DNA from: Streptomyces sp. NBC_01478
GTDB lineage: Bacteria > Actinomycetota > Actinomycetes > Streptomycetales > Streptomycetaceae
Assembly: GCF_036227225.1 (NCBI RefSeq)
Contig: NZ_CP109444.1
Coordinates: 9,963,501 to 10,027,500, forward strand
Length of the DNA: 64,000 nucleotides
Direction: 5' to 3'
The translations under genes were made by a program, and so were the position numbers. Within the stretch, counting starts at the first letter, position 1. Each line of letters begins with the position of its first letter. This document shows positions 1 to 64,000 of this stretch, piece after piece. The notes under the pieces are model-generated. The model worked only from the letters and a program-made list of their open reading frames with translations, did not search any database and was not told where the DNA came from.

Positions 1-731
1 GGCTCGGCTACGACGACGAGAAGCTGGTGCGGCTGTCGAAGGAGGCGGTCGCCGACGGGTTCTCCCAGATCAAGCTGAAGGTCGGCGCCGACCGCGCGGA
101 CGACGAGCGCCGGATGCGGCTGGCTCGCGAGGCGGTCGGCCCGGACATCAGGATCGCCGTCGACGCCAACCAGGCGTGGGGCGTCCAGCAGGCCATCGAC
201 TGGATGCGGGCGCTGGTGCCCTACGACCCGTACTGGATCGAGGAACCCACCTCCCCCGACGACATCCTCGGCCACGCCGCCATCCGCAAGGCGCTGGCGC
301 CCGTGAAGGTGGCCACCGGCGAGCACACCCACAACCAGGTGATGTTCAAGCAGCTGCTCCAGGCCGGCTCGCTCGACATCCTCCAGATGGACGCGAGCCG
401 CACCGCGGGCGTCACCGAGAACGTCGCCGTCCTGCTGCTGGCCGCCAAGTTCGGCGTCCCGGTCTGCCCGCACGCCGGCGGGGTCGGCCTGTGCGAGATG
501 GTGCAGCACCTGGCGATGTTCGACTACGTCGCCGTCAGCGGCACCACCGAGAACCGCGTGATCGAGTACGTCGACCATCTGCACGAGCACTTCACCGATC
601 CCGTACGAATCCGGGAAGGCCACTACCTCGCGCCGACCGCCCCCGGTATCAGCGCCGAACTGCACCCGGACTCCGTGGCGGCCCACCGCTATCCCGAGGG
701 CCCGGTGTGGGAAGCGAAGGCCGCGACATGA
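1..731 (+). CDS. L-fuconate dehydratase, 3' part (enolase superfamily)
   Basis: The gene enters from the left edge already in frame; about 243 C-terminal residues are present. Enolase-superfamily marks are clear: a KLKVG lysine motif, then metal-ligand contexts VDAN, WIEEPT and TGEHTHN, and a [15 protein letters not shown] segment with the general-base histidine. That last segment and the ending ([15 protein letters not shown]) are characteristic of fuconate dehydratases rather than generic mandelate racemases. The family removes water from L-fuconate to give 2-keto-3-deoxy-L-fuconate in the cytoplasmic non-phosphorylating L-fucose pathway. The stop overlaps the start of the next SDR (ATGA), so the two are translationally coupled. 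D-galactonate or L-galactonate would be alternative substrates. Confidence 0.88.
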
Positions 732-1486
732 GCACGGACGAGTTCGCCGGGCTGACCGCGCTGGTCACCGGTGGCGCCTCCGGCATCGGCCTGGCCACCG
801 CTCAGTTGCTCGCCGCACGTGGGGCGCGCGTGGCCTGCCTCGATCTCAAGCCGGGCGACGTGCCCGAACCCCTCATCGGCATACAGGCCGACGTGTCGGA
901 CGAAACCGGCGTACGAACGGCCGTCGGGGAGGCCGCCCGCAGGCTCGGGGGCATCGACATCCTCGTCAACAACGCGGGGATCGGCGCCCAGGGCACGATC
1001 GAGGACAACACCGACGACGAGTGGCGTCGCGTCTTCGAGGTCAACGTCTTCGGCATGGTGCGGGTGACCCGTGCCGCGCTGCCGCACCTGCGGCGCTCGC
1101 ACAGCGCGGCCGTCGTCAACACCTGCTCCATCGCGGCCACGGCGGGGCTGCCCGACCGGGCCCTGTACTCGGCCACGAAGGGCGCCGTCCTCTCTCTCAC
1201 CCGGGCGACCGCCGCCGACCTCGTGCACTCCGGAATCCGCGTCAACTGCGTCAATCCCGGTACCGCCGACACCCCCTGGGTCGGGCGCCTGCTGGACAGC
1301 GCCGCCGACCCCGAGGCCGAACGCGCCGCCCTGAACGCCCGTCAGCCCATGGGCCGCCTGGTCAGCGCGGAAGAGGTCGCCGCGGCCATCGCCTACCTGG
1401 CGAGCCCGCTCTCCGGCTCCACCACCGGCACCGATCTCGCCGTCGACGGCGGCATGCACGGACTGCGGATCCGCCCGCAGGCCTGA
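728..1486 (+). CDS. SDR-family dehydrogenase of sugar-acid catabolism
   Basis: A 252-residue classical short-chain dehydrogenase. The cofactor motif TGGASGIG lies at residues 14-21, NNAG at 81-84, and the catalytic Ser134, Tyr147 (YSATK) and Lys151 are all present. The acidic residue at the end of beta-2 (CLDLK) suggests NAD+ preference. The ATG overlaps the stop of the fuconate dehydratase, so the enzyme probably acts in the same pathway. It would be either L-fucose dehydrogenase or 2-keto-3-deoxy-L-fuconate dehydrogenase; the sequence alone does not decide which. A long upstream open frame in the same phase is only read-through antisense to nothing recognisable; the ATG at 728 is the natural start. 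Confidence 0.88.
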
Positions 1487-1554
1487 CAACGGTTGTCCGG
1501 CACACCGCACCAGCAACCCGTTCCCACCCCGGTGAGGAGATGGAGAAGCTGTTG

Positions 1555-2440
1555 TCACTCCGGAGGTGAGGACTGTGCGACGGCGGCTACCCGGGCTGTG
1601 CGGGGCTCACCGAAGGACGGGAACTCCTGCATCAACAGGGGGAGCGTTGATGTGGTCGTCGCGAGGTTGACGGCGTAGAAGTACTCGTTCTCCGCGGCCT
1701 CCAGCACCTCGCCCTGCACCTCCTGGAGGAACGAGCGGATCATCCACACGGCAAGCGGGAGGTTCGCGCGCAGGTGCGGGTGCTGGGCGACCACGTAGAT
1801 CGGGATGATGCCTGCGGCGACGGGCGTCATCTTGGTGCTGATGAAGAAGAACAGCACGTCGAGCGTCCTACGGACCGGCCGTACCGACAGGGCGTACGCA
1901 GTTGGCGTGGCCGGCAGAAGTACCAGGACCGTCGAGGCCACCGCGACGACGATCGAGTTGCCCGCGTACGCCCAGAAAGTCTGCCTGGAACGTGTTTCGC
2001 GGACAACAGGCGTAGCGCCGGCATCGCGAATGCGATTTCGAGGAAGGGCTGCAGGCATCGCGAACGGTGTCCAACGCCACGACGTGATCTTGATGATGGA
2101 CAGCGTCGACTGTTCGCCCAGCCGGTTCACGCGCGGCAGTCCGACGGAGTCGGTGAGCCAGCCGAGGAGTTCGAACATGGCGCTGCGCCGGAACAGCGTG
2201 ACCTCCACGGGCATGACAAAGAACGGTGTGATGGTGAGCGTGCGGGCGAGGCCCCGCTCCCGCGCCGGGAACTTCTTCCGCGGAAGCATCGCCAGGACAA
2301 GCTCGGCCGCCATGCCGGTGATCGTCGCGCCGCCTGTGAGGACCACCGTGTTTTTGATGGCCTTCCAGGACGTGTCGTCGTCGAAGGCGGCCCGGAAGTT
2401 GTTGAGGCCTGCGAAGCCCTTCTGACCGGGGCCGAGCGGG
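1555..2440 (-). pseudogene. Decayed MalF/MalG-type sugar ABC permease pair
   Basis: Read on the minus strand, the stretch begins with a MalF-like piece. GLNNFRAAFDDDTSWKAIKN at about 2430-2350 continues into VLTGGATITGMAAELVLAM only after a frame change. From about 1980 it runs directly into a MalG-like piece: FWAYAGNSIVVAVASTVLVL, then MTPVAAGIIPIYVVAQH, LPLAVWMIRSFLQEVQGEVL and NEYFYAVNLATTTSTLPLLM. Pieces that should lie 50-150 residues apart in intact permeases are fused, and the EAA loop is cut. This is therefore a deletion-ridden relic of two adjacent permease genes, not a functional 263-residue protein. The tail down to 1555 has lost similarity. Its position next to the fucose catabolic genes suggests it was once their importer. 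Confidence 0.8.
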
Positions 2441-2467
2441 CTCCGGCGTTGCAGCGCCCAGCTATGG

Positions 2468-2690
2468 CTACTTGAGGTATCCGGCCTTCTTGACCAAGAA
2501 CTCGGTGGAGGACTGGGAGTCTCATCGAGGTCTTCCCCTGAGTGATCTGCTGCGGGCAGCCCTCCCAGCCCTCCCAGCCGTCCTCGGCCGTGTCCTGCTG
2601 GCCGTGCGCACGCAGGGGGTCGACGTAGAACTTCACGGTCTTCTCGGTCTGGGGGCCCAGAAGGGCAGGCCGCGCAGGGCCGAAGGGCGA
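2468..2690 (-). pseudogene. 3' relic of a sugar ABC substrate-binding protein
   Basis: The minus strand carries TVKFYVDPLRAHGQQDTAED, then WEGWEG and QQITQGKTSM. After a frame change near 2520 it ends STEFLVKKAGYLK before a TAG at 2468-2470. Both pieces resemble the C-terminus of family-1 sugar-binding proteins, where an ITQGK helix precedes the last 20-30 residues. The order binding protein, MalF piece, MalG piece on the same strand matches a normal sugar ABC operon. The N-terminal three quarters of the gene are missing. Confidence 0.6.
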
Positions 2691-2846
2691 GGCATCAGGC
2701 ATCCCGAGGGCGGTGCGCCGACAACTGACGAGTGGGCTCGGCCCGAGTGTGCCCGTCGGGGGCCAAGGTGATGCCCCGCTCGACTGATGCCGAAGGGCCG
2801 GCGCCACACCGCGCGCCGGCCTCTGAACGTGTTTCACGTACACCCT

Positions 2847-2879
2847 GGCGGGAGCCCGGCCGTTGGCCGGGCTCCCGCC
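2847..2879. terminator. Hairpin terminator after the secreted glycosidase
   Basis: A perfect 15-bp inverted repeat: GGCGGGAGCCCGGCC at 2847-2861, loop GTT, complementary arm at 2865-2879. It lies about 30 bp beyond the stop of the minus-strand glycosidase at 2911. There is no U-tract, which is usual for Streptomyces terminators. Confidence 0.8.
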
Positions 2880-2910
2880 CAATGCGCTGCCTGTTGAGAC
2901 GTGCCCGTGT

Positions 2911-4692
2911 CTAGGACGACACCAGCACCAGGGACCACAGCTGAGAGGTGGCGCCGGTGTACGCCTGCTGGACGATCTGTGCGCCGTCGGTGGTGGCTGC
3001 TCCGGAAACGGTGAGGGCGAGACCCGAGTTGCGGTTCACCAGCTTGTAGTTGGAGCCTACGGCGACCACCTGCCACTGCTGGTCGTTGCCGCTGTTCTGC
3101 ACCCACTGCACGGCGCTCGCGCCGCTGGCCGTGCTGGCCGCCAGGATGCCGAGGGCTCGGCCGCTGTTCTTGTCGAGCAGCGTGCTGTATCCGCTGCCGA
3201 CATCCGTGACGTGCCACAACTGGTCGGCCGACCCGTTGTCGGTCCACTGCACGACGTTCTGCCCGTCGTGCAGGTCCGCGGCGTACACGCCGAGGGCCTT
3301 ACCGCTGTTGGCGTTGACGAGCTTGTAGTACGCGCCGGTGGAGTTTCCGAAGTCGATGTCCGCGTAGGAGATCGTGGTTGTCCCGCCGACGATCTCGACT
3401 CGGCCCGTGTTGGGGATGTAGGTGAGGCTGCGGCTGTAGGAGGACGCCATCGTCGTGTGCTGCTGCGTCCACGCGCCGGTGCTGCTTCCGCTGGCGTTCG
3501 TCCAGACGTCCCCGCTGCCCGCGGCGTTGAAGAGGATCCGCCCGTTCGACATGCGCATGAGCACCGGGCTGCCTCCACGGGACAAGGCGCTGGAGCCCGA
3601 CGTCACCGAGAGCGAGGTGACGCCGGTGCCCGCGGTACCGCCCACCGAATAGAAGTGCAGCGGATCGCTGGCGATCTTGTAGCGGACGTTGTCACCGCCA
3701 CCCCAGTATTCGTAGGTCATCATCCACTTGCCGTCGCTGGTCTGGACGACATTGGTCATGCCGGGGCGGCCGCCGCCGATCTCGCTGTAACCGGACGAAT
3801 TGGTGACCGTCGTTCCGGAGACATCGACAACCGCGCTGCTCCACGACGAGCTGACGCCGTCCCATGTCCGGTGCGCAAGGATCTGTGTGGCGGGATCCGG
3901 AGTTGTGCTGTTGTTCGGATCGAGTGTCGGAACGCCCGTCGACGAGTCGTAACCGGTGTAGTCGTTCTCGTCGGAGTAGTAGGCGACGAGCTGGTTGTTG
4001 TAGACCATCAGGTACGGCTCCCAGACGGGGTCGTTCTGGTGGTTGGTGTTCTCGGTGGCAGGGTAGTTCGCGCCGTTGGACCAGCTGCCCGTCGTGATGA
4101 CGTTGACGACATTCCACGTCGCGCCCGAGTCGGTGCTTGAGTAGAGCGCGATCGCCGTGTTGCTGCGGTCGCCGTCGTGCGTCGGCGTGTAGCTGGAGTT
4201 GGTTGCCTTCTGGTCGAGGTAGTTGTAGTCGTCGCCCGATACGACGGTGGCCATCAGCAGTGTGCCGGATGCGAGATTTCCGACTGCCTGGGGCAGCACG
4301 TACAGATACGGGTTGGTCCAGTTACTGACGTACGAGGAGTACGCGGGGTTCGACGACGCGTACGCCGGCGCCTTGACGTCTGACAGGTGTTGCCAGGTCG
4401 TGCCGTTGTCGTCGCTCTTGTACAACGGCATTGTCTGGCCGTCGGCCGAACCCGAGGCGGCTACCGTCGACTTCTCGAATGCCGCGACGAGTCGTCCACT
4501 CGGCAGCACGGCCGTTTTCGGGTACAGCGCGCAGTTGTTGGTGGCCTTCGTGCAGGATGAGTTGCTCGGGAGCTGGTAGAGGGTGGCGGGTGTCGGTGTG
4601 GACGCCTGCGCGGGCATCGCGAAGGTCCACAGCGTCGCGGCTATGGCCAGAACGAGGGTCAAAGCTCTACGCGGATGTCTTGTGCCTTTCAT
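2911..4692 (-). CDS. Secreted sialidase-fold (BNR) glycoside hydrolase with ricin-type CBM
   Basis: A 593-residue protein. The start is the ATG at 4692, with GGGAGGAAAG just upstream; the frame extends further upstream without a ribosome site. Residues 1-35 form a signal peptide (KGTRHPRR, hydrophobic core, AMPAQAS). The middle 400 residues contain Asp-box-like DDNGTTW and TDSGATW repeats and an RPGMTNV segment, typical of six-bladed sialidase/exo-arabinanase (GH33/GH93-like) propellers. The last ~130 residues carry three QxW-type repeats (DQLWHV, DQQWQV, SQLWSL) of a ricin-B/CBM13 module. It should bind and trim extracellular polysaccharide. Substrate is uncertain: exo-alpha-1,5-arabinanase or sialidase activity are both possible. 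Confidence 0.8.
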   Translation of the reverse strand: MKGTRHPRRALTLVLAIAATLWTFAMPAQASTPTPATLYQLPSNSSCTKATNNCALYPKTAVLPSGRLVAAFEKSTVAASGSADGQTMPLYKSDDNGTTWQHLSDVKAPAYASSNPAYSSYVSNWTNPYLYVLPQAVGNLASGTLLMATVVSGDDYNYLDQKATNSSYTPTHDGDRSNTAIALYSSTDSGATWNVVNVITTGSWSNGANYPATENTNHQNDPVWEPYLMVYNNQLVAYYSDENDYTGYDSSTGVPTLDPNNSTTPDPATQILAHRTWDGVSSSWSSAVVDVSGTTVTNSSGYSEIGGGRPGMTNVVQTSDGKWMMTYEYWGGGDNVRYKIASDPLHFYSVGGTAGTGVTSLSVTSGSSALSRGGSPVLMRMSNGRILFNAAGSGDVWTNASGSSTGAWTQQHTTMASSYSRSLTYIPNTGRVEIVGGTTTISYADIDFGNSTGAYYKLVNANSGKALGVYAADLHDGQNVVQWTDNGSADQLWHVTDVGSGYSTLLDKNSGRALGILAASTASGASAVQWVQNSGNDQQWQVVAVGSNYKLVNRNSGLALTVSGAATTDGAQIVQQAYTGATSQLWSLVLVSS

Positions 4693-5189
4693 CTTTCCTC
4701 CCGAAAAGATAGACAAGATCGGATCTTGGAGTCCGGAGCGGGCCGGGATCCGTATGCCGGCGGCCGGTGGTTTCTCTCCGACTTGGCGGTACCGAGGCGG
4801 CGGCGGGTTTGTCTTCGCCCGGCCATTTGGAGCGTCTCGCCCACGCCGCGGCAAGGGGATGCCATCGTTCGAGTCCCGGACTGAGCCTGTGAATCGGTGC
4901 AGTTGAGTCGAGCCCTGGGGCTTTCGTGGTTGGCGAGTGGGCGCATTCACGGCTTATGGCATACGAGCGCGTCCACTGCTCTGCTGTGTTCGCTCGTCGC
5001 GCCCGATTCCGTCGAGGACACGCGATGCGTGAAAGCTGAAGGGAGTTGAACTATCTGTCTGCGGCAGATGTTCGCAGAGGAAGGCAGCGTTGCGGTTGCC
5101 TCAAGCGTTGACGGTGGCAGGGGAATCGCTGATGTCCCGTCGCTTTCGGTACTTCGCAGATGGCGCGGACCGGATTGGTGGAGGTCCGT

Positions 5190-5270
5190 TCAAAAGAGGC
5201 CGGCAGCGTGCCGTTCCGGCTGCGGTAGTAACGCAGTTCGGATGCCTTCGTGCCATCGCGAACAAGGCAA
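5190..5270 (-). CDS. Possible 26-residue small ORF or leader peptide
   Basis: On the minus strand GGAGGTGA (5276-5283), a full match to the anti-Shine-Dalgarno, is followed after 5 nt by a TTG at 5270. The frame then runs 26 codons to TGA at 5190-5192. The product is basic and of no known family. The ribosome site is the best in this part of the window and has no other gene behind it; an overlapping frame from the ATG at 5259 is an alternative. It may be a relic leader of a lost gene. Confidence 0.25.
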   Translation of the reverse strand: MPCSRWHEGIRTALLPQPERHAAGLF

Positions 5271-5357
5271 CCTTTTCACCTCCTCTGAACTCCCCAACGG
5301 GGGAACGGGGATGGGTCAATTATTCGGGCGTGGGGCATCCGTGTCACCAGTGCGTTT

Positions 5358-5370
5358 CGAAAGTGTTTCG
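5358..5370. promoter_or_regulatory. CGAAAG-type palindrome, imperfect
   Basis: CGAAAGTGTTTCG differs at one position from the perfect palindrome CGAAAGnCTTTCG found upstream of GH95 (19693-19705) and of the sugar-binding protein (20922-20934). It sits 666 bp upstream of the secreted glycosidase start, with no clear -35/-10 at the spacing seen at the other sites. It may be a remnant or auxiliary operator. Confidence 0.35.
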
Positions 5371-5506
5371 CAGAGGAGCGGTTCGCTGTGTATTGACGTG
5401 TCGGCGCACACCTCGCCGTCCAGGGAGGTTTCGAAGTCTCGGTGATCACGTGAGTGTGGAGATCGCGACGGTAGGTCGATGGGTGGTCGGCCCGGTCCGT
5501 ATGCAA

Positions 5507-5563
5507 CGAAGCTCCGGTTGATGCCGGTGACCGATCAAGTCGCCTGCACCGCCCGGAGCTTCG
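5507..5563. repeat. 11-bp inverted repeat with 35-nt loop
   Basis: CGAAGCTCCGG at 5507-5517 pairs perfectly with CCGGAGCTTCG at 5553-5563. It lies beyond the 3' end of the minus-strand response regulator (stop at 5621) and may help terminate it, but the loop is long. It could also be an end remnant of a mobile element. Confidence 0.4.
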
Positions 5564-5620
5564 ATGTGCCGTCAGTCCGCCGGCGATTGTCTGGTCAAGT
5601 GAGTGTGCTGCCGATCGCCC

Positions 5621-6364
5621 TCACCTTGACTGATCCGAGAAGTCCGTGCCGTTCGGGTGGAGCCGCTGCCTTGTCGGCCTGACCAAGCCGGTCTCGTAGG
5701 CGAACACGACGGCCTGGACGCGGGCGCGGGCGCCGATCTTGGTGAGGATGCTGCTGATGTGGCTCTTGACCGTGGTCGGGGCTATCGAGAGCCGTTCGGC
5801 GATTTCCCTGCTGCTCCAGCCGGAGGCGAGAGCGGCAAGCACCTCGCATTCACGCTCGCTGAGATGAGACAGCCGGTGTCTGCGTTCGGTGAGGTCGGAC
5901 CGGCTCTGCTCACGGACCGCGTCGACGAGTGCGCGGGTGAGGTGGGGAGACAGGACGGCACCTCCGAGCGCGATGGTGCGGATGGCCGCTGTCAGCTCGT
6001 GGGGGAGGGCGTCCTTGAGGAGGAGTCCGTCGGCACCGGCGCGCAGGGCGGCGCACGCGGACTCGTCGGCGTCGAAGGGCGTGAGTATCAGCACCCGCGG
6101 GGGGATCCTGTCCGTCCCGTCAGCGTCAGGTGCCATCGGATCCTCGTCGGGCCGGGTGATGCGATGTATCGCCTGAATGTGCTTCTCGTCCGGTCGGCCC
6201 ATGTCCATGAGGACGACGTCAGGTCGGAGCGTGTCGGCGAGTCGGACTGCCTGGGCGTAGGTGGTCGCCTCGCCCACGATCGTGAGGTCGGGCTGGGCTT
6301 CCAGGAACATCCGCAGGCCGAGGCGTTGCAGAGCCTGGTCGTTGACGATGAGCACGGTGGTCAT
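5621..6364 (-). CDS. Orphan NarL/FixJ-type response regulator with altered acidic pocket
   Basis: 247 residues: receiver domain (about 1-125) and LuxR-type HTH (about 165-230, LSERECEVLAALASGWSSRE ...). The phosphate-accepting Asp54 (VLMDMGRP) and the lysine of LLLKDA remain. The usual acidic pair at residues 8-9 reads Asn-Asp (VNDQ) instead of Asp-Asp, the post-acceptor segment is GRPDEKH instead of RMPGMDG, and LTTFD reads LTPFD. The first residues (MTTVLIVxDQALQR) match the regulator at 7696-8352, so this is a diverged paralogue. No kinase gene adjoins it; the 278 bp upstream (6365-6642) hold nothing recognisable. Phosphorylation may be weak or absent. Confidence 0.85.
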   Translation of the reverse strand: MTTVLIVNDQALQRLGLRMFLEAQPDLTIVGEATTYAQAVRLADTLRPDVVLMDMGRPDEKHIQAIHRITRPDEDPMAPDADGTDRIPPRVLILTPFDADESACAALRAGADGLLLKDALPHELTAAIRTIALGGAVLSPHLTRALVDAVREQSRSDLTERRHRLSHLSERECEVLAALASGWSSREIAERLSIAPTTVKSHISSILTKIGARARVQAVVFAYETGLVRPTRQRLHPNGTDFSDQSR

Positions 6365-6642
6365 GCGGGCGTTCTCCCGGCGGACCTGGCCCTGGAGGCG
6401 TTCGGTCGGCGATGGTCGGGGCGGGGACGGTGTGTGGGGGCGCGGACCCGGCCACGGATCCCGGGACGTTCCGGATCGTGGCCGGGCCCTTCACCCGCAC
6501 CGGGCGCCTGTCCCCACGGACGGCCGATGCGGACCGGGCGCGCGCTCCGCTTGAGTACGCGCGACCGGAGTCGCGGGGCGTAGGAGGCAGAAGGCCGGGG
6601 TGGCCCGCCGGATGGCCTCACTGCCGTCGGACTGTCGTGTCC

Positions 6643-7587
6643 TCAGCTTTTGACGGTGCTCAGGACTGCGGTGGCCATGCCTTGTTCGCCCCGTTCGTTG
6701 GGGTGGACCATGGCGGCGGGACTGCTGGGCTTGAGGGGTTCGATCCATCGAGTGGCCGCCGGGGAGCAGGCGTCGTGGCCGGCGGACGGGGTGAAGGTGT
6801 CGACGTACGTGGCTCCCGCGGCTCGCGCGCGTTCGCCGAGCATGGTGTTGAGCTCCTGTTGCTTCTCGCGCAGGAACGTGACGTCGCCGGGAGCGATGGG
6901 CAGGCCACGTCCGCAGCGTGTGCCCTTGGCGGGCAGGATCGACGGGTAGCCGACGACGTAGACCCGGGCCTCGGGCGCACGGCGTTGGATCTCGTTCAGT
7001 GCGCGGGTGAGGCGGTCACCCGCGGTGCGGATCTTCTGGGCCACCTTGTCGGTGCCGCCGGAGGTGTACTTCTCCTCGCAGGGTGCCTTGTCGGTGATGT
7101 CCGTGACGCGCTCGGCCAGTTTGAAGAGCGTTCCGGTGCCGACGCACTTGGTGATCATCGAACTGAAGCCGATGTCGTTGCCGCCGATGCCGAGCGTGAC
7201 CAGCCGCGTGTCGGTGTTCAGCGCGGAGAGCTGTGCGGGGTTGGTGCCGTTGCCGGTGGACTGGGGGGTGGTGAGGTCGGAGACGGTGGCGCCACTGCAA
7301 CTCACGTCACGGAAGTCGGCAGCCTTCAGGCCGAGTTCCTTGGCGACCAGGGCCGGGTAGTTGCGGCCGGAACGGTCACAGCCGGCCGGAGTGCTGGTCT
7401 GAGGAGGGATCTTGGGGCCCGAGGTGTACGAGTCGCCGAGTGCGACGTACGGCCCCTTGGATATCTCTTTGTTGTTGCTCTGGTCGCTCTTGCCGCTGCT
7501 GTCGGAGTTCTGTCCGATGCTGACGGCGGTGACCAGTACCCCGCAGGCAAGGGCCACGCCCATGCCGGTTCGTGCCAACGGTCCCAT
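6643..7587 (-). CDS. SGNH/GDSL-family secreted lipase or esterase
   Basis: 314 residues from the ATG at 7587, which has AGGAC upstream; the frame continues upstream without a better site. An N-terminal hydrophobic segment (residues 5-25) is a signal peptide or anchor. Block I GDSYTSG carries the nucleophile Ser53, GGND is at 135-138, and the catalytic His295 lies in HPNERG. Six cysteines fit the disulfide-bonded actinomycete lipase/esterase type. It is placed between two response regulator genes on the same strand and is likely exported. Acyl-chain preference cannot be read from sequence. Confidence 0.88.
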   Translation of the reverse strand: MGPLARTGMGVALACGVLVTAVSIGQNSDSSGKSDQSNNKEISKGPYVALGDSYTSGPKIPPQTSTPAGCDRSGRNYPALVAKELGLKAADFRDVSCSGATVSDLTTPQSTGNGTNPAQLSALNTDTRLVTLGIGGNDIGFSSMITKCVGTGTLFKLAERVTDITDKAPCEEKYTSGGTDKVAQKIRTAGDRLTRALNEIQRRAPEARVYVVGYPSILPAKGTRCGRGLPIAPGDVTFLREKQQELNTMLGERARAAGATYVDTFTPSAGHDACSPAATRWIEPLKPSSPAAMVHPNERGEQGMATAVLSTVKS

Positions 7588-7695
7588 TGCTGTGTCCTGT
7601 TCTTCGTTGCGGATGCTGGGTTGCGGGGACGTGGCGGTACACATGGAGCGGTGTCGGTGCGGCCCTTGGGGGTCGGGCGAGCGGGGCGGGGCGGT

Positions 7696-8352
7696 TTACG
7701 ACGGGCGGACGAGTCCGGTGTCGTAGGCGAAGATGACGGCCTGCACGCGGTCGCGGGCGTCGATCTTCGTGAGGATGCGGCCGATGTGGGATTTGATCGT
7801 GGATTCGGCGAGGTGGAGACGCTCGGCGATCTCCTGGTTCGTCCAGCCGGTGGCCATGGCGGTGAGGACTTCGCACTCGCGTTGGGTCAGTTCGGCCAGT
7901 CGGCGCTGCTGCTGCGGACTGTGCCCGGGGAGGCGGTCGCTGAAGGCGTCGATCAGTTTGCGGGTGAGGCCGGGGGAGATGACGGCGTCGCCTGCGGCCA
8001 CGGCCCGGACCCCGGCGACGAGTTCGTCGGGCTGGGCGTCCTTGAGCAGGAAGCCGCTGGCTCCGGCACGCAGGGCGTCGTAGGCGTATTCGTCGAGGTC
8101 GAAGGTCGTCAGCACCAGGATGCGTGAACGGCCGCCGGATTCCACGATGCGGCGGGTGGCCTCGATGCCGTCCATGCCGGGCATCCGGACGTCCATGAGG
8201 ACGACGTCGGGCCGGAGTTCGGCGGTCATACGGACCGCTTCACCGCCGTTGGTGGCCTCACCGACGACGTTCATGTCGGACTGGGCCTCCAGGAGCATGT
8301 TGAAGCCCATGCGTTGCAGGGCCTGGTCGTCGACGATGAGGACGGTGGTCAT
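7696..8352 (-). CDS. NarL/FixJ-type response regulator (paired)
   Basis: 218 residues. The receiver domain has Asp8-Asp9, the phosphate acceptor in VLMDVRMPGMDG (Asp54), LTTFD and the lysine of LLKDAQ. A LuxR-type HTH follows (LTQRECEVLTAMATGWTNQE). The start codon overlaps the stop of the upstream kinase gene (ATGA at 8349-8352), so it is the kinase's cognate regulator. The SGNH hydrolase downstream on the same strand is a plausible target or operon neighbour. Confidence 0.93.
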   Translation of the reverse strand: MTTVLIVDDQALQRMGFNMLLEAQSDMNVVGEATNGGEAVRMTAELRPDVVLMDVRMPGMDGIEATRRIVESGGRSRILVLTTFDLDEYAYDALRAGASGFLLKDAQPDELVAGVRAVAAGDAVISPGLTRKLIDAFSDRLPGHSPQQQRRLAELTQRECEVLTAMATGWTNQEIAERLHLAESTIKSHIGRILTKIDARDRVQAVIFAYDTGLVRPS

Positions 8353-9653
8353 GAGGGGTGCTTCTCCGGGGAGTTGGGCTGCGGGCTGGGGACGAGGAGG
8401 GCGCGGACGGACCAGCCGCCGTGAGCGTTGGGGCCTGCGGTGACGGTGCCCTGGTAGAGGGCGGCGCGTTCGCGCATGCCGACCAGGCCACGGCCGCCGC
8501 CCGCGCGGGGACGGTTCGTCGAGGGTGTGCGGGCCGGGCCGGTGTCCTCGACGGTGACGCGTACGGCGTCCGGGTCGGCGGTGAGGGACACGTGGACCGA
8601 GGTGTCGGGGGCGGCGTACTTGACGGTGTTGGTCAGGGCCTCCTGGACGATGCGGTAGACGGAGAGCTGGATCCCGGGAGGCAGGTCGGTGAGGTTGCCG
8701 TGGGAGTCCAGGGTGACGGTGGGACCGGCGGCGCGGACGCGGTCCAGCAGTGGGTCGAGGTCGGTCAGGCCGGGCTGCGGGGCGAGCGGCATGTCGCCCG
8801 GCCGGTCGTCCTCCTCGCCGATGACGGAGAGCAGGCGACGCAGTTCGGCCAGTGCGTCACGGCCGCTGGCACTGATGATGCGGAGAGTCTGGGCCCCGCG
8901 TTCCGGCTTCTTCTCGGTGAGGGCGGCGGCGCCGTCGGCGAGACCGACGATGACGGCGAGGGTGTGGCCGAGGATGTCGTGCATCTCCCGGGAGACCCGG
9001 GCACGTTCCTGCGCTATGGCCAGGCGGGCCTGCTGGTCGCGTTCCTTCCGCAGGGCGTCGATGTAAGCACTGGCCAGCCGGCTGAGCAGGCCCAGTGCGG
9101 CGAACGCCGCCATCGCGGTCATGGCCAGCAGGGTCACGACCTCGGGGCGTGTGGCGTGTTCCAGCTGACCGCCCTTCCAGAAGACGGCGGCCCACACTCC
9201 GAGCTGCACGGTGGTGATGCCGACGGCGAGAGCGAGTTGCCGGGGGGTGCTGTAGCGGCCGACGTTGAACAGGGCCACGACCCGTGCGGACTCGGCTCCG
9301 GTCAACACGCCCAGCGGGAGGGCCACTACGGAGGCGGCGGCGGTCAGGGCGAAGACCAGCATGGGCCGGCGTTCCCGCCACAGGAGAGGGACGGTGAAGG
9401 CAACGATGAGCGCCAACTGCGCCGGGACGTCGCCGGTGTTGTAGGGGTTGAGGTAGGAGTTGATGCCGAGCGCGGCGCAGAAGGCCGGTACCCCCCAGTG
9501 CCGGACCTTGGGGTGGGCCCGGTCGGCCCGGCGCAGCGCGGCCAGCCGGAAGATGACCGAGGCGATCACGCGCTGTTCGGAATCGTTGGTCAGGGTCTCC
9601 AGGACCCGGCGGTCGTCCGGGCCCGGGGCCGCGGGGGCGCTCGGTGTGGTCAC
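8349..9653 (-). CDS. Membrane sensor histidine kinase (NarL-pair type)
   Basis: 434 residues from a GTG with AAGGA upstream. The N-terminal half has about five hydrophobic segments (roughly residues 50-185). The HisKA_3 dimerisation box SREMHDILGHTLAVI has the phospho-acceptor histidine. The C-terminal HATPase region shows the N box (ALTNTVKYA), VEDTG and GGGRGLVGMRERA. It is stop-start coupled to the response regulator. The large membrane region with short loops suggests sensing within the membrane, for example of envelope or lipid stress. The MMPL exporter gene lies upstream on the same strand, 155 bp away. Confidence 0.92.
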   Translation of the reverse strand: MTTPSAPAAPGPDDRRVLETLTNDSEQRVIASVIFRLAALRRADRAHPKVRHWGVPAFCAALGINSYLNPYNTGDVPAQLALIVAFTVPLLWRERRPMLVFALTAAASVVALPLGVLTGAESARVVALFNVGRYSTPRQLALAVGITTVQLGVWAAVFWKGGQLEHATRPEVVTLLAMTAMAAFAALGLLSRLASAYIDALRKERDQQARLAIAQERARVSREMHDILGHTLAVIVGLADGAAALTEKKPERGAQTLRIISASGRDALAELRRLLSVIGEEDDRPGDMPLAPQPGLTDLDPLLDRVRAAGPTVTLDSHGNLTDLPPGIQLSVYRIVQEALTNTVKYAAPDTSVHVSLTADPDAVRVTVEDTGPARTPSTNRPRAGGGRGLVGMRERAALYQGTVTAGPNAHGGWSVRALLVPSPQPNSPEKHPS

Positions 9654-9808
9654 GGGGGTCCTTCACGGGTCGGGAGGCCGCCCGCCGGTCCCGGGGGATT
9701 GGACCGGCGGGCGGGGCTGGGGAATCGGCCGGTGGGAGGTGGCCGATCCGGTCAGTGGTCGAACAGCGGTCGGCATTGGTCGCTGCTGCGACGCGTCTCC
9801 GTCAGCTC

Positions 9809-12274
9809 TTAGCTCTTACGGAACAGTTTGTTCCGCAGCCCCCTCGTCGGCGTTGCTTTCGGCTCGGCCGTGTCGGCCGATGGGGTGGCGTCGCCATCGC
9901 GTGCGCGGCGCTGTCCGAGGCCGGGCAGTCCCGGGATCCTTCCACGGTGGTGCCGGGGAAGCGGCGACGTGAAGCCCGTCGTGTCCGAGGTGTCGGAGCC
10001 GGAGCCGTTGGTGAGGACTGACGGGGCGGCGTGGTTGTCCGAGCCCTGGTGGCTCCCCGCGGGTACGCCGGCGAATACGGGTTCGGGTGCGGTGCTCGTC
10101 TTCTCGGCGGCCAGGGCCTGGCGGAGCTTCTCACCCTCGACGTCCACGTCGGGCATGACCCGGTCCAGCCACTTGGGCAGGGCCCAGGCGCGGCGTCCGA
10201 GCAGAGTCATGACCGCCGGAACGATGGTCATGCGGACCACGAAGGCATCGAAGAACACGGCGGAGCCGAGGCCGAGGCCGATGGACTTGATGAGTGCCAC
10301 GTCGTCGAGGAGGAAGCCGGAGAACACCGAGATCATGATGATCGCCGCCGCGGTGACCACGCGGGCACTGTGCTTGAAGCCCTGGACGATCGCCTGCGTG
10401 GGTTCGGCGCCGTGGACGTACTCCTCCCGCATCCGGGTGACGAGGAAGACCTCGTAGTCCATGGCGAGTCCGAAGACCACGCCGATCAGCAGGATGGGCA
10501 GGACGCTCACGATCGGCGCGGTTTCCTGGATGCCGAAGAGGCCCTTCAGCCAGCCCCACTGGAAGACGGCGACCACGACGCCGAGCGTGGCGCCCACGCT
10601 GAGGAGAAAGCCGAGGGCCGCCTTGAGCGGGACCAGGATCGAGCGGAAGACCAGCAGGAGAAGGATCAGCGCCAGGCCGACCACGATCGCCAGGTAGGGG
10701 ATGAGGGCCTGGCCGAGCTTGCTGGAGACGTCGATGTTGACGGCGGTGGTGCCGGTCACCATCAGGTCGGCACCCGTGTCCTTGTGCAGCGTGCCGCTCT
10801 GGGCACGGATGTCCTTGACCAGGTCCTTGGTGGCCTGGCTGCTCGGCGCGCTCTTCGGGATGGCCCCGATCAGGGCCACGTCGCCGGACTCGTTGAACGC
10901 GGCGTCGCGCACCGCGGCCACGTCGGGCAGCTTCTTGATCCGCGCCACCGCGTCCGCGGCGGCTGCCTTCGGGTCCTTGCTGTCGCGGGCGTCGACCACC
11001 ACGGTCAGGGGACCGTTGAAGCCGGGACCGAAGCCCTTGCTGAGGGTGTCGTAGGCGACGCGCTGGGTGCTGTCGGGGGACTTCATGGAGTCGTCGGGCA
11101 GGGCCAGGCGCAGGGACATGGCAGGGATGGTCAGCAGGCCCAGGCCGATCACCGCGACGGCGAGGACCTTGACCGGGTTGCGGGTGACGAACTTGGCCCA
11201 GCGCACGCCCATGGCCTCGCCCTCGCCGCGTTCTTCCAGGGCGTGCATGCGGCGGCTGAGGAGCTTGCCCTTCATGATCCGCGTCCCGGCGAAGCCCAGC
11301 ATCGCGGGCAGCAGGGTCAGCGCGATGACCACGGCGACAGCGACCGCGAAGGCGGAGGCCAGGCCCATCGAGGTGAGCATCTTGATGCCGATGACACTCA
11401 GGCCCGCCAGCGCGATGATCACGGTGAGGCCGGCGAAGACGACGGCGGATCCGGCGGTGCCCAGGGCCCGCCCGGCGGCTTCCTCCGGATCATGGCCGTC
11501 GCGGATCTCGTTGCGGTAGCGGGAGACGATGAACAAGGCGTAGTCGATGGCCACTGCCAGACCCAGCATCAGAGCCAGTGTCGAGGCGGCCGAGGCCATG
11601 TCCACGAACGAGGTGGCGATGGTGATGCACATGACGGCCACGCCCACGCCGAGGATCGCGGTCAGGAGCGGGAGTCCGGCCGCGATCAGCGAGCCGAAGG
11701 TGATCACCAGAACGACCGCGGCGACCGCGAGACCGATCAGTTCGGCAGCCTTGCTGGCCGCCTTGTCCTCGACCGCGTCACCACCCATGCTGACCGTCAG
11801 CCCGGCCTTCTCACCCTCCGCGGCGACCTTGTTCAGGACCTCGTGCGCGGCGCTGCTGACGTCCGACTTGGCGACCTTGTAGGACACCTGGGTGTAGGCG
11901 ATGGAGCCCGACTTGCTGACCAGACCACTGGTGAACGGGTCGGAGACGCTCGCCACCTGCGGCGACGTCTTCAACTCGGCCACCAGCGAGGTGATTTCCG
12001 CCTTGTTGGCGGCGGAGGTGAGCTTCTGGCCGGAAGGGGCCTCGAAGACGACCCGGGCGGTGGCGCCGGAGGCGGAGGCCTGCGGGAACTCCTTCTGCAG
12101 CAGGTCGATGGCCTTCTGGGACTGCGTGCCCGGCAGTGTGAAGCTGTCCGAGGTGGAGCCGGTGGAACTCATGGCGCCGATGCCTACGGCGGCCAGGACG
12201 GCGATCCACAACATCAGGAACAGGCGTCGTCGCCGGAAGGCGAGCCGTCCCAGTCGATAGAGGAAGGTGGCCAC
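9809..12274 (-). CDS. MMPL-family RND-type membrane exporter
   Basis: 821 residues from a GTG at 12274 preceded by GGGAG. It has two MMPL repeats, each an extracellular domain followed by six membrane segments. Conserved transmembrane motifs AVAIDYALFIVSRYRNEIRD and AMDYEVFLVTRMREEY carry the proton-relay Asp-Tyr pair. The family exports lipids or hydrophobic metabolites powered by proton flow. The last 100 residues are a charged, Ser/Thr/Pro-rich cytoplasmic tail not typical of the family core. A PadR-box-like half site lies in its upstream region (12376-12387), hinting at control by the nearby PadR protein. Confidence 0.92.
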   Translation of the reverse strand: MATFLYRLGRLAFRRRRLFLMLWIAVLAAVGIGAMSSTGSTSDSFTLPGTQSQKAIDLLQKEFPQASASGATARVVFEAPSGQKLTSAANKAEITSLVAELKTSPQVASVSDPFTSGLVSKSGSIAYTQVSYKVAKSDVSSAAHEVLNKVAAEGEKAGLTVSMGGDAVEDKAASKAAELIGLAVAAVVLVITFGSLIAAGLPLLTAILGVGVAVMCITIATSFVDMASAASTLALMLGLAVAIDYALFIVSRYRNEIRDGHDPEEAAGRALGTAGSAVVFAGLTVIIALAGLSVIGIKMLTSMGLASAFAVAVAVVIALTLLPAMLGFAGTRIMKGKLLSRRMHALEERGEGEAMGVRWAKFVTRNPVKVLAVAVIGLGLLTIPAMSLRLALPDDSMKSPDSTQRVAYDTLSKGFGPGFNGPLTVVVDARDSKDPKAAAADAVARIKKLPDVAAVRDAAFNESGDVALIGAIPKSAPSSQATKDLVKDIRAQSGTLHKDTGADLMVTGTTAVNIDVSSKLGQALIPYLAIVVGLALILLLLVFRSILVPLKAALGFLLSVGATLGVVVAVFQWGWLKGLFGIQETAPIVSVLPILLIGVVFGLAMDYEVFLVTRMREEYVHGAEPTQAIVQGFKHSARVVTAAAIIMISVFSGFLLDDVALIKSIGLGLGSAVFFDAFVVRMTIVPAVMTLLGRRAWALPKWLDRVMPDVDVEGEKLRQALAAEKTSTAPEPVFAGVPAGSHQGSDNHAAPSVLTNGSGSDTSDTTGFTSPLPRHHRGRIPGLPGLGQRRARDGDATPSADTAEPKATPTRGLRNKLFRKS

Positions 12275-12375
12275 GGGGTACTCCCACCAGGAGAAGAGAT
12301 CATTACGTGAGCAGGGCCTGATCGACCCTTGATCTCAAGCTAGGGGCGGTTTTCCGCGCTCCCTGCCCCCTGTGG

Positions 12376-12387
12376 CATCGAATCGAC
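12376..12387. promoter_or_regulatory. Candidate PadR half site upstream of the MMPL exporter
   Basis: CATCGAATCGAC matches 11 of 12 positions of the direct repeat CATCGAATCGAT in front of the PadR gene (14009-14038). It lies 100 bp upstream of the MMPL start, within the region that should hold that gene's promoter. Only one copy is present. Confidence 0.4.
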
Positions 12388-12454
12388 AGGCCCCGATTAG
12401 TACCGCAGGACTAATGCCCTCCTCCTGACAACGTGGCGACCGGCCGTGCTCCGG

Positions 12455-13435
12455 TCAGCCGGGGACGGTGACCACCACCCTGCCCCGCCCGCCCGCGTCG
12501 ACCCGTTCGTGGGCCTTGGCGATGTCCTCCAGCGGGTAGCGGTCCGCGATGTCGACGGTGAGGGCGCCGACCGCGGCGGCCGCGGTCAGATCACGCGCGG
12601 CCTGTCGCTTCGCCACGGCGGGGAAGTCGTCACTGCCGAGCAGCCGCAGGGTGACGTTGTTGAACAGCAGGGGCCAGAAGGGGAGTTCGGTACGGTCGGC
12701 GTGGGTGCCGTAGGCGGCGATGACGGCGTCGAGCGCGGTGACCGCGTTGTCGAGGTCGGCGTTGGCCGACAGGGACACCTCGACTACGCGGTGGACACCG
12801 CCCGGCGCGTACGAGCGGATCGCTGCCGCCGGGTCGGCCGAATCCAGGGCGACGGCGTGGGAGACGGCGGTCGCGTCGACGTGGGCGAGGTCGTCGCCAC
12901 GGCGGACGGTGCCGATGACGGTGGCGCCGCCCCAGCGGGCGAGCTGGGCGGCCAGGGAGCCGACGCCGCCGAGCACACCGTGGACGAGGACGATACGGCC
13001 GTCGACCGGGCCGTCCGCGAAAACGGCGCGGTGAGCGGTGATGCCGGGGATGCCCAGACTCGCGCCGAGCTCGTCGGTGAGGTGGTCGGGGAGACGTACA
13101 GCCTGCTGATCGGGTACGACGGTGTACTGGGCGGCGGTGCCGAAGGGCCGGTAGGACTGGGCGCCGTACATCCACACCCGGTCTCCGACGCGATGGGTGT
13201 CGATGCCGTCGCCCACTTCGTCGATGACGCCGGCGGCGTCGCTGTGCGGGACGACCCTCGGATACGGCATGGAGGAGCCCAGCCAGCCGCGCCGCTTCTT
13301 GGTGTCGCCGGGATTGACGCCCGAGATGGCCACGCGGACGCGCACCTCGCCGGGGCCGGGGTGGGGGTCGGGCAGTTCACCGGCGTGCAGGACATCGGCG
13401 GCGGAGCCCTGCCGGTCGTACCAGGACGCGAGCAT
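12455..13435 (-). CDS. NADPH:quinone-reductase-like MDR oxidoreductase
   Basis: 326 residues, zinc-free medium-chain dehydrogenase of the quinone oxidoreductase/zeta-crystallin group. The N-terminal GroES-like fold holds SGVNPGDTKKRRGW and PHSDAAGVIDEVG. The nucleotide-binding motif HGVLGGVGSLAAQLARW follows, then TVRRG, which suits NADPH. No structural-zinc cysteine cluster is present. It starts 20 bp downstream of the PadR gene on the same strand, so the two are almost certainly co-transcribed and induced together. A truncated second copy lies at 29254-30099. It probably reduces quinones or reactive enones. Confidence 0.88.
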   Translation of the reverse strand: MLASWYDRQGSAADVLHAGELPDPHPGPGEVRVRVAISGVNPGDTKKRRGWLGSSMPYPRVVPHSDAAGVIDEVGDGIDTHRVGDRVWMYGAQSYRPFGTAAQYTVVPDQQAVRLPDHLTDELGASLGIPGITAHRAVFADGPVDGRIVLVHGVLGGVGSLAAQLARWGGATVIGTVRRGDDLAHVDATAVSHAVALDSADPAAAIRSYAPGGVHRVVEVSLSANADLDNAVTALDAVIAAYGTHADRTELPFWPLLFNNVTLRLLGSDDFPAVAKRQAARDLTAAAAVGALTVDIADRYPLEDIAKAHERVDAGGRGRVVVTVPG

Positions 13436-13455
13436 GGATGTGCCTCCGGGGTCTA

Positions 13456-13986
13456 TCAGGGGTTCTCAGGCGGTTGTTCACCCAGGACCTCGCGGAGCCA
13501 GGCGCGTTCGGCGCGGCTGGTCGCGCGGGCGGTGAGGAGCAGGCCACGCCGGTAGGGGTCGGCGACCTCCTCGGCGCGCAGGGGCCGGTCACCGTCGTAG
13601 AAGAAGCTCACCGGCTCCTCCAGGAACGCCAGGCGTCGACGCAGTACCGCGTGCTGTTCGGCGATGTCAGGGAGGTGCGAGAGGAAGGACAGCACCGTGT
13701 AGAAACGGGTGAAGTCGGTGATCTCGTGGTCGGCCGGCTTGCGCAGGCGCTCCAGCATGTCGGCGCGGCCGGCCTCGGTCAGGCTGAGCATGTAGCGGCC
13801 CGCACCGGCGCGCGGATCGGCCCGCCGTTCCAGCAGGCCCGCCTTCGCGAGGCGGTTGATGGCCGGGTAGAGGGTGCCGTCACTGACCGGCCGGGTGTAG
13901 CCGGTCAGGTCCGAAACGCGTCGGCGCAGCTCATGACCCGGTAGGGGGCCCTCGGCCAGGAAGCCCAGTATCGCGAGTTCCAGCAT
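13456..13986 (-). CDS. PadR-family transcriptional repressor
   Basis: 176 residues. The PadR winged helix covers residues 1-90 (LELAILGFLAEGPLPGHELR, VSDGTLYPAINRLAKAGLLE). A helical C-terminal domain for dimerisation and effector response follows (VirR-like). The downstream oxidoreductase gene begins 20 bp after its stop. A doubled CATCGAATCGAT lies just upstream of the start and is the likely operator for autoregulation. PadR proteins usually release DNA on binding phenolic or hydrophobic compounds, consistent with a linked quinone reductase and exporter. Confidence 0.92.
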   Translation of the reverse strand: MLELAILGFLAEGPLPGHELRRRVSDLTGYTRPVSDGTLYPAINRLAKAGLLERRADPRAGAGRYMLSLTEAGRADMLERLRKPADHEITDFTRFYTVLSFLSHLPDIAEQHAVLRRRLAFLEEPVSFFYDGDRPLRAEEVADPYRRGLLLTARATSRAERAWLREVLGEQPPENP

Positions 13987-14008
13987 GCGGCCATTTTCTC
14001 ACGTGTGT

Positions 14009-14038
14009 CATCGAATCGATATCTACATCGAATCGATG
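14009..14038. promoter_or_regulatory. Doubled PadR operator
   Basis: CATCGAATCGAT occurs at 14009-14020 and again at 14026-14037, a 17-bp period; each contains the self-complementary core ATCGAT. The pair starts 23 bp upstream of the PadR start codon (13986, minus strand), a standard place for an autoregulatory operator. Confidence 0.65.
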
Positions 14039-14384
14039 TCTTGGTCGGTTTTGGCCGTCAGACTTCGGAAGTCGGCCTGCCTGCGACAGTCTCCGCGACG
14101 GGTTGGGTGCCCGGAGCGGCGTCCGTCGACCGCCGGAGGGGGGCGAGGGCCGCGACGGCGAAGGTCACGGCTGCGGCGGCGACGCCTGTCTCCCTCCAGG
14201 CGGGAGGGGGTCGGGCTTTCGCCCTTGGGGACGGGGGCTTCGAGGCGTGAACTCGTCGACAAATGAGTTCGCCTAGTGAAATATGGTTCACCACAATCTG
14301 GGGTGGCCGCGTATCCCGTTCGGTAACCCGCTTGAATCCCGCGTGCTGACCGTGCCCGGTGGCCGGTCCTTTGAGGAGTCGTCG
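14039..14384. other. Intergenic region with possible membrane-protein remnant
   Basis: This lies between the divergent PadR and carboxylesterase genes. On the minus strand about 14058-14240 reads an alanine-rich hydrophobic stretch (GVAAAAVTFAVAALAPLRR) followed by a polar tail and stop. It resembles the end of a membrane transporter, but no start or upstream domain exists. The rest appears non-coding and should contain the esterase promoter. Confidence 0.35.
14249..14291. promoter_or_regulatory. Two inverted repeats upstream of the carboxylesterase
   Basis: GAACTC-N10-GAGTTC at 14249-14270 is followed by GTGAA-N6-TTCAC at 14276-14291. Both lie 95-135 bp upstream of the esterase start in an A/T-richer patch and are candidate regulator sites. 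No linked regulator is obvious other than the divergent PadR and the downstream LacI. Confidence 0.35.
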
Positions 14385-15905
14385 ATGAGCAGTAGCGAGT
14401 TTCCGGAGGCCAGGACGGTGGCGGGCGCTGTCCGCGGTCGTCGTGAGGGTGGCCTGGAGGTCTTCCGGGGTATCCCGTTCGCGCAGCCGCCGGTGGGTGC
14501 GGCGCGCTTCGCGGCGCCGCGACCCGTGGACGGCTGGGACGGTGTGCGGGAGGCGTTCGCGTTCGGTCCGCCTCCTCCGCAGGAGCAGGCGGGTCCCGAG
14601 CCCGAGGCTCCCGCCGGTCTTCCGGCCGGTGACGACTGGCTGACGGTCAACGTGTGGACGCCCGAGACGGACCCGGCCGCGCGGCGGCCGGTGATGGTGT
14701 GGATCTACGGCGGCGCGTACAAGTTCGGCTCCGCCGACGACCCGGCCTATGACGGCAGTCGCCTCTCGCGTGACGGCGAGTTGGTCGTGGTCACCCTCAA
14801 CTACCGAGTCGGCATCGAGGGGTTCGCCCTGATCGAGGGCGCGCCCGCGAACCGCGGTCTGCTCGACCAAGTCGCGGCTCTGGAGTGGGTGCGCGAGAAC
14901 ATCACCGCCTTCGGTGGCGACCCCGAGCAGGTCACCGTCTTCGGCGAGTCCGCGGGTGCCGGGTCCATCGCCGCCCTGATGGCCATGCCGCGGGCGCGGG
15001 GTCTGTTCCGACGGGCCATCACCCAGAGCGTGCCGGGTACCTTCTTCTCCTCCGCGTTGGCCGGTGACATCGCCGAGGTGCTGGCAGGTGGGTTGGGGCT
15101 GCGCCCGACGGTCGCCGATCTGTCCGGTGTGGATCCGCGCAAGCTGCCCGAGGCGGGAGCCGATCTGACCGGCCGGATGCGCGGGTACGTGGAGCGCTGG
15201 GGGCCGGTCGCTCTGACTCCGACCCCGTTCTCGCCCGTCGTCGACGGCGATGTCCTGCCCACCACGCCGTGGCAGGCCCTCGCGAGCGGCGCCGCGCGGG
15301 ACGTGGAGCTGATCGCCGGGCACAACAGGGACGAATACCGCCTCTTCCTGATGCTGGGCGGGCTGCTCGGCCAGGTGGACGAGGGGCTGGCCTCGATGGC
15401 GCTGGGCCTGTTCGGACCGGGGCCGGAGAGCGAGGCGGCCTACCGTGGCGCGTTTCCGGACGCTTCGGCGGAGTATCTGTTCGAACTGGTGCAGTCCGAC
15501 TGGCTGTTCCGGATGCCGTCGCTGCACCTGGCGGAGGCGCAGGTGGCAGGCGGCGGCCGGGCGCACGTGTACGAACTCACCTGGGCCGCGCCCGCCAACG
15601 GCGGCGCCCTGGGCGCCTGTCACGGACTCGACGTGCCGTTGACGTTCGGCGTCTACGGCGGTCTCGGCGCCATGCTGACCGGTCCCGTCCCCTCGCCGGA
15701 GACCGAGGCGCTCTCCGCCCGCTTCCGCTCCGCCTGGACCTCCTTCGCGACCACGGGTGACCCGGGCTGGCCCGCGTACGATCCCGAGCGCCGCCTCGTC
15801 CAACTCCTCGACACCGAACCGACGGTGACCGCGTACCCGGAGGAGGCCGTCCGTCGACTCTGGGAACAGCACACCTTCGCCGCGCTGCCCCTGACGACGG
15901 CGTAG
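14385..15905 (+). CDS. Type-B carboxylesterase
   Basis: 506 residues from the ATG at 14385 with GAGGAG 6 nt upstream. The alpha/beta-hydrolase shows the carboxylesterase-B N-terminus (FRGIPFAQPPVGAARF), the oxyanion segment WIYGGAYKFGS and the nucleophile elbow FGESAGAGS (Ser189). Late in the protein GACHGLDVPLTFG holds the catalytic histidine. The first oxyanion residue is Tyr where HGGG is usual. There is no signal peptide, so it is cytoplasmic. It would hydrolyse small esters, for example acetyl or feruloyl groups from imported glycans or xenobiotic esters such as p-nitrobenzyl esters. Confidence 0.9.
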   Translation: MSSSEFPEARTVAGAVRGRREGGLEVFRGIPFAQPPVGAARFAAPRPVDGWDGVREAFAFGPPPPQEQAGPEPEAPAGLPAGDDWLTVNVWTPETDPAARRPVMVWIYGGAYKFGSADDPAYDGSRLSRDGELVVVTLNYRVGIEGFALIEGAPANRGLLDQVAALEWVRENITAFGGDPEQVTVFGESAGAGSIAALMAMPRARGLFRRAITQSVPGTFFSSALAGDIAEVLAGGLGLRPTVADLSGVDPRKLPEAGADLTGRMRGYVERWGPVALTPTPFSPVVDGDVLPTTPWQALASGAARDVELIAGHNRDEYRLFLMLGGLLGQVDEGLASMALGLFGPGPESEAAYRGAFPDASAEYLFELVQSDWLFRMPSLHLAEAQVAGGGRAHVYELTWAAPANGGALGACHGLDVPLTFGVYGGLGAMLTGPVPSPETEALSARFRSAWTSFATTGDPGWPAYDPERRLVQLLDTEPTVTAYPEEAVRRLWEQHTFAALPLTTA

Positions 15906-16225
15906 CCCCGCCACCTCCGCACCTCCGCTCCATGGCCGGCCGGCTGATCACTGGTCGGCCGTCCCGGCCGTCGCTCACCGTTGCCACCCTCCCGTCGCCG
16001 AGCGAGAGGGGAGTGGCCGGAGCGGTACCGGTCCGGGCCTGTACTCAGGCTCACTCGCGGGGACGTGCCACCGGCGCACAGCGTGCTGCTCACGGACCAC
16101 GGCGCGTAGAGGTCGCGCGGACAGGTGCGGTCGGGTCATCCGACGCAGCAGCCTTGTCACCGGACCTTTCGTCCTGTTGGCTTGCGGCGGAGTTTCGAGT
16201 GGCAGCTCAAAGGCGAGGCGTACGA
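15906..16225 (+). other. 320-bp intergenic region before the first LacI regulator
   Basis: No gene is supported. The first LacI frame stays open through most of it, but the upstream part has no ribosome site and no LacI similarity. The half site CCTTTCG at about 16165-16171 recalls the CGAAAG palindromes elsewhere but lacks its partner. Otherwise nothing is seen. Confidence 0.5.
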
Positions 16226-17266
16226 GTGACAGTTCGGGGCGGCACGCGCGGGGATGCGCAGTACGGTTTGCTCACCAGCATCGCCGGCGAGGCGGGAGTG
16301 TCGCTCAGCACCGTGTCGAAGGTCGTGCACCGGCGTGCCGACGTCGGAGCGGCGACGCGAGCCCGGGTCGAGGACCTGCTGACACGCCACGGGTATGTCC
16401 GCCCGGGAGAACCCGATCCCGCGGCGTCGCGTCAGATCATCGCGGTGTTCCGTGACCTGTCGGGGCCGTACACGCTGGAAGTCGTCCGCGGGATCGTGGA
16501 CGCGGCGGACGAACTGGGCCTGGACGTGGTGACCGGGACGACGGGTCACCGTTCGATCTCCCAGTGGCTCGAGGAGTGCGTGGCACTCGACGCGGCGGGC
16601 CTGATCATCGTGATCTCCATGCTGGCCGAGGAAGACCAGCGCCGGATCGTCGAGCGGCGGCTTCCCGTGGTGCTGATCGACCCGCTGAGCGCACCGACGC
16701 ACGACATTCCGAGCATCGGCGTGACGAACTGGAGCGGGGCCAGGGAAGCGGTACAACACCTGTTGGGCCTCGGGCACACCCGGATCGGCATGGTCGCGGG
16801 CCGTTCGCACTCGCTGGCCGGGGCCGCGCGGCTGCACGGCTACCGGGCCGCCCTGGAGGAGGCGGCGATCGCGTACGACCCGGCGATCGTGCGCTCGACC
16901 GACTTCGACTTCGAAGAAGGGCTGCTCGCCAGCCTGCAGATCCTGCGCTCCGCTAGTCCACCCACCGCCGTCTTCGCGGCAAGTGACGCGCAGGCGCTCG
17001 GCGTCCTGGAAGCGGCCCGTCAGCACGGGTTCAGCGTTCCCGAGGACCTGGCGGTCATGTCCTTCGACGACACCCTTGTGGCGGCCATGGCCTGTCCGCC
17101 ACTGAGCGCGGTGCGCCAGCCGTTCGAGGAACTGGGCGCCGAGGCCACCAGGGTGCTCGTGCAACTCGCGGAGGGGCGACCGCCCGCGTCGTCCCGGATC
17201 GAGTTGGCGACGGAGCTCGTGCTGCGCACCTCGACGTCGGTGCGCAGGCGAGTCGACACACAGTGA
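16226..17266 (+). CDS. LacI-family regulator, copy 1
   Basis: 346 residues from the GTG at 16226 with an AGGCGAGG ribosome site. The N-terminal HTH (YGLLTSIAGEAGVSLSTVSK) and hinge helix (ATRARVEDLLTRHGYV) precede a periplasmic-binding-protein-like sensor domain (FRDLSGPYTLEVVRGIVDAA ... MSFDDTLVAAMACPPLSAVR). It is a close paralogue of the regulator at 19850-20884, with nearly identical recognition-helix context (SxSTVSKVVHRR versus SPATVSKVVHRR), so the two may share operators. It is convergent with the GH95 gene and probably controls the neighbouring glycan genes. Confidence 0.92.
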   Translation: MTVRGGTRGDAQYGLLTSIAGEAGVSLSTVSKVVHRRADVGAATRARVEDLLTRHGYVRPGEPDPAASRQIIAVFRDLSGPYTLEVVRGIVDAADELGLDVVTGTTGHRSISQWLEECVALDAAGLIIVISMLAEEDQRRIVERRLPVVLIDPLSAPTHDIPSIGVTNWSGAREAVQHLLGLGHTRIGMVAGRSHSLAGAARLHGYRAALEEAAIAYDPAIVRSTDFDFEEGLLASLQILRSASPPTAVFAASDAQALGVLEAARQHGFSVPEDLAVMSFDDTLVAAMACPPLSAVRQPFEELGAEATRVLVQLAEGRPPASSRIELATELVLRTSTSVRRRVDTQ

Positions 17267-17308
17267 GCGATTGCCGGGCGCACACCTTGCACCGTTGTGG
17301 TTGCCCCG

Positions 17309-17337
17309 GGGGCGGGCGTCCCGCCTCCGCCCGCCCC
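17309..17337. terminator. Bidirectional hairpin between LacI-1 and GH95
   Basis: GGGGCGGGCG at 17309-17318 pairs perfectly with CGCCCGCCCC at 17328-17337 across a 9-nt loop. It lies between convergent genes ending at 17266 and 17345, so it can serve both. Confidence 0.7.
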
Positions 17338-17344
17338 TGAGGCT

Positions 17345-19612
17345 TCAGGCGAGCGGGACGGTCACCGTGGTGGGGACGTTCGGCAGCAGGTGTACGGTCC
17401 GCCGCCGGTCCGAGCCGTCACGGCACACGAGGACGATGTCCCGCTCCAGTGGCGAGGTGAGAACCACCTTCGCGAGGCCCTCGGACACATCCCACGTCAG
17501 CTCGTCGACGCCGACCCCGGCGCGCGTGGCGAGGCCGCGCAGGCTGCCGGACCGCCACTCCGGGGGCCGGGCCGGCAGGAGTTCCACGATCCCGGGCCGG
17601 GAGTCGAGCAGCATCTCCACGACCACGGCCGGCAGACAGTGGGCGGCGTCCGCGTTGTAGATCTCCAGATCGGGGTTGTGCGAGGTCATCAGCGACCGGA
17701 AGACCATGTTGCGGCCCACGATCTTGAGGACGTTCTCCTTCGCCGTCCCACTGTCCTTGAGGCGTGCGGCGACCAGGGCGCGGTGCAGGCTGCCGTGCGC
17801 GGAGAGGTTCTCGTCACCCCGTCGCAGCAGGGCTTCGCGAGCCGCGGCGGCCAGGTCGGGGGTGTCGTCCGGGGTGATGTCGTGCAGCGGCCACACCGGG
17901 TAGAGGTGGCTGATGTGCCGATGGTCGTCGGCGGTCTCCAGTCCCGGCCACGCCCACTCGGCGAGCGCCCCCTGACTGTCGACGCGGTAGGGCGGCAGCC
18001 GCTCCGCCAGCGCGCGCCAGCGGCCGACCGCGGCCTGCTCGATGCCGAGGCGGGTGCAGACCTCGGCGGCGGTGGCGAGCGCGTGCCGGGCCGCGGCCAG
18101 GTCCATGGTCGCGTTCACCCCGGACATGCCCCGCCCGTCGCGAGGGCCGACCTCGGGGGAGTAGGAGGGGACCAGGACGACGTGTCCGTCTTCGTCCTCG
18201 CGGGTGAGGAAGTCCTCGAAGAAAACGGCGGCCTCGACAAGCCAGGGGGCGAGGGTGCGGGCGAGGAAGTCGTCGTCGCCGGTCGCCTGCCAGTACTCGT
18301 ACAGCGGGAACAGCAGCCAGTCCGCGCCGGCCAGCCACATGGTCCAGGGCCAGTCGTCATTCAGGTGGAAGAGCAGCCCGTGTTCGCCGTCCGTCCGGCT
18401 GGGGGCCAGGATCCCGCGGGTGCCGTAGATCGTGCGGGCGTTGGTGCGCCAGTCGTCGATCTGACCGTCGATCAAGTCGGCGTACGGCGCGATGAGTTCG
18501 GGCATGCCGGTGAGGACCGCCCCGGCCATCTGGAGGTTGATGTTGGCGTCGGTGGTGTAGTCGCCGGACCAGGCGGCGCCCCATTCGCCGAGCCACAGGC
18601 CGGTCAGCCGGGGCGGCAGTACCCCGCTGGAGCTGAGCAGCAGGTAGCGGCCGGAGTGGAACAGCGCCTCGATCAGCGCGCCGTCCAGCGTCTTGGTGTC
18701 GGCACGGGCGATCAGCTCGCCCACGGGGAGGTCGCGGTCGCTGTCGGGCACACCCAGGTCGAGTTCGGCGCGGCCGTAGAGTTCGCCGTGGACGGGCGCA
18801 TGCCGGGAGAGCAACTCGTCGTATGCAGCGGGCAGTTCGGCCAGGGCCGCGCGGAGCGCGTCGATGCGGGGGAGAGGCGCCGACCGGTCCATCCGGGTCA
18901 GCAGAACGACGCGCGTCGCTCCTTCGACACGGACCGTGTCCCCTTCCGCCGCGACCCGGCCGCCCGTGACGACGGCCCGGGTCACGCCGGTGAATCCCGC
19001 CGCACCGGGACCGGGCGGATACTCGCCCACGACGGCGAGTGACGCCTCGCCGGCCCCGGTGACCTCGGCGGACGTCGTGAAGGTGACCTCGGCGGGGCGG
19101 CCCGACAGCTCTCCGGACAGTCGTAGGGCCAGGTCGAGCCGCGGACCGGTGATCTCGACGACCGCGACGGCGTCGGTGCGCGACACGAACGCACGCCGTC
19201 CCCACTCCCGTTCCCCGTCGGACCAGCTGACCCGCACCTCGCCCGTGGCGAAGTCGGTGACCCGGCGGTAGTGCTCGACAGGGCCGTCCCCGGCGGTCGT
19301 GTCCACATGAAGCATGTGCCCGGGGTGGAAGGACTGTGTCCAGGCCATCCCCCTGCCGTCGGAGAACTCGCGCTGTGCCCGCTCCCGTTCCCCGGCGAGG
19401 GCCAGGTCGCGAACCTGTTCAAGACGGTCGGCGACGGCCGGCGGACGCATCCCGAGGGACTCGTTGGGCAGCACGTAACGGTGGTGGTTGTGGACGATCC
19501 GCTCCCGGTGGGGGTGCCCGAACACCATGATTCCGTACTCGCCGTTCCCGGAGAGGAACGCGTCCTCCCAGCGGTCGGCGGGTTGTGTGTCGTGGATGCT
19601 GTGCACCGGCAT
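17345..19612 (-). CDS. GH95-family alpha-L-fucosidase/alpha-L-galactosidase
   Basis: 755 residues, the usual size of the GH95 catalytic unit without carbohydrate-binding modules. The N-terminus DRWEDAFLSGNGEYGIMVFG starts the super-beta-sandwich. The (alpha/alpha)6 core carries LWLGEWGAAWSGDYTTDANI followed by NLQM, and the ending has LLPARPPEWRSGSLRGLATR. No signal peptide is visible, so it should act inside the cell on imported oligosaccharides. It would release L-fucose or L-galactose, which feeds the fuconate dehydratase pathway at the left edge of the window. A CGAAAG palindrome lies in its promoter. Exact linkage specificity is not readable. Confidence 0.88.
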   Translation of the reverse strand: MPVHSIHDTQPADRWEDAFLSGNGEYGIMVFGHPHRERIVHNHHRYVLPNESLGMRPPAVADRLEQVRDLALAGERERAQREFSDGRGMAWTQSFHPGHMLHVDTTAGDGPVEHYRRVTDFATGEVRVSWSDGEREWGRRAFVSRTDAVAVVEITGPRLDLALRLSGELSGRPAEVTFTTSAEVTGAGEASLAVVGEYPPGPGAAGFTGVTRAVVTGGRVAAEGDTVRVEGATRVVLLTRMDRSAPLPRIDALRAALAELPAAYDELLSRHAPVHGELYGRAELDLGVPDSDRDLPVGELIARADTKTLDGALIEALFHSGRYLLLSSSGVLPPRLTGLWLGEWGAAWSGDYTTDANINLQMAGAVLTGMPELIAPYADLIDGQIDDWRTNARTIYGTRGILAPSRTDGEHGLLFHLNDDWPWTMWLAGADWLLFPLYEYWQATGDDDFLARTLAPWLVEAAVFFEDFLTREDEDGHVVLVPSYSPEVGPRDGRGMSGVNATMDLAAARHALATAAEVCTRLGIEQAAVGRWRALAERLPPYRVDSQGALAEWAWPGLETADDHRHISHLYPVWPLHDITPDDTPDLAAAAREALLRRGDENLSAHGSLHRALVAARLKDSGTAKENVLKIVGRNMVFRSLMTSHNPDLEIYNADAAHCLPAVVVEMLLDSRPGIVELLPARPPEWRSGSLRGLATRAGVGVDELTWDVSEGLAKVVLTSPLERDIVLVCRDGSDRRRTVHLLPNVPTTVTVPLA

Positions 19613-19667
19613 TCCCGGCCTCCCGGAAGTAACGTGCCTGAGCGGCTCGAACAGGCTGCGGGGGAGC

Positions 19668-19706
19668 CTACAAGAGGTGGCCGATCGGGTCGCGAAAGAC
19701 TTTCGC
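19668..19706 (-). promoter_or_regulatory. GH95 promoter with CGAAAG palindromic operator
   Basis: The palindrome GCGAAAGACTTTCGC at 19692-19706 has 15 positions and is perfect around its centre. On the minus strand a TTGTAG -35-like hexamer (19668-19673) follows after 19 nt, the same arrangement as in front of both sugar-binding protein genes. The -10 is weak. The site lies between GH95 and the divergent second LacI gene and could regulate both. Confidence 0.65.
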
Positions 19707-19849
19707 AGCCCTTGAGTTCCCGCGTTTCCGCAGGTGTACGGCGCTTTGGGCGCTCCGGCCCGGCCTGTCGTGATCGAGCCGGCGTGTACGTTCGCTCAGC
19801 ACGCGATCAGAACAGGCCAACGGACGGGGTACGGGAGGTCCACACCGCA

Positions 19850-20884
19850 GTGACGGGCCCAACCAGCTCCCGCCGGAACGCCCAGTACGGGCTTCTCGCC
19901 TCGATAGCCGACGAGGTCGGCGTCTCGCCGGCGACCGTGTCCAAGGTCGTCCACAGGCGGCGTGACGTGTCCCAGGCGACACGCGCTCGCATCGAGGCGC
20001 TGCTGGCCGAACGTGGGTTTGTCCGTACGTGGGAGGCCGAAGCCCGTCGGCGACGGCAGATCCTTGCGGTGTTCCGCGACCTGGCGGGACCGTACACCCT
20101 GGAAGTGGTCCGCGGCATCGTGGACTCGGCGGCCGAGATCGGTGTCCACACGACCGTCGGCACGACGAGTCGGCGCTCCGTCGCACAGTGGTTGGAGGAG
20201 TCTCAGAAGCTGGACGCCCTCGGGGTCGTCATCGTCATCTCCACTCTCGTCGAGCGGGACGAGCGCCGGATCCTGGAGCAGCGGATTCCGGTGGTGCTCG
20301 TCGATCCCCTGAACGCGCCGTCCGGGGACATCCCCAGTGTCGGGGTGGCGAACTGGCACGGCGCGACGACCGCTGTCCAGTACCTGATCGACCTCGGACA
20401 CCGCCGCATCGGCATGCTGGCCGGCCGGTCGCACTCGCTGGCCGGGTCCGCGCGCCTGCACGGCTACCGGGCCGCCCTGACGGAGGCCGGGATCCCTTTC
20501 GACGCCACGCTCGTGCGCTCGACGGACTTCGACTACGGCGAGGCACTGCGCGCCGCCCGCAGTGTGCTGGAGCGGGACGAGAGACCAACCGCTCTCTTCG
20601 CCGCCAGTGACGTCCAGGCGCTCGGCGCGATGGAGGCCGCCCGGCAACTGGGCATCGCCGTACCGCGCGGGCTGTCGGTGATGTCGTTCGACGACACCCT
20701 CGTGGCCGCCATGGCCTCGCCGCCGCTGAGCGCGGTGAGGCAGCCGTTCAGGGAACTGGGCCAGGAGGCCACGCGCGTCCTCCTGAACCTCGCCGACGGC
20801 AGACCGCCCGCGACGACGCGCAGGGAACTCGCGACCGAACTCGTCGTGCGCATGTCCACGGCGCCGCCCGAAACCGGGAAATAG
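19850..20884 (+). CDS. LacI-family regulator, copy 2
   Basis: 344 residues from the GTG at 19850, with GGGAGGT 11 nt upstream. Its HTH (YGLLASIADEVGVSPATVSK), hinge and sensor domain parallel those of the regulator at 16226 nearly residue for residue, including the segments AGRSHSLAGSARLHGYRAAL and STDFDYGEAL. It is divergent from GH95 and directly upstream of the ABC importer. It is therefore the likely local regulator of the importer, and it probably recognises CGAAAGnCTTTCG. An in-frame upstream GTG near 19790 is a less likely start because it lacks a ribosome site. Confidence 0.92.
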   Translation: MTGPTSSRRNAQYGLLASIADEVGVSPATVSKVVHRRRDVSQATRARIEALLAERGFVRTWEAEARRRRQILAVFRDLAGPYTLEVVRGIVDSAAEIGVHTTVGTTSRRSVAQWLEESQKLDALGVVIVISTLVERDERRILEQRIPVVLVDPLNAPSGDIPSVGVANWHGATTAVQYLIDLGHRRIGMLAGRSHSLAGSARLHGYRAALTEAGIPFDATLVRSTDFDYGEALRAARSVLERDERPTALFAASDVQALGAMEAARQLGIAVPRGLSVMSFDDTLVAAMASPPLSAVRQPFRELGQEATRVLLNLADGRPPATTRRELATELVVRMSTAPPETGK

Positions 20885-20921
20885 GGACGAACCCGAGCCG
20901 GTTCCGCAAGCCCTCGGGTAG

Positions 20922-20983
20922 CGAAAGTCTTTCGGAAGTGATTTCGCTCCGATATTGCCGCGGCCGAATTGCGCCGCTTAACG
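20922..20983 (+). promoter_or_regulatory. Importer promoter with perfect CGAAAGTCTTTCG operator
   Basis: The palindrome CGAAAGTCTTTCG (20922-20934) is followed after 20 nt by TTGCCG (20955-20960), a 17-nt spacer and TTAACG (20978-20983). This leaves a long leader to the binding-protein start at 21154. The same order and spacing recur at 27697-27758, and the downstream bases CTCCGA and TTGCCGC are also conserved there. The palindrome sits upstream of the -35, where it could aid looping or activation. Confidence 0.7.
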
Positions 20984-21153
20984 TGACCGACGCCAGCTCA
21001 ACCGCAGGAGCAACGGAACCGCAACACTTGCGCAACAGCGCCTGACGGTCATGGCCATCGACCCAGATCCCTCAGTGCGGGCAGGCCCGGGACGGCCTGC
21101 CGGGTGCAGCGCACCCGCGAAGGGGATCCTGCCGACTCGAAAGGTGTTCAACG

Positions 21154-22437
21154 ATGAACAGTGTGTCCCGGAGATGGTTCCTCACCGCTACGGCGGCGAC
21201 CACGCTGAGCGTCACCGTGGCCGGCTGCGGTTCGTCGGGCAGCTCCACGTCCTCGCCCACGGGCAACGTCGACTTCTGGACGCTGCAGGACCCGACCAAC
21301 TCGGTCCAGAAGTCGGCGGTGGACACCTTCAACTCCGCCGGCAAGGGCAAGGTCAGCATGACCGTGATCGCCACCGACGGGTACAAGGACAAGCTGCGGA
21401 CCGCGATGGGCTCGGCCAAGATGCCCGGGGTGTTCTTCAGCTGGGGCGGCGGCAGCCTGAACGACTACGTCACGGCCGGGAAGCTGGTCACGCTGGACAC
21501 GGCCCTGGAGTCCCACTTCCTGCCGTCCGCCCTGGCCGCGGGCAAGGTCGGCGGCAAGCTGGTCGCCATCCCCTGCCGGGGCACCCAGCCGGTGTTCCTC
21601 TTCTACAACAAGAAGCTCTTCGCCGACGCGGGCGTTCAGCCGCCGACGACCTACGCCGAGCTGCAGAACCTGGTCAAGGTCTTCAAGGGCAAGGGGATCA
21701 CCCCCTTCGCGCTCGCCGGCAACGCCAGCTCCTCGTGGACCGAGCTGATGTGGGTCGAGTACCTCGTCGACCGCCTCGCGGGGCCGAAGCTGTTCGACAA
21801 GATCCAGGGCGGCGACTGGTCGCAGTGGAAGGACCCCGCCGTCCTCAAGACCGCGCAGATGATCAAGGAGCTGGTGGACAGCGGCGCGTTCGGCAAGAAG
21901 TTCGGATCGGTCAACTACGGCGCCGGCGGCACCTCCACACTGCTCAACAAGGGCAAGGCGGCGATGGTGCTGATGGGCTCGTGGGAGTACGCGACCCAGC
22001 TGGCCGAGGCCCCCGACTTCGCGAAGAACGGCCTGGGATACGTGGCCTTCCCCTCTGTGGTGGGGGGCAAGGGCGATGCCGCCAACGTGGTCGGCAACCC
22101 CACGAACTACCTTTCGGTGACCACTTCCGCCGCCAAGCAGACCGCGACGGACTTCCTGCAGACCACCTACAGCGACAGCTACGTGCAGGGGCTGGTCGAG
22201 AAGGGTGAGGTGCCGGTCACCTCCAACGCCGCGCAGTACCTCACCAAGGCGGCCGACCCGGCGTACGCCAAGTTCCAGTACGACCTGGTGCAGAAGGCCC
22301 CTTCCTTCACCCAGTCATGGGATCAGGCGCTCGGTCTCACCCTCGGCACGCCGCTGCTGACCGAGATCCAGAAGCTGTTCAACGGGCAGAGCTCGCCGGA
22401 GCAGTTCGTCAGCGCGGTTCTGGCGATCAAGAAGTAG
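21154..22437 (+). CDS. Sugar ABC transporter substrate-binding lipoprotein
   Basis: 427 residues. The twin-arginine signal (VSRRWFLTATAATT) ends in a lipobox VAGC, so the protein is probably Tat-exported and lipid-anchored at the outer face of the membrane. The mature part is a family-1 solute-binding protein (NVDFWTLQDPTN, PVFLFYNKKLF, AMVLMGSWEYA, NPTNYLSV). It is followed 14 bp later by two permease genes, forming a classic sugar importer without its own ATPase; such importers share an MsiK-type ATPase encoded elsewhere. A near-identical type of protein is encoded at 27923. The ligand is likely an oligosaccharide of the GH95/GH3 pathway. Confidence 0.92.
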   Translation: MNSVSRRWFLTATAATTLSVTVAGCGSSGSSTSSPTGNVDFWTLQDPTNSVQKSAVDTFNSAGKGKVSMTVIATDGYKDKLRTAMGSAKMPGVFFSWGGGSLNDYVTAGKLVTLDTALESHFLPSALAAGKVGGKLVAIPCRGTQPVFLFYNKKLFADAGVQPPTTYAELQNLVKVFKGKGITPFALAGNASSSWTELMWVEYLVDRLAGPKLFDKIQGGDWSQWKDPAVLKTAQMIKELVDSGAFGKKFGSVNYGAGGTSTLLNKGKAAMVLMGSWEYATQLAEAPDFAKNGLGYVAFPSVVGGKGDAANVVGNPTNYLSVTTSAAKQTATDFLQTTYSDSYVQGLVEKGEVPVTSNAAQYLTKAADPAYAKFQYDLVQKAPSFTQSWDQALGLTLGTPLLTEIQKLFNGQSSPEQFVSAVLAIKK

Positions 22438-22451
22438 GAAGGCGCGTCCAC

Positions 22452-23384
22452 GTGGTCTCCGCAACGACTTCGCGTCCCGTGCCTCAGCAACGGGTTCGTG
22501 ACCGGGCCGCTCCCCCCACCCTGGAGCGGCCCGGCGTGGCCTGGGCGGTTCCCGGGCTGCTGTTCTTCCTCGTCTTCGCCGTCGCGCCGATGGTGGGCGT
22601 GCTGTACCTCTCCTTCACGCACTGGGACGGCCTGAACGCACCGCAGTTCACCGGCACGGAGAACTGGTCGCGGTTCTTCGGCGACAGCCAGGTCTGGCAG
22701 TCCACCTCGGTCACGGGGGTCCTGCTGATCGGGAACATCGTGGTGCAGGCGCCGGTCAGCATCCTGCTGGGCGTCTGGGCGGCCGGTCCCCAGCGCAACC
22801 GGGCGATCCTGTCGGCGCTGTTCTTCCTGCCGCTGCTGCTGTCCACGGCGGCAACGGCCGTCATGTGGCGCCAGCTGCTGGACCCGAACTTCGGCCTGCC
22901 GTCCAAGTTCGAATGGCTCTTCGGTTCCAATCCGATGGGCACCCAGCAGGGCGCGATCGCCTGCCTGGTCCTCGTGACCACCTGGCAGTTCGTCCCCTTC
23001 CACAGCCTGCTCTACCAGGGCGCCGCCCGGGCCATCCCGCACACGCTCTACCAGGCGGCGGCGATCGACGGCGCGGGTCGGGTCCGGCAGTTCGTCCACA
23101 TCACGCTGCCGCAGCTGCGCAACACGATGATCACTTCGACCATCTTCATGGTCGTCGGCGGTCTCACGGCCTTCGACATCGTCCTGCTGCTGACCAACGG
23201 CGGCCCCGGCACCGACACGGCGATCCTGCCGTTCTCCATGTACCAGACGGCCTTCCGGACATACGACTACGGCTACGCGAGCGCCATCGCCAGCTTCCTG
23301 CTGCTGCTCGCCACCGCCGCTTCCGTTCTCCTCACGAAGCTCAGCGGGTACGACAAGATGACGAGCACGATGGAGGGGCTGTGA
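22452..23384 (+). CDS. Sugar ABC transporter permease (MalF/UgpA type)
   Basis: 310 residues from a GTG at 22452 with AGGAAGG upstream. Six hydrophobic segments are visible, starting VAWAVPGLLFFLVFAVAPMV, and the EAA loop for ATPase contact reads YQAAAIDGAGRVRQFVHITL. The downstream permease start overlaps its stop (GTGA), so the two are coupled and presumably form a heterodimer in the cytoplasmic membrane. Confidence 0.93.
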   Translation: MVSATTSRPVPQQRVRDRAAPPTLERPGVAWAVPGLLFFLVFAVAPMVGVLYLSFTHWDGLNAPQFTGTENWSRFFGDSQVWQSTSVTGVLLIGNIVVQAPVSILLGVWAAGPQRNRAILSALFFLPLLLSTAATAVMWRQLLDPNFGLPSKFEWLFGSNPMGTQQGAIACLVLVTTWQFVPFHSLLYQGAARAIPHTLYQAAAIDGAGRVRQFVHITLPQLRNTMITSTIFMVVGGLTAFDIVLLLTNGGPGTDTAILPFSMYQTAFRTYDYGYASAIASFLLLLATAASVLLTKLSGYDKMTSTMEGL

Positions 23385-24199
23385 GGACGCGCCCGAACTA
23401 CCTCGCCGGCGCCGCCGCCCTGGTCTGGCTGCTGATCATCGGCGTCCCGCTGTACGCGCTGGTGAACACGGCGGTACAGCCGCAGACGACGTACACCGAC
23501 AAGGGTCCCGTCTCGATCCCCGACACCGTGACCCTGGACAACTTCCGCACGGTTCTGGACAGCGGCTTCCTGCAGTACATCTGGAACACCGTCGTCGTCG
23601 CGGTGGCCACGGTCGCCATCGTGCTGGCGCTCGCGGTCCCGATCAGCTACGCCGTGGTGCGCGGGCGGGGCTGGCTGACCAAGGGCGTGTTCCGCCTGTT
23701 CCTGCTGGGCCTGGCGATCCCCTCGCAGGCGGTGATCATCCCGCTGTTCCTGATCATCAACAATCTCGGCTTCTACGACACCTTGTGGGGCATCATCCTG
23801 CCCACCGCCGCGTTCGCGCTGCCGGTGAGCGTGCTGGTCCTCAGCGGCGGGATGCGGGACATCTCCAACGAGCTGTACGAGGCCATGGCACTGGACGGCG
23901 CAAGCCCGGCACGGACCCTGCTGACGCTGGTCGTCCCGATGGCGAAGTCGGCCATCGCGACCACGTGCGTCTTCACGGCCCTGCAGGCGTGGAACGGCTT
24001 TCTGTTCCCGCTGATCATGACCCAGTCGAACGACAACAAGGTGGTGACGCTGGGCCTGTACAACTTCGTCTCCGAGTACGGGTCGAACGTGCCGGCCCTG
24101 CTGGCCGCGGTGCTGATGTCCGCGGTTCCCATCCTCGTCGTCTACCTCTTCGCCCGCCGCGCCCTCGTCGCGGGTCTGATGGGAGCCGGCGGCAAGTAA
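23381..24199 (+). CDS. Sugar ABC transporter permease (MalG/UgpE type)
   Basis: 272 residues from a GTG overlapping the previous stop, with GGAGGGG as ribosome site. It has six membrane segments; the EAA loop reads YEAMALDGASPARTLLTLVV. This is the second half of the importer channel. A hairpin follows at 24225-24250, before the GH3 gene. Confidence 0.93.
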   Translation: MRTRPNYLAGAAALVWLLIIGVPLYALVNTAVQPQTTYTDKGPVSIPDTVTLDNFRTVLDSGFLQYIWNTVVVAVATVAIVLALAVPISYAVVRGRGWLTKGVFRLFLLGLAIPSQAVIIPLFLIINNLGFYDTLWGIILPTAAFALPVSVLVLSGGMRDISNELYEAMALDGASPARTLLTLVVPMAKSAIATTCVFTALQAWNGFLFPLIMTQSNDNKVVTLGLYNFVSEYGSNVPALLAAVLMSAVPILVVYLFARRALVAGLMGAGGK

Positions 24200-24224
24200 C
24201 GGTGCCGCGTTCCCGCCGGGTGAG

Positions 24225-24250
24225 CCGAACCGGGACGCCGCCCCGTTCGG
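24225..24250. terminator. Hairpin between importer and GH3 gene
   Basis: CCGAACCGGG (24225-24234) pairs with CCCCGTTCGG (24241-24250) at 9 of 10 positions around a 6-nt loop. It may terminate or attenuate the importer transcript before the GH3 gene, which starts about 180 bp later. Confidence 0.45.
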
Positions 24251-24428
24251 GGCCCGGACGCCGAAGGCGCCGACTCCCCCGTGCGACGCGGTCCGGCGTG
24301 TCTGCCTCCCCATGACCGCCGGACCGGCGTCCGGGCCCACTCCTTTCCCGGTCGGCGGTGCTTCCTCGACCTCTTGGACCATTCGCGCGCTCTCGCGCAC
24401 CCCCCCCCGCAACAGAACGGATGAGACC

Positions 24429-26744
24429 TTGACGATCAGCGACGAGCGCCCGACGACCGGGCTGTGGAACGATCCCGCCCTGCCGGCGTCCGTTCGCGCG
24501 CGGGCCCTCCTCGACACCATGACCAGGGCCGAGAAGGTCGCACAGCTCGGCAGCACCTGGCCCGGCCACGACGAGTCCGGCGACGTGGCCCCGATGCAGG
24601 ACACCTTCCGCGGCGCCGAGAGCTTCGACGAAGCGATCGTCGACGGCCTCGGGCATCTGACCCGGGTGTTCGGTACGGCGCCGGTCGACCCGGAGGCGGG
24701 CCGCAAGCGCCTCGCGGAGTTCCAGGAGCGGGTGACGGCGGCGAACCGCTTCGGTATCCCGGCCATCGCGCACGAGGAGTGCCTCACCGGTTTCACCGCC
24801 TGGCAGGCCACGGTCTATCCCACACCGCTCGCCTGGGCGGCCACCTTCAACCCCGCCCTCGTCCACCGTATGGCCGCGGCCATCGGCTCGGACATGGCTG
24901 CCGTCGGCATCCACCAGGGACTGTCACCCGTCGTGGACGTCGTACGCGACTACCGCTGGGGCCGGGTGGAGGAGACCCTCGGCGAGGACCCCTACCTCGT
25001 TTCGGAACTCGGCCTGTCCTACGTGCAGGGGCTGCAGTCGGGCGGCGTCGTCGCCACGCTGAAGCACTTCGCCGGCTACTCCGCCTCCAGGGCCGCCCGC
25101 AACCACGCCCCCGCCGCCGTCGGTCCCCGTGAACTCGCCGACCTGATCCTCGTGCCGTTCGAGAAGGCCGTGGTGAAGGGCCGGGTCGGCTCGGTCATGA
25201 ACGCCTACAACGACATAGACGGCGTGCCCTGCGGCGCCAGCGAGGAACTCCTGACCCGGCTGCTGCGCGAAAGCTGGGGATTCGAGGGCACGGTGGTGTC
25301 CGACTACTGGGCGATCGCATTCCTCGCCTCCCTGCACCACGTGGCGGCCGACATCCCGGGCGCGGCACGTGCCGCGCTCCGGGCCGGGATCGACGTCGAA
25401 CTGCCCCACACCACCGCATACGGCGAGCCGCTCCTGGACGAAGGCGTGCCGGCGGATCTCGTCGACCGCGCCGTACTGCGGGTCCTGACCCAGAAGGCCG
25501 AACTCGGCCTGCTCGATCCCGACTGGAAGCCCGGGCAGTACACCGCTCCCGCGGACTTCGACTCGGCCCGAAACCGCTCCGTCGCCCGCGAGTTGGCGGA
25601 GGAGTCCGTCGTCCTGCTCGACAACTCCTCGGACCTGCTGCCGCTCGCCGGCGCGCGCTCCGTCGCCGTCATCGGTCCTGCGGCCGACGACGTCCGGTGC
25701 CTGTTCGGCTGCTACTCGTTCCCCAACCACGTACTGCCCCACCACCCCGACACCCCCCTGGGCGTCGAGGCGCCCACGGTGCTCGACGCCTTCCGGCGCG
25801 AGTTCCCCGACGCCGAGGTCCGCCACGAGACCGGTTGCCAGGTCATTGGGGACGACCGTAGCGGCATAGCCGCCGCGGTGGCTGCCGCCGCCGCGGCCGA
25901 CGTGACGGTCCTCGTCGTCGGTGACCGCTCCGGGTTGTTCGGACACGGTTCCTCCGGCGAGGGCTGCGACGTCAGCGTGCTGACACTTCCCGGAGTCCAG
26001 GACGAACTGGTGGAGGCCGTCCTCGACGCGGCGAACCAAGCCGTCCTCGTCGTCCTCTCGGGCCGTCCGTACGCCATCGGCCGGCATGCCCGGCGGGCGG
26101 GCGCCACTGTCCAGGCATTCTTCCCCGGCGAGGAAGGGGCGGCGGCGGTCGCCGGTGTCCTCTCGGGCCGGATCAACCCCTCCGGGCGCCTTCCGGTCCA
26201 GATCCCGGGCGACGAGGCGGGCCAGCCGGGCACCTACCTGGCGCCACCGCTCGCCCTCAAGAGCGACGGCGTGAGCAACATCGACCCCACACCCGCGTTC
26301 CCGTTCGGACACGGTCTGTCGTACACGACCTTCGAGATCGAGAGCGCGTCCGTCGACGAAGCCGTCGTGTCCGTCGACGCGACGATCACGTTGCGGGCCA
26401 GGGTCTCCAACACCGGTGAGCGCGCGGGCACTTGCGTCCCCCAGCTCTACCTCACCGACCCGGTCGCCTCGGTCACCCGCCCGGTCCGCCAGCTCATCGC
26501 GTTCACCCGCGTCGACCTCGCCGCCGGTGAGACCCGTGTCGTCGAGTTCGAGGTCCACACGGACATGGCCGCCTTCACCGGGAGAGACCTTCGCCGACGC
26601 GTCGAACCCGGCGACCTCACGCTCACCGTCGCCCGGTCGGCGGGCGACCGCGGCATTCCCGTCCAGGTGACCCTGCAAGGAGACGAGCGCATCGTCGACA
26701 GCACCCGCACCATGACCGCCCCCGTCAGGGTGCTCCCGGGCTGA
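24429..26744 (+). CDS. GH3-family beta-glucosidase/beta-xylosidase
   Basis: 771 residues if started at the TTG at 24429, which follows GGATGAGACC. The open frame reaches back to an ATG at 24312, but that stretch lacks a ribosome site and similarity. The N-terminal TIM-barrel has LKHFAGY (about 211-217) and the nucleophile Asp292 in GTVVSDYWAI. The alpha/beta sandwich and a C-terminal fibronectin-III-like domain (FGHGLSYTTFEI ... LIAFTRVDLAAGETRVVEF) complete the standard three-domain form. There is no signal peptide, so it cleaves imported beta-oligosaccharides from the non-reducing end. It lies in the same direction as the importer and probably belongs to its regulon. Confidence 0.9.
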   Translation: MTISDERPTTGLWNDPALPASVRARALLDTMTRAEKVAQLGSTWPGHDESGDVAPMQDTFRGAESFDEAIVDGLGHLTRVFGTAPVDPEAGRKRLAEFQERVTAANRFGIPAIAHEECLTGFTAWQATVYPTPLAWAATFNPALVHRMAAAIGSDMAAVGIHQGLSPVVDVVRDYRWGRVEETLGEDPYLVSELGLSYVQGLQSGGVVATLKHFAGYSASRAARNHAPAAVGPRELADLILVPFEKAVVKGRVGSVMNAYNDIDGVPCGASEELLTRLLRESWGFEGTVVSDYWAIAFLASLHHVAADIPGAARAALRAGIDVELPHTTAYGEPLLDEGVPADLVDRAVLRVLTQKAELGLLDPDWKPGQYTAPADFDSARNRSVARELAEESVVLLDNSSDLLPLAGARSVAVIGPAADDVRCLFGCYSFPNHVLPHHPDTPLGVEAPTVLDAFRREFPDAEVRHETGCQVIGDDRSGIAAAVAAAAAADVTVLVVGDRSGLFGHGSSGEGCDVSVLTLPGVQDELVEAVLDAANQAVLVVLSGRPYAIGRHARRAGATVQAFFPGEEGAAAVAGVLSGRINPSGRLPVQIPGDEAGQPGTYLAPPLALKSDGVSNIDPTPAFPFGHGLSYTTFEIESASVDEAVVSVDATITLRARVSNTGERAGTCVPQLYLTDPVASVTRPVRQLIAFTRVDLAAGETRVVEFEVHTDMAAFTGRDLRRRVEPGDLTLTVARSAGDRGIPVQVTLQGDERIVDSTRTMTAPVRVLPG

Positions 26745-26762
26745 CCTCGGGTACTCCGTCGG

Positions 26763-26801
26763 CCAGGAGGCTCCCCGTGTCAGGTGCGGGGAGCCTCCTG
26801 G
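26763..26801. terminator. Strong hairpin terminator after GH3
   Basis: A perfect 15-bp stem, CCAGGAGGCTCCCCG (26763-26777) with its complement at 26787-26801, around a 9-nt loop, 19 bp after the GH3 stop. The left end of an IS element starts immediately after the second arm, so the IS inserted at or next to the terminator. Confidence 0.85.
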
Positions 26802-26802
26802 A

Positions 26803-27665
26803 GGGCGTCTGGAAAGCCTGTCAGTGGGCTGATCTTTCGAGGCGGCGCACGAGGAGCATGGTCATGGAGAGGTGGACGGCGTTCTCCGAGCAGACGCGCA
26901 GGTACTCGTAGTCCTTCGACAGGCGGCGGCACCGTCCCAGCCAGGCGAATGTCCGCTCCACCACCCAATGCCGCTCGACCACCGAGAAGAGGGGCACTGC
27001 CGGTGGTGGTGCCCCTCTTTCGCCCAGGTCGAGCGGAATCCTCCGTCGCGGCGCTGCACGACTTCCACGGTGATGCCGGTGGCTTCCCGGGCCCAGGCGC
27101 GGAGGCCGGCGCCGCGGTAGCCCTGGTCCGCTCCCACGTGCCGAAGGCGCGGAGAGGCATCAGCGGCCCGGGAGAACAGCACCACGGCACCATCGCGACC
27201 GCCGACGCCGGTCGGGCTCACGCAGACCACCAAAGCAGTGCCACAGGTGTCGACGAGCAGGTGACGCTTGATGCCGCGGGCCTTCTTGCCGCCGTCGTAT
27301 CCATGCAGGCCACCGCGTTCGCCGGCCCGGACACTCCGGCTGTCCACGATGGCGGCGCCGGGAGTGGGATCACGGCCGAACTGCACCCGCTCGCGTTCGC
27401 GCAGCGCCGTCAACATCCGCTCCCACACGCCTTCTTGCTGCCACTGCCGCCGTGGCAGACCGTCTGTCACGGCGGCAGGTCGTGCGCAGCAGTCTCCAGG
27501 CACGGCCGGCCCGCAGCCGGTACGCCGGCGCGTCGAGGATCTCCCACTCCGGATCAGAAAGATCCGTCGAGTAACGGGAACGCAGCCCGCACACCCCAGC
27601 TCCCGAAAGTGCGACGCCACCCCGCTACCAGGCAACTTGTCCGCGGACAGGCTTTTCAGACGCCC
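26803..27665 (-). mobile_element. Degenerate IS5-type insertion sequence, about 863 bp
   Basis: The terminal inverted repeats are GGGCGTCTGGAAAGCCTGTC (26803-26822) and, read on the minus strand from 27665, GGGCGTCTGAAAAGCCTGTC (27646-27665): 19 of 20 identical. Between them lies one transposase gene on the minus strand, broken by frameshifts. No clear target duplication flanks the ends (GGA on the left, TGT on the right), so one side may have been rearranged after insertion. The size and transposase motifs fit the IS5 superfamily. Confidence 0.85.
26821..27594 (-). pseudogene. Frameshifted IS5-family DDE transposase
   Basis: The reading starts at about 27594 with RYSTDLSDPEWEILDAP, the usual N-terminus of this family. 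The next ~60 residues are shortened. After a frame change it continues with AIVDSRSVRAGERGGLHGYD, then GIKRHLLVDTCG and [10 protein letters not shown] further frame change is needed for the C-terminus [40 protein letters not shown] and a TGA at 26821-26823. DDE positions can be placed (D in VDS, D in GADQGYRG, E in VVERT), but at least two frameshifts and a deletion make it non-functional. Confidence 0.85.
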
Positions 27666-27696
27666 TGTGGCTCGAATTCCACAAATCGTCAAATCA

Positions 27697-27758
27697 CGAA
27701 AACCTTTCGCGATCGACGCCCTCCGACTGTTGCCGCAGCTAAATGCCGATGTTTAGCC
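27697..27758 (+). promoter_or_regulatory. Promoter of the second binding-protein gene with CGAAAG-type operator
   Basis: CGAAAACCTTTCG (27697-27709), one mismatch from the palindrome, is followed after 20 nt by TTGCCG (27730-27735). A -10-like TTTAGC/TTAGCC comes at 27752-27758. The layout and several bases copy the promoter at 20922-20983, so this promoter is a homologue of the first importer's. It lies just outside the right end of the dead IS. Confidence 0.6.
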
Positions 27759-27922
27759 TGGAGTTGGCTGGCTTGGCCTCGGCTGCGATGACGCGGGCGG
27801 TTCGCGAGTCCCCCGGCATGTCGAGCCGTCGCCTTCCCCCACAGCAATGCTCTGCAGGCCCTTAAGGACCCGCAGAGTGAAGTGCGTCCCCACGCGGATG
27901 CTGTCGACTCGGAAGGTGTTCA

Positions 27923-29203
27923 ATGAACAGAGGCTCCCGAAGGTGGTTCCTCACCGCTGCTGCTGCCGCGACTGGCCTCTCCGCGGCTGGTTGCGGCTCG
28001 TTCGCCAGTGATGCGTCTAACGGAATTGGATCTACGGATTTCTGGACGCTACAGGATCCTACGAACTCGGTTCAACAGGCGGCAGTGGATGCGTTCAACT
28101 CTACTGGCCATGGAAAGATATCGATGTCCGTGATCGCCGCAAACAAGTACAAGGACAAGTTGCGGAGAGCCATGGGATCTTCCAAGATGCCGGGATTGTT
28201 CTTCAGTTGGGGTGGCGGCGACCTTGCCTATTATGACAAGGCCGGAAAGCTGGAAGAGCTCGACAATTTCTTGGAGATCTACTTCCTGTCTTCTGCACTC
28301 GAAGCTGGAAAGGTCGGCGACAAGCTGCTTGGGCTGCCTTGCCGCGGCACTCAGCCGGTTTTTCTCTTCTACAACAAGAAGGTCTTCGCTGATGCGGCTG
28401 TGGAGCCGCCGAAGAGCTACACCAACCTGACGGACTTGGTGACGGTCTTCAAGGGCAAGGGAGTAACGCCTATTGCGCTCGCGGGTAATTCCAGCTCCTT
28501 GTGGACTGAGCTGATGTGGGTCGAGTACCTCGTTGAACGCCTAGCGAGGCCCTGGTTCTTCCAAGATATCCAGGACGGCCAGTGGTGGCTGTGGAGCGAC
28601 CCCGCAGTTCTCAAAGCTGCGCAGATGATTCGGGACCTGGTGGACAGCGGGGCGTTCGGGAAAAATTTCAGCTCGATCAATTACGGCGCCGGCGGCACCT
28701 CCACCATGCTGTCGAAGGGTGAGGCGGCGATGGTCCTCATGGGCTCGTGGGAATACGCTGTCCAACAGGGCCAGGATCCGGACTTCACCAAGAATGATCT
28801 CGGTTATGTTCCCTTCCCCACGGTCGAGGGTGGAAAGGGTGACCCAAACAATATCGTCGGCAATCCCACCAATTACATCTCCGTGACCTCCGGTGTGCCG
28901 GAGGAAACCGCCGCAGCGTTCCTCAAGACTACCTACAGCGACAGCTACGTCGAGGGACTGATAAAGAAAGGCGAAGTGCCAGTCACGACCAACGCCGAGA
29001 AAATGTTGGCCAAATCTCCTGACCCGGCATACGCGAAATTTCAGTATGATCTCGTGCGGAATGCAACGACCTTCACGCAGTCCTGGGATCAAGCGCTCGA
29101 CCTCAGGCTGGGGACCCTGATTCTCGCCGAAGTCCAGAAGTTGTTCAGCGGGCGGAGCGCGCCAAAGCAGTTTGCCCGTGCAATTCTACATCTAAAGAAA
29201 TAG
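27923..29203 (+). CDS. Orphan sugar-binding lipoprotein, paralogue of the one at 21154
   Basis: 426 residues. The Tat signal (GSRRWFLTAAAAAT) ends in lipobox SAAGC, and the fold-marking segments match the first copy (STDFWTLQDPTN, PVFLFYNKKVF, AMVLMGSWEYA, NPTNYISV, TTYSDSYVEGL). The frame is intact over its full length. Unlike its neighbours it uses many A- and T-ending codons (for example ATT, AAA, GAA), which points to acquisition from a lower-G+C relative or relaxed selection. No permeases follow: the next sequence is a truncated oxidoreductase. It may deliver sugars to the permeases at 22452-24199. Its leader (CTGTCGACTCGGAAGGTGTT) is similar to that of the first copy. Confidence 0.85.
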   Translation: MNRGSRRWFLTAAAAATGLSAAGCGSFASDASNGIGSTDFWTLQDPTNSVQQAAVDAFNSTGHGKISMSVIAANKYKDKLRRAMGSSKMPGLFFSWGGGDLAYYDKAGKLEELDNFLEIYFLSSALEAGKVGDKLLGLPCRGTQPVFLFYNKKVFADAAVEPPKSYTNLTDLVTVFKGKGVTPIALAGNSSSLWTELMWVEYLVERLARPWFFQDIQDGQWWLWSDPAVLKAAQMIRDLVDSGAFGKNFSSINYGAGGTSTMLSKGEAAMVLMGSWEYAVQQGQDPDFTKNDLGYVPFPTVEGGKGDPNNIVGNPTNYISVTSGVPEETAAAFLKTTYSDSYVEGLIKKGEVPVTTNAEKMLAKSPDPAYAKFQYDLVRNATTFTQSWDQALDLRLGTLILAEVQKLFSGRSAPKQFARAILHLKK

Positions 29204-29253
29204 GCATCCCTTTCCGCTCGGTATTCCAGTCGACCTTCTGTATTTTTTCCGCC

Positions 29254-30099
29254 AAGAAGCGGCGCGGCTGGCTCGGCTCGTCCATGCCCTACCCGCGGGT
29301 GATCCCGCACAGCGACGCCGCCGGCGTCATCGACGCGGTCGGCAACGGGGTCGACGCCCGTCGGGTCGGGCAGCGGGTCTGGGTGTACGGCGCCCAGTCC
29401 TACCGTCCCTTCGGTACCGCCGCCCAGTACGCCGTCGTACCAGACGGCCAGGCCGTGCCCCTGCCCGACCACCTGGGTGACGAACTCGGCGCGAGCCTGG
29501 GCATCCCCGGGATCACCGCCCACCGCACCGTCTTCGCCGACGGGCCGGTCGAGGGAAAGCTCGTGCTCGTGCACGGCGTCCTCGGAGGCGTGGGCTCGGT
29601 GGCGGCTCAGCTCGCCCGCTGGGCAGGCGCCACCGTGCTGGCCACCGTTCGCCGTGGTGCGGACCTCGACCGCGTCGACCCGGCCGTTGTAGCCCACGCC
29701 GTCGCCCTGGACCAGGAGGACCCGGCGGCGGCCATCCGCGCCTACGCACCCCAGGGCGTCGACCGGATCATCGAGGTGGCCTTGTCGGACAACGCCGATC
29801 TCGACAACGCCGTCGCTGCCAACAACGCCGTCATCGCCGCGTACGCCACGCGCGCCGACCGCACCGAGATCCCGTTCTGGCCCCTGTTGTTCAACAACGT
29901 CACCCTGCGGCTGCTCGGCAGCGACGACTTCCCGGCCGAGGCCAGAAGTCAGGCCGCCCGCGACCTGACCTCCGCAGCCGCTGTCGGCGCCCTCAGCGTC
30001 GACGTCGGCGACCACTACCGGCTGGAGGACATCGCCAAGGCCCACGACCGCGTCGACGCCGGAGGCCGCGGCCGGGTCCTGATCGCCATCCCTCAATAG
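29254..30099 (+). pseudogene. 5'-truncated quinone-oxidoreductase-like gene
   Basis: Beginning at AAGAAGCGG (29254) the frame encodes KKRRGWLGSSMPYPRVIPHS and continues to the normal C-terminus. It is collinear and highly similar to residues 47-326 of the oxidoreductase at 12455-13435, including HGVLGGVGSVAAQLARW and PFWPLLFNNVTLRLLGSDDF. The first 46 residues are missing; the junction falls near 29253, 50 bp after the orphan binding protein. An internal ATG at 29284 is open but lacks a ribosome site and part of the catalytic domain. The frame is otherwise undamaged, so the truncation is probably recent. Confidence 0.85.
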
Positions 30100-30211
30100 C
30101 GCAGACCGGAACACTGCCTCCCGGACGCCCCACGCCGGATGCCGCGCCTTCTTCGAAGAGTGCCGCTGCCGCTGTTCGGGCGGCGGCGCGACAGCCGGCC
30201 TCCCGGGACTC

Positions 30212-30565
30212 TCAGGCGGTCGTGTCGTCGTGGGTGAGGTCGCCGCCGAGTTCGCGGGAGGCTTCGGCCTGGGCGAGGAGTTCGTTGGCCTTGGCCTTGA
30301 CGCCTTCGATGGCGTCGGCGCCGGCGACGAAGCGCTGCAGGGGTTTGTCCTGGTCGGTGATGGCGAGCAGGGCGCGGGCGAGCTCGGCGGGGTCGCCGGT
30401 CTGCCGGCCGTTCATGCTCTTCCAGGCGCCGACGGTGGCGGTGGTGCGCTCGGCGTAGTCGTCGATGGTCGGCTCGGGCCAGATGGTGGAGCCGTCGACG
30501 AGCAACTCGGTACGGAAGAAGCCGGGTTCCACGACAGTGGTGTGGATGGGTACCCCTTCCCGCGA
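30212..30565 (-). pseudogene. 3' fragment of an SDR-family gene
   Basis: The minus strand encodes GVPIHTTVVEPGFFRTELLV, then TIDDYAERTTATVGAWKSMN and DPAELARALLAI, ending LTHDDTTA. This is the C-terminal third of an SDR of the NAD(P)-dependent oxidoreductase type, where VEPGFFRT follows the catalytic YxxxK region. The Rossmann and catalytic parts are absent upstream of about 30565. Confidence 0.75.
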
Positions 30566-30840
30566 CGCGCTGCGCATCCTCGCCTCCTGGACCACGAGCC
30601 GCCGGCAGCCCGCACCTGACGCCGCCACCTGACCACGCCGTACACCGCCGGCGAGGCGCAGCCACCCGGACTGTCCTGCGGCAAGGCCATGTCATGGCGC
30701 ACCGTCGGGCCACTGACGTCTCGTGCGGCTCGCGCGCCCGACGCCCGACGGCTGACCGTAGGCCCAGGCTCTTGCTCGCCGCTGATGCTGGTCTGTTTTT
30801 CGGGGCGACTGGAAGTGGGTGGGCTCGCGGAGCACGTAGT

Positions 30841-30993
30841 GCGCCTCAGAAGAGGGAACATCTCCTGCTCTTCCCCGCGCTGCACCAGGCTGTACTGATC
30901 CTGCATGGGGGCGGACTTCGTCCACCCGTTCAGCTCGGCGACGTACTGCATCTTGGCGAACTGCCACGCGTACACGCTGGACGTGCCGAGGCA
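30841..30993 (-). pseudogene. Internal fragment of an aldo/keto reductase gene
   Basis: The minus strand reads GTSSVYAWQFAKMQYVAELN, then GWTK and MQDQYSLVQRGEEQEMFPLL. This is the central segment of a YajO-type aldo/keto reductase, where a GxSS(M/V)WAWQF strand precedes the QxxYSLxxRxxExE motif. Neither end of the gene is present. It is unrelated in detail to the intact aldo/keto reductase that ends 20 bp away, so it is not a duplication of that gene. The remaining sequence between 30566 and 31012 shows no further gene. Confidence 0.7.
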
Positions 30994-31012
30994 GGGTGTG
31001 CGGCGTCGGCGG

Positions 31013-31993
<981 letters not shown>

Positions 31994-32126
31994 CACAGAA
32001 CTCCGCTTCTCAGTTTCGTTGCGGGAAAACTCGGGCGGTTATTTCTGAGACGCCGTCGCCTCATTTCTGCCCGGTCGCGCATTCAGCGTCACATGTCCAG
32101 CAGGTCCTGCAAAGGGGAGGGTTCCT

Positions 32127-32150
32127 TACCGGGAATGAATGTTCCAGGTA
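32127..32150. promoter_or_regulatory. Inverted repeat between aldo/keto reductase and XRE genes
   Basis: TACCGGGAA, a 6-nt centre, then TTCCAGGTA form a palindrome with one mismatch per arm (TACCnGGAA ... TTCCnGGTA). It lies 60 bp upstream of the XRE start and about 135 bp from the aldo/keto reductase start, in the divergent promoter region. It is the best operator candidate for the XRE protein. Confidence 0.6.
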
Positions 32151-32209
32151 TGGATCTCTACCCCCCAGCCGTGCTGTGCCGGAACGGTTTCCGCAGTACC
32201 GTGGCGCGC

Positions 32210-33076
32210 ATGAGCAGGGACGCACACCTCGACGAGCTGGGGGATTTCCTCAAGGCCCGCCGTGCCGAGCTGAGCCCCCGGTCCATGGGGCTGCCCGACA
32301 ACGGGAGCCTGCGCCGGGTCCCGGGCCTGCGCCGGGAGGAAGTGGCGCTGCTGGCGGCGATCAGCACCGAGTACTACACCCGCCTGGAACAGGGCCGTAT
32401 GGAGGCCTCCGCCCCGGTCCTGATGACTCTGGCCCGGGTGCTGCGCCTGGACGACGACCAGCGTGACTACCTGCTCGGACTGGCCGGGAAGGGAAACGCG
32501 CGGCCGCGTCGGCGCCCGGCGCGGAATGTGCGTCCGCAGATGCGACGGCTCCTCGACAATCTCGTCGACACCCCCGCTCTCGTCCTGGGCCGGCGCATGG
32601 ATATTCTCGCGTGGAATCCCCTCGCAGCGGCCCTGATGACGGACTTCTCGCAGATTCCGGAAATGCAGCGCAATTCTGTGCGGCTGGTATTCACCGACCC
32701 CGCGATGAGAAAGCTGTATACGGACTGGGAAGAAGTAGCCCGTACCAACGTCGCTTTTCTGCGCATGGAAGCCGCTGACCACCCGGACGACGCCCGGCTC
32801 AATGAACTCGTCGACGAACTCTCCGGCCAGGATCCTCAGTTCCGTGAGTGGTGGGCCGCTCACGACGTGGCCCACCACGCCATGGGCACCAAGGCCTTCC
32901 ACCACCCGGTGGCCGGTGACCTCACCCTCGACTGGGAAACCCTCGCCTGCCCCACCGACCCCGACCAGCAGCTCACCGTCCTGACCGCGGAGCCCGGTAG
33001 TCCCTCGCACGAGGCTCTGCGCTTCCTCGCGTCCTGGGCCACCACGCACGAGTCCAGCGCCGGCACCGTCGGCTGA
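32210..33076 (+). CDS. XRE/MmyB-like transcriptional regulator
   Basis: 288 residues. The N-terminal HTH (LGDFLKARRAELSPRSMGLP ... VPGLRREEVALLAAISTEYY, TRLEQGR) is followed by an MmyB-like ligand-binding domain (AWNPLAAALMTDF, FHHPVAGDLTLDWETLACPT). Such proteins usually sit divergent to one oxidoreductase gene, as here with the aldo/keto reductase. An in-frame GTG at 32201 is an alternative start. Confidence 0.92.
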   Translation: MSRDAHLDELGDFLKARRAELSPRSMGLPDNGSLRRVPGLRREEVALLAAISTEYYTRLEQGRMEASAPVLMTLARVLRLDDDQRDYLLGLAGKGNARPRRRPARNVRPQMRRLLDNLVDTPALVLGRRMDILAWNPLAAALMTDFSQIPEMQRNSVRLVFTDPAMRKLYTDWEEVARTNVAFLRMEAADHPDDARLNELVDELSGQDPQFREWWAAHDVAHHAMGTKAFHHPVAGDLTLDWETLACPTDPDQQLTVLTAEPGSPSHEALRFLASWATTHESSAGTVG

Positions 33077-33115
33077 CTCCGGGCCATGCGGTCGAGACGC
33101 CGTCAGGGGCGGTCG

Positions 33116-33870
33116 TCACGCGGCTGTTCGCGCGGCCGCTGAAAGAGCACCCGGCGCGGGGCGGTGAATGGGCCCCGTCGCGGGACAGGGGCAGGCCGGT
33201 GCCGGTGCCGGTGCCCTGGCGGGCGTGGGCGACGATCTCGGCCGTGATGGAGACGGCTGTTTCTTCCGGGGTGCGGGCGCCGAGATCGAGTCCGATCGGG
33301 GAGCGCAGGCGGGCCAACTCGTCTTCGGATACGCCGGCTTCACGCAGTGCGCCCAGCCGGTGGTCGTGGGTGCGCCCTGATCCCATCGCGCCGACGTAGC
33401 CGACCCGGAGGCTGAGTGCGAGCCGGAGCAGGGGGATGCCGAATGTGGCGTCGTGGGTGACGACGCGGACGGCGGTGCGGGCGTCGACCTCGGTGTCCGC
33501 CGGATACCGGTGCGGCCACTCGACGATCACCTCGTCGGCGTGCGGGAAGCGGGCAGGGGTGGCGAACACGGGGCAGGCGTCGCGTACAGCGACCCGGTGG
33601 CCGAGGAAGTGCCCGGCCCTGCTGAGGGCAGCGGCGCAGTCGACGGCGCCGAAGACGAGCACGCGGGGCGGGTCGCGTGGGTGTGGACGCGGACGGAGAG
33701 CCGGTCGGAGCAGGTGTCCGCGTCGCCGCCGCCCTCGATACGGCCGGTGCGTCCGGCGCGCGGCAGCGCGCGGGTCTGTGCCGTCACCGCCCGGTCCTCG
33801 CGTTCGACGCGGAGGGTTTCGTCGTACGTGCTGCTGTCGCCGAGAAGGGAAAGGGCGCGACTGGCCGCAC
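33116..33870 (-). pseudogene. Frameshifted XdhC/CoxI-family gene
   Basis: The minus strand shows the XdhC Rossmann domain PPRVLVFGAVDCAAALSRAG, then DEVIVEWPHRY, VVTHDATFGIPLLRLAL and VGYVGAMGSGRTHDHR. The upstream part (LLGDSSTYDETLRVEREDR ... DADTCSDRLSVRVHTHAT) is in another frame, with the shift near 33665. The natural C-terminus (ATGPIHRP) needs a second shift near 33180. The N-terminal CxxP/GG segment is missing. XdhC proteins help mature molybdenum cofactor for xanthine-dehydrogenase-type enzymes. Two sequencing errors are possible, but the missing N-terminus argues for real decay. Confidence 0.75.
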
Positions 33871-33903
33871 GACACTGAAGCCGCCGGTGACAACGCCTCC
33901 TGA

Positions 33904-34047
33904 CCCGACCTGGACCTTTGCGCCGACCCGTACGCCGGGGACGAGGTACTGGTGGAGATGAGGTACTCCACCTACCACGATCGGAGGCCCATGTTCGAGG
34001 TCGGTTTCCCGTTCGACGTCACTGAGCAGAAGCCGCCGGGTCAGTGA
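33904..34047 (+). pseudogene. Unidentified 3' coding remnant
   Basis: After an in-frame TGA at 33901 the plus strand is open for 47 codons with normal codon bias: DLDLCADPYAGDEVLVEMRY, then STYHDRRPMFEVGFPFDVTE and a TGA at 34045. There is no start codon with a ribosome site and no family is recognised. It looks like the end of a gene whose 5' part was lost next to the decayed xdhC gene. Confidence 0.35.
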
Positions 34048-34065
34048 CCGATGCCGGCGAGTAGG

Positions 34066-34782
34066 TCAAGCCCGGGGAGTGCCGATACGCCGCAGCCACG
34101 ACCGGACCGCGGCGTCGGACTTCCCGACGTCCTCGCCGCGCACCGCGCGCCCTTCCCCGATGGTCGCGCCCGGGCAGAGCGCCGCGTAGTCGCGCTCGGT
34201 GGTGCCCAGTCCGCTCATGGCGTGCGTCGTGACCGGATGGACCGTCTTGCCGCGGAAGTCGTGGCTCTCGGCGAAGGTCGACATGATCATGGGTGCTCGG
34301 ACGTTCCAGATGGGACTGCCCAGCAGCACCACGTCGTAACGGTCGATCTCCGGCAGGGAGTTGGCGATGGCCGGCCGCGCATCGGCGTCCTGTTCGCGGA
34401 CGTTGCGCGCGACCGTGGCGTCGTAGTCGTCGGAGTAGGCGTCGACGGCTTCGATGCGGTGCACGTCGCACTCGATGTGCTCGCCGATCATGCGGGCGAG
34501 GACCTCCGTGTTTCCGACCTTGAGCTCGGTACGTCCGCCGTTGAAATAGTTCTCGCCCGGCCGGGAGAAGTAGGCCAGCAGGACCCGCTTCCCGGACGAG
34601 GGCGTCGTCGCAGGTCGCTCGTCGGCCTCGGGCGCCGCGTCGCTCGACCGCGACGTGGAACAGCCTGTGATCTGGACACCTGTCATGACGGTGGCTCCTC
34701 CCAGAAGTACGCCGCGCAGGAGCATCCGTCGCCCGGGCGCGGCGGGTTCGCCCTTCCGCGTGCCGAATCCGCCCGCCGTCAT
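34066..34782 (-). CDS. Flavodoxin-like Tat lipoprotein
   Basis: 238 residues from the ATG at 34782, which overlaps the stop of the upstream gene. The signal RRMLLRGVLLGGATVMTG runs to lipobox QITGC, so it is a probable Tat-exported lipoprotein. The mature domain (KRVLLAYFSRPGENYFNGGR ... NTEVLARMI ... YDVVLLGSPIWNVRAP ... GLGTTERDYAALCPGA) is a flavodoxin of the Flavodoxin_4 type. FMN-binding loops can be placed at SRPGENY and GSPIWN. An extracytoplasmic flavodoxin implies electron transfer at the cell surface. Partner unknown. Confidence 0.85.
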   Translation of the reverse strand: MTAGGFGTRKGEPAAPGRRMLLRGVLLGGATVMTGVQITGCSTSRSSDAAPEADERPATTPSSGKRVLLAYFSRPGENYFNGGRTELKVGNTEVLARMIGEHIECDVHRIEAVDAYSDDYDATVARNVREQDADARPAIANSLPEIDRYDVVLLGSPIWNVRAPMIMSTFAESHDFRGKTVHPVTTHAMSGLGTTERDYAALCPGATIGEGRAVRGEDVGKSDAAVRSWLRRIGTPRA

Positions 34783-35558
34783 CCGCTGGTTCCGCGATGG
34801 GAACGGACGGCGTCGAGATCCGCGCGCACCGCCCGCGGCTCGGCTTCGACGGCAAGGTCGGACGGGTCCGACACGCCGTCCACGGAGCCGGATTCGTCGG
34901 TCTTCAGGGCGCCGAAGAGCTCCGCCCAGTCGGACGGCTCCTCCCCCTCCTCGGCGATGAGCTCGAACGTCTTGCCCAACGCGGTGTTCGTCAGCAGGCT
35001 TCGGACGAGTGTCAAGGCGATCTGGTCGCGGGCGATCCCGCCGTCGGCCGTACCGCCCTGCTCCAGGACGAGTCGCCGCTGCGTCGGGCCGGCGTGGTCG
35101 AACCAGCCGGGCCGGACGATCGTGCAAGGCAGGCCACTGGCCCGAAGGAGACGCTCGGAGCGTCGCTTCCACGGGGTGGCGCCCGGGATGTCGCTGCGCG
35201 TGGCGTAGATGGACGTCATCGGCGCCACGCGCGGCCGGGCGCCGTCGAGAGCCCGCAGGATGTTGCGTACGCCTCCGTAGTCGACGTGCGCACGGGCGTC
35301 GGCACGGGAGTCGCCGCCGGAGCCATGGGTGAGGACGACGGCACCCGCTCCGCCCACCGCGCTCCGCAGGGAAGCGGGATCCTCGAGGTCGCCCCGGACC
35401 AGTTCGACGCCGGGGAGCAGTTCCTCGCCGCGCCGTAGGTCGCGTACCAGTGCCCTCGGGCGCAGACCGTGCCGTTGTGCGGCAGCCACCGCGAGCCGTC
35501 CGATGCTGCCGGTCGCGCCGACCATGAGTACGTCGGTGATGTTCTGCCGCTGGGGCAT
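34779..35558 (-). CDS. NAD(P)-binding protein, atypical SDR (NmrA-like)
   Basis: 259 residues. The dinucleotide motif VGATGSIGRLAV is near the N-terminus, and LVRGDLEDPASLRSAV and IVRPGWFDHAG are typical of atypical SDRs (UbiH/YwnB-like). No classical YxxxK is present. The stop overlaps the start of the flavodoxin lipoprotein (ATGA), so the two are coupled. It probably reduces or senses NADPH state together with the aldo/keto reductase upstream. Confidence 0.85.
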   Translation of the reverse strand: MPQRQNITDVLMVGATGSIGRLAVAAAQRHGLRPRALVRDLRRGEELLPGVELVRGDLEDPASLRSAVGGAGAVVLTHGSGGDSRADARAHVDYGGVRNILRALDGARPRVAPMTSIYATRSDIPGATPWKRRSERLLRASGLPCTIVRPGWFDHAGPTQRRLVLEQGGTADGGIARDQIALTLVRSLLTNTALGKTFELIAEEGEEPSDWAELFGALKTDESGSVDGVSDPSDLAVEAEPRAVRADLDAVRSHRGTSG

Positions 35559-35616
35559 GGCGAGGTCCTGGTCCGTGAGTGGGGTCGTCGTGCGGACGTC
35601 AAGGAGATGTGCCTGG

Positions 35617-36468
35617 TCAGCCGTCCAGGCGCCGTGCGCTGAGCCAACCGACCATCGCCGGGTCGCGGTGGTCGAAGAACAGCGTCGCCCCGGTCTCCAG
35701 CGTGGCGACGGCCGCCATCTGGTCGTCGGTGAGCTCGAAGTCGAAGATGTCGAAGTTCTCCGCCATGCGGTCGGCGCGGACCGACTTGGGGATCGCGACG
35801 ACGCCGCGCTGGGTCAGCCAGCGGAGTACGACCTGGGCCACGGACTTGCCGTGCTGCACGCCGATCTCGCTCAGGACCGGGTGGGTGAAGAGGTCGTTCT
35901 TGCCCTCGGCGAAGCCGCCCCACGACTGGATCTGGACCCCGTGCTCGCGCATGAGTTCCTGGTCGGCGGTGCGCTGGAAGAAGGGGTGGGTCTCGATCTG
36001 GTTGACCGCGGGGGTGACCTCGTTGTTGAGGACGAGGTCGAGGAGCCGGTCGGGGTAGAAGTTGGCGACGCCGATCGCCTTGGCGCGGCCCTCGCGGTGG
36101 AGGGCTTCCATGGCGCGCCACTGGCCGTACACGTCGCCGAAGGGCTGGTGCATCAGGTACAGGTCGAGGTGGTCGAGGCCGAGCTTGGTCAGCGACGTCT
36201 CGAAGGCGCGCTTGGTGTTCTCCTCGGCGGGCGCGTCCTGGACCCACAGCTTGGTGGTGACGAACAGTTCCTCGCGCGGGATGCCACTGTTCTTGATCGC
36301 GCGGCCGACGGCCTCCTCGTTGCCGTAGGCGGCAGCGGTGTCGAGCAGCCGGTAGCCGGCGGCGAGAGCGTCGGTGACGGCCTGCTCGGTCTGCTCCGGC
36401 GGGATCTGGTAGACGCCGAAACCGAGGATCGGCATCTCGACGCCGTTGTTGAGGGTGACGGTCTGCAT
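35617..36468 (-). CDS. Aldo/keto reductase (2,5-diketo-D-gluconate reductase type)
   Basis: 283 residues from the ATG at 36468 with AAGGA upstream. The family marks are [16 protein letters not shown] (Asp, Tyr), VTTKLWV (Lys) and YLMHQPFGD (His), with [20 protein letters not shown] at the cofactor site. It is followed 58 bp later by the NAD(P)-binding and flavodoxin genes on the same strand. It is divergent from an XRE regulator. Its promoter region carries a segment repeated in front of the MFS operon at 39491. Confidence 0.92.
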
Positions 36469-36521
36469 GGGACGTTCCTTACCTTTCGCGGGTTCTTCGA
36501 GCATCCCGCCTTCGCGCCCCC

Positions 36522-36580
36522 GGTGGCAGGTCGAGCTGTGCCGGGGAGCGGCGTTCGGGGTAATGACAGGGCCCCCCACG
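36522..36580 (-). repeat. Promoter segment shared with the MFS operon, copy A
   Basis: Read on the minus strand this segment contains GGGGGGCCCTGTCATTACCC, CGAACGCCGCTCCCCGGCAC and AGCTCGACCTGCCACC. The same run, with a few substitutions, occurs on the plus strand at 39491-39547. It lies between the aldo/keto reductase and the divergent XRE gene and must include one or both promoters. Confidence 0.75.
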
Positions 36581-36619
36581 CACCTGCCACCCAGGTCGGC
36601 GCGGTGTGACACTGGCGGC

Positions 36620-37534
36620 ATGGCATCCGAGCAGAGCACCGGCAGGGGCGACGGCGGAGAGCTGGGCCGGTTCCTGCACGCGCGACGCACCCGGACGAGC
36701 CCCGACCAGGTCGGCCTCACCGTGGGCGCCGGACTGCGCCGCACCCCGGGCCTGCGCCGTGAGGAACTGGCCACGCTCTCCGGCATCAGCATCGACTACT
36801 ACGTCCGCCTGGAGCGCGGCAGGGAGAGCCGCCCCAGCCCGGCCGTACTCGACGCACTCGCCCGTGCCCTGCATCTCGACGACGCCGAGCACCAGCACCT
36901 GCGCGAACTCGCCACCCGGGCCGCGCAGTACGCCCCCGCCCCCTCGCCGCCGAGCCGCACCGTGCGCCCGCATCTGAAGCTGGTCCTGGAGACGCTGCGG
37001 CCGAGCCCCGCCTACGTCATCGGCCGCAGCATGGACCTGCTCGCCTGGAACCCCGGCGGCCTCGCCCTGTTCGCGGGCCTCGCCGACTGGCCCGCCGGCC
37101 AACGCAACATCGCCCGCTACCTCTTCCTGCACCCGACCGCGCCCACCCTCTTCCCCGACTGGGACTACCAGGTCCGCGGCTGCGTCGCCCGGCTGCGCGC
37201 CCAGTCCGGCATCGACCCGGACGCCCCGGACCTCACCCACCTGGTGGGCGAACTCCTGCTCAAGAGCCCCGACTTCGCCAAGCTGTGGGAGCGCTACGAC
37301 GTCGTCGGCCGCAAGAAGGTCCGGAAGACCTTCCACCACCCCGAGGTCGGCGTCCTCACCCTCAGCGGCCAGAGCATGCACCTCGAAGACACGCCCGGCC
37401 AGCGCCTCGGCGTCTACACCGCCGAACCCGGCACCCCGGACCACGACGCCATGCTCCTGCTCGACCTGGTCCCTGCCCGGCCCGTCGCGGATCCGGACAC
37501 GACGGACGAACAGCGACGGCGTACACGATCCTGA
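36620..37534 (+). CDS. XRE/MmyB-like transcriptional regulator
   Basis: 304 residues. HTH segment: [20 protein letters not shown] ... [28 protein letters not shown]. MmyB-like ligand domain: [13 protein letters not shown] ... [15 protein letters not shown]. It is homologous to but clearly distinct from the regulator at 32210. It is divergent from the aldo/keto reductase at 35617 and ends 8 bp from the convergent HxlR gene. Because the aldo/keto reductase and MFS promoters share a segment, this protein may control both. Confidence 0.92.
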
Positions 37535-37542
37535 GCGACGCG

Positions 37543-37950
37543 TCAGCCGGCCGTGTCGTCCGCGGGTGACGCCGCCCCGGTGCCGTTCGCGCGCTGGTGG
37601 GCGACGATGCCGGGCAACTGCTCGTAGATGGCGTCGATCAGGTCGCAGACGCGCTCGGCGATCGGGCGGCCGAGACCGGTGAGTTCGTAGTCGACCCGCC
37701 TGGCGACCGTGGGGTGCGGTGTGCGTGTGACGAGGCCGTCGTCCTCCAGTCGTTGGAGGGTCTGCCACAGCATCCGGTCGGAGACCCCGGACACGTTACG
37801 ACGTACCTCGGCGAATCGCAGAGGGCCTTCGACCAGGGCGGCGAGGGTCAGGGCACCCCACCGGCCCGTCGCGTGCTCCAGCACCTCCCTCGACGTGCAC
37901 TGCGGATCGAACACGCTCATCCCGGCCACGCGGTCCGTCCCTCGGCTCAT
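37543..37950 (-). CDS. HxlR-family transcriptional regulator
   Basis: 135 residues with the HxlR winged helix: CTSREVLEHATGRWGALTLA, LRFAEVRRNVSGVSDRMLWQ and LQRLEDDGLVTRTPHPTVAR. The canonical redox cysteine is at the start (QCTSRE). Starts at 37950 or 37920 are both possible; neither has a strong ribosome site. It is divergent from the NAD(P)-binding gene at 38047, with a GTACTTA palindrome between them. HxlR proteins of this context respond to quinones or electrophiles. Confidence 0.92.
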   Translation of the reverse strand: MSRGTDRVAGMSVFDPQCTSREVLEHATGRWGALTLAALVEGPLRFAEVRRNVSGVSDRMLWQTLQRLEDDGLVTRTPHPTVARRVDYELTGLGRPIAERVCDLIDAIYEQLPGIVAHQRANGTGAASPADDTAG

Positions 37951-37972
37951 GTGTTCATGCTAAACGGACGAT

Positions 37973-37993
37973 GTACTTATTCTGAGTAAGTAC
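37973..37993. promoter_or_regulatory. HxlR-type operator palindrome
   Basis: GTACTTA and TAAGTAC form perfect 7-bp arms around TTCTGAG. The site is 22 bp upstream of the HxlR start codon and 53 bp upstream of the divergent oxidoreductase start. GTAC-armed palindromes are typical HxlR/YodB operators. Confidence 0.75.
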
Positions 37994-38046
37994 TGTATTT
38001 TCGTAAGCATGAGCCGCTGCGGGCTCCCGAAGGGAGAAGTCGTCCG

Positions 38047-38685
38047 ATGAAATTCCTCCTCCTTGGTGCCACCGGCGCCACCGGCACCCTGTTCGCGGAT
38101 CGGGCCACCGCGGCCGGACACGAGGTCGTCGCCTTCGTCCGCGACGCCTCCAAGATCACCCCGGCCGACCGGCTGACCGTGGTCGTGGGGGACGTCCGCG
38201 ACGCCCGCGCACTCGCCGAGGCGATGCGCGGCACCGACGCGGTGGTCAGCACGCTCGGTCTCGGCAAGGTCAAGGACCCGGGCAACCTGATCGCGGACAC
38301 CACGCGCGCGCTGGTCCGGGCCGCCGAGGACAGCGGAACCAAGCGCGTACTGGTCATGTCGGCGTTCGGGGTCGGCGACTCCCTGGCCAAGGCCTCCGGG
38401 TTCGCCCGCTTTCTCTACAACTCCGGCGGCAAGGCCACGTTCGCCGACAAGGCCGCGGGGGAGCGGATCCTCACCGCCTCCGGCCTGGACTGGACGCTGG
38501 CCTACCCGGTGCTGCTCACCGACAAGCCCGCCACCGGCGCCGTCCATGCCGTCGACCTGACCGCGCTCGACCGCCTGCCCGGCCTGCCCAGGATCTCCCG
38601 GGCCGACGTCGCCGCCTTCCTGCTGGAGGCCGCCGTCGAAGGCTCGTGGTCCCGGCGCACCGCAGTGCTCACCGCCGGCCGCTGA
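38047..38685 (+). CDS. NAD(P)H-binding oxidoreductase (SDR atypical)
   Basis: 212 residues with GGGAG ribosome site. The N-terminal motif LLGATGATGTLFADRA is the dinucleotide site, with VVGDVRDARALAEAM and RVLVMSAFGVGD further on. The fold is NmrA/BVR-B-like without a classical catalytic triad. It is the first gene after the HxlR operator and is co-directional with a further NADP-binding protein and an MFS pump, consistent with electrophile or quinone detoxification. Confidence 0.88.
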   Translation: MKFLLLGATGATGTLFADRATAAGHEVVAFVRDASKITPADRLTVVVGDVRDARALAEAMRGTDAVVSTLGLGKVKDPGNLIADTTRALVRAAEDSGTKRVLVMSAFGVGDSLAKASGFARFLYNSGGKATFADKAAGERILTASGLDWTLAYPVLLTDKPATGAVHAVDLTALDRLPGLPRISRADVAAFLLEAAVEGSWSRRTAVLTAGR

Positions 38686-38730
38686 CCATCTCTGCACGCC
38701 ACCTCACCTACTCCACAAGGAGATCGACCC

Positions 38731-39477
38731 GTGACCAAGACCCTCGGCCTCATCGGCGCCGGCAACATCGGCAGCGCGTTGGCCCGCCTCGCGATCGCCG
38801 CCGGCCTGAATGTCGTAGTCAGCAACTCCCGCGGCCCCGACACTCTCGCCGACCTCGTCGCCGAACTCGGCGAACAGGCGCGCGCGGCCACACCCGCCGA
38901 GGCAGCGCAGGCCGGCGACCTGGTGGTGGTGACCGTCCCGCTGAGCACCTACGAGAAGCTGCCCGTCGCCGCTCTGGCCGGCAAGACCGTCATCGACACC
39001 ATGAACTACTACCCCGACCGCGACGGCCGGATCGCCGAGCTCGACTCCGGCGAGCAGACCTCCAGCGCCCTGGTCCAACGACGACTGGCCGACTCGCAGG
39101 TGGTGAAAGCCTTCAACAGCATCGACTTCGTGCGCCTGTTCACCTCCGCCCGCCCCGTCGGCGCCGACGACCGCAGCGCCCTGCCCGTCGCCGGGGACGA
39201 CCCGGCCGCCAAGGCACAGGTGGCCGAGCTGCTGGACGCGCTGGGCTTCGACGCCGTGGACATCGGCACGCTCGCCGACAGTTGGCGCAGCGAGCCGGGC
39301 ACCCCCGTCTACGTCCAGCCGTACTTGCCGGCACGGCCCGACGGGCTGACCGACCAGGAGACGGGGCGCTGGTTCTTCGAGGTCCCGGGCGTCCCGGTGC
39401 CCGCCGACAAGGTGAGGGAGCTGACCGACACCGCCGTCCGGCGTTCCGCGGGCGACGCCCGCGCGACTCTCGCCTAG
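38731..39477 (+). CDS. NADPH-dependent F420-reductase-like oxidoreductase
   Basis: 248 residues from GTG with AAGGAG upstream. The Rossmann site GLIGAGNIGSALARLAIAAG, the loop SNSRGPDTL and VVKAFNSIDF are typical of the F420-oxidoreductase NADP-binding family, where the NSRGP loop binds the NADP phosphate. It lies 45 bp after the previous gene and is probably co-transcribed. It may reduce F420 or a related deazaflavin with NADPH. Confidence 0.85.
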   Translation: MTKTLGLIGAGNIGSALARLAIAAGLNVVVSNSRGPDTLADLVAELGEQARAATPAEAAQAGDLVVVTVPLSTYEKLPVAALAGKTVIDTMNYYPDRDGRIAELDSGEQTSSALVQRRLADSQVVKAFNSIDFVRLFTSARPVGADDRSALPVAGDDPAAKAQVAELLDALGFDAVDIGTLADSWRSEPGTPVYVQPYLPARPDGLTDQETGRWFFEVPGVPVPADKVRELTDTAVRRSAGDARATLA

Positions 39478-39490
39478 AACCGCCTGGTGG

Positions 39491-39547
39491 GTGGGGGCCC
39501 TGTCACACCCCCGAACAGCGCTCCCCGGCACAGCTCGGCCTGCCACG
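39491..39547 (+). repeat. Promoter segment shared with the aldo/keto reductase, copy B
   Basis: GTGGGGGCCCTGTCACACCC, then CGAACAGCGCTCCCCGGCAC and AGCTCGGCCTGCCACG, nearly matches the minus-strand sequence at 36522-36580. It is followed after about 80 bp by the MFS start, so it should contain the MFS promoter or operator. Confidence 0.75.
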
Positions 39548-39627
39548 CGAGACGTCCGGCACGCAGGCTGGACGACGGTCGAAGAGCTCATTCCGTTCCC
39601 GTCGTTTCCTCACCAGGAGATCCATCC

Positions 39628-41034
39628 GTGTCCAGTTCTGTCGCATCGGACAAGCCGTCGGCGTCAGCCGATGCCGCCGCCGGGCAGCCCCGCACCGCGA
39701 ACGGCGCCCAGTGGGCTCTGGCCGCCGCGCTGCTCGGTTTCTTCGTGATGACGCTCGACGCCCTGATCGTCAACGTCGCGCTGCCCGAGATCGGGCGCGG
39801 CTTCGGCGGCGGGATGACGGGACTGCAGTGGGTGGTGGACGGCTACACGCTGATGTTCGCCGCACTGCTGCTGTCCGCGGGGTCGGTGACCGACCGGATC
39901 GGCGCGCGGCAGGCGTTCGGAGCGGGGCTCATGGTGTTCACCGTCGCCTCGGCGGCATGCGGTTTCGCACCGAACCTGGGTGTGCTGACCGGGGCGCGGC
40001 TGGTCCAGGGTGCGGGCGCCGCGGTGATCGTGCCGGCCTCGCTGGCGCTGATCCGCGAGGCGTTCCCCGACCCGGCCCGGCGTGCCCGGGCGATCTCGGT
40101 GTGGGCGATGGGCGGCTCGGTGGGCGCCGCGGCCGGGCCGGTGCTGGGCGGCGTGCTGAGTGAACTCGACTGGCGGATGATCTTCTTCGTCAATCTGCCG
40201 GTCGGCGTGCTGGCGCTGTTCCTGCTCACCCGGACCGCCCGCTCACCCCGCCAGGGCGACGCCCCGTTCGACTGGACCGGGCAGATCGCCGCGGTGGCGG
40301 CCATGGGCGGCCTGACCTACGCGGCGATCGAGACCGGCGCCGTGGGCCTGGGCGCACCGCGCGTCCTGCTCGCACTGGCGGTCGCCGTGACGGCGGCGGT
40401 GGTCTTCCTGGTCGCCCAGGCGCGCGGCCGCAACCCGATGGTGCCGCTGGAACTGCTGCGCGCCCGGACGATGGCGCTCTCGGCGACGATCGGATTCGCG
40501 CTCAACGTCGGCTTCTACGGGATGATCTTCCTGCTCGGCCTGTACCTCCAGCAGGAACAGGACCTGTCGCCGATGGCCACCGGCCTGGCGTTCCTGCCGA
40601 TGACGCTGCTGACCGCGGTCGTCAGCCCGACCGCCGCCCGGCTCGCCGCGCGCTTCGGGCCGCGCATGCCGATCATCACGGGGCAGCTCCTGATGGCCGC
40701 GGGCCTGGTGGCGCTCTGTGTTCCGTCGGCATCGGCGCCCGCCTGGCTGCTGGTCCTGCTGATGATCCCGGTCGGCACCGGCGGCGGCCTCGCCGTACCG
40801 GCCGTGACCTCACTGCTCCTCGACCGCGTCCCCGCCCGGCGCGCCGGCACCGCGAGCGGCGTCCTGAACGCCTCCCGCCAACTCGGCGGCGCCCTGTCCG
40901 TGGCCGTCTTCGGCGCCCTGGTCTCCCACCACGCGCACTTCCTGCACGGCCTGCGCACCAGCCTCCTGATCGCCGCGCTGCTCGTGGTCCTGACCGCGGT
41001 GGCCTCCGTACTCCTCAAGGAGAAGACCTCATGA
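39628..41034 (+). CDS. MFS drug efflux pump (DHA2, EmrB/QacA type)
   Basis: 468 residues from the GTG at 39628 with AGGAGA upstream. Fourteen-helix DHA2 pattern: [20 protein letters not shown] after helix 1, motif [21 protein letters not shown], motif C in helix 5 ([19 protein letters not shown]). It lies in the cytoplasmic membrane and exports cationic or hydrophobic compounds using protons. The stop overlaps the start of the DUF2255 gene (ATGA). The repeated promoter segment lies upstream. Confidence 0.92.
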
Positions 41035-41438
41035 CCTCGACATCGGCGACATCGGCGACATCGGCCTGGACGAGCCAGGAGCTCGACCGCGTCGAACGCG
41101 CGGAGGAACTGGAGATCGCGTCCCTCCGGCGCGGCGGCGAACTGGGCAGCCGACGGACCATCTGGGTGGTCCGGGTCGGCGACGCCCTCTACGTCCGTTC
41201 CGTCAACGGCCCCGGCTCCGACTGGTACCGCGGCACCCGGGCCCGCCGGGAAGGCCGTATCCAGGCCGGCGGGGTCGCCAAGGACGTCACGATCATCGAC
41301 GCCGCCGCCGACGACGGCGTCAACGCCGCCGTGGATGCCGCGTACCGGACCAAGTACGGGCACTACGCCGCGTACATCGTCAAGGCCATCACCAGCCCCG
41401 AAGCGGGCTCCACCACCATGCGGCTCGAACCCCGCTGA
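41031..41438 (+). CDS. DUF2255 family protein, copy 1
   Basis: 135 residues. The family is recognised from [38 protein letters not shown] and a C-terminal [20 protein letters not shown]. No catalytic motif is known; the fold resembles small split-barrel or nitroreductase-like domains. It is translationally coupled to the MFS pump. A second copy lies at 42665 with an alcohol dehydrogenase gene between. Role unknown. Confidence 0.88.
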
Positions 41439-41485
41439 CCAGATCCCCCATTCCCGACAGCAGTTGCACCGGACCGGAGAAACCC

Positions 41486-42529
41486 ATGCTCACCGTCAAC
41501 GCGTACGCCGCCACATCCGCCACCGAACCCCTCGCCCCGACCACCGTCGAGCGCCGTGACGTCGGCCCGCACGACGTCCTCATCGAGATCAAGTTCGCCG
41601 GCATCTGCCACCCCGACATCAGCAACGCCCGCAGCGAGTGGGGCCCGTCGGCCTACCCCCTGGTCCCCGGCCACGAGATCGCCGGCGTGGTCACCGAGGT
41701 CGGCTCCGACGTCACCCGGCACGCGGTCGGCGACCGGGTCGGCGTCGGCTGCATGGTCGACTCCTGCCGCGAGTGCGCGTCCTGTCTGCGCGGCGAGGAG
41801 CAGTACTGCCTGAAGGGCAACACCCTCACCTACGGAGCTGTCGACAAGGACGGCACGATCACCCAGGGCGGCTACTCCACCCACGTCGTCGTCACCGAGG
41901 ACTTCGTCCTACGGATCCCCGAGGGCATCGGCCTCGACGAGGCCGCCCCGCTGCTGTGCGCGGGCATCACCACCTACTCCCCGCTGCGCCGCTGGGGCGC
42001 GGGCCCCGGCAAGAAGGTTGCCGTCATCGGCCTCGGCGGGCTCGGCCACATGGCCGTGAAGCTCGCGCACGCCATGGGCGCCGAGGTCACCGTGCTGTCC
42101 CAGTCGCTGAAGAAGATGGACGACGGCCTGCGCCTGGGCGCCGACCACTACTACGCGACGAGCGATCCGGCGACCTTCGAGCAGTTGGCCGGCACCTTCG
42201 ACCTCATCGTCAACACGGTCAGCGCGAAGCTCGACCTCGACGCCCACCTCGGCCTGCTGGCCGTGAACGGCGCCCTGGTCAACGTCGGTGCCCCCGCCGA
42301 GCCGCTGTCGCTCACCGTGTTCTCGCTGATCATGCGCGGCCGCTCCTACGCCGGTTCGCTGATCGGCGGCATCCGCGAGACCCAGGAGATGCTCGACTTC
42401 TGCGCCGAGCACGGCATCGGCTCCGAGACAGAGGTCATCCCGGCCGACCGGATCAACGAGGCGTACGAGCGTGTCCTCGCCTCCGACGTGCGCTACCGGT
42501 TCGTCATCGACACCTCGACGCTGAACTGA
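41486..42529 (+). CDS. Zinc-dependent alcohol dehydrogenase (YahK/CAD type)
   Basis: 347 residues. Catalytic zinc: Cys and His in GICHPD (usual GICHSD, here Pro for Ser), GHEIAGVV and a later Cys. Structural zinc: four cysteines in [15 protein letters not shown]. Nucleotide site: [20 protein letters not shown], followed by SQS..K, which indicates NADPH. It reduces aldehydes to alcohols. It lies between two DUF2255 genes, and a relic of its own N-terminus follows the second one, so the DUF2255-ADH pair was duplicated as a unit. Confidence 0.92.
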
Positions 42530-42664
42530 TCGCACCGGTGGTGCGAGAACGGTGACCAGGCTCGATGCTCGTCGAAGAACCTCTCGACCCGCAGGAGTCA
42601 GCCGGTCCGTGTCTCTTGCCCGCCCCCGAAGAAACAGCCTCACGAGAACCGAGGAGATGAACGG

Positions 42665-43048
42665 ATGACCACCAGCGCTCCCTGGACCGACGACGAGCTC
42701 GACCGGGTCGGATCGGCCGAGGAACTGGACGTCGCCTCCCGGCGCCCGGACGGCGGGCTGAGCGGCCCGCGCACCATCTGGGTCGTACGCGTGGACGACG
42801 ACATCTACGTCCGCTCCGTGAACGGCCCTGCATCCGCCTGGTTCCGCGGCACCCGGGCCCGCCACGAGGGCCGCATCGAGGCCGGCGGCGTCGAGAAGGA
42901 CGTGGCGTTCGAGGACGCCGACGGCACCGTCAACGACGCGGTCGACGCCGCCTACCGCACCAAGTACGGCCGCTACTCGGCCAACACCATCCAGCGCATC
43001 ACGAGCTCCACCGCGGGCTCGACGACCATGCGGCTCCTGCCTCGCTGA
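42665..43048 (+). CDS. DUF2255 family protein, copy 2
   Basis: 127 residues with GAGGAG ribosome site. It parallels copy 1 in TIWVVRVDDDIYVRSVNG, GTRARHEGRIEAGGVEKDV and YRTKYGRYSANTIQRITS. The second copy is slightly shorter at the N-terminus. It is the expected product of a tandem duplication with divergence; both frames are intact and carry the same conserved residues. Confidence 0.88.
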   Translation: MTTSAPWTDDELDRVGSAEELDVASRRPDGGLSGPRTIWVVRVDDDIYVRSVNGPASAWFRGTRARHEGRIEAGGVEKDVAFEDADGTVNDAVDAAYRTKYGRYSANTIQRITSSTAGSTTMRLLPR

Positions 43049-43068
43049 CCCGCCGCGGGAGAGGAACG

Positions 43069-43191
43069 ATGTTCACCGTCAACACCCCTGAGACCGCTGC
43101 GTATTGCGCCCCGACCAGGGGCGAGCGCGGTCCCCACGATGCCGTGCGGTCTGCCGTACGACCCCCGAACCGGCCGGGAGACATGCCGTGA
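43069..43191 (+). pseudogene. N-terminal relic of a second alcohol dehydrogenase
   Basis: An ATG at 43069 with GAGAGGAACG upstream opens a 40-codon frame reading MFTVNTPETAAY ... ERGPHDAV. It aligns with the start of the alcohol dehydrogenase at 41486 ([10 protein letters not shown] ... [11 protein letters not shown]) and occupies the same position after DUF2255. It then diverges and stops in the overlap with the next gene (GTGA at 43188-43191). The body of the second dehydrogenase is gone. Confidence 0.65.
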
Positions 43192-44783
43192 TCGGTCTCG
43201 AACTCGTCGTGGTCCTCGGTCTGGCGGTGCTCCTGGGCAACGCCGCCGGTGACCGCTACCGGATCGCCCCGCCGGTCGTGCTGCTCGTCCTCGGCGCGCT
43301 GCTCGGCTTCGTGCCCGCGCTGCGCGAGGTGGAGCTGCCCCCGGAGGCCGTCCTGCTCATCTTCCTTCCGGTACTGCTGTACTGGGAGAGCCTGACCACC
43401 TCGCTGCGGGAGATCCGCCGGGACCTGCGCGGCATCATCCTGATGAGCACCGTGCTGGTCATCGGCACCGCCGGCGCGGTGGCGGCAGTGGCGCACCAAC
43501 TCGGCCTGGCCTGGGGCCCGGCATGGGTCCTCGGCGCGGCCGTCGCCCCCACCGACGCGACCGCGGTCGGCGTACTCGCCAAAGCACTGCCCCGCCGCAA
43601 CGTGACCCTGCTGCGCGCCGAGAGCCTCGTCAACGACGGCACCGCACTGGTCGTCTACGGGCTGGCCGTCGGCATCACCGTCGGCGAGGAGCACTTCACC
43701 GTCCCGCACGTCACCTGGCTGTTCGTCCTCTCCTACGTCGGCGGAGCCGCGGCCGGAGCACTGATCGCGTGGCTGGTGATCAGGGCGCGCCGGGTCTTCG
43801 ACGATCCGCTGCTGGGCAACGTGGCGATGATCCTCACCCCGTTCACGGCGTACCTGCTGGCCGAGTTGATCGAGGCCTCCGGCGTGCTCGCGGCCGTCGT
43901 GGCGGGGCTGATCATGAGCCAGGCCGGCCCGCGCGTGGCGGGGGCCGCGATGCGCCGCCAGGCGGAGGAGTTCTGGTCGCTGGCCACCTTCCTGCTCAAC
44001 GGCGCTCTGTTCGTCCTGGTCGGCCTGCAGGCACAGGCGGCCGTACGCGAACTGCACGGCGGCGACCTCACCCACGCCCTCATCGCCGTCGGGGCGGTCT
44101 CCGGCGTGGTCGTCGCGGCGCGCTTCGCCTTCAACTTCACCTTCCCGTACCTGATCCGCCTTCTCGACCGCCGCCCGCAGCAGCGCCTGCGCCGGATGAA
44201 CTACCGCGCGAGAGTGGTCACTTCGATCGCCGGCTTCCGGGGCGCGGTCTCCCTGGCCGTGGCCCTGTCGGTACCGACGACCCTCGACTCGGGCGCCCCC
44301 TTCCCCGACCGCGACACGATCGTCTTCGTCACCTCCGGAGTCATCGTCACCACCCTCCTGGTCCAGGGCCTGCTGCTGCCGGCCGTGGTGCGCTGGGCCC
44401 GGCTGCCCCATGACACCTCGGTGGAGGAGGAGCGCTTCCTCGCCGAGACGACCGCCACCGAGGAGGCCCTCAAAGCCCTCCCCGAGCTGGCGGACGAACT
44501 GGACACCGACCCGGCCGTCGCCGAGCGCATGCGCCAGGAGTACGAGACCCACCTGCTCGTCGTCCGCGCCGGCGGCGGCGAGACCGATGCCTCCGACGAA
44601 GCGGCCGTCCTGCGCCACGACCGGCACTACACCGCCCTGCGCCTGGCCCTCCTCGCCCACAAACGCGCCACCGTGCTCCGCCTCCGCGACGACCACGAGA
44701 TCGACGACACCGTGCTGCGCCAGGTACAACGCCGACTCGACATCGAAGAAGTACGGCTGTCCCGACGCGAAGCCGCCGAGTGA
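43188..44783 (+). CDS. Na+/H+ antiporter, CPA1 (NhaP) family
   Basis: 531 residues from the GTG at 43188, which overlaps the stop of the dehydrogenase relic; GGGAG lies upstream. About 12 membrane segments are followed by a 120-residue cytoplasmic tail. Conserved transport motifs include AAVAPTDATAVGVLAKALP (the AxTDP-like segment), RAESLVNDGTALVVYGLAVG and FRGAVSLAVALSVP. It exchanges protons for sodium or potassium across the cytoplasmic membrane. The translation coupling to a dead frame is unusual and suggests it was joined to this operon by deletion. Confidence 0.9.
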   Translation: MIGLELVVVLGLAVLLGNAAGDRYRIAPPVVLLVLGALLGFVPALREVELPPEAVLLIFLPVLLYWESLTTSLREIRRDLRGIILMSTVLVIGTAGAVAAVAHQLGLAWGPAWVLGAAVAPTDATAVGVLAKALPRRNVTLLRAESLVNDGTALVVYGLAVGITVGEEHFTVPHVTWLFVLSYVGGAAAGALIAWLVIRARRVFDDPLLGNVAMILTPFTAYLLAELIEASGVLAAVVAGLIMSQAGPRVAGAAMRRQAEEFWSLATFLLNGALFVLVGLQAQAAVRELHGGDLTHALIAVGAVSGVVVAARFAFNFTFPYLIRLLDRRPQQRLRRMNYRARVVTSIAGFRGAVSLAVALSVPTTLDSGAPFPDRDTIVFVTSGVIVTTLLVQGLLLPAVVRWARLPHDTSVEEERFLAETTATEEALKALPELADELDTDPAVAERMRQEYETHLLVVRAGGGETDASDEAAVLRHDRHYTALRLALLAHKRATVLRLRDDHEIDDTVLRQVQRRLDIEEVRLSRREAAE

Positions 44784-45249
44784 CCCCCACCCGGACAGGA
44801 GCCGACGGGGACTGGCTGGTCCGGGGCGAGTCGGGTGAGGGACCGCTCGCACCTGCCCCGGGGGCCGAAGTCGCCGCCAAGGTGGCCGAGTTGGCGGCCA
44901 GGGAGAAGAGGTCCCGGGAGGGCATGCGCTTCCCACAACTGGCCGTCGCGCCGGGAGCGGAGGCCACCCAGCACTCCAGGTGTGGCCGGAGCGTTCATCG
45001 CGCTCGCGGCGCCGGCCGCCTGAAGCCGACTGGGACAGCGTCCGTCCAGGCGACCGCTCATGAGCATGGTCATCGACCACAGCACCAGGCAAGTGCCCCG
45101 TTCGCCCGGTCTGATCCCGGAACGGTGGGAGGTCAGGACAGCCTCGCCGGCATGAGCCGCACGACGACCCGGACGCGGAAGACGTTCGGCTTCGCCACCT
45201 CAGCCGAGCGGAGCGCGGACCCCTCCAGTACCTGTCGGCCTGACCGACC
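44784..45249. other. 466-bp region between convergent genes
   Basis: It lies between the antiporter (plus) and the secreted GH32 gene (minus). No gene is supported: open frames here lack starts with ribosome sites and family motifs. An in-frame stretch near 44800-44920 (GDWLVRGESGEGPL ... VAAKVAELAAREKRS) has near-normal codon use and could be an eroded coding fragment. No strong terminator hairpin was noticed. Confidence 0.4.
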
Positions 45250-46809
45250 TCACACCGAGAACTCGCGTATCACCGTGTTACGGAACACCGCACTGCCGCC
45301 GATCGTGAACAGCGCGAGCCGGGTGTCCAGCAGGTACGGGAACACCTGGCTGGTGTGCACATAGCGGCCGTCGTCGACGAACATCTCCACCGACGTGCGG
45401 TCCACCAGGATGCGCAGCTTCACCGTGCCGGTGGACGGGTCGAACGGGGTGTGGCTCTCCTGCCACTTGCCGGACGTGTCGGCGTTCACCGTGTTGCGTC
45501 GGTTGAGGAAGGCGTAGTTGCCGTAGATCCCGGCGTCGATGTGCCGGCCGCCGTCGGGTGAGCGCCTCAACTGGAGGCCTGCGCCGGTGAGTTGGGACCA
45601 GGTGAGCTCGGTCGTCACCTCGTAGGAGATACCGGTGTAGTCGAGCACCTTCGTGCCGTTCACGGTCACGTCGCCCAGGTTCACGGTGCGGGAGACATGC
45701 GAGTCGAGGCCGGCGACGGGCCGGGAGGCGAGGTAGTAGGTGGTGTCGGACGCCTTCTTCAGGGTGATCTCGCGGACGACGGAGTCGGTGCCGTTGAAGC
45801 CGTCACAGTCGATGGTGGGTGTGGTGTTGGCGTAGTCCCAGTTGTTCACCCAGCCGATCGCGTACCGGGCGGCCGCGTCCACCGCGCCGCTCGCGCCCCG
45901 CTTCTCGAAGGTGACGGCGCCGTACCAGTCCCAGCCGTGGTCGAGCCACTGCGGCTCACCCGCATCGGCGGTGAACGCGCTGCCGTCGAAGGAACCCGTC
46001 CAGTAGGCGTACGTGTTGGGCAGCCCCGAGCCCTTCCCGTTGGCGCTCACGCCGAGCACCCATTTCACGGTGCCGTCGCCGGCGGTGATGCGGAACAGGT
46101 CGGGGCACTCCAGGACGCCGACGCCGTCGTGGACGAAACCGCCCACGTACGTCCAGGACTTGAGGTCGTCGGAGTGGTAGAAACCGACCTTGTCGTTCTC
46201 GGCGAGGGCCATCACCCAGCGGCCCCGGTCCTCGTCGCGGATCACCTTGGGGTCGCGGAAGTCGGCGACGCCGGGGTTGGGCAGGACGGGGTCGGTCCCG
46301 TAGTTGGTGAAGGTGAGACCGCCGTCGGTCGAGTAGTACAGGAACTGCTCCTGGTGGTCGGTGCCGCCGCCGGGGGACATCGTGACGATGACGACGACCG
46401 CGCCCGCGCCGAACCCGGCCGTGTTGCCGGTGTCGACCACCGCCGAACCCGACCAGAGATCGCCGTTGACCGTGGTGTCCTTGGGCACGGCGACCCCGCG
46501 GTCGGTGAAGGAGACCAGGTCCTTGGTGGTGGCCAGGCGCCACGCGGTCCCGACGGCGCCGGTGAAGTAGTCGGCGTTGTAGAGGTAGTAGTAGTGGTAC
46601 TCGCCGTCGATCCACACGGGCCGCTGCGGGTCGTTCTTCCACTGGTCGGGGACCGTGAAGTGGTACGCGGCGCGGTAACTCGCCCCGCTCACCGCGGACT
46701 TGGTCCCGCTCGCGGCCGTGGCCGTTCCGGTGGACAGCAGCGCGGCAGCGGTGCCCGCCGCCGATCCCGCGAACAGTGATCTCCTGGAAATCCCCGACGT
46801 TCCGGGCAT
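45250..46809 (-). CDS. Secreted GH32 fructan hydrolase (levanase/inulinase type)
   Basis: 519 residues. The Tat signal ISRRSLFAGSAAGTAA is cleaved near TATAAS. The five-bladed propeller holds the GH32 residues: nucleophile Asp60 in QWKNDPQRP (the usual WMNDPNG with substitutions), FRDPKV (Asp186, transition-state stabiliser) and acid/base Glu234 in LECPDLF. A C-terminal beta-sandwich (GTVKLRILVDRTSVEMFVDD) completes the family. The enzyme acts outside the cell on levan or inulin. It is divergent from the importer at 47015 and shares its operator motif. Confidence 0.9.
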   Translation of the reverse strand: MPGTSGISRRSLFAGSAAGTAAALLSTGTATAASGTKSAVSGASYRAAYHFTVPDQWKNDPQRPVWIDGEYHYYYLYNADYFTGAVGTAWRLATTKDLVSFTDRGVAVPKDTTVNGDLWSGSAVVDTGNTAGFGAGAVVVIVTMSPGGGTDHQEQFLYYSTDGGLTFTNYGTDPVLPNPGVADFRDPKVIRDEDRGRWVMALAENDKVGFYHSDDLKSWTYVGGFVHDGVGVLECPDLFRITAGDGTVKWVLGVSANGKGSGLPNTYAYWTGSFDGSAFTADAGEPQWLDHGWDWYGAVTFEKRGASGAVDAAARYAIGWVNNWDYANTTPTIDCDGFNGTDSVVREITLKKASDTTYYLASRPVAGLDSHVSRTVNLGDVTVNGTKVLDYTGISYEVTTELTWSQLTGAGLQLRRSPDGGRHIDAGIYGNYAFLNRRNTVNADTSGKWQESHTPFDPSTGTVKLRILVDRTSVEMFVDDGRYVHTSQVFPYLLDTRLALFTIGGSAVFRNTVIREFSV

Positions 46810-46883
46810 GACACATCGTTCCTCTCGTGGCGGCTCACGACGTAGAGGGAGTGAAAAATCGGCTCCTGCGAACGAGGACTGTA

Positions 46884-46928
46884 GACCTAACTCGGTAAAG
46901 GTCCAAGAGACCTAACTCGTTAAAGGTC
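46884..46928. promoter_or_regulatory. Two direct 20-bp operator-like repeats upstream of secreted GH32
   Basis: GACCTAACTCGGTAAAGGTC (46884-46903) and GACCTAACTCGTTAAAGGTC (46909-46928) differ at one base and are spaced 25 bp apart. Each has GACCT/AGGTC arms and the core CTAACTCG, which recurs reversed at 46993-47006. They lie 75-120 bp upstream of the secreted GH32 start and about 90 bp upstream of the importer start. They are probable sites for the LacI regulator at 51700. Confidence 0.7.
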
Positions 46929-46943
46929 AAGCGTTCCCGACCC

Positions 46944-47009
46944 TTGACAGGCTTGCCGCCCGGTTCCCATCATCTGGGGCATCACCCCTGAACTAACACG
47001 AGTTAGGCC
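46944..47009 (+). promoter_or_regulatory. Fructan importer promoter and operator
   Basis: TTGACA (46944-46949), an 18-nt spacer and CATCAT (46968-46973) form a plausible promoter. CTAACACGAGTTAG at 46993-47006 is a LacI-style palindrome (CTAACnCGnGTTAG) just downstream of the expected transcription start, where bound repressor would block initiation. No Shine-Dalgarno precedes the ATG at 47015, so the message may be nearly leaderless. Confidence 0.6.
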
Positions 47010-47014
47010 CGTTG

Positions 47015-48424
47015 ATGACTGACTCGCACATCCCCCGCCGCACGCTGCTGCGGTACGGCGCGTACGGGGCCGGAGCAGCCGCCCTGGCCGGGACCGCCGC
47101 GAGCTGGGACCGGCTCACCGGAGCCGACATCCCCGGCCGTGACGACGGCTCCCTCGTCGTCGCCACCCTCGGTTCCGCCTTCGACCCGGCCACCGTCGAC
47201 GCCCTCACCAAGGGCTTCCACCGGCTCCACCCCGACATCCCGCTGCGGGTGAACGCGGTGCAGGCCGTCGACTGGTCGGACTTCTTCGCGAAGATCCTCA
47301 CCCAGATCGCCGCGGGCACCGCCCCCGACCTGGTGTATGTGGCCACCGAGGGCGTGCAGTTGTTCGCCCAACGACTCGGCGTGGCCCTGGACCACTGGGT
47401 GCGGCGGGACGCGGCGGAGCTGCGTGAATACTTCGCCGACGTCCACCCCTCGCTGGTCGAGTCGATGATGTACGAGGGGAACCTCTACCAACTCCCGATG
47501 GAGTTCAACGCCGCCGACATCTACCTCAACAAGCAGGTGCTGAAGCGGGCGGGCGCGGGGTTCCCGGCGGCCGACTGGAGCCGCGACGACTTCACCGCGC
47601 TGCTGCGGGAGCTGAAACGCACCGGCGGCTCGCACTTCACGCCGTACTTCTGGACGAACCGGCTGTGGGGCGGCGTGGTGCCCTGGCTCTTCGCGAACGG
47701 CACGAACCTGCTGAAGGAGTCGAAGGCGCCCGGCGGCTCCTGGCTGTGGGACACCTTCTACCCGGCCGCCGACCGGCAGGGGCGCGGCGGGGGCTTCCGC
47801 TGGACGACCCCGCAGGCCACCGCCGACCGGGTCGAGGAGGCGTACGACTATCTCGCCTCCCTCGTCCAGGAGGACCTGTGCACCCGGCCCGAGGGCGGCA
47901 ACGGCAGCAATCTGGTCGGCGTGTTCTCCACCGGCCACGTCGGCGTCACACCGGCGGGCGGCTTCTGGGCGGGCGGCCTGCAGTTGGCCGGCATGCGGGC
48001 CGCCGACTACGACGTGCAGTACTTCCCGCGCTGGCGTACCCAGCGCCACCAGTTCGGCGCGGCGGGCTACGCGCTGCTGCGCACCTCGAAGAAGCAGGAA
48101 GCCGCCTGGGAGTTCATCAAGTACGCGGCCCGCAAGGACACCATGACCCGGCTGTTCCAGGGCAACCAGACCACCCCGGCCCGGCGTTCGATGCTGAACG
48201 CCGCCCGCTACGCCGAAAGCGGCCCGGCCCACTGGCAGGTCTTCTACGACACCCTCGACCGGTTTCCCGACACCGGCCCGATCCCCGCGCCGCCGCAGGT
48301 CGCCGAGGTGACCGACGTCCTGCTCAAGTACACCGGCACCGCACTTGCCTCACCGCGTGCGGTGGGTCCCGCGCTGCGCCGGATGCAGGGCGACCTGGAG
48401 CAGGCCATGGAGCGTGAGATATGA
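47015..48424 (+). CDS. Fructan/sucrose ABC transporter substrate-binding protein
   Basis: 469 residues from the ATG at 47015. The Tat signal IPRRTLLRYGAYGAGAAALA has no obvious lipobox cysteine, so it may be released or held by its uncleaved signal. Family-1 sugar-binding fold: DGSLVVATLGSAFDPATVDA, IAAGTAPDLVYVATEGVQLF, YLNKQVLKRAG, WEFIKYAARKDTM. The stop overlaps the start of the next gene. The flanking GH32 genes indicate fructooligosaccharides as ligand. Confidence 0.9.
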   Translation: MTDSHIPRRTLLRYGAYGAGAAALAGTAASWDRLTGADIPGRDDGSLVVATLGSAFDPATVDALTKGFHRLHPDIPLRVNAVQAVDWSDFFAKILTQIAAGTAPDLVYVATEGVQLFAQRLGVALDHWVRRDAAELREYFADVHPSLVESMMYEGNLYQLPMEFNAADIYLNKQVLKRAGAGFPAADWSRDDFTALLRELKRTGGSHFTPYFWTNRLWGGVVPWLFANGTNLLKESKAPGGSWLWDTFYPAADRQGRGGGFRWTTPQATADRVEEAYDYLASLVQEDLCTRPEGGNGSNLVGVFSTGHVGVTPAGGFWAGGLQLAGMRAADYDVQYFPRWRTQRHQFGAAGYALLRTSKKQEAAWEFIKYAARKDTMTRLFQGNQTTPARRSMLNAARYAESGPAHWQVFYDTLDRFPDTGPIPAPPQVAEVTDVLLKYTGTALASPRAVGPALRRMQGDLEQAMEREI

Positions 48425-49386
48425 CGAACACCCAGGTCCCGAACTCCCAGGCCCCGGCCGTACGTCCGCGGCCCGGCACGCCACCCGCCGTCGCCGTGCG
48501 GCGCTCCGTCCGCGACCGCGGCACCCGGCTGCTGGCCGCGCTGTTCCTGGCGCCCACGGTCGTCGGCATCGTCGTCTTCACGGTCGTGCCGATCATCGTG
48601 TCCGTCGTGCTGAGCCTGTTCCACTGGAACGTGATCGACCCGCCCCGCTTCGCCGGCGGCGCCAACTACCGCACGACCTTCACGGACTCGACCGTCCTGG
48701 TCTCCTTCCGCAACACGCTCCTCTTCATGGTCCTCGCGGTCGCGCTGCAACTGCTGATCGCGCTGTCGCTGGCGCTCGCGCTGAACGGGCGGATGCCGGT
48801 GTGGCTGCGGTCGCTGTTCCGTTCGGCGTTCTTCTTCCCCCTGGTCCTGTCCGCCGCGTCTATCTCGGTGGTGATGAAATACCTGTTCAACCAGGACTTC
48901 GGGGTGGTGAACTGGCTGATCGGCCTGGTCGGCGTCGCGCCCGTGCCCTGGCTGACCTCGGAGCACGCGGCGATGGCCACGGTGGTCCTGGTCTACGTCT
49001 GGCAGCAGTTCGGTTTCTCGTTCCTGCTGTTCGTCGGCGGTCTGAACAACATCCCCAAGGAGATCCACGAGGCCGCCGCCCTCGACGGCGCGACCGGCCT
49101 GCGCAAGCACCTCGGCATCACACTGCCGCTGCTGTCGCCGACGCTGCTCGTCGCGTCGGTGGTCGGCATCATCAACGCCCTCCAGGTCTTCGAACAGCCC
49201 TACGTCCTCACCGACGGCGGACCCGGCGACGCCACCCGCACCGTGGTGATGGTGATCTACGAGAGGGCCTTCGAGCAGCTCGACTTCGGCGAGGCATCCG
49301 CGGTGGGCGTGCTGCTCTTCGCGCTGATCATGGCGGTCACCGCCGTCCAGTTCCGGCTCAGCCGGCGTTTCGTCCACTACCAGTGA
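48421..49386 (+). CDS. ABC transporter permease (MalF type), fructan importer
   Basis: 321 residues with six membrane segments; EAA loop IHEAAALDGATGLRKHLGIT. The start overlaps the stop of the binding-protein gene (ATGA). It forms one half of the import channel. No ATPase is encoded locally; a shared MsiK-type ATPase is expected. Confidence 0.92.
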   Translation: MTNTQVPNSQAPAVRPRPGTPPAVAVRRSVRDRGTRLLAALFLAPTVVGIVVFTVVPIIVSVVLSLFHWNVIDPPRFAGGANYRTTFTDSTVLVSFRNTLLFMVLAVALQLLIALSLALALNGRMPVWLRSLFRSAFFFPLVLSAASISVVMKYLFNQDFGVVNWLIGLVGVAPVPWLTSEHAAMATVVLVYVWQQFGFSFLLFVGGLNNIPKEIHEAAALDGATGLRKHLGITLPLLSPTLLVASVVGIINALQVFEQPYVLTDGGPGDATRTVVMVIYERAFEQLDFGEASAVGVLLFALIMAVTAVQFRLSRRFVHYQ

Positions 49387-49390
49387 GCCG

Positions 49391-50281
49391 GTGAGCCGCA
49401 TGAGCGCTATGAGCCAAGCAACCCCGCCCCTGAAAGCGACCCCGACTCTGAGTCGCGCACGTCACTCACTCGCCCCCTGGGCCCGGATCGCCGCACTGAC
49501 CGTGTGCGCCCTGCTGACACTGGGCCCGGTCATCTGGACCGTCGCCACCTCGCTGCGTACTCCGGCCCAGTCCTTCGACCTGCCCCCGCAGATCATCCCG
49601 ACGCACCCGACGACCTCCGCCTACCGCGGGGTCTTCCAGCAGATCGACGTGTGGCTGCTCGCCCTGAACTCCACGCTGGTGACGGCACTGGTCGCCGTCG
49701 GCCAGATGATCACTGCGGGCCTGGCCGGATACGCCTTCGCGCGCATGGAGTTCCGTTTCAAGAAGCCGCTCTTCGGCCTGGTCCTGGCGACCATGATGGT
49801 GCCGTTGCAGGTCACCATCGTGCCGGTGTTCCTGGTGCTGAAGTCGATGGGCCTCACCGACACGCTCCTCGGCCTGATCATCCCGGCCTTTCCGACCGCC
49901 TTCGGCACGTTCCTGATGCGCCAGTACTTCCTCGGCATGCCGAAGGACCTGGGCGAGGCGGCGATGCTGGACGGCGCGGGGCCCTGGCGGATCTTCCGCT
50001 CGGTGTACGCACCGCTGGCCACACCCGGCCTGGCGATCGTCGGCGTACTGGCCTTCAACTACCACTGGAACGAGTTCTTCCGCCCGCTGATCCTGGAGAC
50101 CTCCAGCCAGAACTACACGCTTCCGCTGGGCCTGGTCTCCCTCCAGGGCAACCTCGGCACCGGGTCGATCTCGGTGGTCCTGGCCGGGGTCGTGCTCTCG
50201 ATGCTCCCCGCCCTCGCCGTGTTCGTCGTCGGCCAGCGCCCTCTGCGCGAGGGCATCACCTCGGCAGGAGTCAACCGTTGA
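49391..50281 (+). CDS. ABC transporter permease (MalG type), fructan importer
   Basis: 296 residues (GTG at 49391; ATGs at 49400 and 49409 are alternatives, none with a strong ribosome site). Six membrane segments; EAA loop LGEAAMLDGAGPWRIFRSVY. It begins 4 bp after the previous stop, and its own stop overlaps the TTG of the GH32 gene (TTGA). Confidence 0.92.
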   Translation: MSRMSAMSQATPPLKATPTLSRARHSLAPWARIAALTVCALLTLGPVIWTVATSLRTPAQSFDLPPQIIPTHPTTSAYRGVFQQIDVWLLALNSTLVTALVAVGQMITAGLAGYAFARMEFRFKKPLFGLVLATMMVPLQVTIVPVFLVLKSMGLTDTLLGLIIPAFPTAFGTFLMRQYFLGMPKDLGEAAMLDGAGPWRIFRSVYAPLATPGLAIVGVLAFNYHWNEFFRPLILETSSQNYTLPLGLVSLQGNLGTGSISVVLAGVVLSMLPALAVFVVGQRPLREGITSAGVNR

Positions 50282-51669
50282 GCAATGACCCCAACGCGCC
50301 GCGTTTCAGGGTCCGTCCGCCCGCCGGCTGGATCAACGACCCCAATGGGCCGTTCCGTTGGCGGGACCGCTACCACCTCTTCTACCAGCACAACCCCGAC
50401 GCACCGGTGCACGCGAACGTCCACTGGGGTCATGCCTCCAGTGCCGACCTCGTGCACTGGGAGCACCACCCGATCGCGCTCACCCCGACGCCGGGCGGCC
50501 CCGACGAGGCCGGCTGCTGGTCGGGCTGCGTGACCGACGACGCCGGCACACCGACCGCCGTGTACACGGGAGTCGACCGTGCCCACGCCGGACTCGGCAC
50601 CATCTGCCTCGCGCGGGCGGCGGACCCGGACGACGAGCGGCTGACCGAGTGGAAGCCGTTGCCGACGCCGGTGGTGGCCGGGCCGCCGCCGGGACTCGAC
50701 GTGGTGATGTTCCGCGACCCGTTCGTCTTCCGCCACGCGGACCGGCGCTGGGCCCTCGTCGGGGCCGGGCACGCCGACGGCACACCGTCGGTCCTGCTCT
50801 ACGACTGCGACGACCTGACCGACTGGCGGTTCGCCGGTGTGCTGCTGGACGGCAACGACCCGGTGGCGGCCGGCGTGTTCGGCGACAAGTCGGTGGGCTG
50901 GGAGTGCCCGCACCTGTACCGGACAGCGGGCGGCGACCACGTACTCCTGGTGTCCCTGTGGGACGGAGATCCCTGCTCCACCGGCTATCTGACGGGCCGT
51001 CTGGAGGCCGATGGCCAGGGCGCGTTGAGGTTTGCGCCGTACGCCGGCGGCCGGCTCGACCAGGGGCGGGACTTCTACGCTCCCGCCGTGCTCCAGGAGC
51101 CGGACCGCGCACTGCTGTGGGGCTGGTCGTGGGAGGCCCGCCCGCAGGAGGAGACAGACCGGGCCGGATGGGCAGGCGTACTCACCGCACCCCGCGTGGT
51201 CGACATCCACCCCGACGGTTCCCTGCGGGTGAGTCCCGCCCCGGAACTCGAACTGCTGCGCCCGGCCGAGCCGTTCGTCACCGCGCCGGGCCGGGTTCCG
51301 CTTCCGCACGCGTACGACCTGACGGTCACCGCACGCGAACCGACCACGGTGAGCCTGCTCCGGGGCGCGGCGGGCCGGGAGTTGACCGTCCGGGCGGACC
51401 CCGTCTCGGGGACCGTCGTCCTCGACCGCGGTGCCTGGCCCCGGACCGGCAGGGAAGGCTCAGCCCCGATCACCGTGCACGTGCCGAAGGGGCCGGAACT
51501 CACGCTCCGGCTGCTCGTCGACGGCTCGCTCCTCGAACTCTTCGTCGCGGACCGGGCCATGGTCACCGAGCGCGTCTACCGGCGCCCCGACGACATCGCC
51601 GAGCTGGTCGTCGACGGACCGGGGGCGCGGGTGACCGGGTGGGCGCCGGACCCAGGGAGGTGCGGCTGA
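50278..51669 (+). CDS. Intracellular GH32 beta-fructofuranosidase
   Basis: 463 residues from the TTG at 50278, with AGGAG 7 nt upstream and overlapping the permease stop. All three GH32 carboxylates are in canonical context: Asp21 in GWINDPNGP, Asp147 in FRDPFV and Glu209 in WECPHLY. The C-terminal sandwich (LTLRLLVDGSLLELFVADRA) is present. No signal peptide, so it splits imported sucrose or short fructans in the cytoplasm. The end of the gene lies inside a tandem repeat (51625-51751). Confidence 0.93.
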   Translation: MSNDPNAPRFRVRPPAGWINDPNGPFRWRDRYHLFYQHNPDAPVHANVHWGHASSADLVHWEHHPIALTPTPGGPDEAGCWSGCVTDDAGTPTAVYTGVDRAHAGLGTICLARAADPDDERLTEWKPLPTPVVAGPPPGLDVVMFRDPFVFRHADRRWALVGAGHADGTPSVLLYDCDDLTDWRFAGVLLDGNDPVAAGVFGDKSVGWECPHLYRTAGGDHVLLVSLWDGDPCSTGYLTGRLEADGQGALRFAPYAGGRLDQGRDFYAPAVLQEPDRALLWGWSWEARPQEETDRAGWAGVLTAPRVVDIHPDGSLRVSPAPELELLRPAEPFVTAPGRVPLPHAYDLTVTAREPTTVSLLRGAAGRELTVRADPVSGTVVLDRGAWPRTGREGSAPITVHVPKGPELTLRLLVDGSLLELFVADRAMVTERVYRRPDDIAELVVDGPGARVTGWAPDPGRCG

Positions 51670-51751
51670 TCACGGGGCGGGCCGGGCGCGGGGCCCGGGT
51701 CACCGAGAGGGCGCCGGACCCACGGAGGCGCGGCTGACCACAGGGCAGGCC
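51625..51751. repeat. Tandem repeat spanning the ends of GH32 and LacI genes
   Basis: Two imperfect units of about 58 bp, offset by 68 bp (51625-51683 and 51693-51751). Both contain GGGCGCCGGACCCA, then GGAGG(T/C)GCGGCTGA(T/C)CAC and GGGC(G/A)GGCC. Unit 1 contains the GH32 stop; unit 2 encodes the C-terminus of the convergent LacI (VVSRASVGPAPSR). The duplication has changed the ends of one or both proteins. Confidence 0.75.
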
Positions 51752-52764
51752 AGGCGCCGGACGGTCGCGGGCGGCGCCTGGCCGGCTTCGATGGCGTCCA
51801 GGAGCAGTCGGGCCGCCGCCTCGCCCATCGCCCGGTGCGGCAGCGCGACCGAGGTGAGCGGCGGGGTGAGGAACGCGGCCATGTGCTCCTGGTCGTCGTA
51901 GCCGACCACCGACAGATCGGCGGGCACGTCGATCCCGAGCCGGGTCGCGGCGTGCAGGACACCCGCCGCGACCCGGTCGTTGTAGCACAGGACGCCGGTG
52001 GGGCGACGGCCCGGCTCGACCCCGTCGAGCAGGCGCAGCGCCCCCGCGTATCCCGCGGAGATCTCCCCGCCCCCGCGCACGATCCACTCCTCGGGCACCG
52101 TGACACCCTCGGCGCGCAGCGCGTCCCTGATGCCGTGGGTACGTTCCGCCGAGGCGATGTCGTCCAGACCGCCGATCACGGCGAGCCGGCGGTGGCCCGC
52201 AGCGAGCAGCAGCCGGGCGGCTGTCCGGCCACCGGCGCGCTCGGCGGGGACCACGGCGGGCAGGGAGTCGTCCTCGGGCAGGCAGTTGGCCAGCACGGAG
52301 TGGGTGCGGTGCAGGCCCTCGGGGACGCGGACCCGGCGCAGTGACATGGCCGCGTAGATGATGCCGTCCACGCGCCGGTCGAGCAGTTCCGCGACGGCCG
52401 CGTCCTCCTTGACCGGGTCACCGCCGGAGTCGACGGTGAGGACGAGATGGTCCCTGTCCCAGGCGGTCTCCATGGCGCCGCGCAGCAGCCGGCCGGCGAA
52501 CGGCGAGGACGCGATCTCGTCGGTGACCAGCCCGATCACGGCCGTACGGCGACTGCGCAGACCGCGGGCCACCGGGTCGGGGCGGTAGCCCAACTGGGCC
52601 GCGGCCTGCCGGATGCGTTCCTGGGTGGCGGCCGAGAGGTTGCCGTCGGCCCGGCCGTTGAACACGAAGGACACCGCGGTGTGCGACACACCGGCGAGCC
52701 GGGCGACGTCCCGTGACGTCGGGCGCCCGGTGCCCGTGTTCCCGCTCTCCTCGGCACCGCCCAC
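51700..52764 (-). CDS. LacI-family regulator of the fructan locus
   Basis: 354 residues from a GTG. The HTH reads SRDVARLAGVSHTAVSFVFN with a hinge (SAATQERIRQAAAQLGYRPD). The sensor domain follows (VIGLVTDEIASSPFAGRLLR ... AIGGLDD-like RLAVIGG, VVGYDDQEHMAAFLTPPLTS). It is convergent with and next to the intracellular GH32 gene and is the only regulator in the locus. It probably represses both divergent promoters through the CTAACnCG sites near 46.9 kb until a fructose-containing sugar is bound. Confidence 0.92.
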   Translation of the reverse strand: MGGAEESGNTGTGRPTSRDVARLAGVSHTAVSFVFNGRADGNLSAATQERIRQAAAQLGYRPDPVARGLRSRRTAVIGLVTDEIASSPFAGRLLRGAMETAWDRDHLVLTVDSGGDPVKEDAAVAELLDRRVDGIIYAAMSLRRVRVPEGLHRTHSVLANCLPEDDSLPAVVPAERAGGRTAARLLLAAGHRRLAVIGGLDDIASAERTHGIRDALRAEGVTVPEEWIVRGGGEISAGYAGALRLLDGVEPGRRPTGVLCYNDRVAAGVLHAATRLGIDVPADLSVVGYDDQEHMAAFLTPPLTSVALPHRAMGEAAARLLLDAIEAGQAPPATVRRLACPVVSRASVGPAPSR

Positions 52765-52917
52765 GCCGTCCGCCGCCCTCGTCCAGCCCGTCCCAGTCGA
52801 TCACCGCCCACCCTATCGGCGGGGAGCGTCACGGCACACAGGCGATCCTCAGGGCGCCGCGGCGTGGGCGTCCGATGTGGTCACCGGATTCCCCGCAGGG
52901 CGGGGACCACGTCCGGG

Positions 52918-54051
52918 TCAGCAGGTCGGTACGTCCAGCCAGGCCGGGCCCTTGATGTAGATGTTGGTCATCCAGGAACCGTCCGTCAGCTTGGACCAGG
53001 CGTCGTTGGTGTAGCCCTCGGCCGTGACCTCCTGGGCGTGTGCCTGGCAGACGACGTTGACCGTGGTGGGCTGGGCGAAGTAGTCGACCACGCCGGCGTT
53101 GACGTTCGGCTGGCTGTGGGTGCGTACGCCGGTGCCCCAGGTCTGGAAGGGCTTGCTGCCTCCTGAGGGCGGCGGGGTGCTGCTGCCGCCGCAGTCCGGG
53201 ATGCCGGGCAGCGACGCCGGGCCCTTGATGTAGATGTTGGTCATCCACGAACCGTCGGCCAGCTTGGACCAGATGTCGTTGGTGTAGCCCTCGGCGGTGA
53301 CGGTCTCGGCGTGCATCTGGCACTGGACGGACACCTGGGTGGGACCCGCGAAGGTGTCCACCACGGCACCGCGCACGCTCGGGGTGTCACGGGTGCGCAC
53401 CCCCGTGCCCCAGGTCTCGAAGACCGTACCGCCGTTCGCGGGCGGGGGAGTCGGCGTGCCCGAGCCGTTGATCCGGATCGCGCCCGCGTAGTCGCCGCCG
53501 GTGCGTACGGGCGCGACCCGGATGTGGGTGCCCGACTCGTACGCCTCGACCATCTGCCCGTTGCCCAGGTACATGGCGACGTGGTGGACGTGCCCGCTGC
53601 CCCAGAACATCAGGTCGCCCGGCAGCAGCGGGGCGCTGCCCTGCGCGGCGGAGAAGCGGGCCGAGGCCTGCGAGCTGTGGAACTGGTCGTCCGCCGTGCC
53701 GTTGAGCAGGTCCTTGCCGGTGGCCTGGTAGTAGGCGAAGCGCGTCAGGCCGGAGCAGTCGAAGCCCTTGCGCTCGTTGTCGTGGAGGCTGTCGGGGTCC
53801 GAGCCGTCGTAGTAGCCGTAGCTGGCGCCCGGTGTGGCCGCGTGGCCGCCGCCCCAGCTGTACCAGACGCCGATCTGCGAACAGGCGGCGTTCACCGCGG
53901 CCTGCGCGATGGCCGAGGCGCCCGGTGCCAGGACACCGCAGGTGGCGTCCTGCGCGGCGTGGGCCGGGGCGGAGAAGAACGCGGACACGGCGAGGACCGA
54001 GGCCCCCAGGACTGCGCCGCCGGTCCGGCGGCGCGTGCTGCTGGTGTTCAA
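52918..54051 (-). CDS. Secreted NlpC/P60 peptidoglycan endopeptidase with two SH3-like repeats
   Basis: 377 residues from a TTG at 54051 with AAGGAAG 7 nt upstream; the frame is open further upstream without a ribosome site. Signal peptide to about AHA31. The NlpC/P60 domain (about 55-195) has the catalytic Cys99 in GFDCSGLTRFAYY and His157 in HHVAMYLG; His176 is a candidate third residue. The C-terminal half is two ~70-residue repeats (about 210-285 and 303-377), both with TWGTGVRT, VTAEGYTND and SWMTNIYIKGP: SH3-like wall-binding modules. It cleaves stem peptides in the cell wall. Confidence 0.9.
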   Translation of the reverse strand: MNTSSTRRRTGGAVLGASVLAVSAFFSAPAHAAQDATCGVLAPGASAIAQAAVNAACSQIGVWYSWGGGHAATPGASYGYYDGSDPDSLHDNERKGFDCSGLTRFAYYQATGKDLLNGTADDQFHSSQASARFSAAQGSAPLLPGDLMFWGSGHVHHVAMYLGNGQMVEAYESGTHIRVAPVRTGGDYAGAIRINGSGTPTPPPANGGTVFETWGTGVRTRDTPSVRGAVVDTFAGPTQVSVQCQMHAETVTAEGYTNDIWSKLADGSWMTNIYIKGPASLPGIPDCGGSSTPPPSGGSKPFQTWGTGVRTHSQPNVNAGVVDYFAQPTTVNVVCQAHAQEVTAEGYTNDAWSKLTDGSWMTNIYIKGPAWLDVPTC

Positions 54052-54157
54052 GGAAATCTTCCTTCGCGTATGCGTACGGGTGGCGTCGCCGGGCGGGCCG
54101 GGGACGGTGATGAGGACGTGCGTGCCGCTCCACACCCCCGTGGGGGAGCGGCACGCA

Positions 54158-54640
54158 CTAGTTGTCGAGCGCGTCGCGCATCTTGGCCAGGCCACGCATC
54201 CGGTTGCGCTGGACCGTTCCACGGTGGGCGCCGAGCCGTTCACCCGCGGTGTCGTGGCTGAGGCCCTCCAGGTCCACGAGGATCACCGCCGCGGCCTCCT
54301 TCTCGGAGAGCACGCCCAGCAGCGCCAGCGTGGTCTGGGACGCCTCGTAGGAGGCCAGCCCGCCGTCCCAGCCCGATTCGGGCAGCCGGTCGGTGGACTG
54401 CTCGCGCCGGGAGGGGTGCTGCCACGCGTCGCGCAGCAGGTTCAGGGCGACGGTGCAGGTGTAGGCGTACGGGTGCTGCTGCCGTGTCAGGCTCTGGGCG
54501 CGGGCGCGTCGGGAGAGCCGTAGATACGTCTCCTGCAGCAGGTCGTCGGCGTCGTGCGGGTTGCCGGTCAGTGCCAGCAGCCGTCGGCGCAGGCGTGGCA
54601 TGTCGGCGGCGAAGGACGTGTCGAAGTCCTTCGGACTCAT
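54158..54640 (-). CDS. ECF-type RNA polymerase sigma factor
   Basis: 160 residues from the ATG at 54640; a TTG at 54694 with GGGGG upstream would add 18 residues. Sigma region 2 is seen in NPHDADDLLQETYLRLSRRA, region 4 in LALLGVLSEKEAAAVILVDL and LSHDTAGERLGAHRGTVQRN. No anti-sigma gene is adjacent. It is placed between the NlpC/P60 hydrolase and the VanX-like dipeptidase on the same strand, which suggests a cell-wall stress role. Confidence 0.88.
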   Translation of the reverse strand: MSPKDFDTSFAADMPRLRRRLLALTGNPHDADDLLQETYLRLSRRARAQSLTRQQHPYAYTCTVALNLLRDAWQHPSRREQSTDRLPESGWDGGLASYEASQTTLALLGVLSEKEAAAVILVDLEGLSHDTAGERLGAHRGTVQRNRMRGLAKMRDALDN

Positions 54641-54751
54641 CCGCTCGCCGTCCTCGCGCTGCGGTGGTGGGACGGCGCAGGTTCTGGTCTCCAATGTCGT
54701 TTCCCCCTCGGTCGTACGGTGCGGTCGTGGCGGGTCCCGGCCGGTGGCTGG

Positions 54752-55429
54752 TCAGGCCGTCGGGCCGGGTGGGGTGGCGGGGCCGTAGCGGGCGGCCGGT
54801 GCCCGGCGCAGCAGCGCCCAGTACCGGTCGCCGTACGACCAGTGCCACCATTCGGTCGGGTAGTTGACGAAGCCGGTGGCGTCGAGGGCCCAGCCCATGA
54901 GGGCCCGGTTGGCGCGGGCCTCGGCGCTGATGTTGGGCGCCTCGGTGCGGCAGGCGCCCTCGCTCTCCTTGGGGGTCGCGTTGACCTCCGTGCCCAGCGG
55001 GAGTTCCCGGCCGTCCTGGTCGCACAGCGTCAGGTCCACGGCACCGCCGCTGACGTGCGGTGCGACCTCCGGCGGGGAGATGTACGCGCTCGCCAGCTCG
55101 CGGATCCGTTCCGGCGTCGCGTCCGGGTGGGCCCGGCGCATGGTCTGCGCGTACTTCTCGAAGTACCGGCGCTGCAGTTCGGGCGGCCGGTACCCCTCCA
55201 CCACCAGGAACCGGACCCCGGCCGGCAGCAGCCGCTGGGCTCGCACCAGCCGCCGTAGCGCACCGGCCCTGAGGTGGGCGTAGTTGCCGTCGTCGTCGGC
55301 CTGCCGGTGGTCGATCCACAGGTTGCCCGTGCCGCGCAGGTCGACCAGCGGTTCCCCGCAGTCGTCCTCCGTGACCGCGGCGACCCTGGCGTCCGAGAGC
55401 GTGATGATCTCTGTCACGTGCATCAGCAT
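54752..55429 (-). CDS. VanX-like D-Ala-D-Ala dipeptidase (M15D)
   Basis: 225 residues from the ATG at 55429 (another at 55423). Zinc ligands His125 and Asp132 lie in APHVSGGAVDLTL and His196 in TEWWHWSYGD; the catalytic base is Glu193. Arg81 in EGYRPPELQ matches the conserved arginine of the family. No signal peptide, so it acts in the cytoplasm on D-Ala-D-Ala. It may serve wall recycling or low-level glycopeptide resistance. No vanH/vanA genes are in the window. Confidence 0.88.
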   Translation of the reverse strand: MLMHVTEIITLSDARVAAVTEDDCGEPLVDLRGTGNLWIDHRQADDDGNYAHLRAGALRRLVRAQRLLPAGVRFLVVEGYRPPELQRRYFEKYAQTMRRAHPDATPERIRELASAYISPPEVAPHVSGGAVDLTLCDQDGRELPLGTEVNATPKESEGACRTEAPNISAEARANRALMGWALDATGFVNYPTEWWHWSYGDRYWALLRRAPAARYGPATPPGPTA

Positions 55430-55520
55430 CGCGGACCCCGCTGCAACTGCTCTGCAAGTTGCCTGCAAGCGGTCCACCAGGACTTATGCAGATGTGCGGA
55501 GGGCTACGGCGACTGATGGA

Positions 55521-58500
55521 CTACCCGGCGTCCGCCGTCGGCTCGTGTGCCTCGCGGCAGTCCAACTCCCGGAAGACGCCGAGTGCTTCGGCCCTGGCCG
55601 CCCGCGCCGCCGACGCGTCGCCGTGTGCCTCCCGCACCGCGGCCAGGTCTCGCAGCGTGCGGGCCCGCCACAGGGGCAGCCGCAGGGTCTCCCAGGTCGA
55701 CAGTGCCCGCTCCAGCGGCTCCCGCGCGCCGTCCGGATCGCGGGCGGCCAGATGCCATTCGCCCAGCGTGCGCAGGACGAGCGCCTCGCCGAAGCGGTCC
55801 TGGCGCTCGTGGGCCACGGCCAGGCACCGGCCGAGCCGCGCCCGTGCCTCGTCGAGGCGGCCGAGCCTCAACTCCGCCTTGGCCAGCGACTGTTCGGTGT
55901 ACATCACTCCGAAGGTGTCCTCCAGACCCGCGAAGATCCGCAGTGCCTGGTGCAGGAGCCGCTCAGTGTCCGCGAGCGCGCCCTCGGCCCGGTGGCACAG
56001 GGCCAGTGACCGCAGGGTCAGCCCCTCGCCGTGCCGGTCGCCCTCCGCGCGGTACAGGTCCAGCGCCCGCGCGAGAGCCTCCCGGGCCTGCGCGTCGCGC
56101 CCCTGTTCCCGGTGCACGTATCCGATGCCGTACAGCACCCGGGCCCGGGCGCCCCGCGCCGCGGACTCCCCGTACCGCTCCAGCGCCGTGTCCAACAGCT
56201 CCAACGCCTCGGCGTACCTTGCCTGTTCGCGGCGGGCCGTCCCCATCCCGGCGAGGGCGAGCGCCATACCCTCGGGCACGTCACCGCGCGCCTCGAACAG
56301 GCGCAGGGCGTTGCCGAAGTAGGTGTACGACTCCTCGAAATCGTCCTGTTCGTAGCGCAGTTGGCCCAGCCCGGCGAGCAGCCAGGCCTCTTCCTCGACG
56401 TCCCCGGCGCGGTGTACGGCGGCCATGGCCGCGGCATGTGAGCGGGACCAGGCGTCGAACTGGTTGTACAGGGCGGTCGAGCTCGCGATCAGCGCTCCGG
56501 CCAGGTCGCGGGCGGCGCGGACCATGCCGTGGTCGGCGCAGTACTCGACGGCCGCCAGCAGACAGGCCTGTTCGGCGGCGAACCAGGACGCGGGCCGCTC
56601 CAGCAGCTCCTCCTCGGTCTCCGCGTCGAGGGGCCGTACGGCGGCCGGTTCGGGGAAGCGCCGGGCGGCTCCGCCCGGGCCGAGGGCGGCCGCCTTCTCG
56701 GCGAGACCCAGCCAGGAGGCCACCAGCCGCAGCACGGCCGCCGTACGTTCCTCGGCGCTCTCCTCGGACAGACAGCGCTCGCGGGCGTGTTCGCGGGCCA
56801 GGTCGTGGATGCGGTACCGGCTGCGTCCCGTGTCGTCGACGCCGATCACGTCGATGAAGTGGCAGTCCACCAGCCGCTCCACCGCCTCCTCGGCCTCCTC
56901 CGTGCCGATGTCCAGCAGCGGGGCGGCGATCCAGGCCGCGAAGTCCGGCAGGTCCAGGAGGGCCAGTCGACGCAGCGCTCGGCGCTCCGGCGGATCCAGG
57001 TCGGCGTAGCCGAGTTCCAGGCTGGTGCGCAACTCCAGGTCCCCGGCGCGCAGTTCGCTCAGCCGGCGGCGTTCGTCGCGCAGCCGGTCGGCGAGCCGGC
57101 CGGGCGCCCAGTGCGGGCGGGCCGCCAGCCGGGCGCCCGCGATGCGCACCGCCAGCGGCAGCCGTCCGCACAGCGAGACGATCTCCGCGGCCCGCTCCGG
57201 CTCGGCGCTCGTGCGGTCCGGTCCGGCGACGCGGCGCAGCAGTTCGAGCGCCTCCGCCTGACCGGGCACCGCCAGGTCCAGGTGGGCGGAGCCCTCCAGC
57301 GCCACCAGCCGGCGCCGGCTCGTGACGAGGACGGCGCAGCCCGGGCCGGGCGGCAGCAGGGGTCGTACGTGCGCCTCGCCCGCCGCGTTGTCGAGGATCA
57401 GCAGGACGCGCCGGTGTCCGATGTGGGTGCGGTACAGCCCCGTCAGCTCCTCGACCGAGGTCGGCAGGGTCTCGGGGTCGGCGCCCATGGCGCGCAGCAG
57501 CCGGGCGAGGGCGTCGGCGGGTTGCAGCGGCGCGGTGTCGGCCGCCCGCAGGTCCACGAACAGGCGGCCGTCCGGGAAGAGTTCGGACGTACGGTGGCCG
57601 ACGTGCACGGCGAGCGCGGTCTTGCCCGTGCCGGACCGGCCGGAGATCACCCCGATCGGCGGAGCGGTACGACCTGCCTCGTCGACCCTGCCCACCAGCG
57701 AGGCGGCCCAGGCGATCTGCTCGGTGCGGCCCACGAAGTCGGCGATGTCCGGCGGGAGATGGGACGGTGCGGGGGTGGGAGTGGAGCGGCCGCCGGTCGG
57801 CGGCCTCGGGGGCTCCGCGGGTTCCCGCCCGGTCCGGTGCGGGCGTGGCGTGCCCGCCACCTGTGTGTCGTTGGTCAGTACGGCCTGGTGCAGTGCCCGC
57901 AACTCCGGGCCGGGATCGATGCCGAGCTCCTCGCGCAGGATCGCGCGGCCCTCCCTGTATGTGCGCAGGGCGTCGGAGACGCGGCCGGTGCGGACCAGCG
58001 CGGTCATCAGTTGGCCGCGCGGCCGTTCCCGCAGGGGGTGGGCGGCGACGTGCGCGAGCAGCGGAGCGATCGTCCGGTCGGCGTGGCCCAGGTCGAGCTG
58101 CAGTCCGAAGGTGTCCTCCTGGGCGACGAGCCGCAGTTCGGCCAGCCGGGCCGCCTCGATCCGGGCGAAGGACTGGCCCAGTCCTTCCAGCGCTTCCGGG
58201 CCGCGCCACAGCGCCAGCGCCTCGGGCAGCAGGTCGGCGGCCTCCTCGAGACGGCCCGCCGCGGCGGCGGCCCGGCCGGAGGCGAGCAGGTCCTCGAACC
58301 GGCGGGCGTCGATCTGGGACGGGTCGAGGTCGGCGACATAGCCCGGCGGTCGGGTCCGGACCACGGCGTCCTGCGTGACCTGGGCCAGTGCCCGGCGTAC
58401 GGCGGAGACATGGGTGGCCACCAGGGCGCCCGCGGTGGCCGGCGCCTCCTCGTCCCAGACACAGTCCACGAGCCGCTCGGTGGAGAGCACCTCGCCGAGG

Positions 58501-58607
58501 TGGACGACCAGTGCCGACAGGACCGCGAGGGGTCTGACACCGCCGAGCGGGGCCCGCCGGTCGCCGGCCCACACCTCCACCGGACCGAGCAGCCGCACTT
58601 CGAACAT
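55521..58607 (-). CDS. AfsR-like SARP regulator (BTAD + NB-ARC + TPR)
   Basis: 1028 residues from the ATG at 58607; the frame stays open upstream without similarity. The N-terminal OmpR-like DNA-binding domain (1-95: FEVRLLGPVEVWAGDRRAPL ... VATHVSAVRRALAQ) is followed by the bacterial transcriptional activation domain (about 100-245). The NB-ARC ATPase has its P-loop GRSGTGKT at 323-330 and VLLILDNA as Walker B. The last ~350 residues are TPR-like helices. Such large SARPs switch on specialised metabolism or morphological genes in response to ATP and phosphorylation. No biosynthetic cluster adjoins directly. Confidence 0.92.
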   Translation of the reverse strand: MFEVRLLGPVEVWAGDRRAPLGGVRPLAVLSALVVHLGEVLSTERLVDCVWDEEAPATAGALVATHVSAVRRALAQVTQDAVVRTRPPGYVADLDPSQIDARRFEDLLASGRAAAAAGRLEEAADLLPEALALWRGPEALEGLGQSFARIEAARLAELRLVAQEDTFGLQLDLGHADRTIAPLLAHVAAHPLRERPRGQLMTALVRTGRVSDALRTYREGRAILREELGIDPGPELRALHQAVLTNDTQVAGTPRPHRTGREPAEPPRPPTGGRSTPTPAPSHLPPDIADFVGRTEQIAWAASLVGRVDEAGRTAPPIGVISGRSGTGKTALAVHVGHRTSELFPDGRLFVDLRAADTAPLQPADALARLLRAMGADPETLPTSVEELTGLYRTHIGHRRVLLILDNAAGEAHVRPLLPPGPGCAVLVTSRRRLVALEGSAHLDLAVPGQAEALELLRRVAGPDRTSAEPERAAEIVSLCGRLPLAVRIAGARLAARPHWAPGRLADRLRDERRRLSELRAGDLELRTSLELGYADLDPPERRALRRLALLDLPDFAAWIAAPLLDIGTEEAEEAVERLVDCHFIDVIGVDDTGRSRYRIHDLAREHARERCLSEESAEERTAAVLRLVASWLGLAEKAAALGPGGAARRFPEPAAVRPLDAETEEELLERPASWFAAEQACLLAAVEYCADHGMVRAARDLAGALIASSTALYNQFDAWSRSHAAAMAAVHRAGDVEEEAWLLAGLGQLRYEQDDFEESYTYFGNALRLFEARGDVPEGMALALAGMGTARREQARYAEALELLDTALERYGESAARGARARVLYGIGYVHREQGRDAQAREALARALDLYRAEGDRHGEGLTLRSLALCHRAEGALADTERLLHQALRIFAGLEDTFGVMYTEQSLAKAELRLGRLDEARARLGRCLAVAHERQDRFGEALVLRTLGEWHLAARDPDGAREPLERALSTWETLRLPLWRARTLRDLAAVREAHGDASAARAARAEALGVFRELDCREAHEPTADAG

Positions 58608-58996
58608 CGTTCCCCGATCGCCGCACCACCCGCCCGATGGAGCACGGCAAAGATAGCGGCGAACATGCCCACGACACAGCGACGACCGGACCGCCGTGAC
58701 CGGATTCGATCGATTCGGCGGACCGGTGTCCCTCACCTGCAACGTCAAGGCAGATGACGCCGGTTGTTCGCGCGCGCCCGGCGGTCGGCGCTCCTCCCTC
58801 CTCGCGTCGGTTGGCCGGTTCTTGCCGGTCGGCAGGGCCGCTCGCGTGCAGAGAGGACGGTTCGCCCGCCGCCCTCGTATGACCGTCGGAGAAAGAGAAA
58901 AACCTTGTGTTCCGGGGGCATACGGAAGGGGCCCGAGGGGCGTCAACGGCTCGAAAGCATCACGCCCGTTCGAACCGAGCCCCCGGGAGCCGCCCC
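58608..58996. other. 389-bp divergent promoter region, SARP/lipoprotein
   Basis: No gene is supported. It must hold the SARP promoter (minus) and the lipoprotein promoter (plus). A self-complementary TCGATCGA core within GATTCGATCGATTCGG near 58703-58718 is the only symmetric element noticed. Long open frames here lack ribosome sites. Confidence 0.5.
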
Positions 58997-59884
58997 ATGC
59001 ACCGCTGGACCCTGGCCCTGCTGACCGCCGGTCTGCTGGCGACGACGGCCACCGGATGCGCGGGCACCACGACCACCCCCGGGGCGACCGGCAGCAGCAC
59101 GCCCCGCGCCGCGGGCAGCCCGGCGGAGACGCTACGGCTCGCGGAGCAGCTCCTCATCAAGGAGTGCATGGAGAAGGAGGGACACAAGTACTGGGTCGAA
59201 CCGCCCACTCCCGACGACGTCTCGATCCGCTTCCCCTATGTCGTGGACGACCCGGCATGGGCCGAGGCCCACGGCTACGGCACCGATCTGCGGCGGGAGC
59301 GGGAGGCCGAGGTCCGGAGCGATCCCAACCAGCGGTACTTCCACTCCGTGCCGGCCAAGGCCAGGGCCGTTCTGGTGAGCGACCTCAACGGGGCGCGGCC
59401 GCAAGGGCTTTCGGCCCGGCTCCCGAACGGCATGCGGGTCTCCCACAGCGACCAGGGCTGTCAGGCCACCGCCGAACGGCAGTTGTACGGGGACCTCCAG
59501 GCCTGGTTCCGGGCCACCCGGGTCACCGACAGCCTGGCCGGCACGCGCGTCGGCCTCGTGACGAACGACAAGCGCTACAAGGCGGCCGTCAAGCCGTGGG
59601 CGCGCTGCATGCGCGAGCGGACGTACCCCTACGCGGACCCCGCCCGGGCCCGGGCGGCGGCCACCCTGCCGGAGACTCCGTGGCCGCATGCCAAGGAGGT
59701 ACGGCTGGCTTCGGCCGAGGCGGCCTGTGCCGTCTCCAGCGGTCTGTCGTCCGTGGCGGAGTCCCTGGACTCCGAGTACCGGGACCGGCTGCGGCGAAGC
59801 CACCCCCGGGAGACGGCCGATCTCGCCCGCCTCAAGCGCGAGGCGCTGCCCCGCGCCCGCGTGATCGTCGCACGCGGCGACTGA
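58997..59884 (+). CDS. Secreted lipoprotein of unknown function
   Basis: 295 residues from the ATG at 58997 with GGGAG 8 nt upstream. Signal peptide MHRWTLALLTAGLLATTATG with lipobox TATGC. After a Thr/Ser-rich linker the mature domain has conserved-looking cysteines (IKECMEKEGHKYW, DQGCQATAER, PWARCMRERTYPY, EAACAVSS) and many charged residues. This matches a class of streptomycete lipoproteins of no known role. It is divergent from the SARP gene and co-directional with the crystallin-like gene 80 bp downstream. Confidence 0.8.
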   Translation: MHRWTLALLTAGLLATTATGCAGTTTTPGATGSSTPRAAGSPAETLRLAEQLLIKECMEKEGHKYWVEPPTPDDVSIRFPYVVDDPAWAEAHGYGTDLRREREAEVRSDPNQRYFHSVPAKARAVLVSDLNGARPQGLSARLPNGMRVSHSDQGCQATAERQLYGDLQAWFRATRVTDSLAGTRVGLVTNDKRYKAAVKPWARCMRERTYPYADPARARAAATLPETPWPHAKEVRLASAEAACAVSSGLSSVAESLDSEYRDRLRRSHPRETADLARLKREALPRARVIVARGD

Positions 59885-59964
59885 GCGCGGCCCGTCTCCC
59901 CACCGACCACCACGGCCGTCGAGCCGTGGGCGCACCACCCCACCCCAACGAAACGAGGGAAATC

Positions 59965-60420
59965 ATGTCCGTCAAGCGTCTCCTCACCGTCGCGGCCTCG
60001 GCCGCCGCCGTCGCCGCGCTCTTCTCCCCGGTCTCCAGCGCCAGCGCGCTGGACGCGGGCTCCCAGAAGACCGCGACCGCGCAACTCGCCGGGGACGGCT
60101 ACCTTCACGTCTACACCCAGCCCTACGGTGGCGGTCGCGAGTGCAAGTGGTCCGGCAACTCCGACAACTGGGGTAGCTGCCGCAACCTGACCTCCGACAT
60201 CTGGAACAACGGCTACGCGGGCGGCCTCGACGCCGTCGACCTGTACACCGCCCCCAACGCCGGCGGCGCGCACGCCTGCATCAGCCAGGGCGACCGCTGG
60301 TACGACACCACGACCGACACCTACCGCTTCACCTACGGCGCGGGCCTGGACCAGTTCGGCAAGACCGTCAACAACAACATCTCGTCGCACCGCTGGGTGG
60401 ACTACTGCAGCCAGGGCTGA
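59965..60420 (+). CDS. Secreted beta/gamma-crystallin-like protein
   Basis: 151 residues from the ATG at 59965 with AACGAGGGA upstream. Sec signal peptide to about SASA27. The mature part has two Greek-key-like motifs: YLHVYTQPYGGGRECKWSGN and VDLYTAPNAGGAHACISQGD, each followed by an SxI/Y segment. Conserved Cys pairs suggest disulfides. The fold is that of the Streptomyces metalloproteinase inhibitor and peptidase inhibitor family I36-like proteins, so it may bind Ca2+ or inhibit a protease; neither can be read directly. Confidence 0.82.
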   Translation: MSVKRLLTVAASAAAVAALFSPVSSASALDAGSQKTATAQLAGDGYLHVYTQPYGGGRECKWSGNSDNWGSCRNLTSDIWNNGYAGGLDAVDLYTAPNAGGAHACISQGDRWYDTTTDTYRFTYGAGLDQFGKTVNNNISSHRWVDYCSQG

Positions 60421-60433
60421 GGCCCCGATGGGC

Positions 60434-60471
60434 TCGCCCCGGTACGCCTGCGCACGGGCGTACCGGGGCGA
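60434..60471. terminator. Strong hairpin after the crystallin-like gene
   Basis: TCGCCCCGGTACGCC (60434-60448) pairs perfectly with GGCGTACCGGGGCGA (60457-60471) across an 8-nt loop, 13 bp after the stop at 60420. Confidence 0.85.
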
Positions 60472-60721
60472 CCCGCGTTTCCGGCACCTCGCGGCACAGT
60501 GGTTCGCCGACTACGTGTCTCCCCAGCCCGCCGGTTCGCTACCGCAGACGACCGGGTGGGGCGCGTGTGACGTCAAGCCGGGTGAGGAACTGTGGCCGGG
60601 TCGGCCCCGGCGGGGGTCCCTGAGTGTGGTGCGCCCGGTGTGGGGCCTCGATTTGGTCTCGTCGCGTGCTCCCGTACCGGCGAAGCCCCGCGCAAGCCGG
60701 CGACCGGATCCGGCCATGGCG

Positions 60722-61018
60722 TTAGCCGGTGGCGAGCTGATCCGCTGTCCGGCACCGCCGCGCGAACGCCCTGTCTGCCGAGGCGAGTTCGGACGGCTGG
60801 TGCGCGCGGGATCCGGAAGCGTGCCGGCCGGCGCACACGATCCCGGAGCCGACGGCGGCGACCCCGTCGAGGTCGCCCCCGGCGTCTTCCCGCGCGAGCG
60901 GTCCGGCGAAGCCCCGTTCCCCGGTGTCGACGATCAGTGCCGGGATGCCTCGGGTTGCCAGTGCCAACGGTTCGGAGAACTCCCGCCGTCGCCGAGTGCA
61001 AGGCATGTTTTCCGACAC
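60722..61018 (-). pseudogene. Unidentified coding remnant
   Basis: The minus strand is open for 98 codons with normal G/C third-position bias: PLALATRGIPALIVDTGERG, FAGPLAREDAGGDLDGVAAV, GSGIVCAGRHASGSRAHQPS, ending TADQLATG before a TAA. No ribosome site precedes the possible start at 61018 and the N-terminus looks abrupt, so it may be the 3' part of a lost gene. No family is recognised. The flanking intergenic sequence (60472-60721 and 61019-61387) shows nothing else certain. Confidence 0.4.
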
Positions 61019-61387
61019 CGACGTACCTGCGGGCAGTCATGGGTCTATCGACGCGGCGTCAAATGTTGTGCACAAATTCCACACAGACCTCTCTCCAGGC
61101 GGGCACAGATGGTCTAGATTGACCTTGCTTCGCCCGGTGTGACACTGGGCGACAGAAGATGATCTATGAGTCCGGCTATGTGGATGGCCAGCGGTTGTGT
61201 CCCTCGCGCCGGACTTGGGGGTGGTCGATTCAGTTGGCCCGAGGGGGGCTTGGGGCATGAAGAGCATCCGAGGTTGCGACGGGTTCCCGTGCGCTTCAGG
61301 GGCTTGGCGGGACCGGCGAGTCCGGTGTTGCCGGGGCAGGGTGTTCGCGAAGTTCTGAAATGGCCGGGGAGTCTTGCGCCGGGGCGC

Positions 61388-61476
61388 GGGCTTCCCGAGG
61401 GGGAACAGCGGAGTGGGGGCTTCCGTAGGGGGAGTTGCAGTGCGGGAGGCGGGGGCCTCCCGTAGGGGCGAAACAG
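61388..61476 (+). repeat. Three G-rich repeats upstream of the glycosylphosphotransferase
   Basis: GGGCTTCCCGAGGGGGAACAG-like units occur at 61388-61408, 61415-61440 (GGGGGCTTCCGTAGGGGGAG) and 61451-61476 (GGGGGCCTCCCGTAGGGGCG), each ending in a CAG. The spacing is about 27-36 bp. They lie 45-135 bp upstream of the likely start at 61522 and could be regulator or RNA-structure elements. Confidence 0.5.
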
Positions 61477-61521
61477 TGTGCGGCGACCACGTCAACACCA
61501 CTGGGGACCTTGGGGGGTTCT

Positions 61522-63021
61522 GTGCGGCAGGGGGGAATAGTCGGGCCTTTTCCGTCGGCGCGAGAGCGTTTGGCGAACGGGGCGATTGGCCAGCCGGCGA
61601 TCGAATGGGAGCAGCGGTACCGACGTACCGTGATCATCAGTGACACCGTGGCCACCGCCTGTGTGGTGGGGGGGATCGGTGACTTCTTCGGGGCCCGGGA
61701 CGCGGCCAACTGGCATGAGAAGTGGGGCATTCTCGCCTTCGGCACTCAGTTGTTGGTGCTGGGCGCGCTGGCGTTGAGCCGCTCGTGGTCTCCGGCCGTG
61801 CTCGGTCAAGGCGCCGAGGAATTCCGCCGGTTGGGACGTTCGCTGTTCACGGCGACCGTCGTGCTGGCGCTCGGCGGGATCGCTCTGACCTCGCGCAACA
61901 TCAAGCTCTGGATCTTCGTCGCGATCCCGGCGATCGCGCTCGTCACCATGACGGAGCGGTATGTGCTCCGTCTCTGGCTGCACAAACAGCGCAACGAAGG
62001 ACGCTGCCTGAGACCGGTGCTCGCCGCCGGGAGTCCGGCCACCGTGCGCGACCTGATCAGCCGGACCCGCAAGTTCCCGCACCTCGGCTGGCGGGTGGAG
62101 GCCGTGTGCACGACGGACGGCCGCGGCGTCGACGGCGAGCAAGGCGGCCTCGACGGCGACCAGTTGGACGGGGTGCCGGTCATAGGGCTGCTGGAGGACG
62201 TCGCCAAGCACGTCCGCCACGACGGCTACCGGGTCGTCGCGGTCACACCCGACCCGCACTGGTCACCGGACCGGCTGCAGCGGCTGGCCTGGAACCTCGA
62301 GGGCAGCGACGCCGAGATGATCGTGGCCCCCGTGCTGATGGAGGTGGCCGGCCCGCGACTGCACGTCGACGCGGTGCTCGGGATACCGCTGCTGCGGGTC
62401 AGCATGCCGACCTTCACCGGCGGCCGCCGGGCGATCAAGGGGGTCGTCGACCGGATGGGCGCGGCGATCCTGCTGCTGCTGTTCGCGCCGCTGATGATCC
62501 TCGTGGGGCTGTTCGTGCTGACGGACAGCCGGGGCGGGGTGTTCTACCGCCAGCGCAGAGTCGGCAAGGACGGCCGCGAGTTCACCATGCTGAAGTTCCG
62601 CAGCATGGTCGCCGACGCCCACAGCGCGCGTGCGGCGCTGGCCGAGCGCAACGAAGGCGCGGGCCTGCTGTTCAAGCTCCGCCGGGATCCGCGGGTGACC
62701 CGGGTGGGAGGGGTGCTGCGCCGCTACTCGATCGACGAGCTCCCGCAGCTCTTCAACGTGCTCACCGGATCCATGTCGCTCGTCGGCCCCCGGCCTCCGC
62801 TGCCGGAGGAGTCCGCCGAGTACGGCCCGGACATCCGGCGGCGGCTGCTGGTCAAGCCCGGGCTCACCGGCCTGTGGCAGATCAGCGGGCGCAGCGATCT
62901 TCCGTGGGAGGAGGCCGTCCGCCTCGACCTGCGGTACGTGGAGGACTGGTCGCTCGCCCTGGACACGGTGATCTTGTGGAAGACGCTGCGTGCCGTGATC
63001 CACGGGCACGGAGCCTACTGA
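61522..63021 (+). CDS. Polyprenyl glycosylphosphotransferase (exopolysaccharide initiation)
   Basis: About 499 residues if started at the GTG at 61522 (GGGGGG upstream); the frame extends further up, so the start is uncertain. The N-terminal part has four membrane segments and a CoA-binding-like middle domain. The C-terminal ~200 residues are the bacterial sugar transferase domain: one membrane helix (AAILLLLFAPLMILVGLF), FYRQRRVGKDGREFTMLKFR, SIDELPQLFNVLTGSMSLVG, PRPPLPEE and GLTGLWQISGRSDLPWEEAV. It moves a sugar-1-phosphate from its nucleotide carrier to undecaprenyl phosphate, the first step of exopolysaccharide synthesis. Confidence 0.9.
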   Translation: MRQGGIVGPFPSARERLANGAIGQPAIEWEQRYRRTVIISDTVATACVVGGIGDFFGARDAANWHEKWGILAFGTQLLVLGALALSRSWSPAVLGQGAEEFRRLGRSLFTATVVLALGGIALTSRNIKLWIFVAIPAIALVTMTERYVLRLWLHKQRNEGRCLRPVLAAGSPATVRDLISRTRKFPHLGWRVEAVCTTDGRGVDGEQGGLDGDQLDGVPVIGLLEDVAKHVRHDGYRVVAVTPDPHWSPDRLQRLAWNLEGSDAEMIVAPVLMEVAGPRLHVDAVLGIPLLRVSMPTFTGGRRAIKGVVDRMGAAILLLLFAPLMILVGLFVLTDSRGGVFYRQRRVGKDGREFTMLKFRSMVADAHSARAALAERNEGAGLLFKLRRDPRVTRVGGVLRRYSIDELPQLFNVLTGSMSLVGPRPPLPEESAEYGPDIRRRLLVKPGLTGLWQISGRSDLPWEEAVRLDLRYVEDWSLALDTVILWKTLRAVIHGHGAY

Positions 63022-63091
63022 TGCGCGGGGGTCGTCCGACCGGCGCGCGGACCGCAGGCCGCAGGGGCCTGCCTGGGGGGAGAGACCGGAC

Positions 63092-64000
63092 ATGAGAGTC
63101 AGCGTTTTCGGGCTCGGCTACGTGGGCTGTGTGTCGGCCGCGTGCCTGGCCAGCATGGGGCACGAGGTCATCGGGGTGGACGTCAACCAGGTGAAGGTCG
63201 ACCTGGTCAACGACGGCAAGGCCCCGGTGGTGGAGGAACGCATCGGCGAGCTCATAGCCGAGGTCGTACGGACCGGAGCGCTGCGCGCCACCGACGACGT
63301 CCGCGAGGCGATCGCGAACAGCGAGGTGTCGCTGATCTGCGTGGGCACACCGTCGGAGCCCAACGGCAGCCTGTGCACCACCTACTTGGAGCGGGTCACC
63401 GAGGAGATCGGCGCCGCGCTCGCCGAGCGGGGCGGGCGGCAGACCGTCGTGTTCCGCAGCACCATGCTCCCGGGCACCTGTCTGAACCTGCTGGTGCCGA
63501 TCCTGGAGAAGCACGTCGGCGGCACGGCCGGGGTGGACATCGGGGTCGCGGTCAACCCGGAGTTCCTGCGCGAGGGCACCAGCGTGAAGGACTTCTTCGA
63601 CCCGCCCAAGACCGTCATCGGCGAACTCGACCCGGCGAGCGGCGACGCGGTGGCGGCGCTGTACGAGGGCCTGCCCGGCGAGGTGTTCCGGGTGCCGATC
63701 CCGACCGCCGAGGCGATCAAGTACGCGGACAACGCGTTCCACGGCCTCAAGATCGGCTTCGCGAACGAGCTGGGCGCCGTGTGCCAGGCCCTGGGCGTGG
63801 ACTCGCACCAGGTGATGGACGTGTTCGTGGCCGACCGCAAGCTGAACATCAGCCCCGCCTATCTGCGGCCCGGCTTCGCCTTCGGCGGCTCCTGCCTGCC
63901 CAAGGACCTGCGCAGCCTGGTCCACGCGGCGCAGCGGGCCGACGTCTCGGTGCCGATCCTCTCCCACGTGCTGGCCTCCAACTCCGACCACTTGCAACGC
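63092..64000 (+). CDS. Nucleotide-sugar 6-dehydrogenase (GDP-mannose/UDP-glucose type), 5' part
   Basis: The ATG at 63092 has GGGGGGAGA upstream; 303 codons are present and the gene runs off the right edge. The N-terminal Rossmann site is FGLGYVGCVSAACLA (residues 6-20), followed by VDVNQVKVDLVNDGKAPVVE. VNPEFLREGTSVKDFFDPPK, AEAIKYADNAFHGLKIGFAN and the catalytic Cys268 in FGGSCLPKDLRSL are intact. The GHEVIGVDVN and FAFGGSCLPKD contexts favour GDP-mannose dehydrogenases (AlgD-like) over UDP-glucose ones. The product would be a uronic-acid donor for the polysaccharide initiated by the neighbouring enzyme. Confidence 0.88.
   Translation, partial: MRVSVFGLGYVGCVSAACLASMGHEVIGVDVNQVKVDLVNDGKAPVVEERIGELIAEVVRTGALRATDDVREAIANSEVSLICVGTPSEPNGSLCTTYLERVTEEIGAALAERGGRQTVVFRSTMLPGTCLNLLVPILEKHVGGTAGVDIGVAVNPEFLREGTSVKDFFDPPKTVIGELDPASGDAVAALYEGLPGEVFRVPIPTAEAIKYADNAFHGLKIGFANELGAVCQALGVDSHQVMDVFVADRKLNISPAYLRPGFAFGGSCLPKDLRSLVHAAQRADVSVPILSHVLASNSDHLQR

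Follow-up and report, generated by a model that had tools for sequence, protein, structure and literature searches.

The window, a 64,000-bp stretch corresponding to positions 9,963,501-10,027,500 of the 12.1-Mb single-contig genome, carries a gene cluster in the order LacI1 - GH95 - LacI2 - binding protein - two permeases - GH3, with a second binding-protein gene and an exo-arabinanase-like gene in the same stretch (Table 1). Seven of ten LacI2-type loci contain the whole set of LacI1, GH95, LacI2, binding protein and GH3 (GH95 being in two pieces in L036); among the incomplete ones, L034 has a partial LacI1, no GH95 was found in L032, and no LacI1 was found in L038. Loci of the LacI1/3 type hold a related cluster together with an exo-arabinanase-like gene, and in most of them the binding protein and GH3 show 41-45% and 52-59% identity, respectively, to those of the window. 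The closest relatives with a solved structure or a model, namely 3vxb (which we take to be BxlE) for the binding protein, the GH3 model and 3a71, point to arabinan- or xylan-derived (pentose) oligosaccharides as the likely substrate.

Table 1. Genes, candidate operators and predicted promoter elements in the window
Feature	Position	Strand	Evidence or remark
Exo-arabinanase-like protein, secreted, with ricin-type lectin domain	2911..4692	-	3a71 exo-arabinanase E 5.6e-18; PF14200; start codon chosen by the analyst
Predicted promoter GTGACA-17-AATAAT	5319..5347	-	10 nt past the 5358 operator
Operator of the exo-arabinanase-like gene, CGAAACACTTTCG	5358..5370	-	one mismatch; predicted centre ~-52
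Conserved TTGACG	5393..5398	+	22 nt off, far side of the 5358 operator
LacI1	16226..17266	+	67% identical to LacI2, 84% to LacI3
GH95 glycoside hydrolase	17345..19612	-	PF22124
Predicted -10 of GH95, TAGGCT	19665..19670	-	22 nt past the operator; TTGTAG overlaps
Operator between GH95 and lacI2, CGAAAGTCTTTCG	19693..19705	-	exact; predicted centre ~-41 for GH95
LacI2	19850..20884	+	PF00356 and PF13377
Operator O1, first binding-protein gene, CGAAAGTCTTTCG	20922..20934	+	exact; predicted centre ~-63
Predicted -35, first binding-protein gene, TTGCCG	20955..20960	+	20 nt past O1
Predicted -10, first binding-protein gene, TAACGT	20979..20984	+	18 nt past the -35
Second operator O2, CGCAACACTTGCG	21020..21032	+	98 bp downstream of O1, ~+36
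Sugar-binding lipoprotein 1	21154..22437	+	PF01547; 3vxb E 1.9e-128
Two ABC permease genes	22317..24199	+	PF00528; open frames 22317-23384 and 22865-24199
GH3 beta-xylosidase/alpha-L-arabinosidase	24312..26744	+	NF052329, 1057.9 bits against a cut-off of 1050
Operator, second binding-protein gene	27697..27709	+	one mismatch
Predicted promoter, second binding-protein gene, TTGCCG-18-TAGCCT	27730..27759	+	gap 20
Sugar-binding lipoprotein 2	27923..29203	+	68% identical to lipoprotein 1

The two LacI proteins of the window, described as near-identical in the first-pass annotation, proved to share 67% identity over 332 residues. Searched against the genome, LacI2 was closest to LacI3 (69%) and LacI1 (67%), with the next protein at 44%. 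LacI2 combines the LacI helix-turn-helix with the periplasmic-binding-type sensor of the LacI/GalR family, and LacI1 and LacI3 align along its length. A hinge helix carrying a leucine is typical of the LacI family without defining it; in alignments to CcpA and 5ysz, the hinge segment of the present proteins is shorter than that of CcpA and has no matching leucine. The typical pairing of a hinge leucine with an even palindrome of central CG is absent here, the motif centre being GnC. With 43% identity to the LacI of the genome's bxl-like cluster, and sites with a 3-bp spacer, LacI2 does not qualify as a BxlR orthologue.

The palindromes first noted in front of GH95 and the two binding-protein genes are present as described, the first two exact and the third with one mismatch. 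Allowing up to two mismatches, the window holds six copies against 1.48 expected, a number reached in none of 100 shuffles. The 12.1-Mb genome contains five exact copies of CGAAAGnCTTTCG: the window has two, and the other three lie near 10.995-10.998 Mb. These are the two loci at which the three most closely related LacI paralogues are encoded; the locus of the third paralogue, 1 Mb away, has four sites, of which three are exact and one carries a mismatch. With one mismatch allowed, the genome has 12 places in total, including the window sites at 5358 and 27697, and the reversed pattern has nine, so isolated one-mismatch matches carry little weight. Of four such places outside the LacI loci, one is the rhamnose site listed below, one falls within a predicted coding frame and the other two lie in sequence without a called frame. 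The broader pattern CGAAAnnnTTTCG was found at 14 places (reversed control: two), eight of them at the LacI loci. By our reading of the translations, the remaining six comprise one flanked by predicted rhamnose-utilisation genes, two near the chromosome ends that are copies of each other, two beside TetR-like and MFS-type frames, and one without an assignment. That the motif might be common genome-wide was rejected on these eight of 14 places, and the exact form is found nowhere else in the genome. The genome-wide search proposed in the first-pass annotation, run as CGAAAnnnTTTCG followed by TTG after 18-23 nt, returned six places (two of them on the far side of arabinanase-gene sites), every one at a locus of this LacI group, and none with the reversed pattern.

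The sites also travel with the LacI genes, through 33 related loci in five genera (Streptomyces, Nonomuraea, Streptacidiphilus, Thermocatellispora and Saccharothrix). The comparison set, made up of the window, L013 and L030-L062 (35 sequences, 634,711 bp), contains 92 CGAAAnnnTTTCG sites, of which 24, 29 and 11 fall into three promoter classes and 28, mainly second sites, into none. When six exact site sequences were sought in a collection of open-access papers, the sole match was a C. elegans paper. The palindromes are very probably operators of LacI1-3, and we are much surer of this than of any single mode of action.

At the binding-protein genes, the operator (O1) and a predicted promoter keep a nearly constant distance. 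O1 is conserved in all ten LacI2-type loci, and the 12 LacI2-type promoters (those of the first and second binding-protein genes of the window, L030-L038 and L060) without exception carry TTGCCG (TTGCAG in L036) at a gap of 20 or 21 nt from O1, followed at a spacer of 18 by TA[AG]C[GC]T. In LacI1/3-type loci, TTG stands at 21 nt in 13 of 13 promoters and also in L051, L059 and L045 (20 nt in L061), and a constant 18-nt spacing to a -10-like sequence was seen by eye. Overall, 29 of 30 binding-protein promoters from the five genera show the arrangement of operator, 20/21 nt and TTG box, a figure that measures conservation and not independent events, since orthologous promoters share descent. The count leaves out six LacI1/3-type loci, namely L041, L042, L054, L055 and L057, whose sequences end early, and L062, where the gene was not seen; it includes L013 and L047, which look like deletion relics, and L053 and L056, where the binding-protein matches are split or partial. 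The sole miss, L058, has CAG for TTG in homologous sequence, and neither a binding protein nor GH3 was found at this locus, a decayed relic.

The first-pass annotation had read a TTG at 19-20 nt past each palindrome as a -35, and had placed the operator at a fixed position upstream of the promoter rather than on the start site. The distances stand, as TTG begins 19 nt past the palindrome at GH95 (minus strand) and 20 nt past it at both binding-protein genes, and the upstream position describes 29 of the 30 binding-protein promoters relative to their predicted starts; the TTG of GH95 does not hold as a -35, and GH95 and the arabinanase-like gene place their operators differently. A TTG alone is no proof of a -35 because other sites of the family also have a TTG ~21 nt from the palindrome, on their far side. 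Since other genera keep nearly equal spacing, the fixed operator-promoter distance itself probably matters for LacI-type control. Given this conserved distance, the sites that travel with the LacI genes and the confinement of the exact motif to their loci, it is fair to infer either looping or contact with RNA polymerase.

A second operator, O2, lies beyond the predicted start of the first binding-protein gene. The pattern CGCAAnnnTTGCG occurs 11 times in the 634,711 bp, every time 97-98 bp from the O1 of a first binding-protein gene, while seven of nine control patterns gave no match and two gave one; the 11 copies are homologous, within a leader that is itself conserved, and thus show conservation and not 11 separate events. 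O2 is present at 11 of the 12 LacI2-type promoters (97-98 bp) and 14 of 18 LacI1/3-type promoters (100-102 bp), in the latter as a full CGAAAnnnTTTCG at 100 bp from O1 in six loci, 101 bp in three and 102 bp in five. No O2 was found at the second binding-protein gene of the window, nor at L045, L058, L059 and L061; at L045, a second site is located upstream instead, 96 bp away. The predicted binding-protein promoter is thus flanked by operators on both sides, as in gal-type systems, and the binding protein, permeases and GH3 lie under a CGAAA/TTTCG palindrome with a LacI neighbour, as in a BxlR-like regulon.

We consider it somewhat better than an even bet that the cluster is a local, BxlR-like LacI regulon serving uptake and breakdown of arabinan/xylan oligosaccharides, repressed from two operators in the style of gal. 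From the sites observed in the sequence, their conservation, their fixed spacings and the second operator, we infer binding, promoter elements, repression, a loop and an inducer that would work together as follows. Dimers of LacI1, LacI2 and LacI3 would bind CGAAAGnCTTTCG, occupying O1 (~-63) and the weaker O2 (~+36) on both sides of the promoter of the binding-protein operon, and sites at ~-52 for the arabinanase-like gene and ~-41 for GH95. As long as the sugar signal is absent, LacI would repress, in the binding-protein operon through contact or a short O1-O2 loop as in gal, and the sugar would then release LacI from the operators.

The operator between GH95 and lacI2 is exact in nine of ten LacI2-type loci and has one mismatch in L032. 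All 11 GH95 promoters have TAnnCT at a gap of 22 nt, and eight have TTG at a gap of 19. TTGTAG was rejected as the -35 of GH95, as three of 11 promoters lack the TTG and the distances downstream of it are not constant, whereas TAnnCT is conserved; no clear -35 was seen under the GH95 operator. Promoters of the arabinanase type follow a third arrangement. Over both strands of the 35 sequences, GTGACA-17-NATACT was found 23 times, always 10 or 11 nt past an operator, and window site 5358 adds a 24th promoter with the same geometry. Such a promoter was not found at L059 (site 5373) or L061 (one-mismatch site 11315), and the exo-arabinanase-like genes of L032, L036 and L037 sit behind GH3, with no site of their own found. 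At nine arabinanase-type loci, the first site is followed by another one 110-170 bp downstream.

The predicted operator centres, which rest on starts placed at the usual distance from the -10, fall at ~-52/-53 (arabinanase type), ~-63/-64 (binding-protein type) and ~-41 (GH95), in steps of about one helical turn. Positions near -41, -52 and -63 would suit an activator too, which counts against the gal-style reading. In that case LacI1-3 could act as activators, or as dual regulators, by contacting RNA polymerase from one helix face, in phase at the three positions. Classical activators show the same spacing of ~11 bp between promoter classes, the -35 boxes are imperfect (TTGCCG, GTGACA) or, at GH95, not clearly visible, and the LacI family does include activators, such as Cra (excerpts of PMC4052901) and GalR at gal P2 (excerpts of PMC4693257). 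However, repression accounts better for a second operator beyond the predicted start, the relative that has been characterised, BxlR, acts as a repressor (excerpts of PMC4743123), and the centres depend on predicted starts; we regard activation as unlikely, if far from negligible.

The distance from the promoter-linked site to a signature codon of the gene varies between 251 and 359 bases among the 17 arabinanase-type promoters listed, while the gap of 10/11 nt holds. Likewise, the LacI2- and LacI1/3-type clusters, with binding proteins 41-45% identical in most loci, share the gap of 20/21 nt although the intervening sequence differs. Both observations argue against plain repression, in which each site alone would block binding or passage of the polymerase and the spacing would be a relic of shared ancestry. 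That the promoters within each class are all homologous, and that the LacI2-type leader is conserved beyond the sites, speaks for such a relic, an explanation that we nevertheless judge improbable.

On the far side of the arabinanase-type sites, TTGAC[GA] was found in 21 of 24 cases, at 21 nt in 11 and 22 nt in ten (L042 has TTGACT), where the background rate is 0.0003 per position and strand. A conserved -10 behind this box, as expected of a divergent promoter, was sought by eye in the arabinanase-type sites and none was seen; the palindrome-TTGnC distance of ~21 nt is thus not confined to visible promoters, and the TTG box may have a role beyond that of a -35. The box might be the site of a second protein, a partner of LacI, that merely coincides with the -35 at binding-protein genes, and L048 has no called outward-pointing gene close to its box. 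Yet at the binding-protein genes the box is followed, always after 18 nt, by a -10-like sequence, and nine of the 21 far-side boxes coincide with the 3' end of a lacI gene and may owe part of their conservation to coding constraint. We consider a partner protein highly improbable.

The half-sites are separated by 3 bp in 88 of 89 palindromes at 34 LacI1-3 loci, and by 4 bp in the remaining one. At BxlR-type loci, sampled as 24 plus six loci out of 55 matches listed, the spacer is 1 bp in 19 of 20 palindromes (24 loci examined, 19 with a site and five without). In the present genome, the bxl-like cluster has CGAAACTTTCG beside its LacI, adjoining a gene that reads as a xylanase in translation, and another LacI paralogue has CGAAAAGTTTCG. 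Six scrambled controls of the spacer search gave no match. A strict rule linking spacer to clade had to be weakened to a tendency, as other clades are mixed or without sites: a 60%-identity clade (six loci) has spacers of 3 (four sites), 2 (two) and 1 bp (one), the L063 clade (three loci) has 2 (two sites) and 3 bp (one), and no site was found in 12 of 15 loci of the L065 clade. A search for half-site spacing in the same collection of open-access papers found nothing. The pattern suggests that half-site spacing may help related LacI proteins in one cell to avoid one another's sites; Streptomycetaceae average ~32 LacI-type regulators per genome (excerpts of PMC4052901).

With spacings of 10/11, 20/21 and 22 nt, each conserved in many relatives, these loci amount to a small natural experiment on whether a sugar-responsive LacI regulator must sit on one helix face relative to the promoter. 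A more elaborate scheme, which we think rather unlikely, would join face-of-helix contact by LacI1-3 at ~-41, -52 and -63 to a partner at TTGnC ~21 nt away, with the spacer between identical CGAAA half-sites (1 bp in the case of BxlR, 2 bp in that of another paralogue and 3 bp in the present sites) partly separating the paralogues, and LacI1 and LacI2 sharing operators while responding to different sugars.

Most operators of the LacI family are even palindromes of 16-22 nt with a central CG, odd ones making up 4% (excerpts of PMC4052901); the present motif is likewise an inverted repeat, but it is odd, 13 bp long and has the centre GnC. The E. coli gal operon, as described in excerpts of PMC4693257, is repressed by GalR, which acts at OE (-60.5) by polymerase contact and, with OI (+53.5), by looping. 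Both systems thus pair a LacI-family regulator with operators upstream of the core promoter and downstream of the start, although O2 at the binding-protein genes lies in the leader and not in the coding region. The operators are 113 bp apart in gal, where repression is best at 103, 113 and 123 bp, that is, at whole helical turns (excerpts of PMC4693257); here they are 97-98 or 100-102 bp apart, differing by up to 5 bp between promoter types. These distances off the gal optimum, and the missing O2 at some promoters, count against the gal-style reading. The BxlR regulon of S. thermoviolaceus and S. lividans has the same type of regulator, the same CGAAA...TTTCG half-sites (excerpts of PMC4743123 and PMC12772271) and the same gene set of binding protein, two permeases and GH3, with 3vxb as the match of the first binding protein. 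BxlR is described as a xylobiose-responsive repressor with CGAAACTTTCG as its site, and reporter output rose when bxlR was deleted in S. lividans (excerpts of PMC4743123); a pull-down study found CGAANNTTTCG in xylanase promoters (excerpts of PMC12772271). The candidate regulon described here differs in that LacI2 is a paralogue of the bxl-cluster LacI, in a spacer of 3 bp as opposed to 1 bp beside BxlR-type genes, and in having one operator upstream and another downstream of the predicted promoter.

The sugar-binding lipoprotein encoded by the second binding-protein gene shares 68% identity with that of the first. A transposase-like frame precedes the gene (window 26862-29203 for the two together). 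The search of the near-identical related locus L030, whose available DNA would extend into the gene, did not find it there, and from these two features of the sequence we suggest that the gene may have been gained or duplicated recently. At L013, the second locus of this genome and the one that carries LacI3, an open frame looks from its sequence like a scar left by deletion of a transporter cluster. The frame begins like a binding-protein lipoprotein, as judged by eye, and ends in a GH3-type Fn3-like domain; two exact operators, spaced 100 bp apart, precede it.

Features and their positions (G000, whole genome)
Feature	Locus position	G000 position	Remark
Far-side TTGAC[GA] copy	window 5393-5398		
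CGAAAGTTTTTCG	L014:4827	10506827	predicted genes for rhamnose isomerase on one side and for a sugar ABC transporter on the other
Palindrome pair		203906 and 11920892	one near each chromosome end
Open frame	L013:11506-11973	10997506-10997973	start and end resemble two different genes

In 21 of the 24 arabinanase-type sites (L013, L034-L062 and the window), TTGAC[GA] is conserved 21-22 nt beyond the operator, on the side away from the predicted promoter, and no -10 is visible behind it at these operators. The predicted leader of the window's exo-arabinanase-like gene (window 4692-5312) is ~620 nt, longer than that of most relatives.

The segment of LacI2 that aligns with the hinge of CcpA is ~3 residues shorter and contains no leucine matching the CcpA hinge leucine. 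LacI1, LacI2, LacI3 and the BxlR-like LacI look alike across this segment.

Outside the LacI1-3 loci, the CGAAAGTTTTTCG site is followed after 11 nt by TTGACG-18-TAACGT, and a LacI gene with 34% identity to LacI2 lies ~6.7 kb beyond it. The paired palindromes are identical, flanks included, and face in opposite orientations, an arrangement as in terminal inverted repeats.
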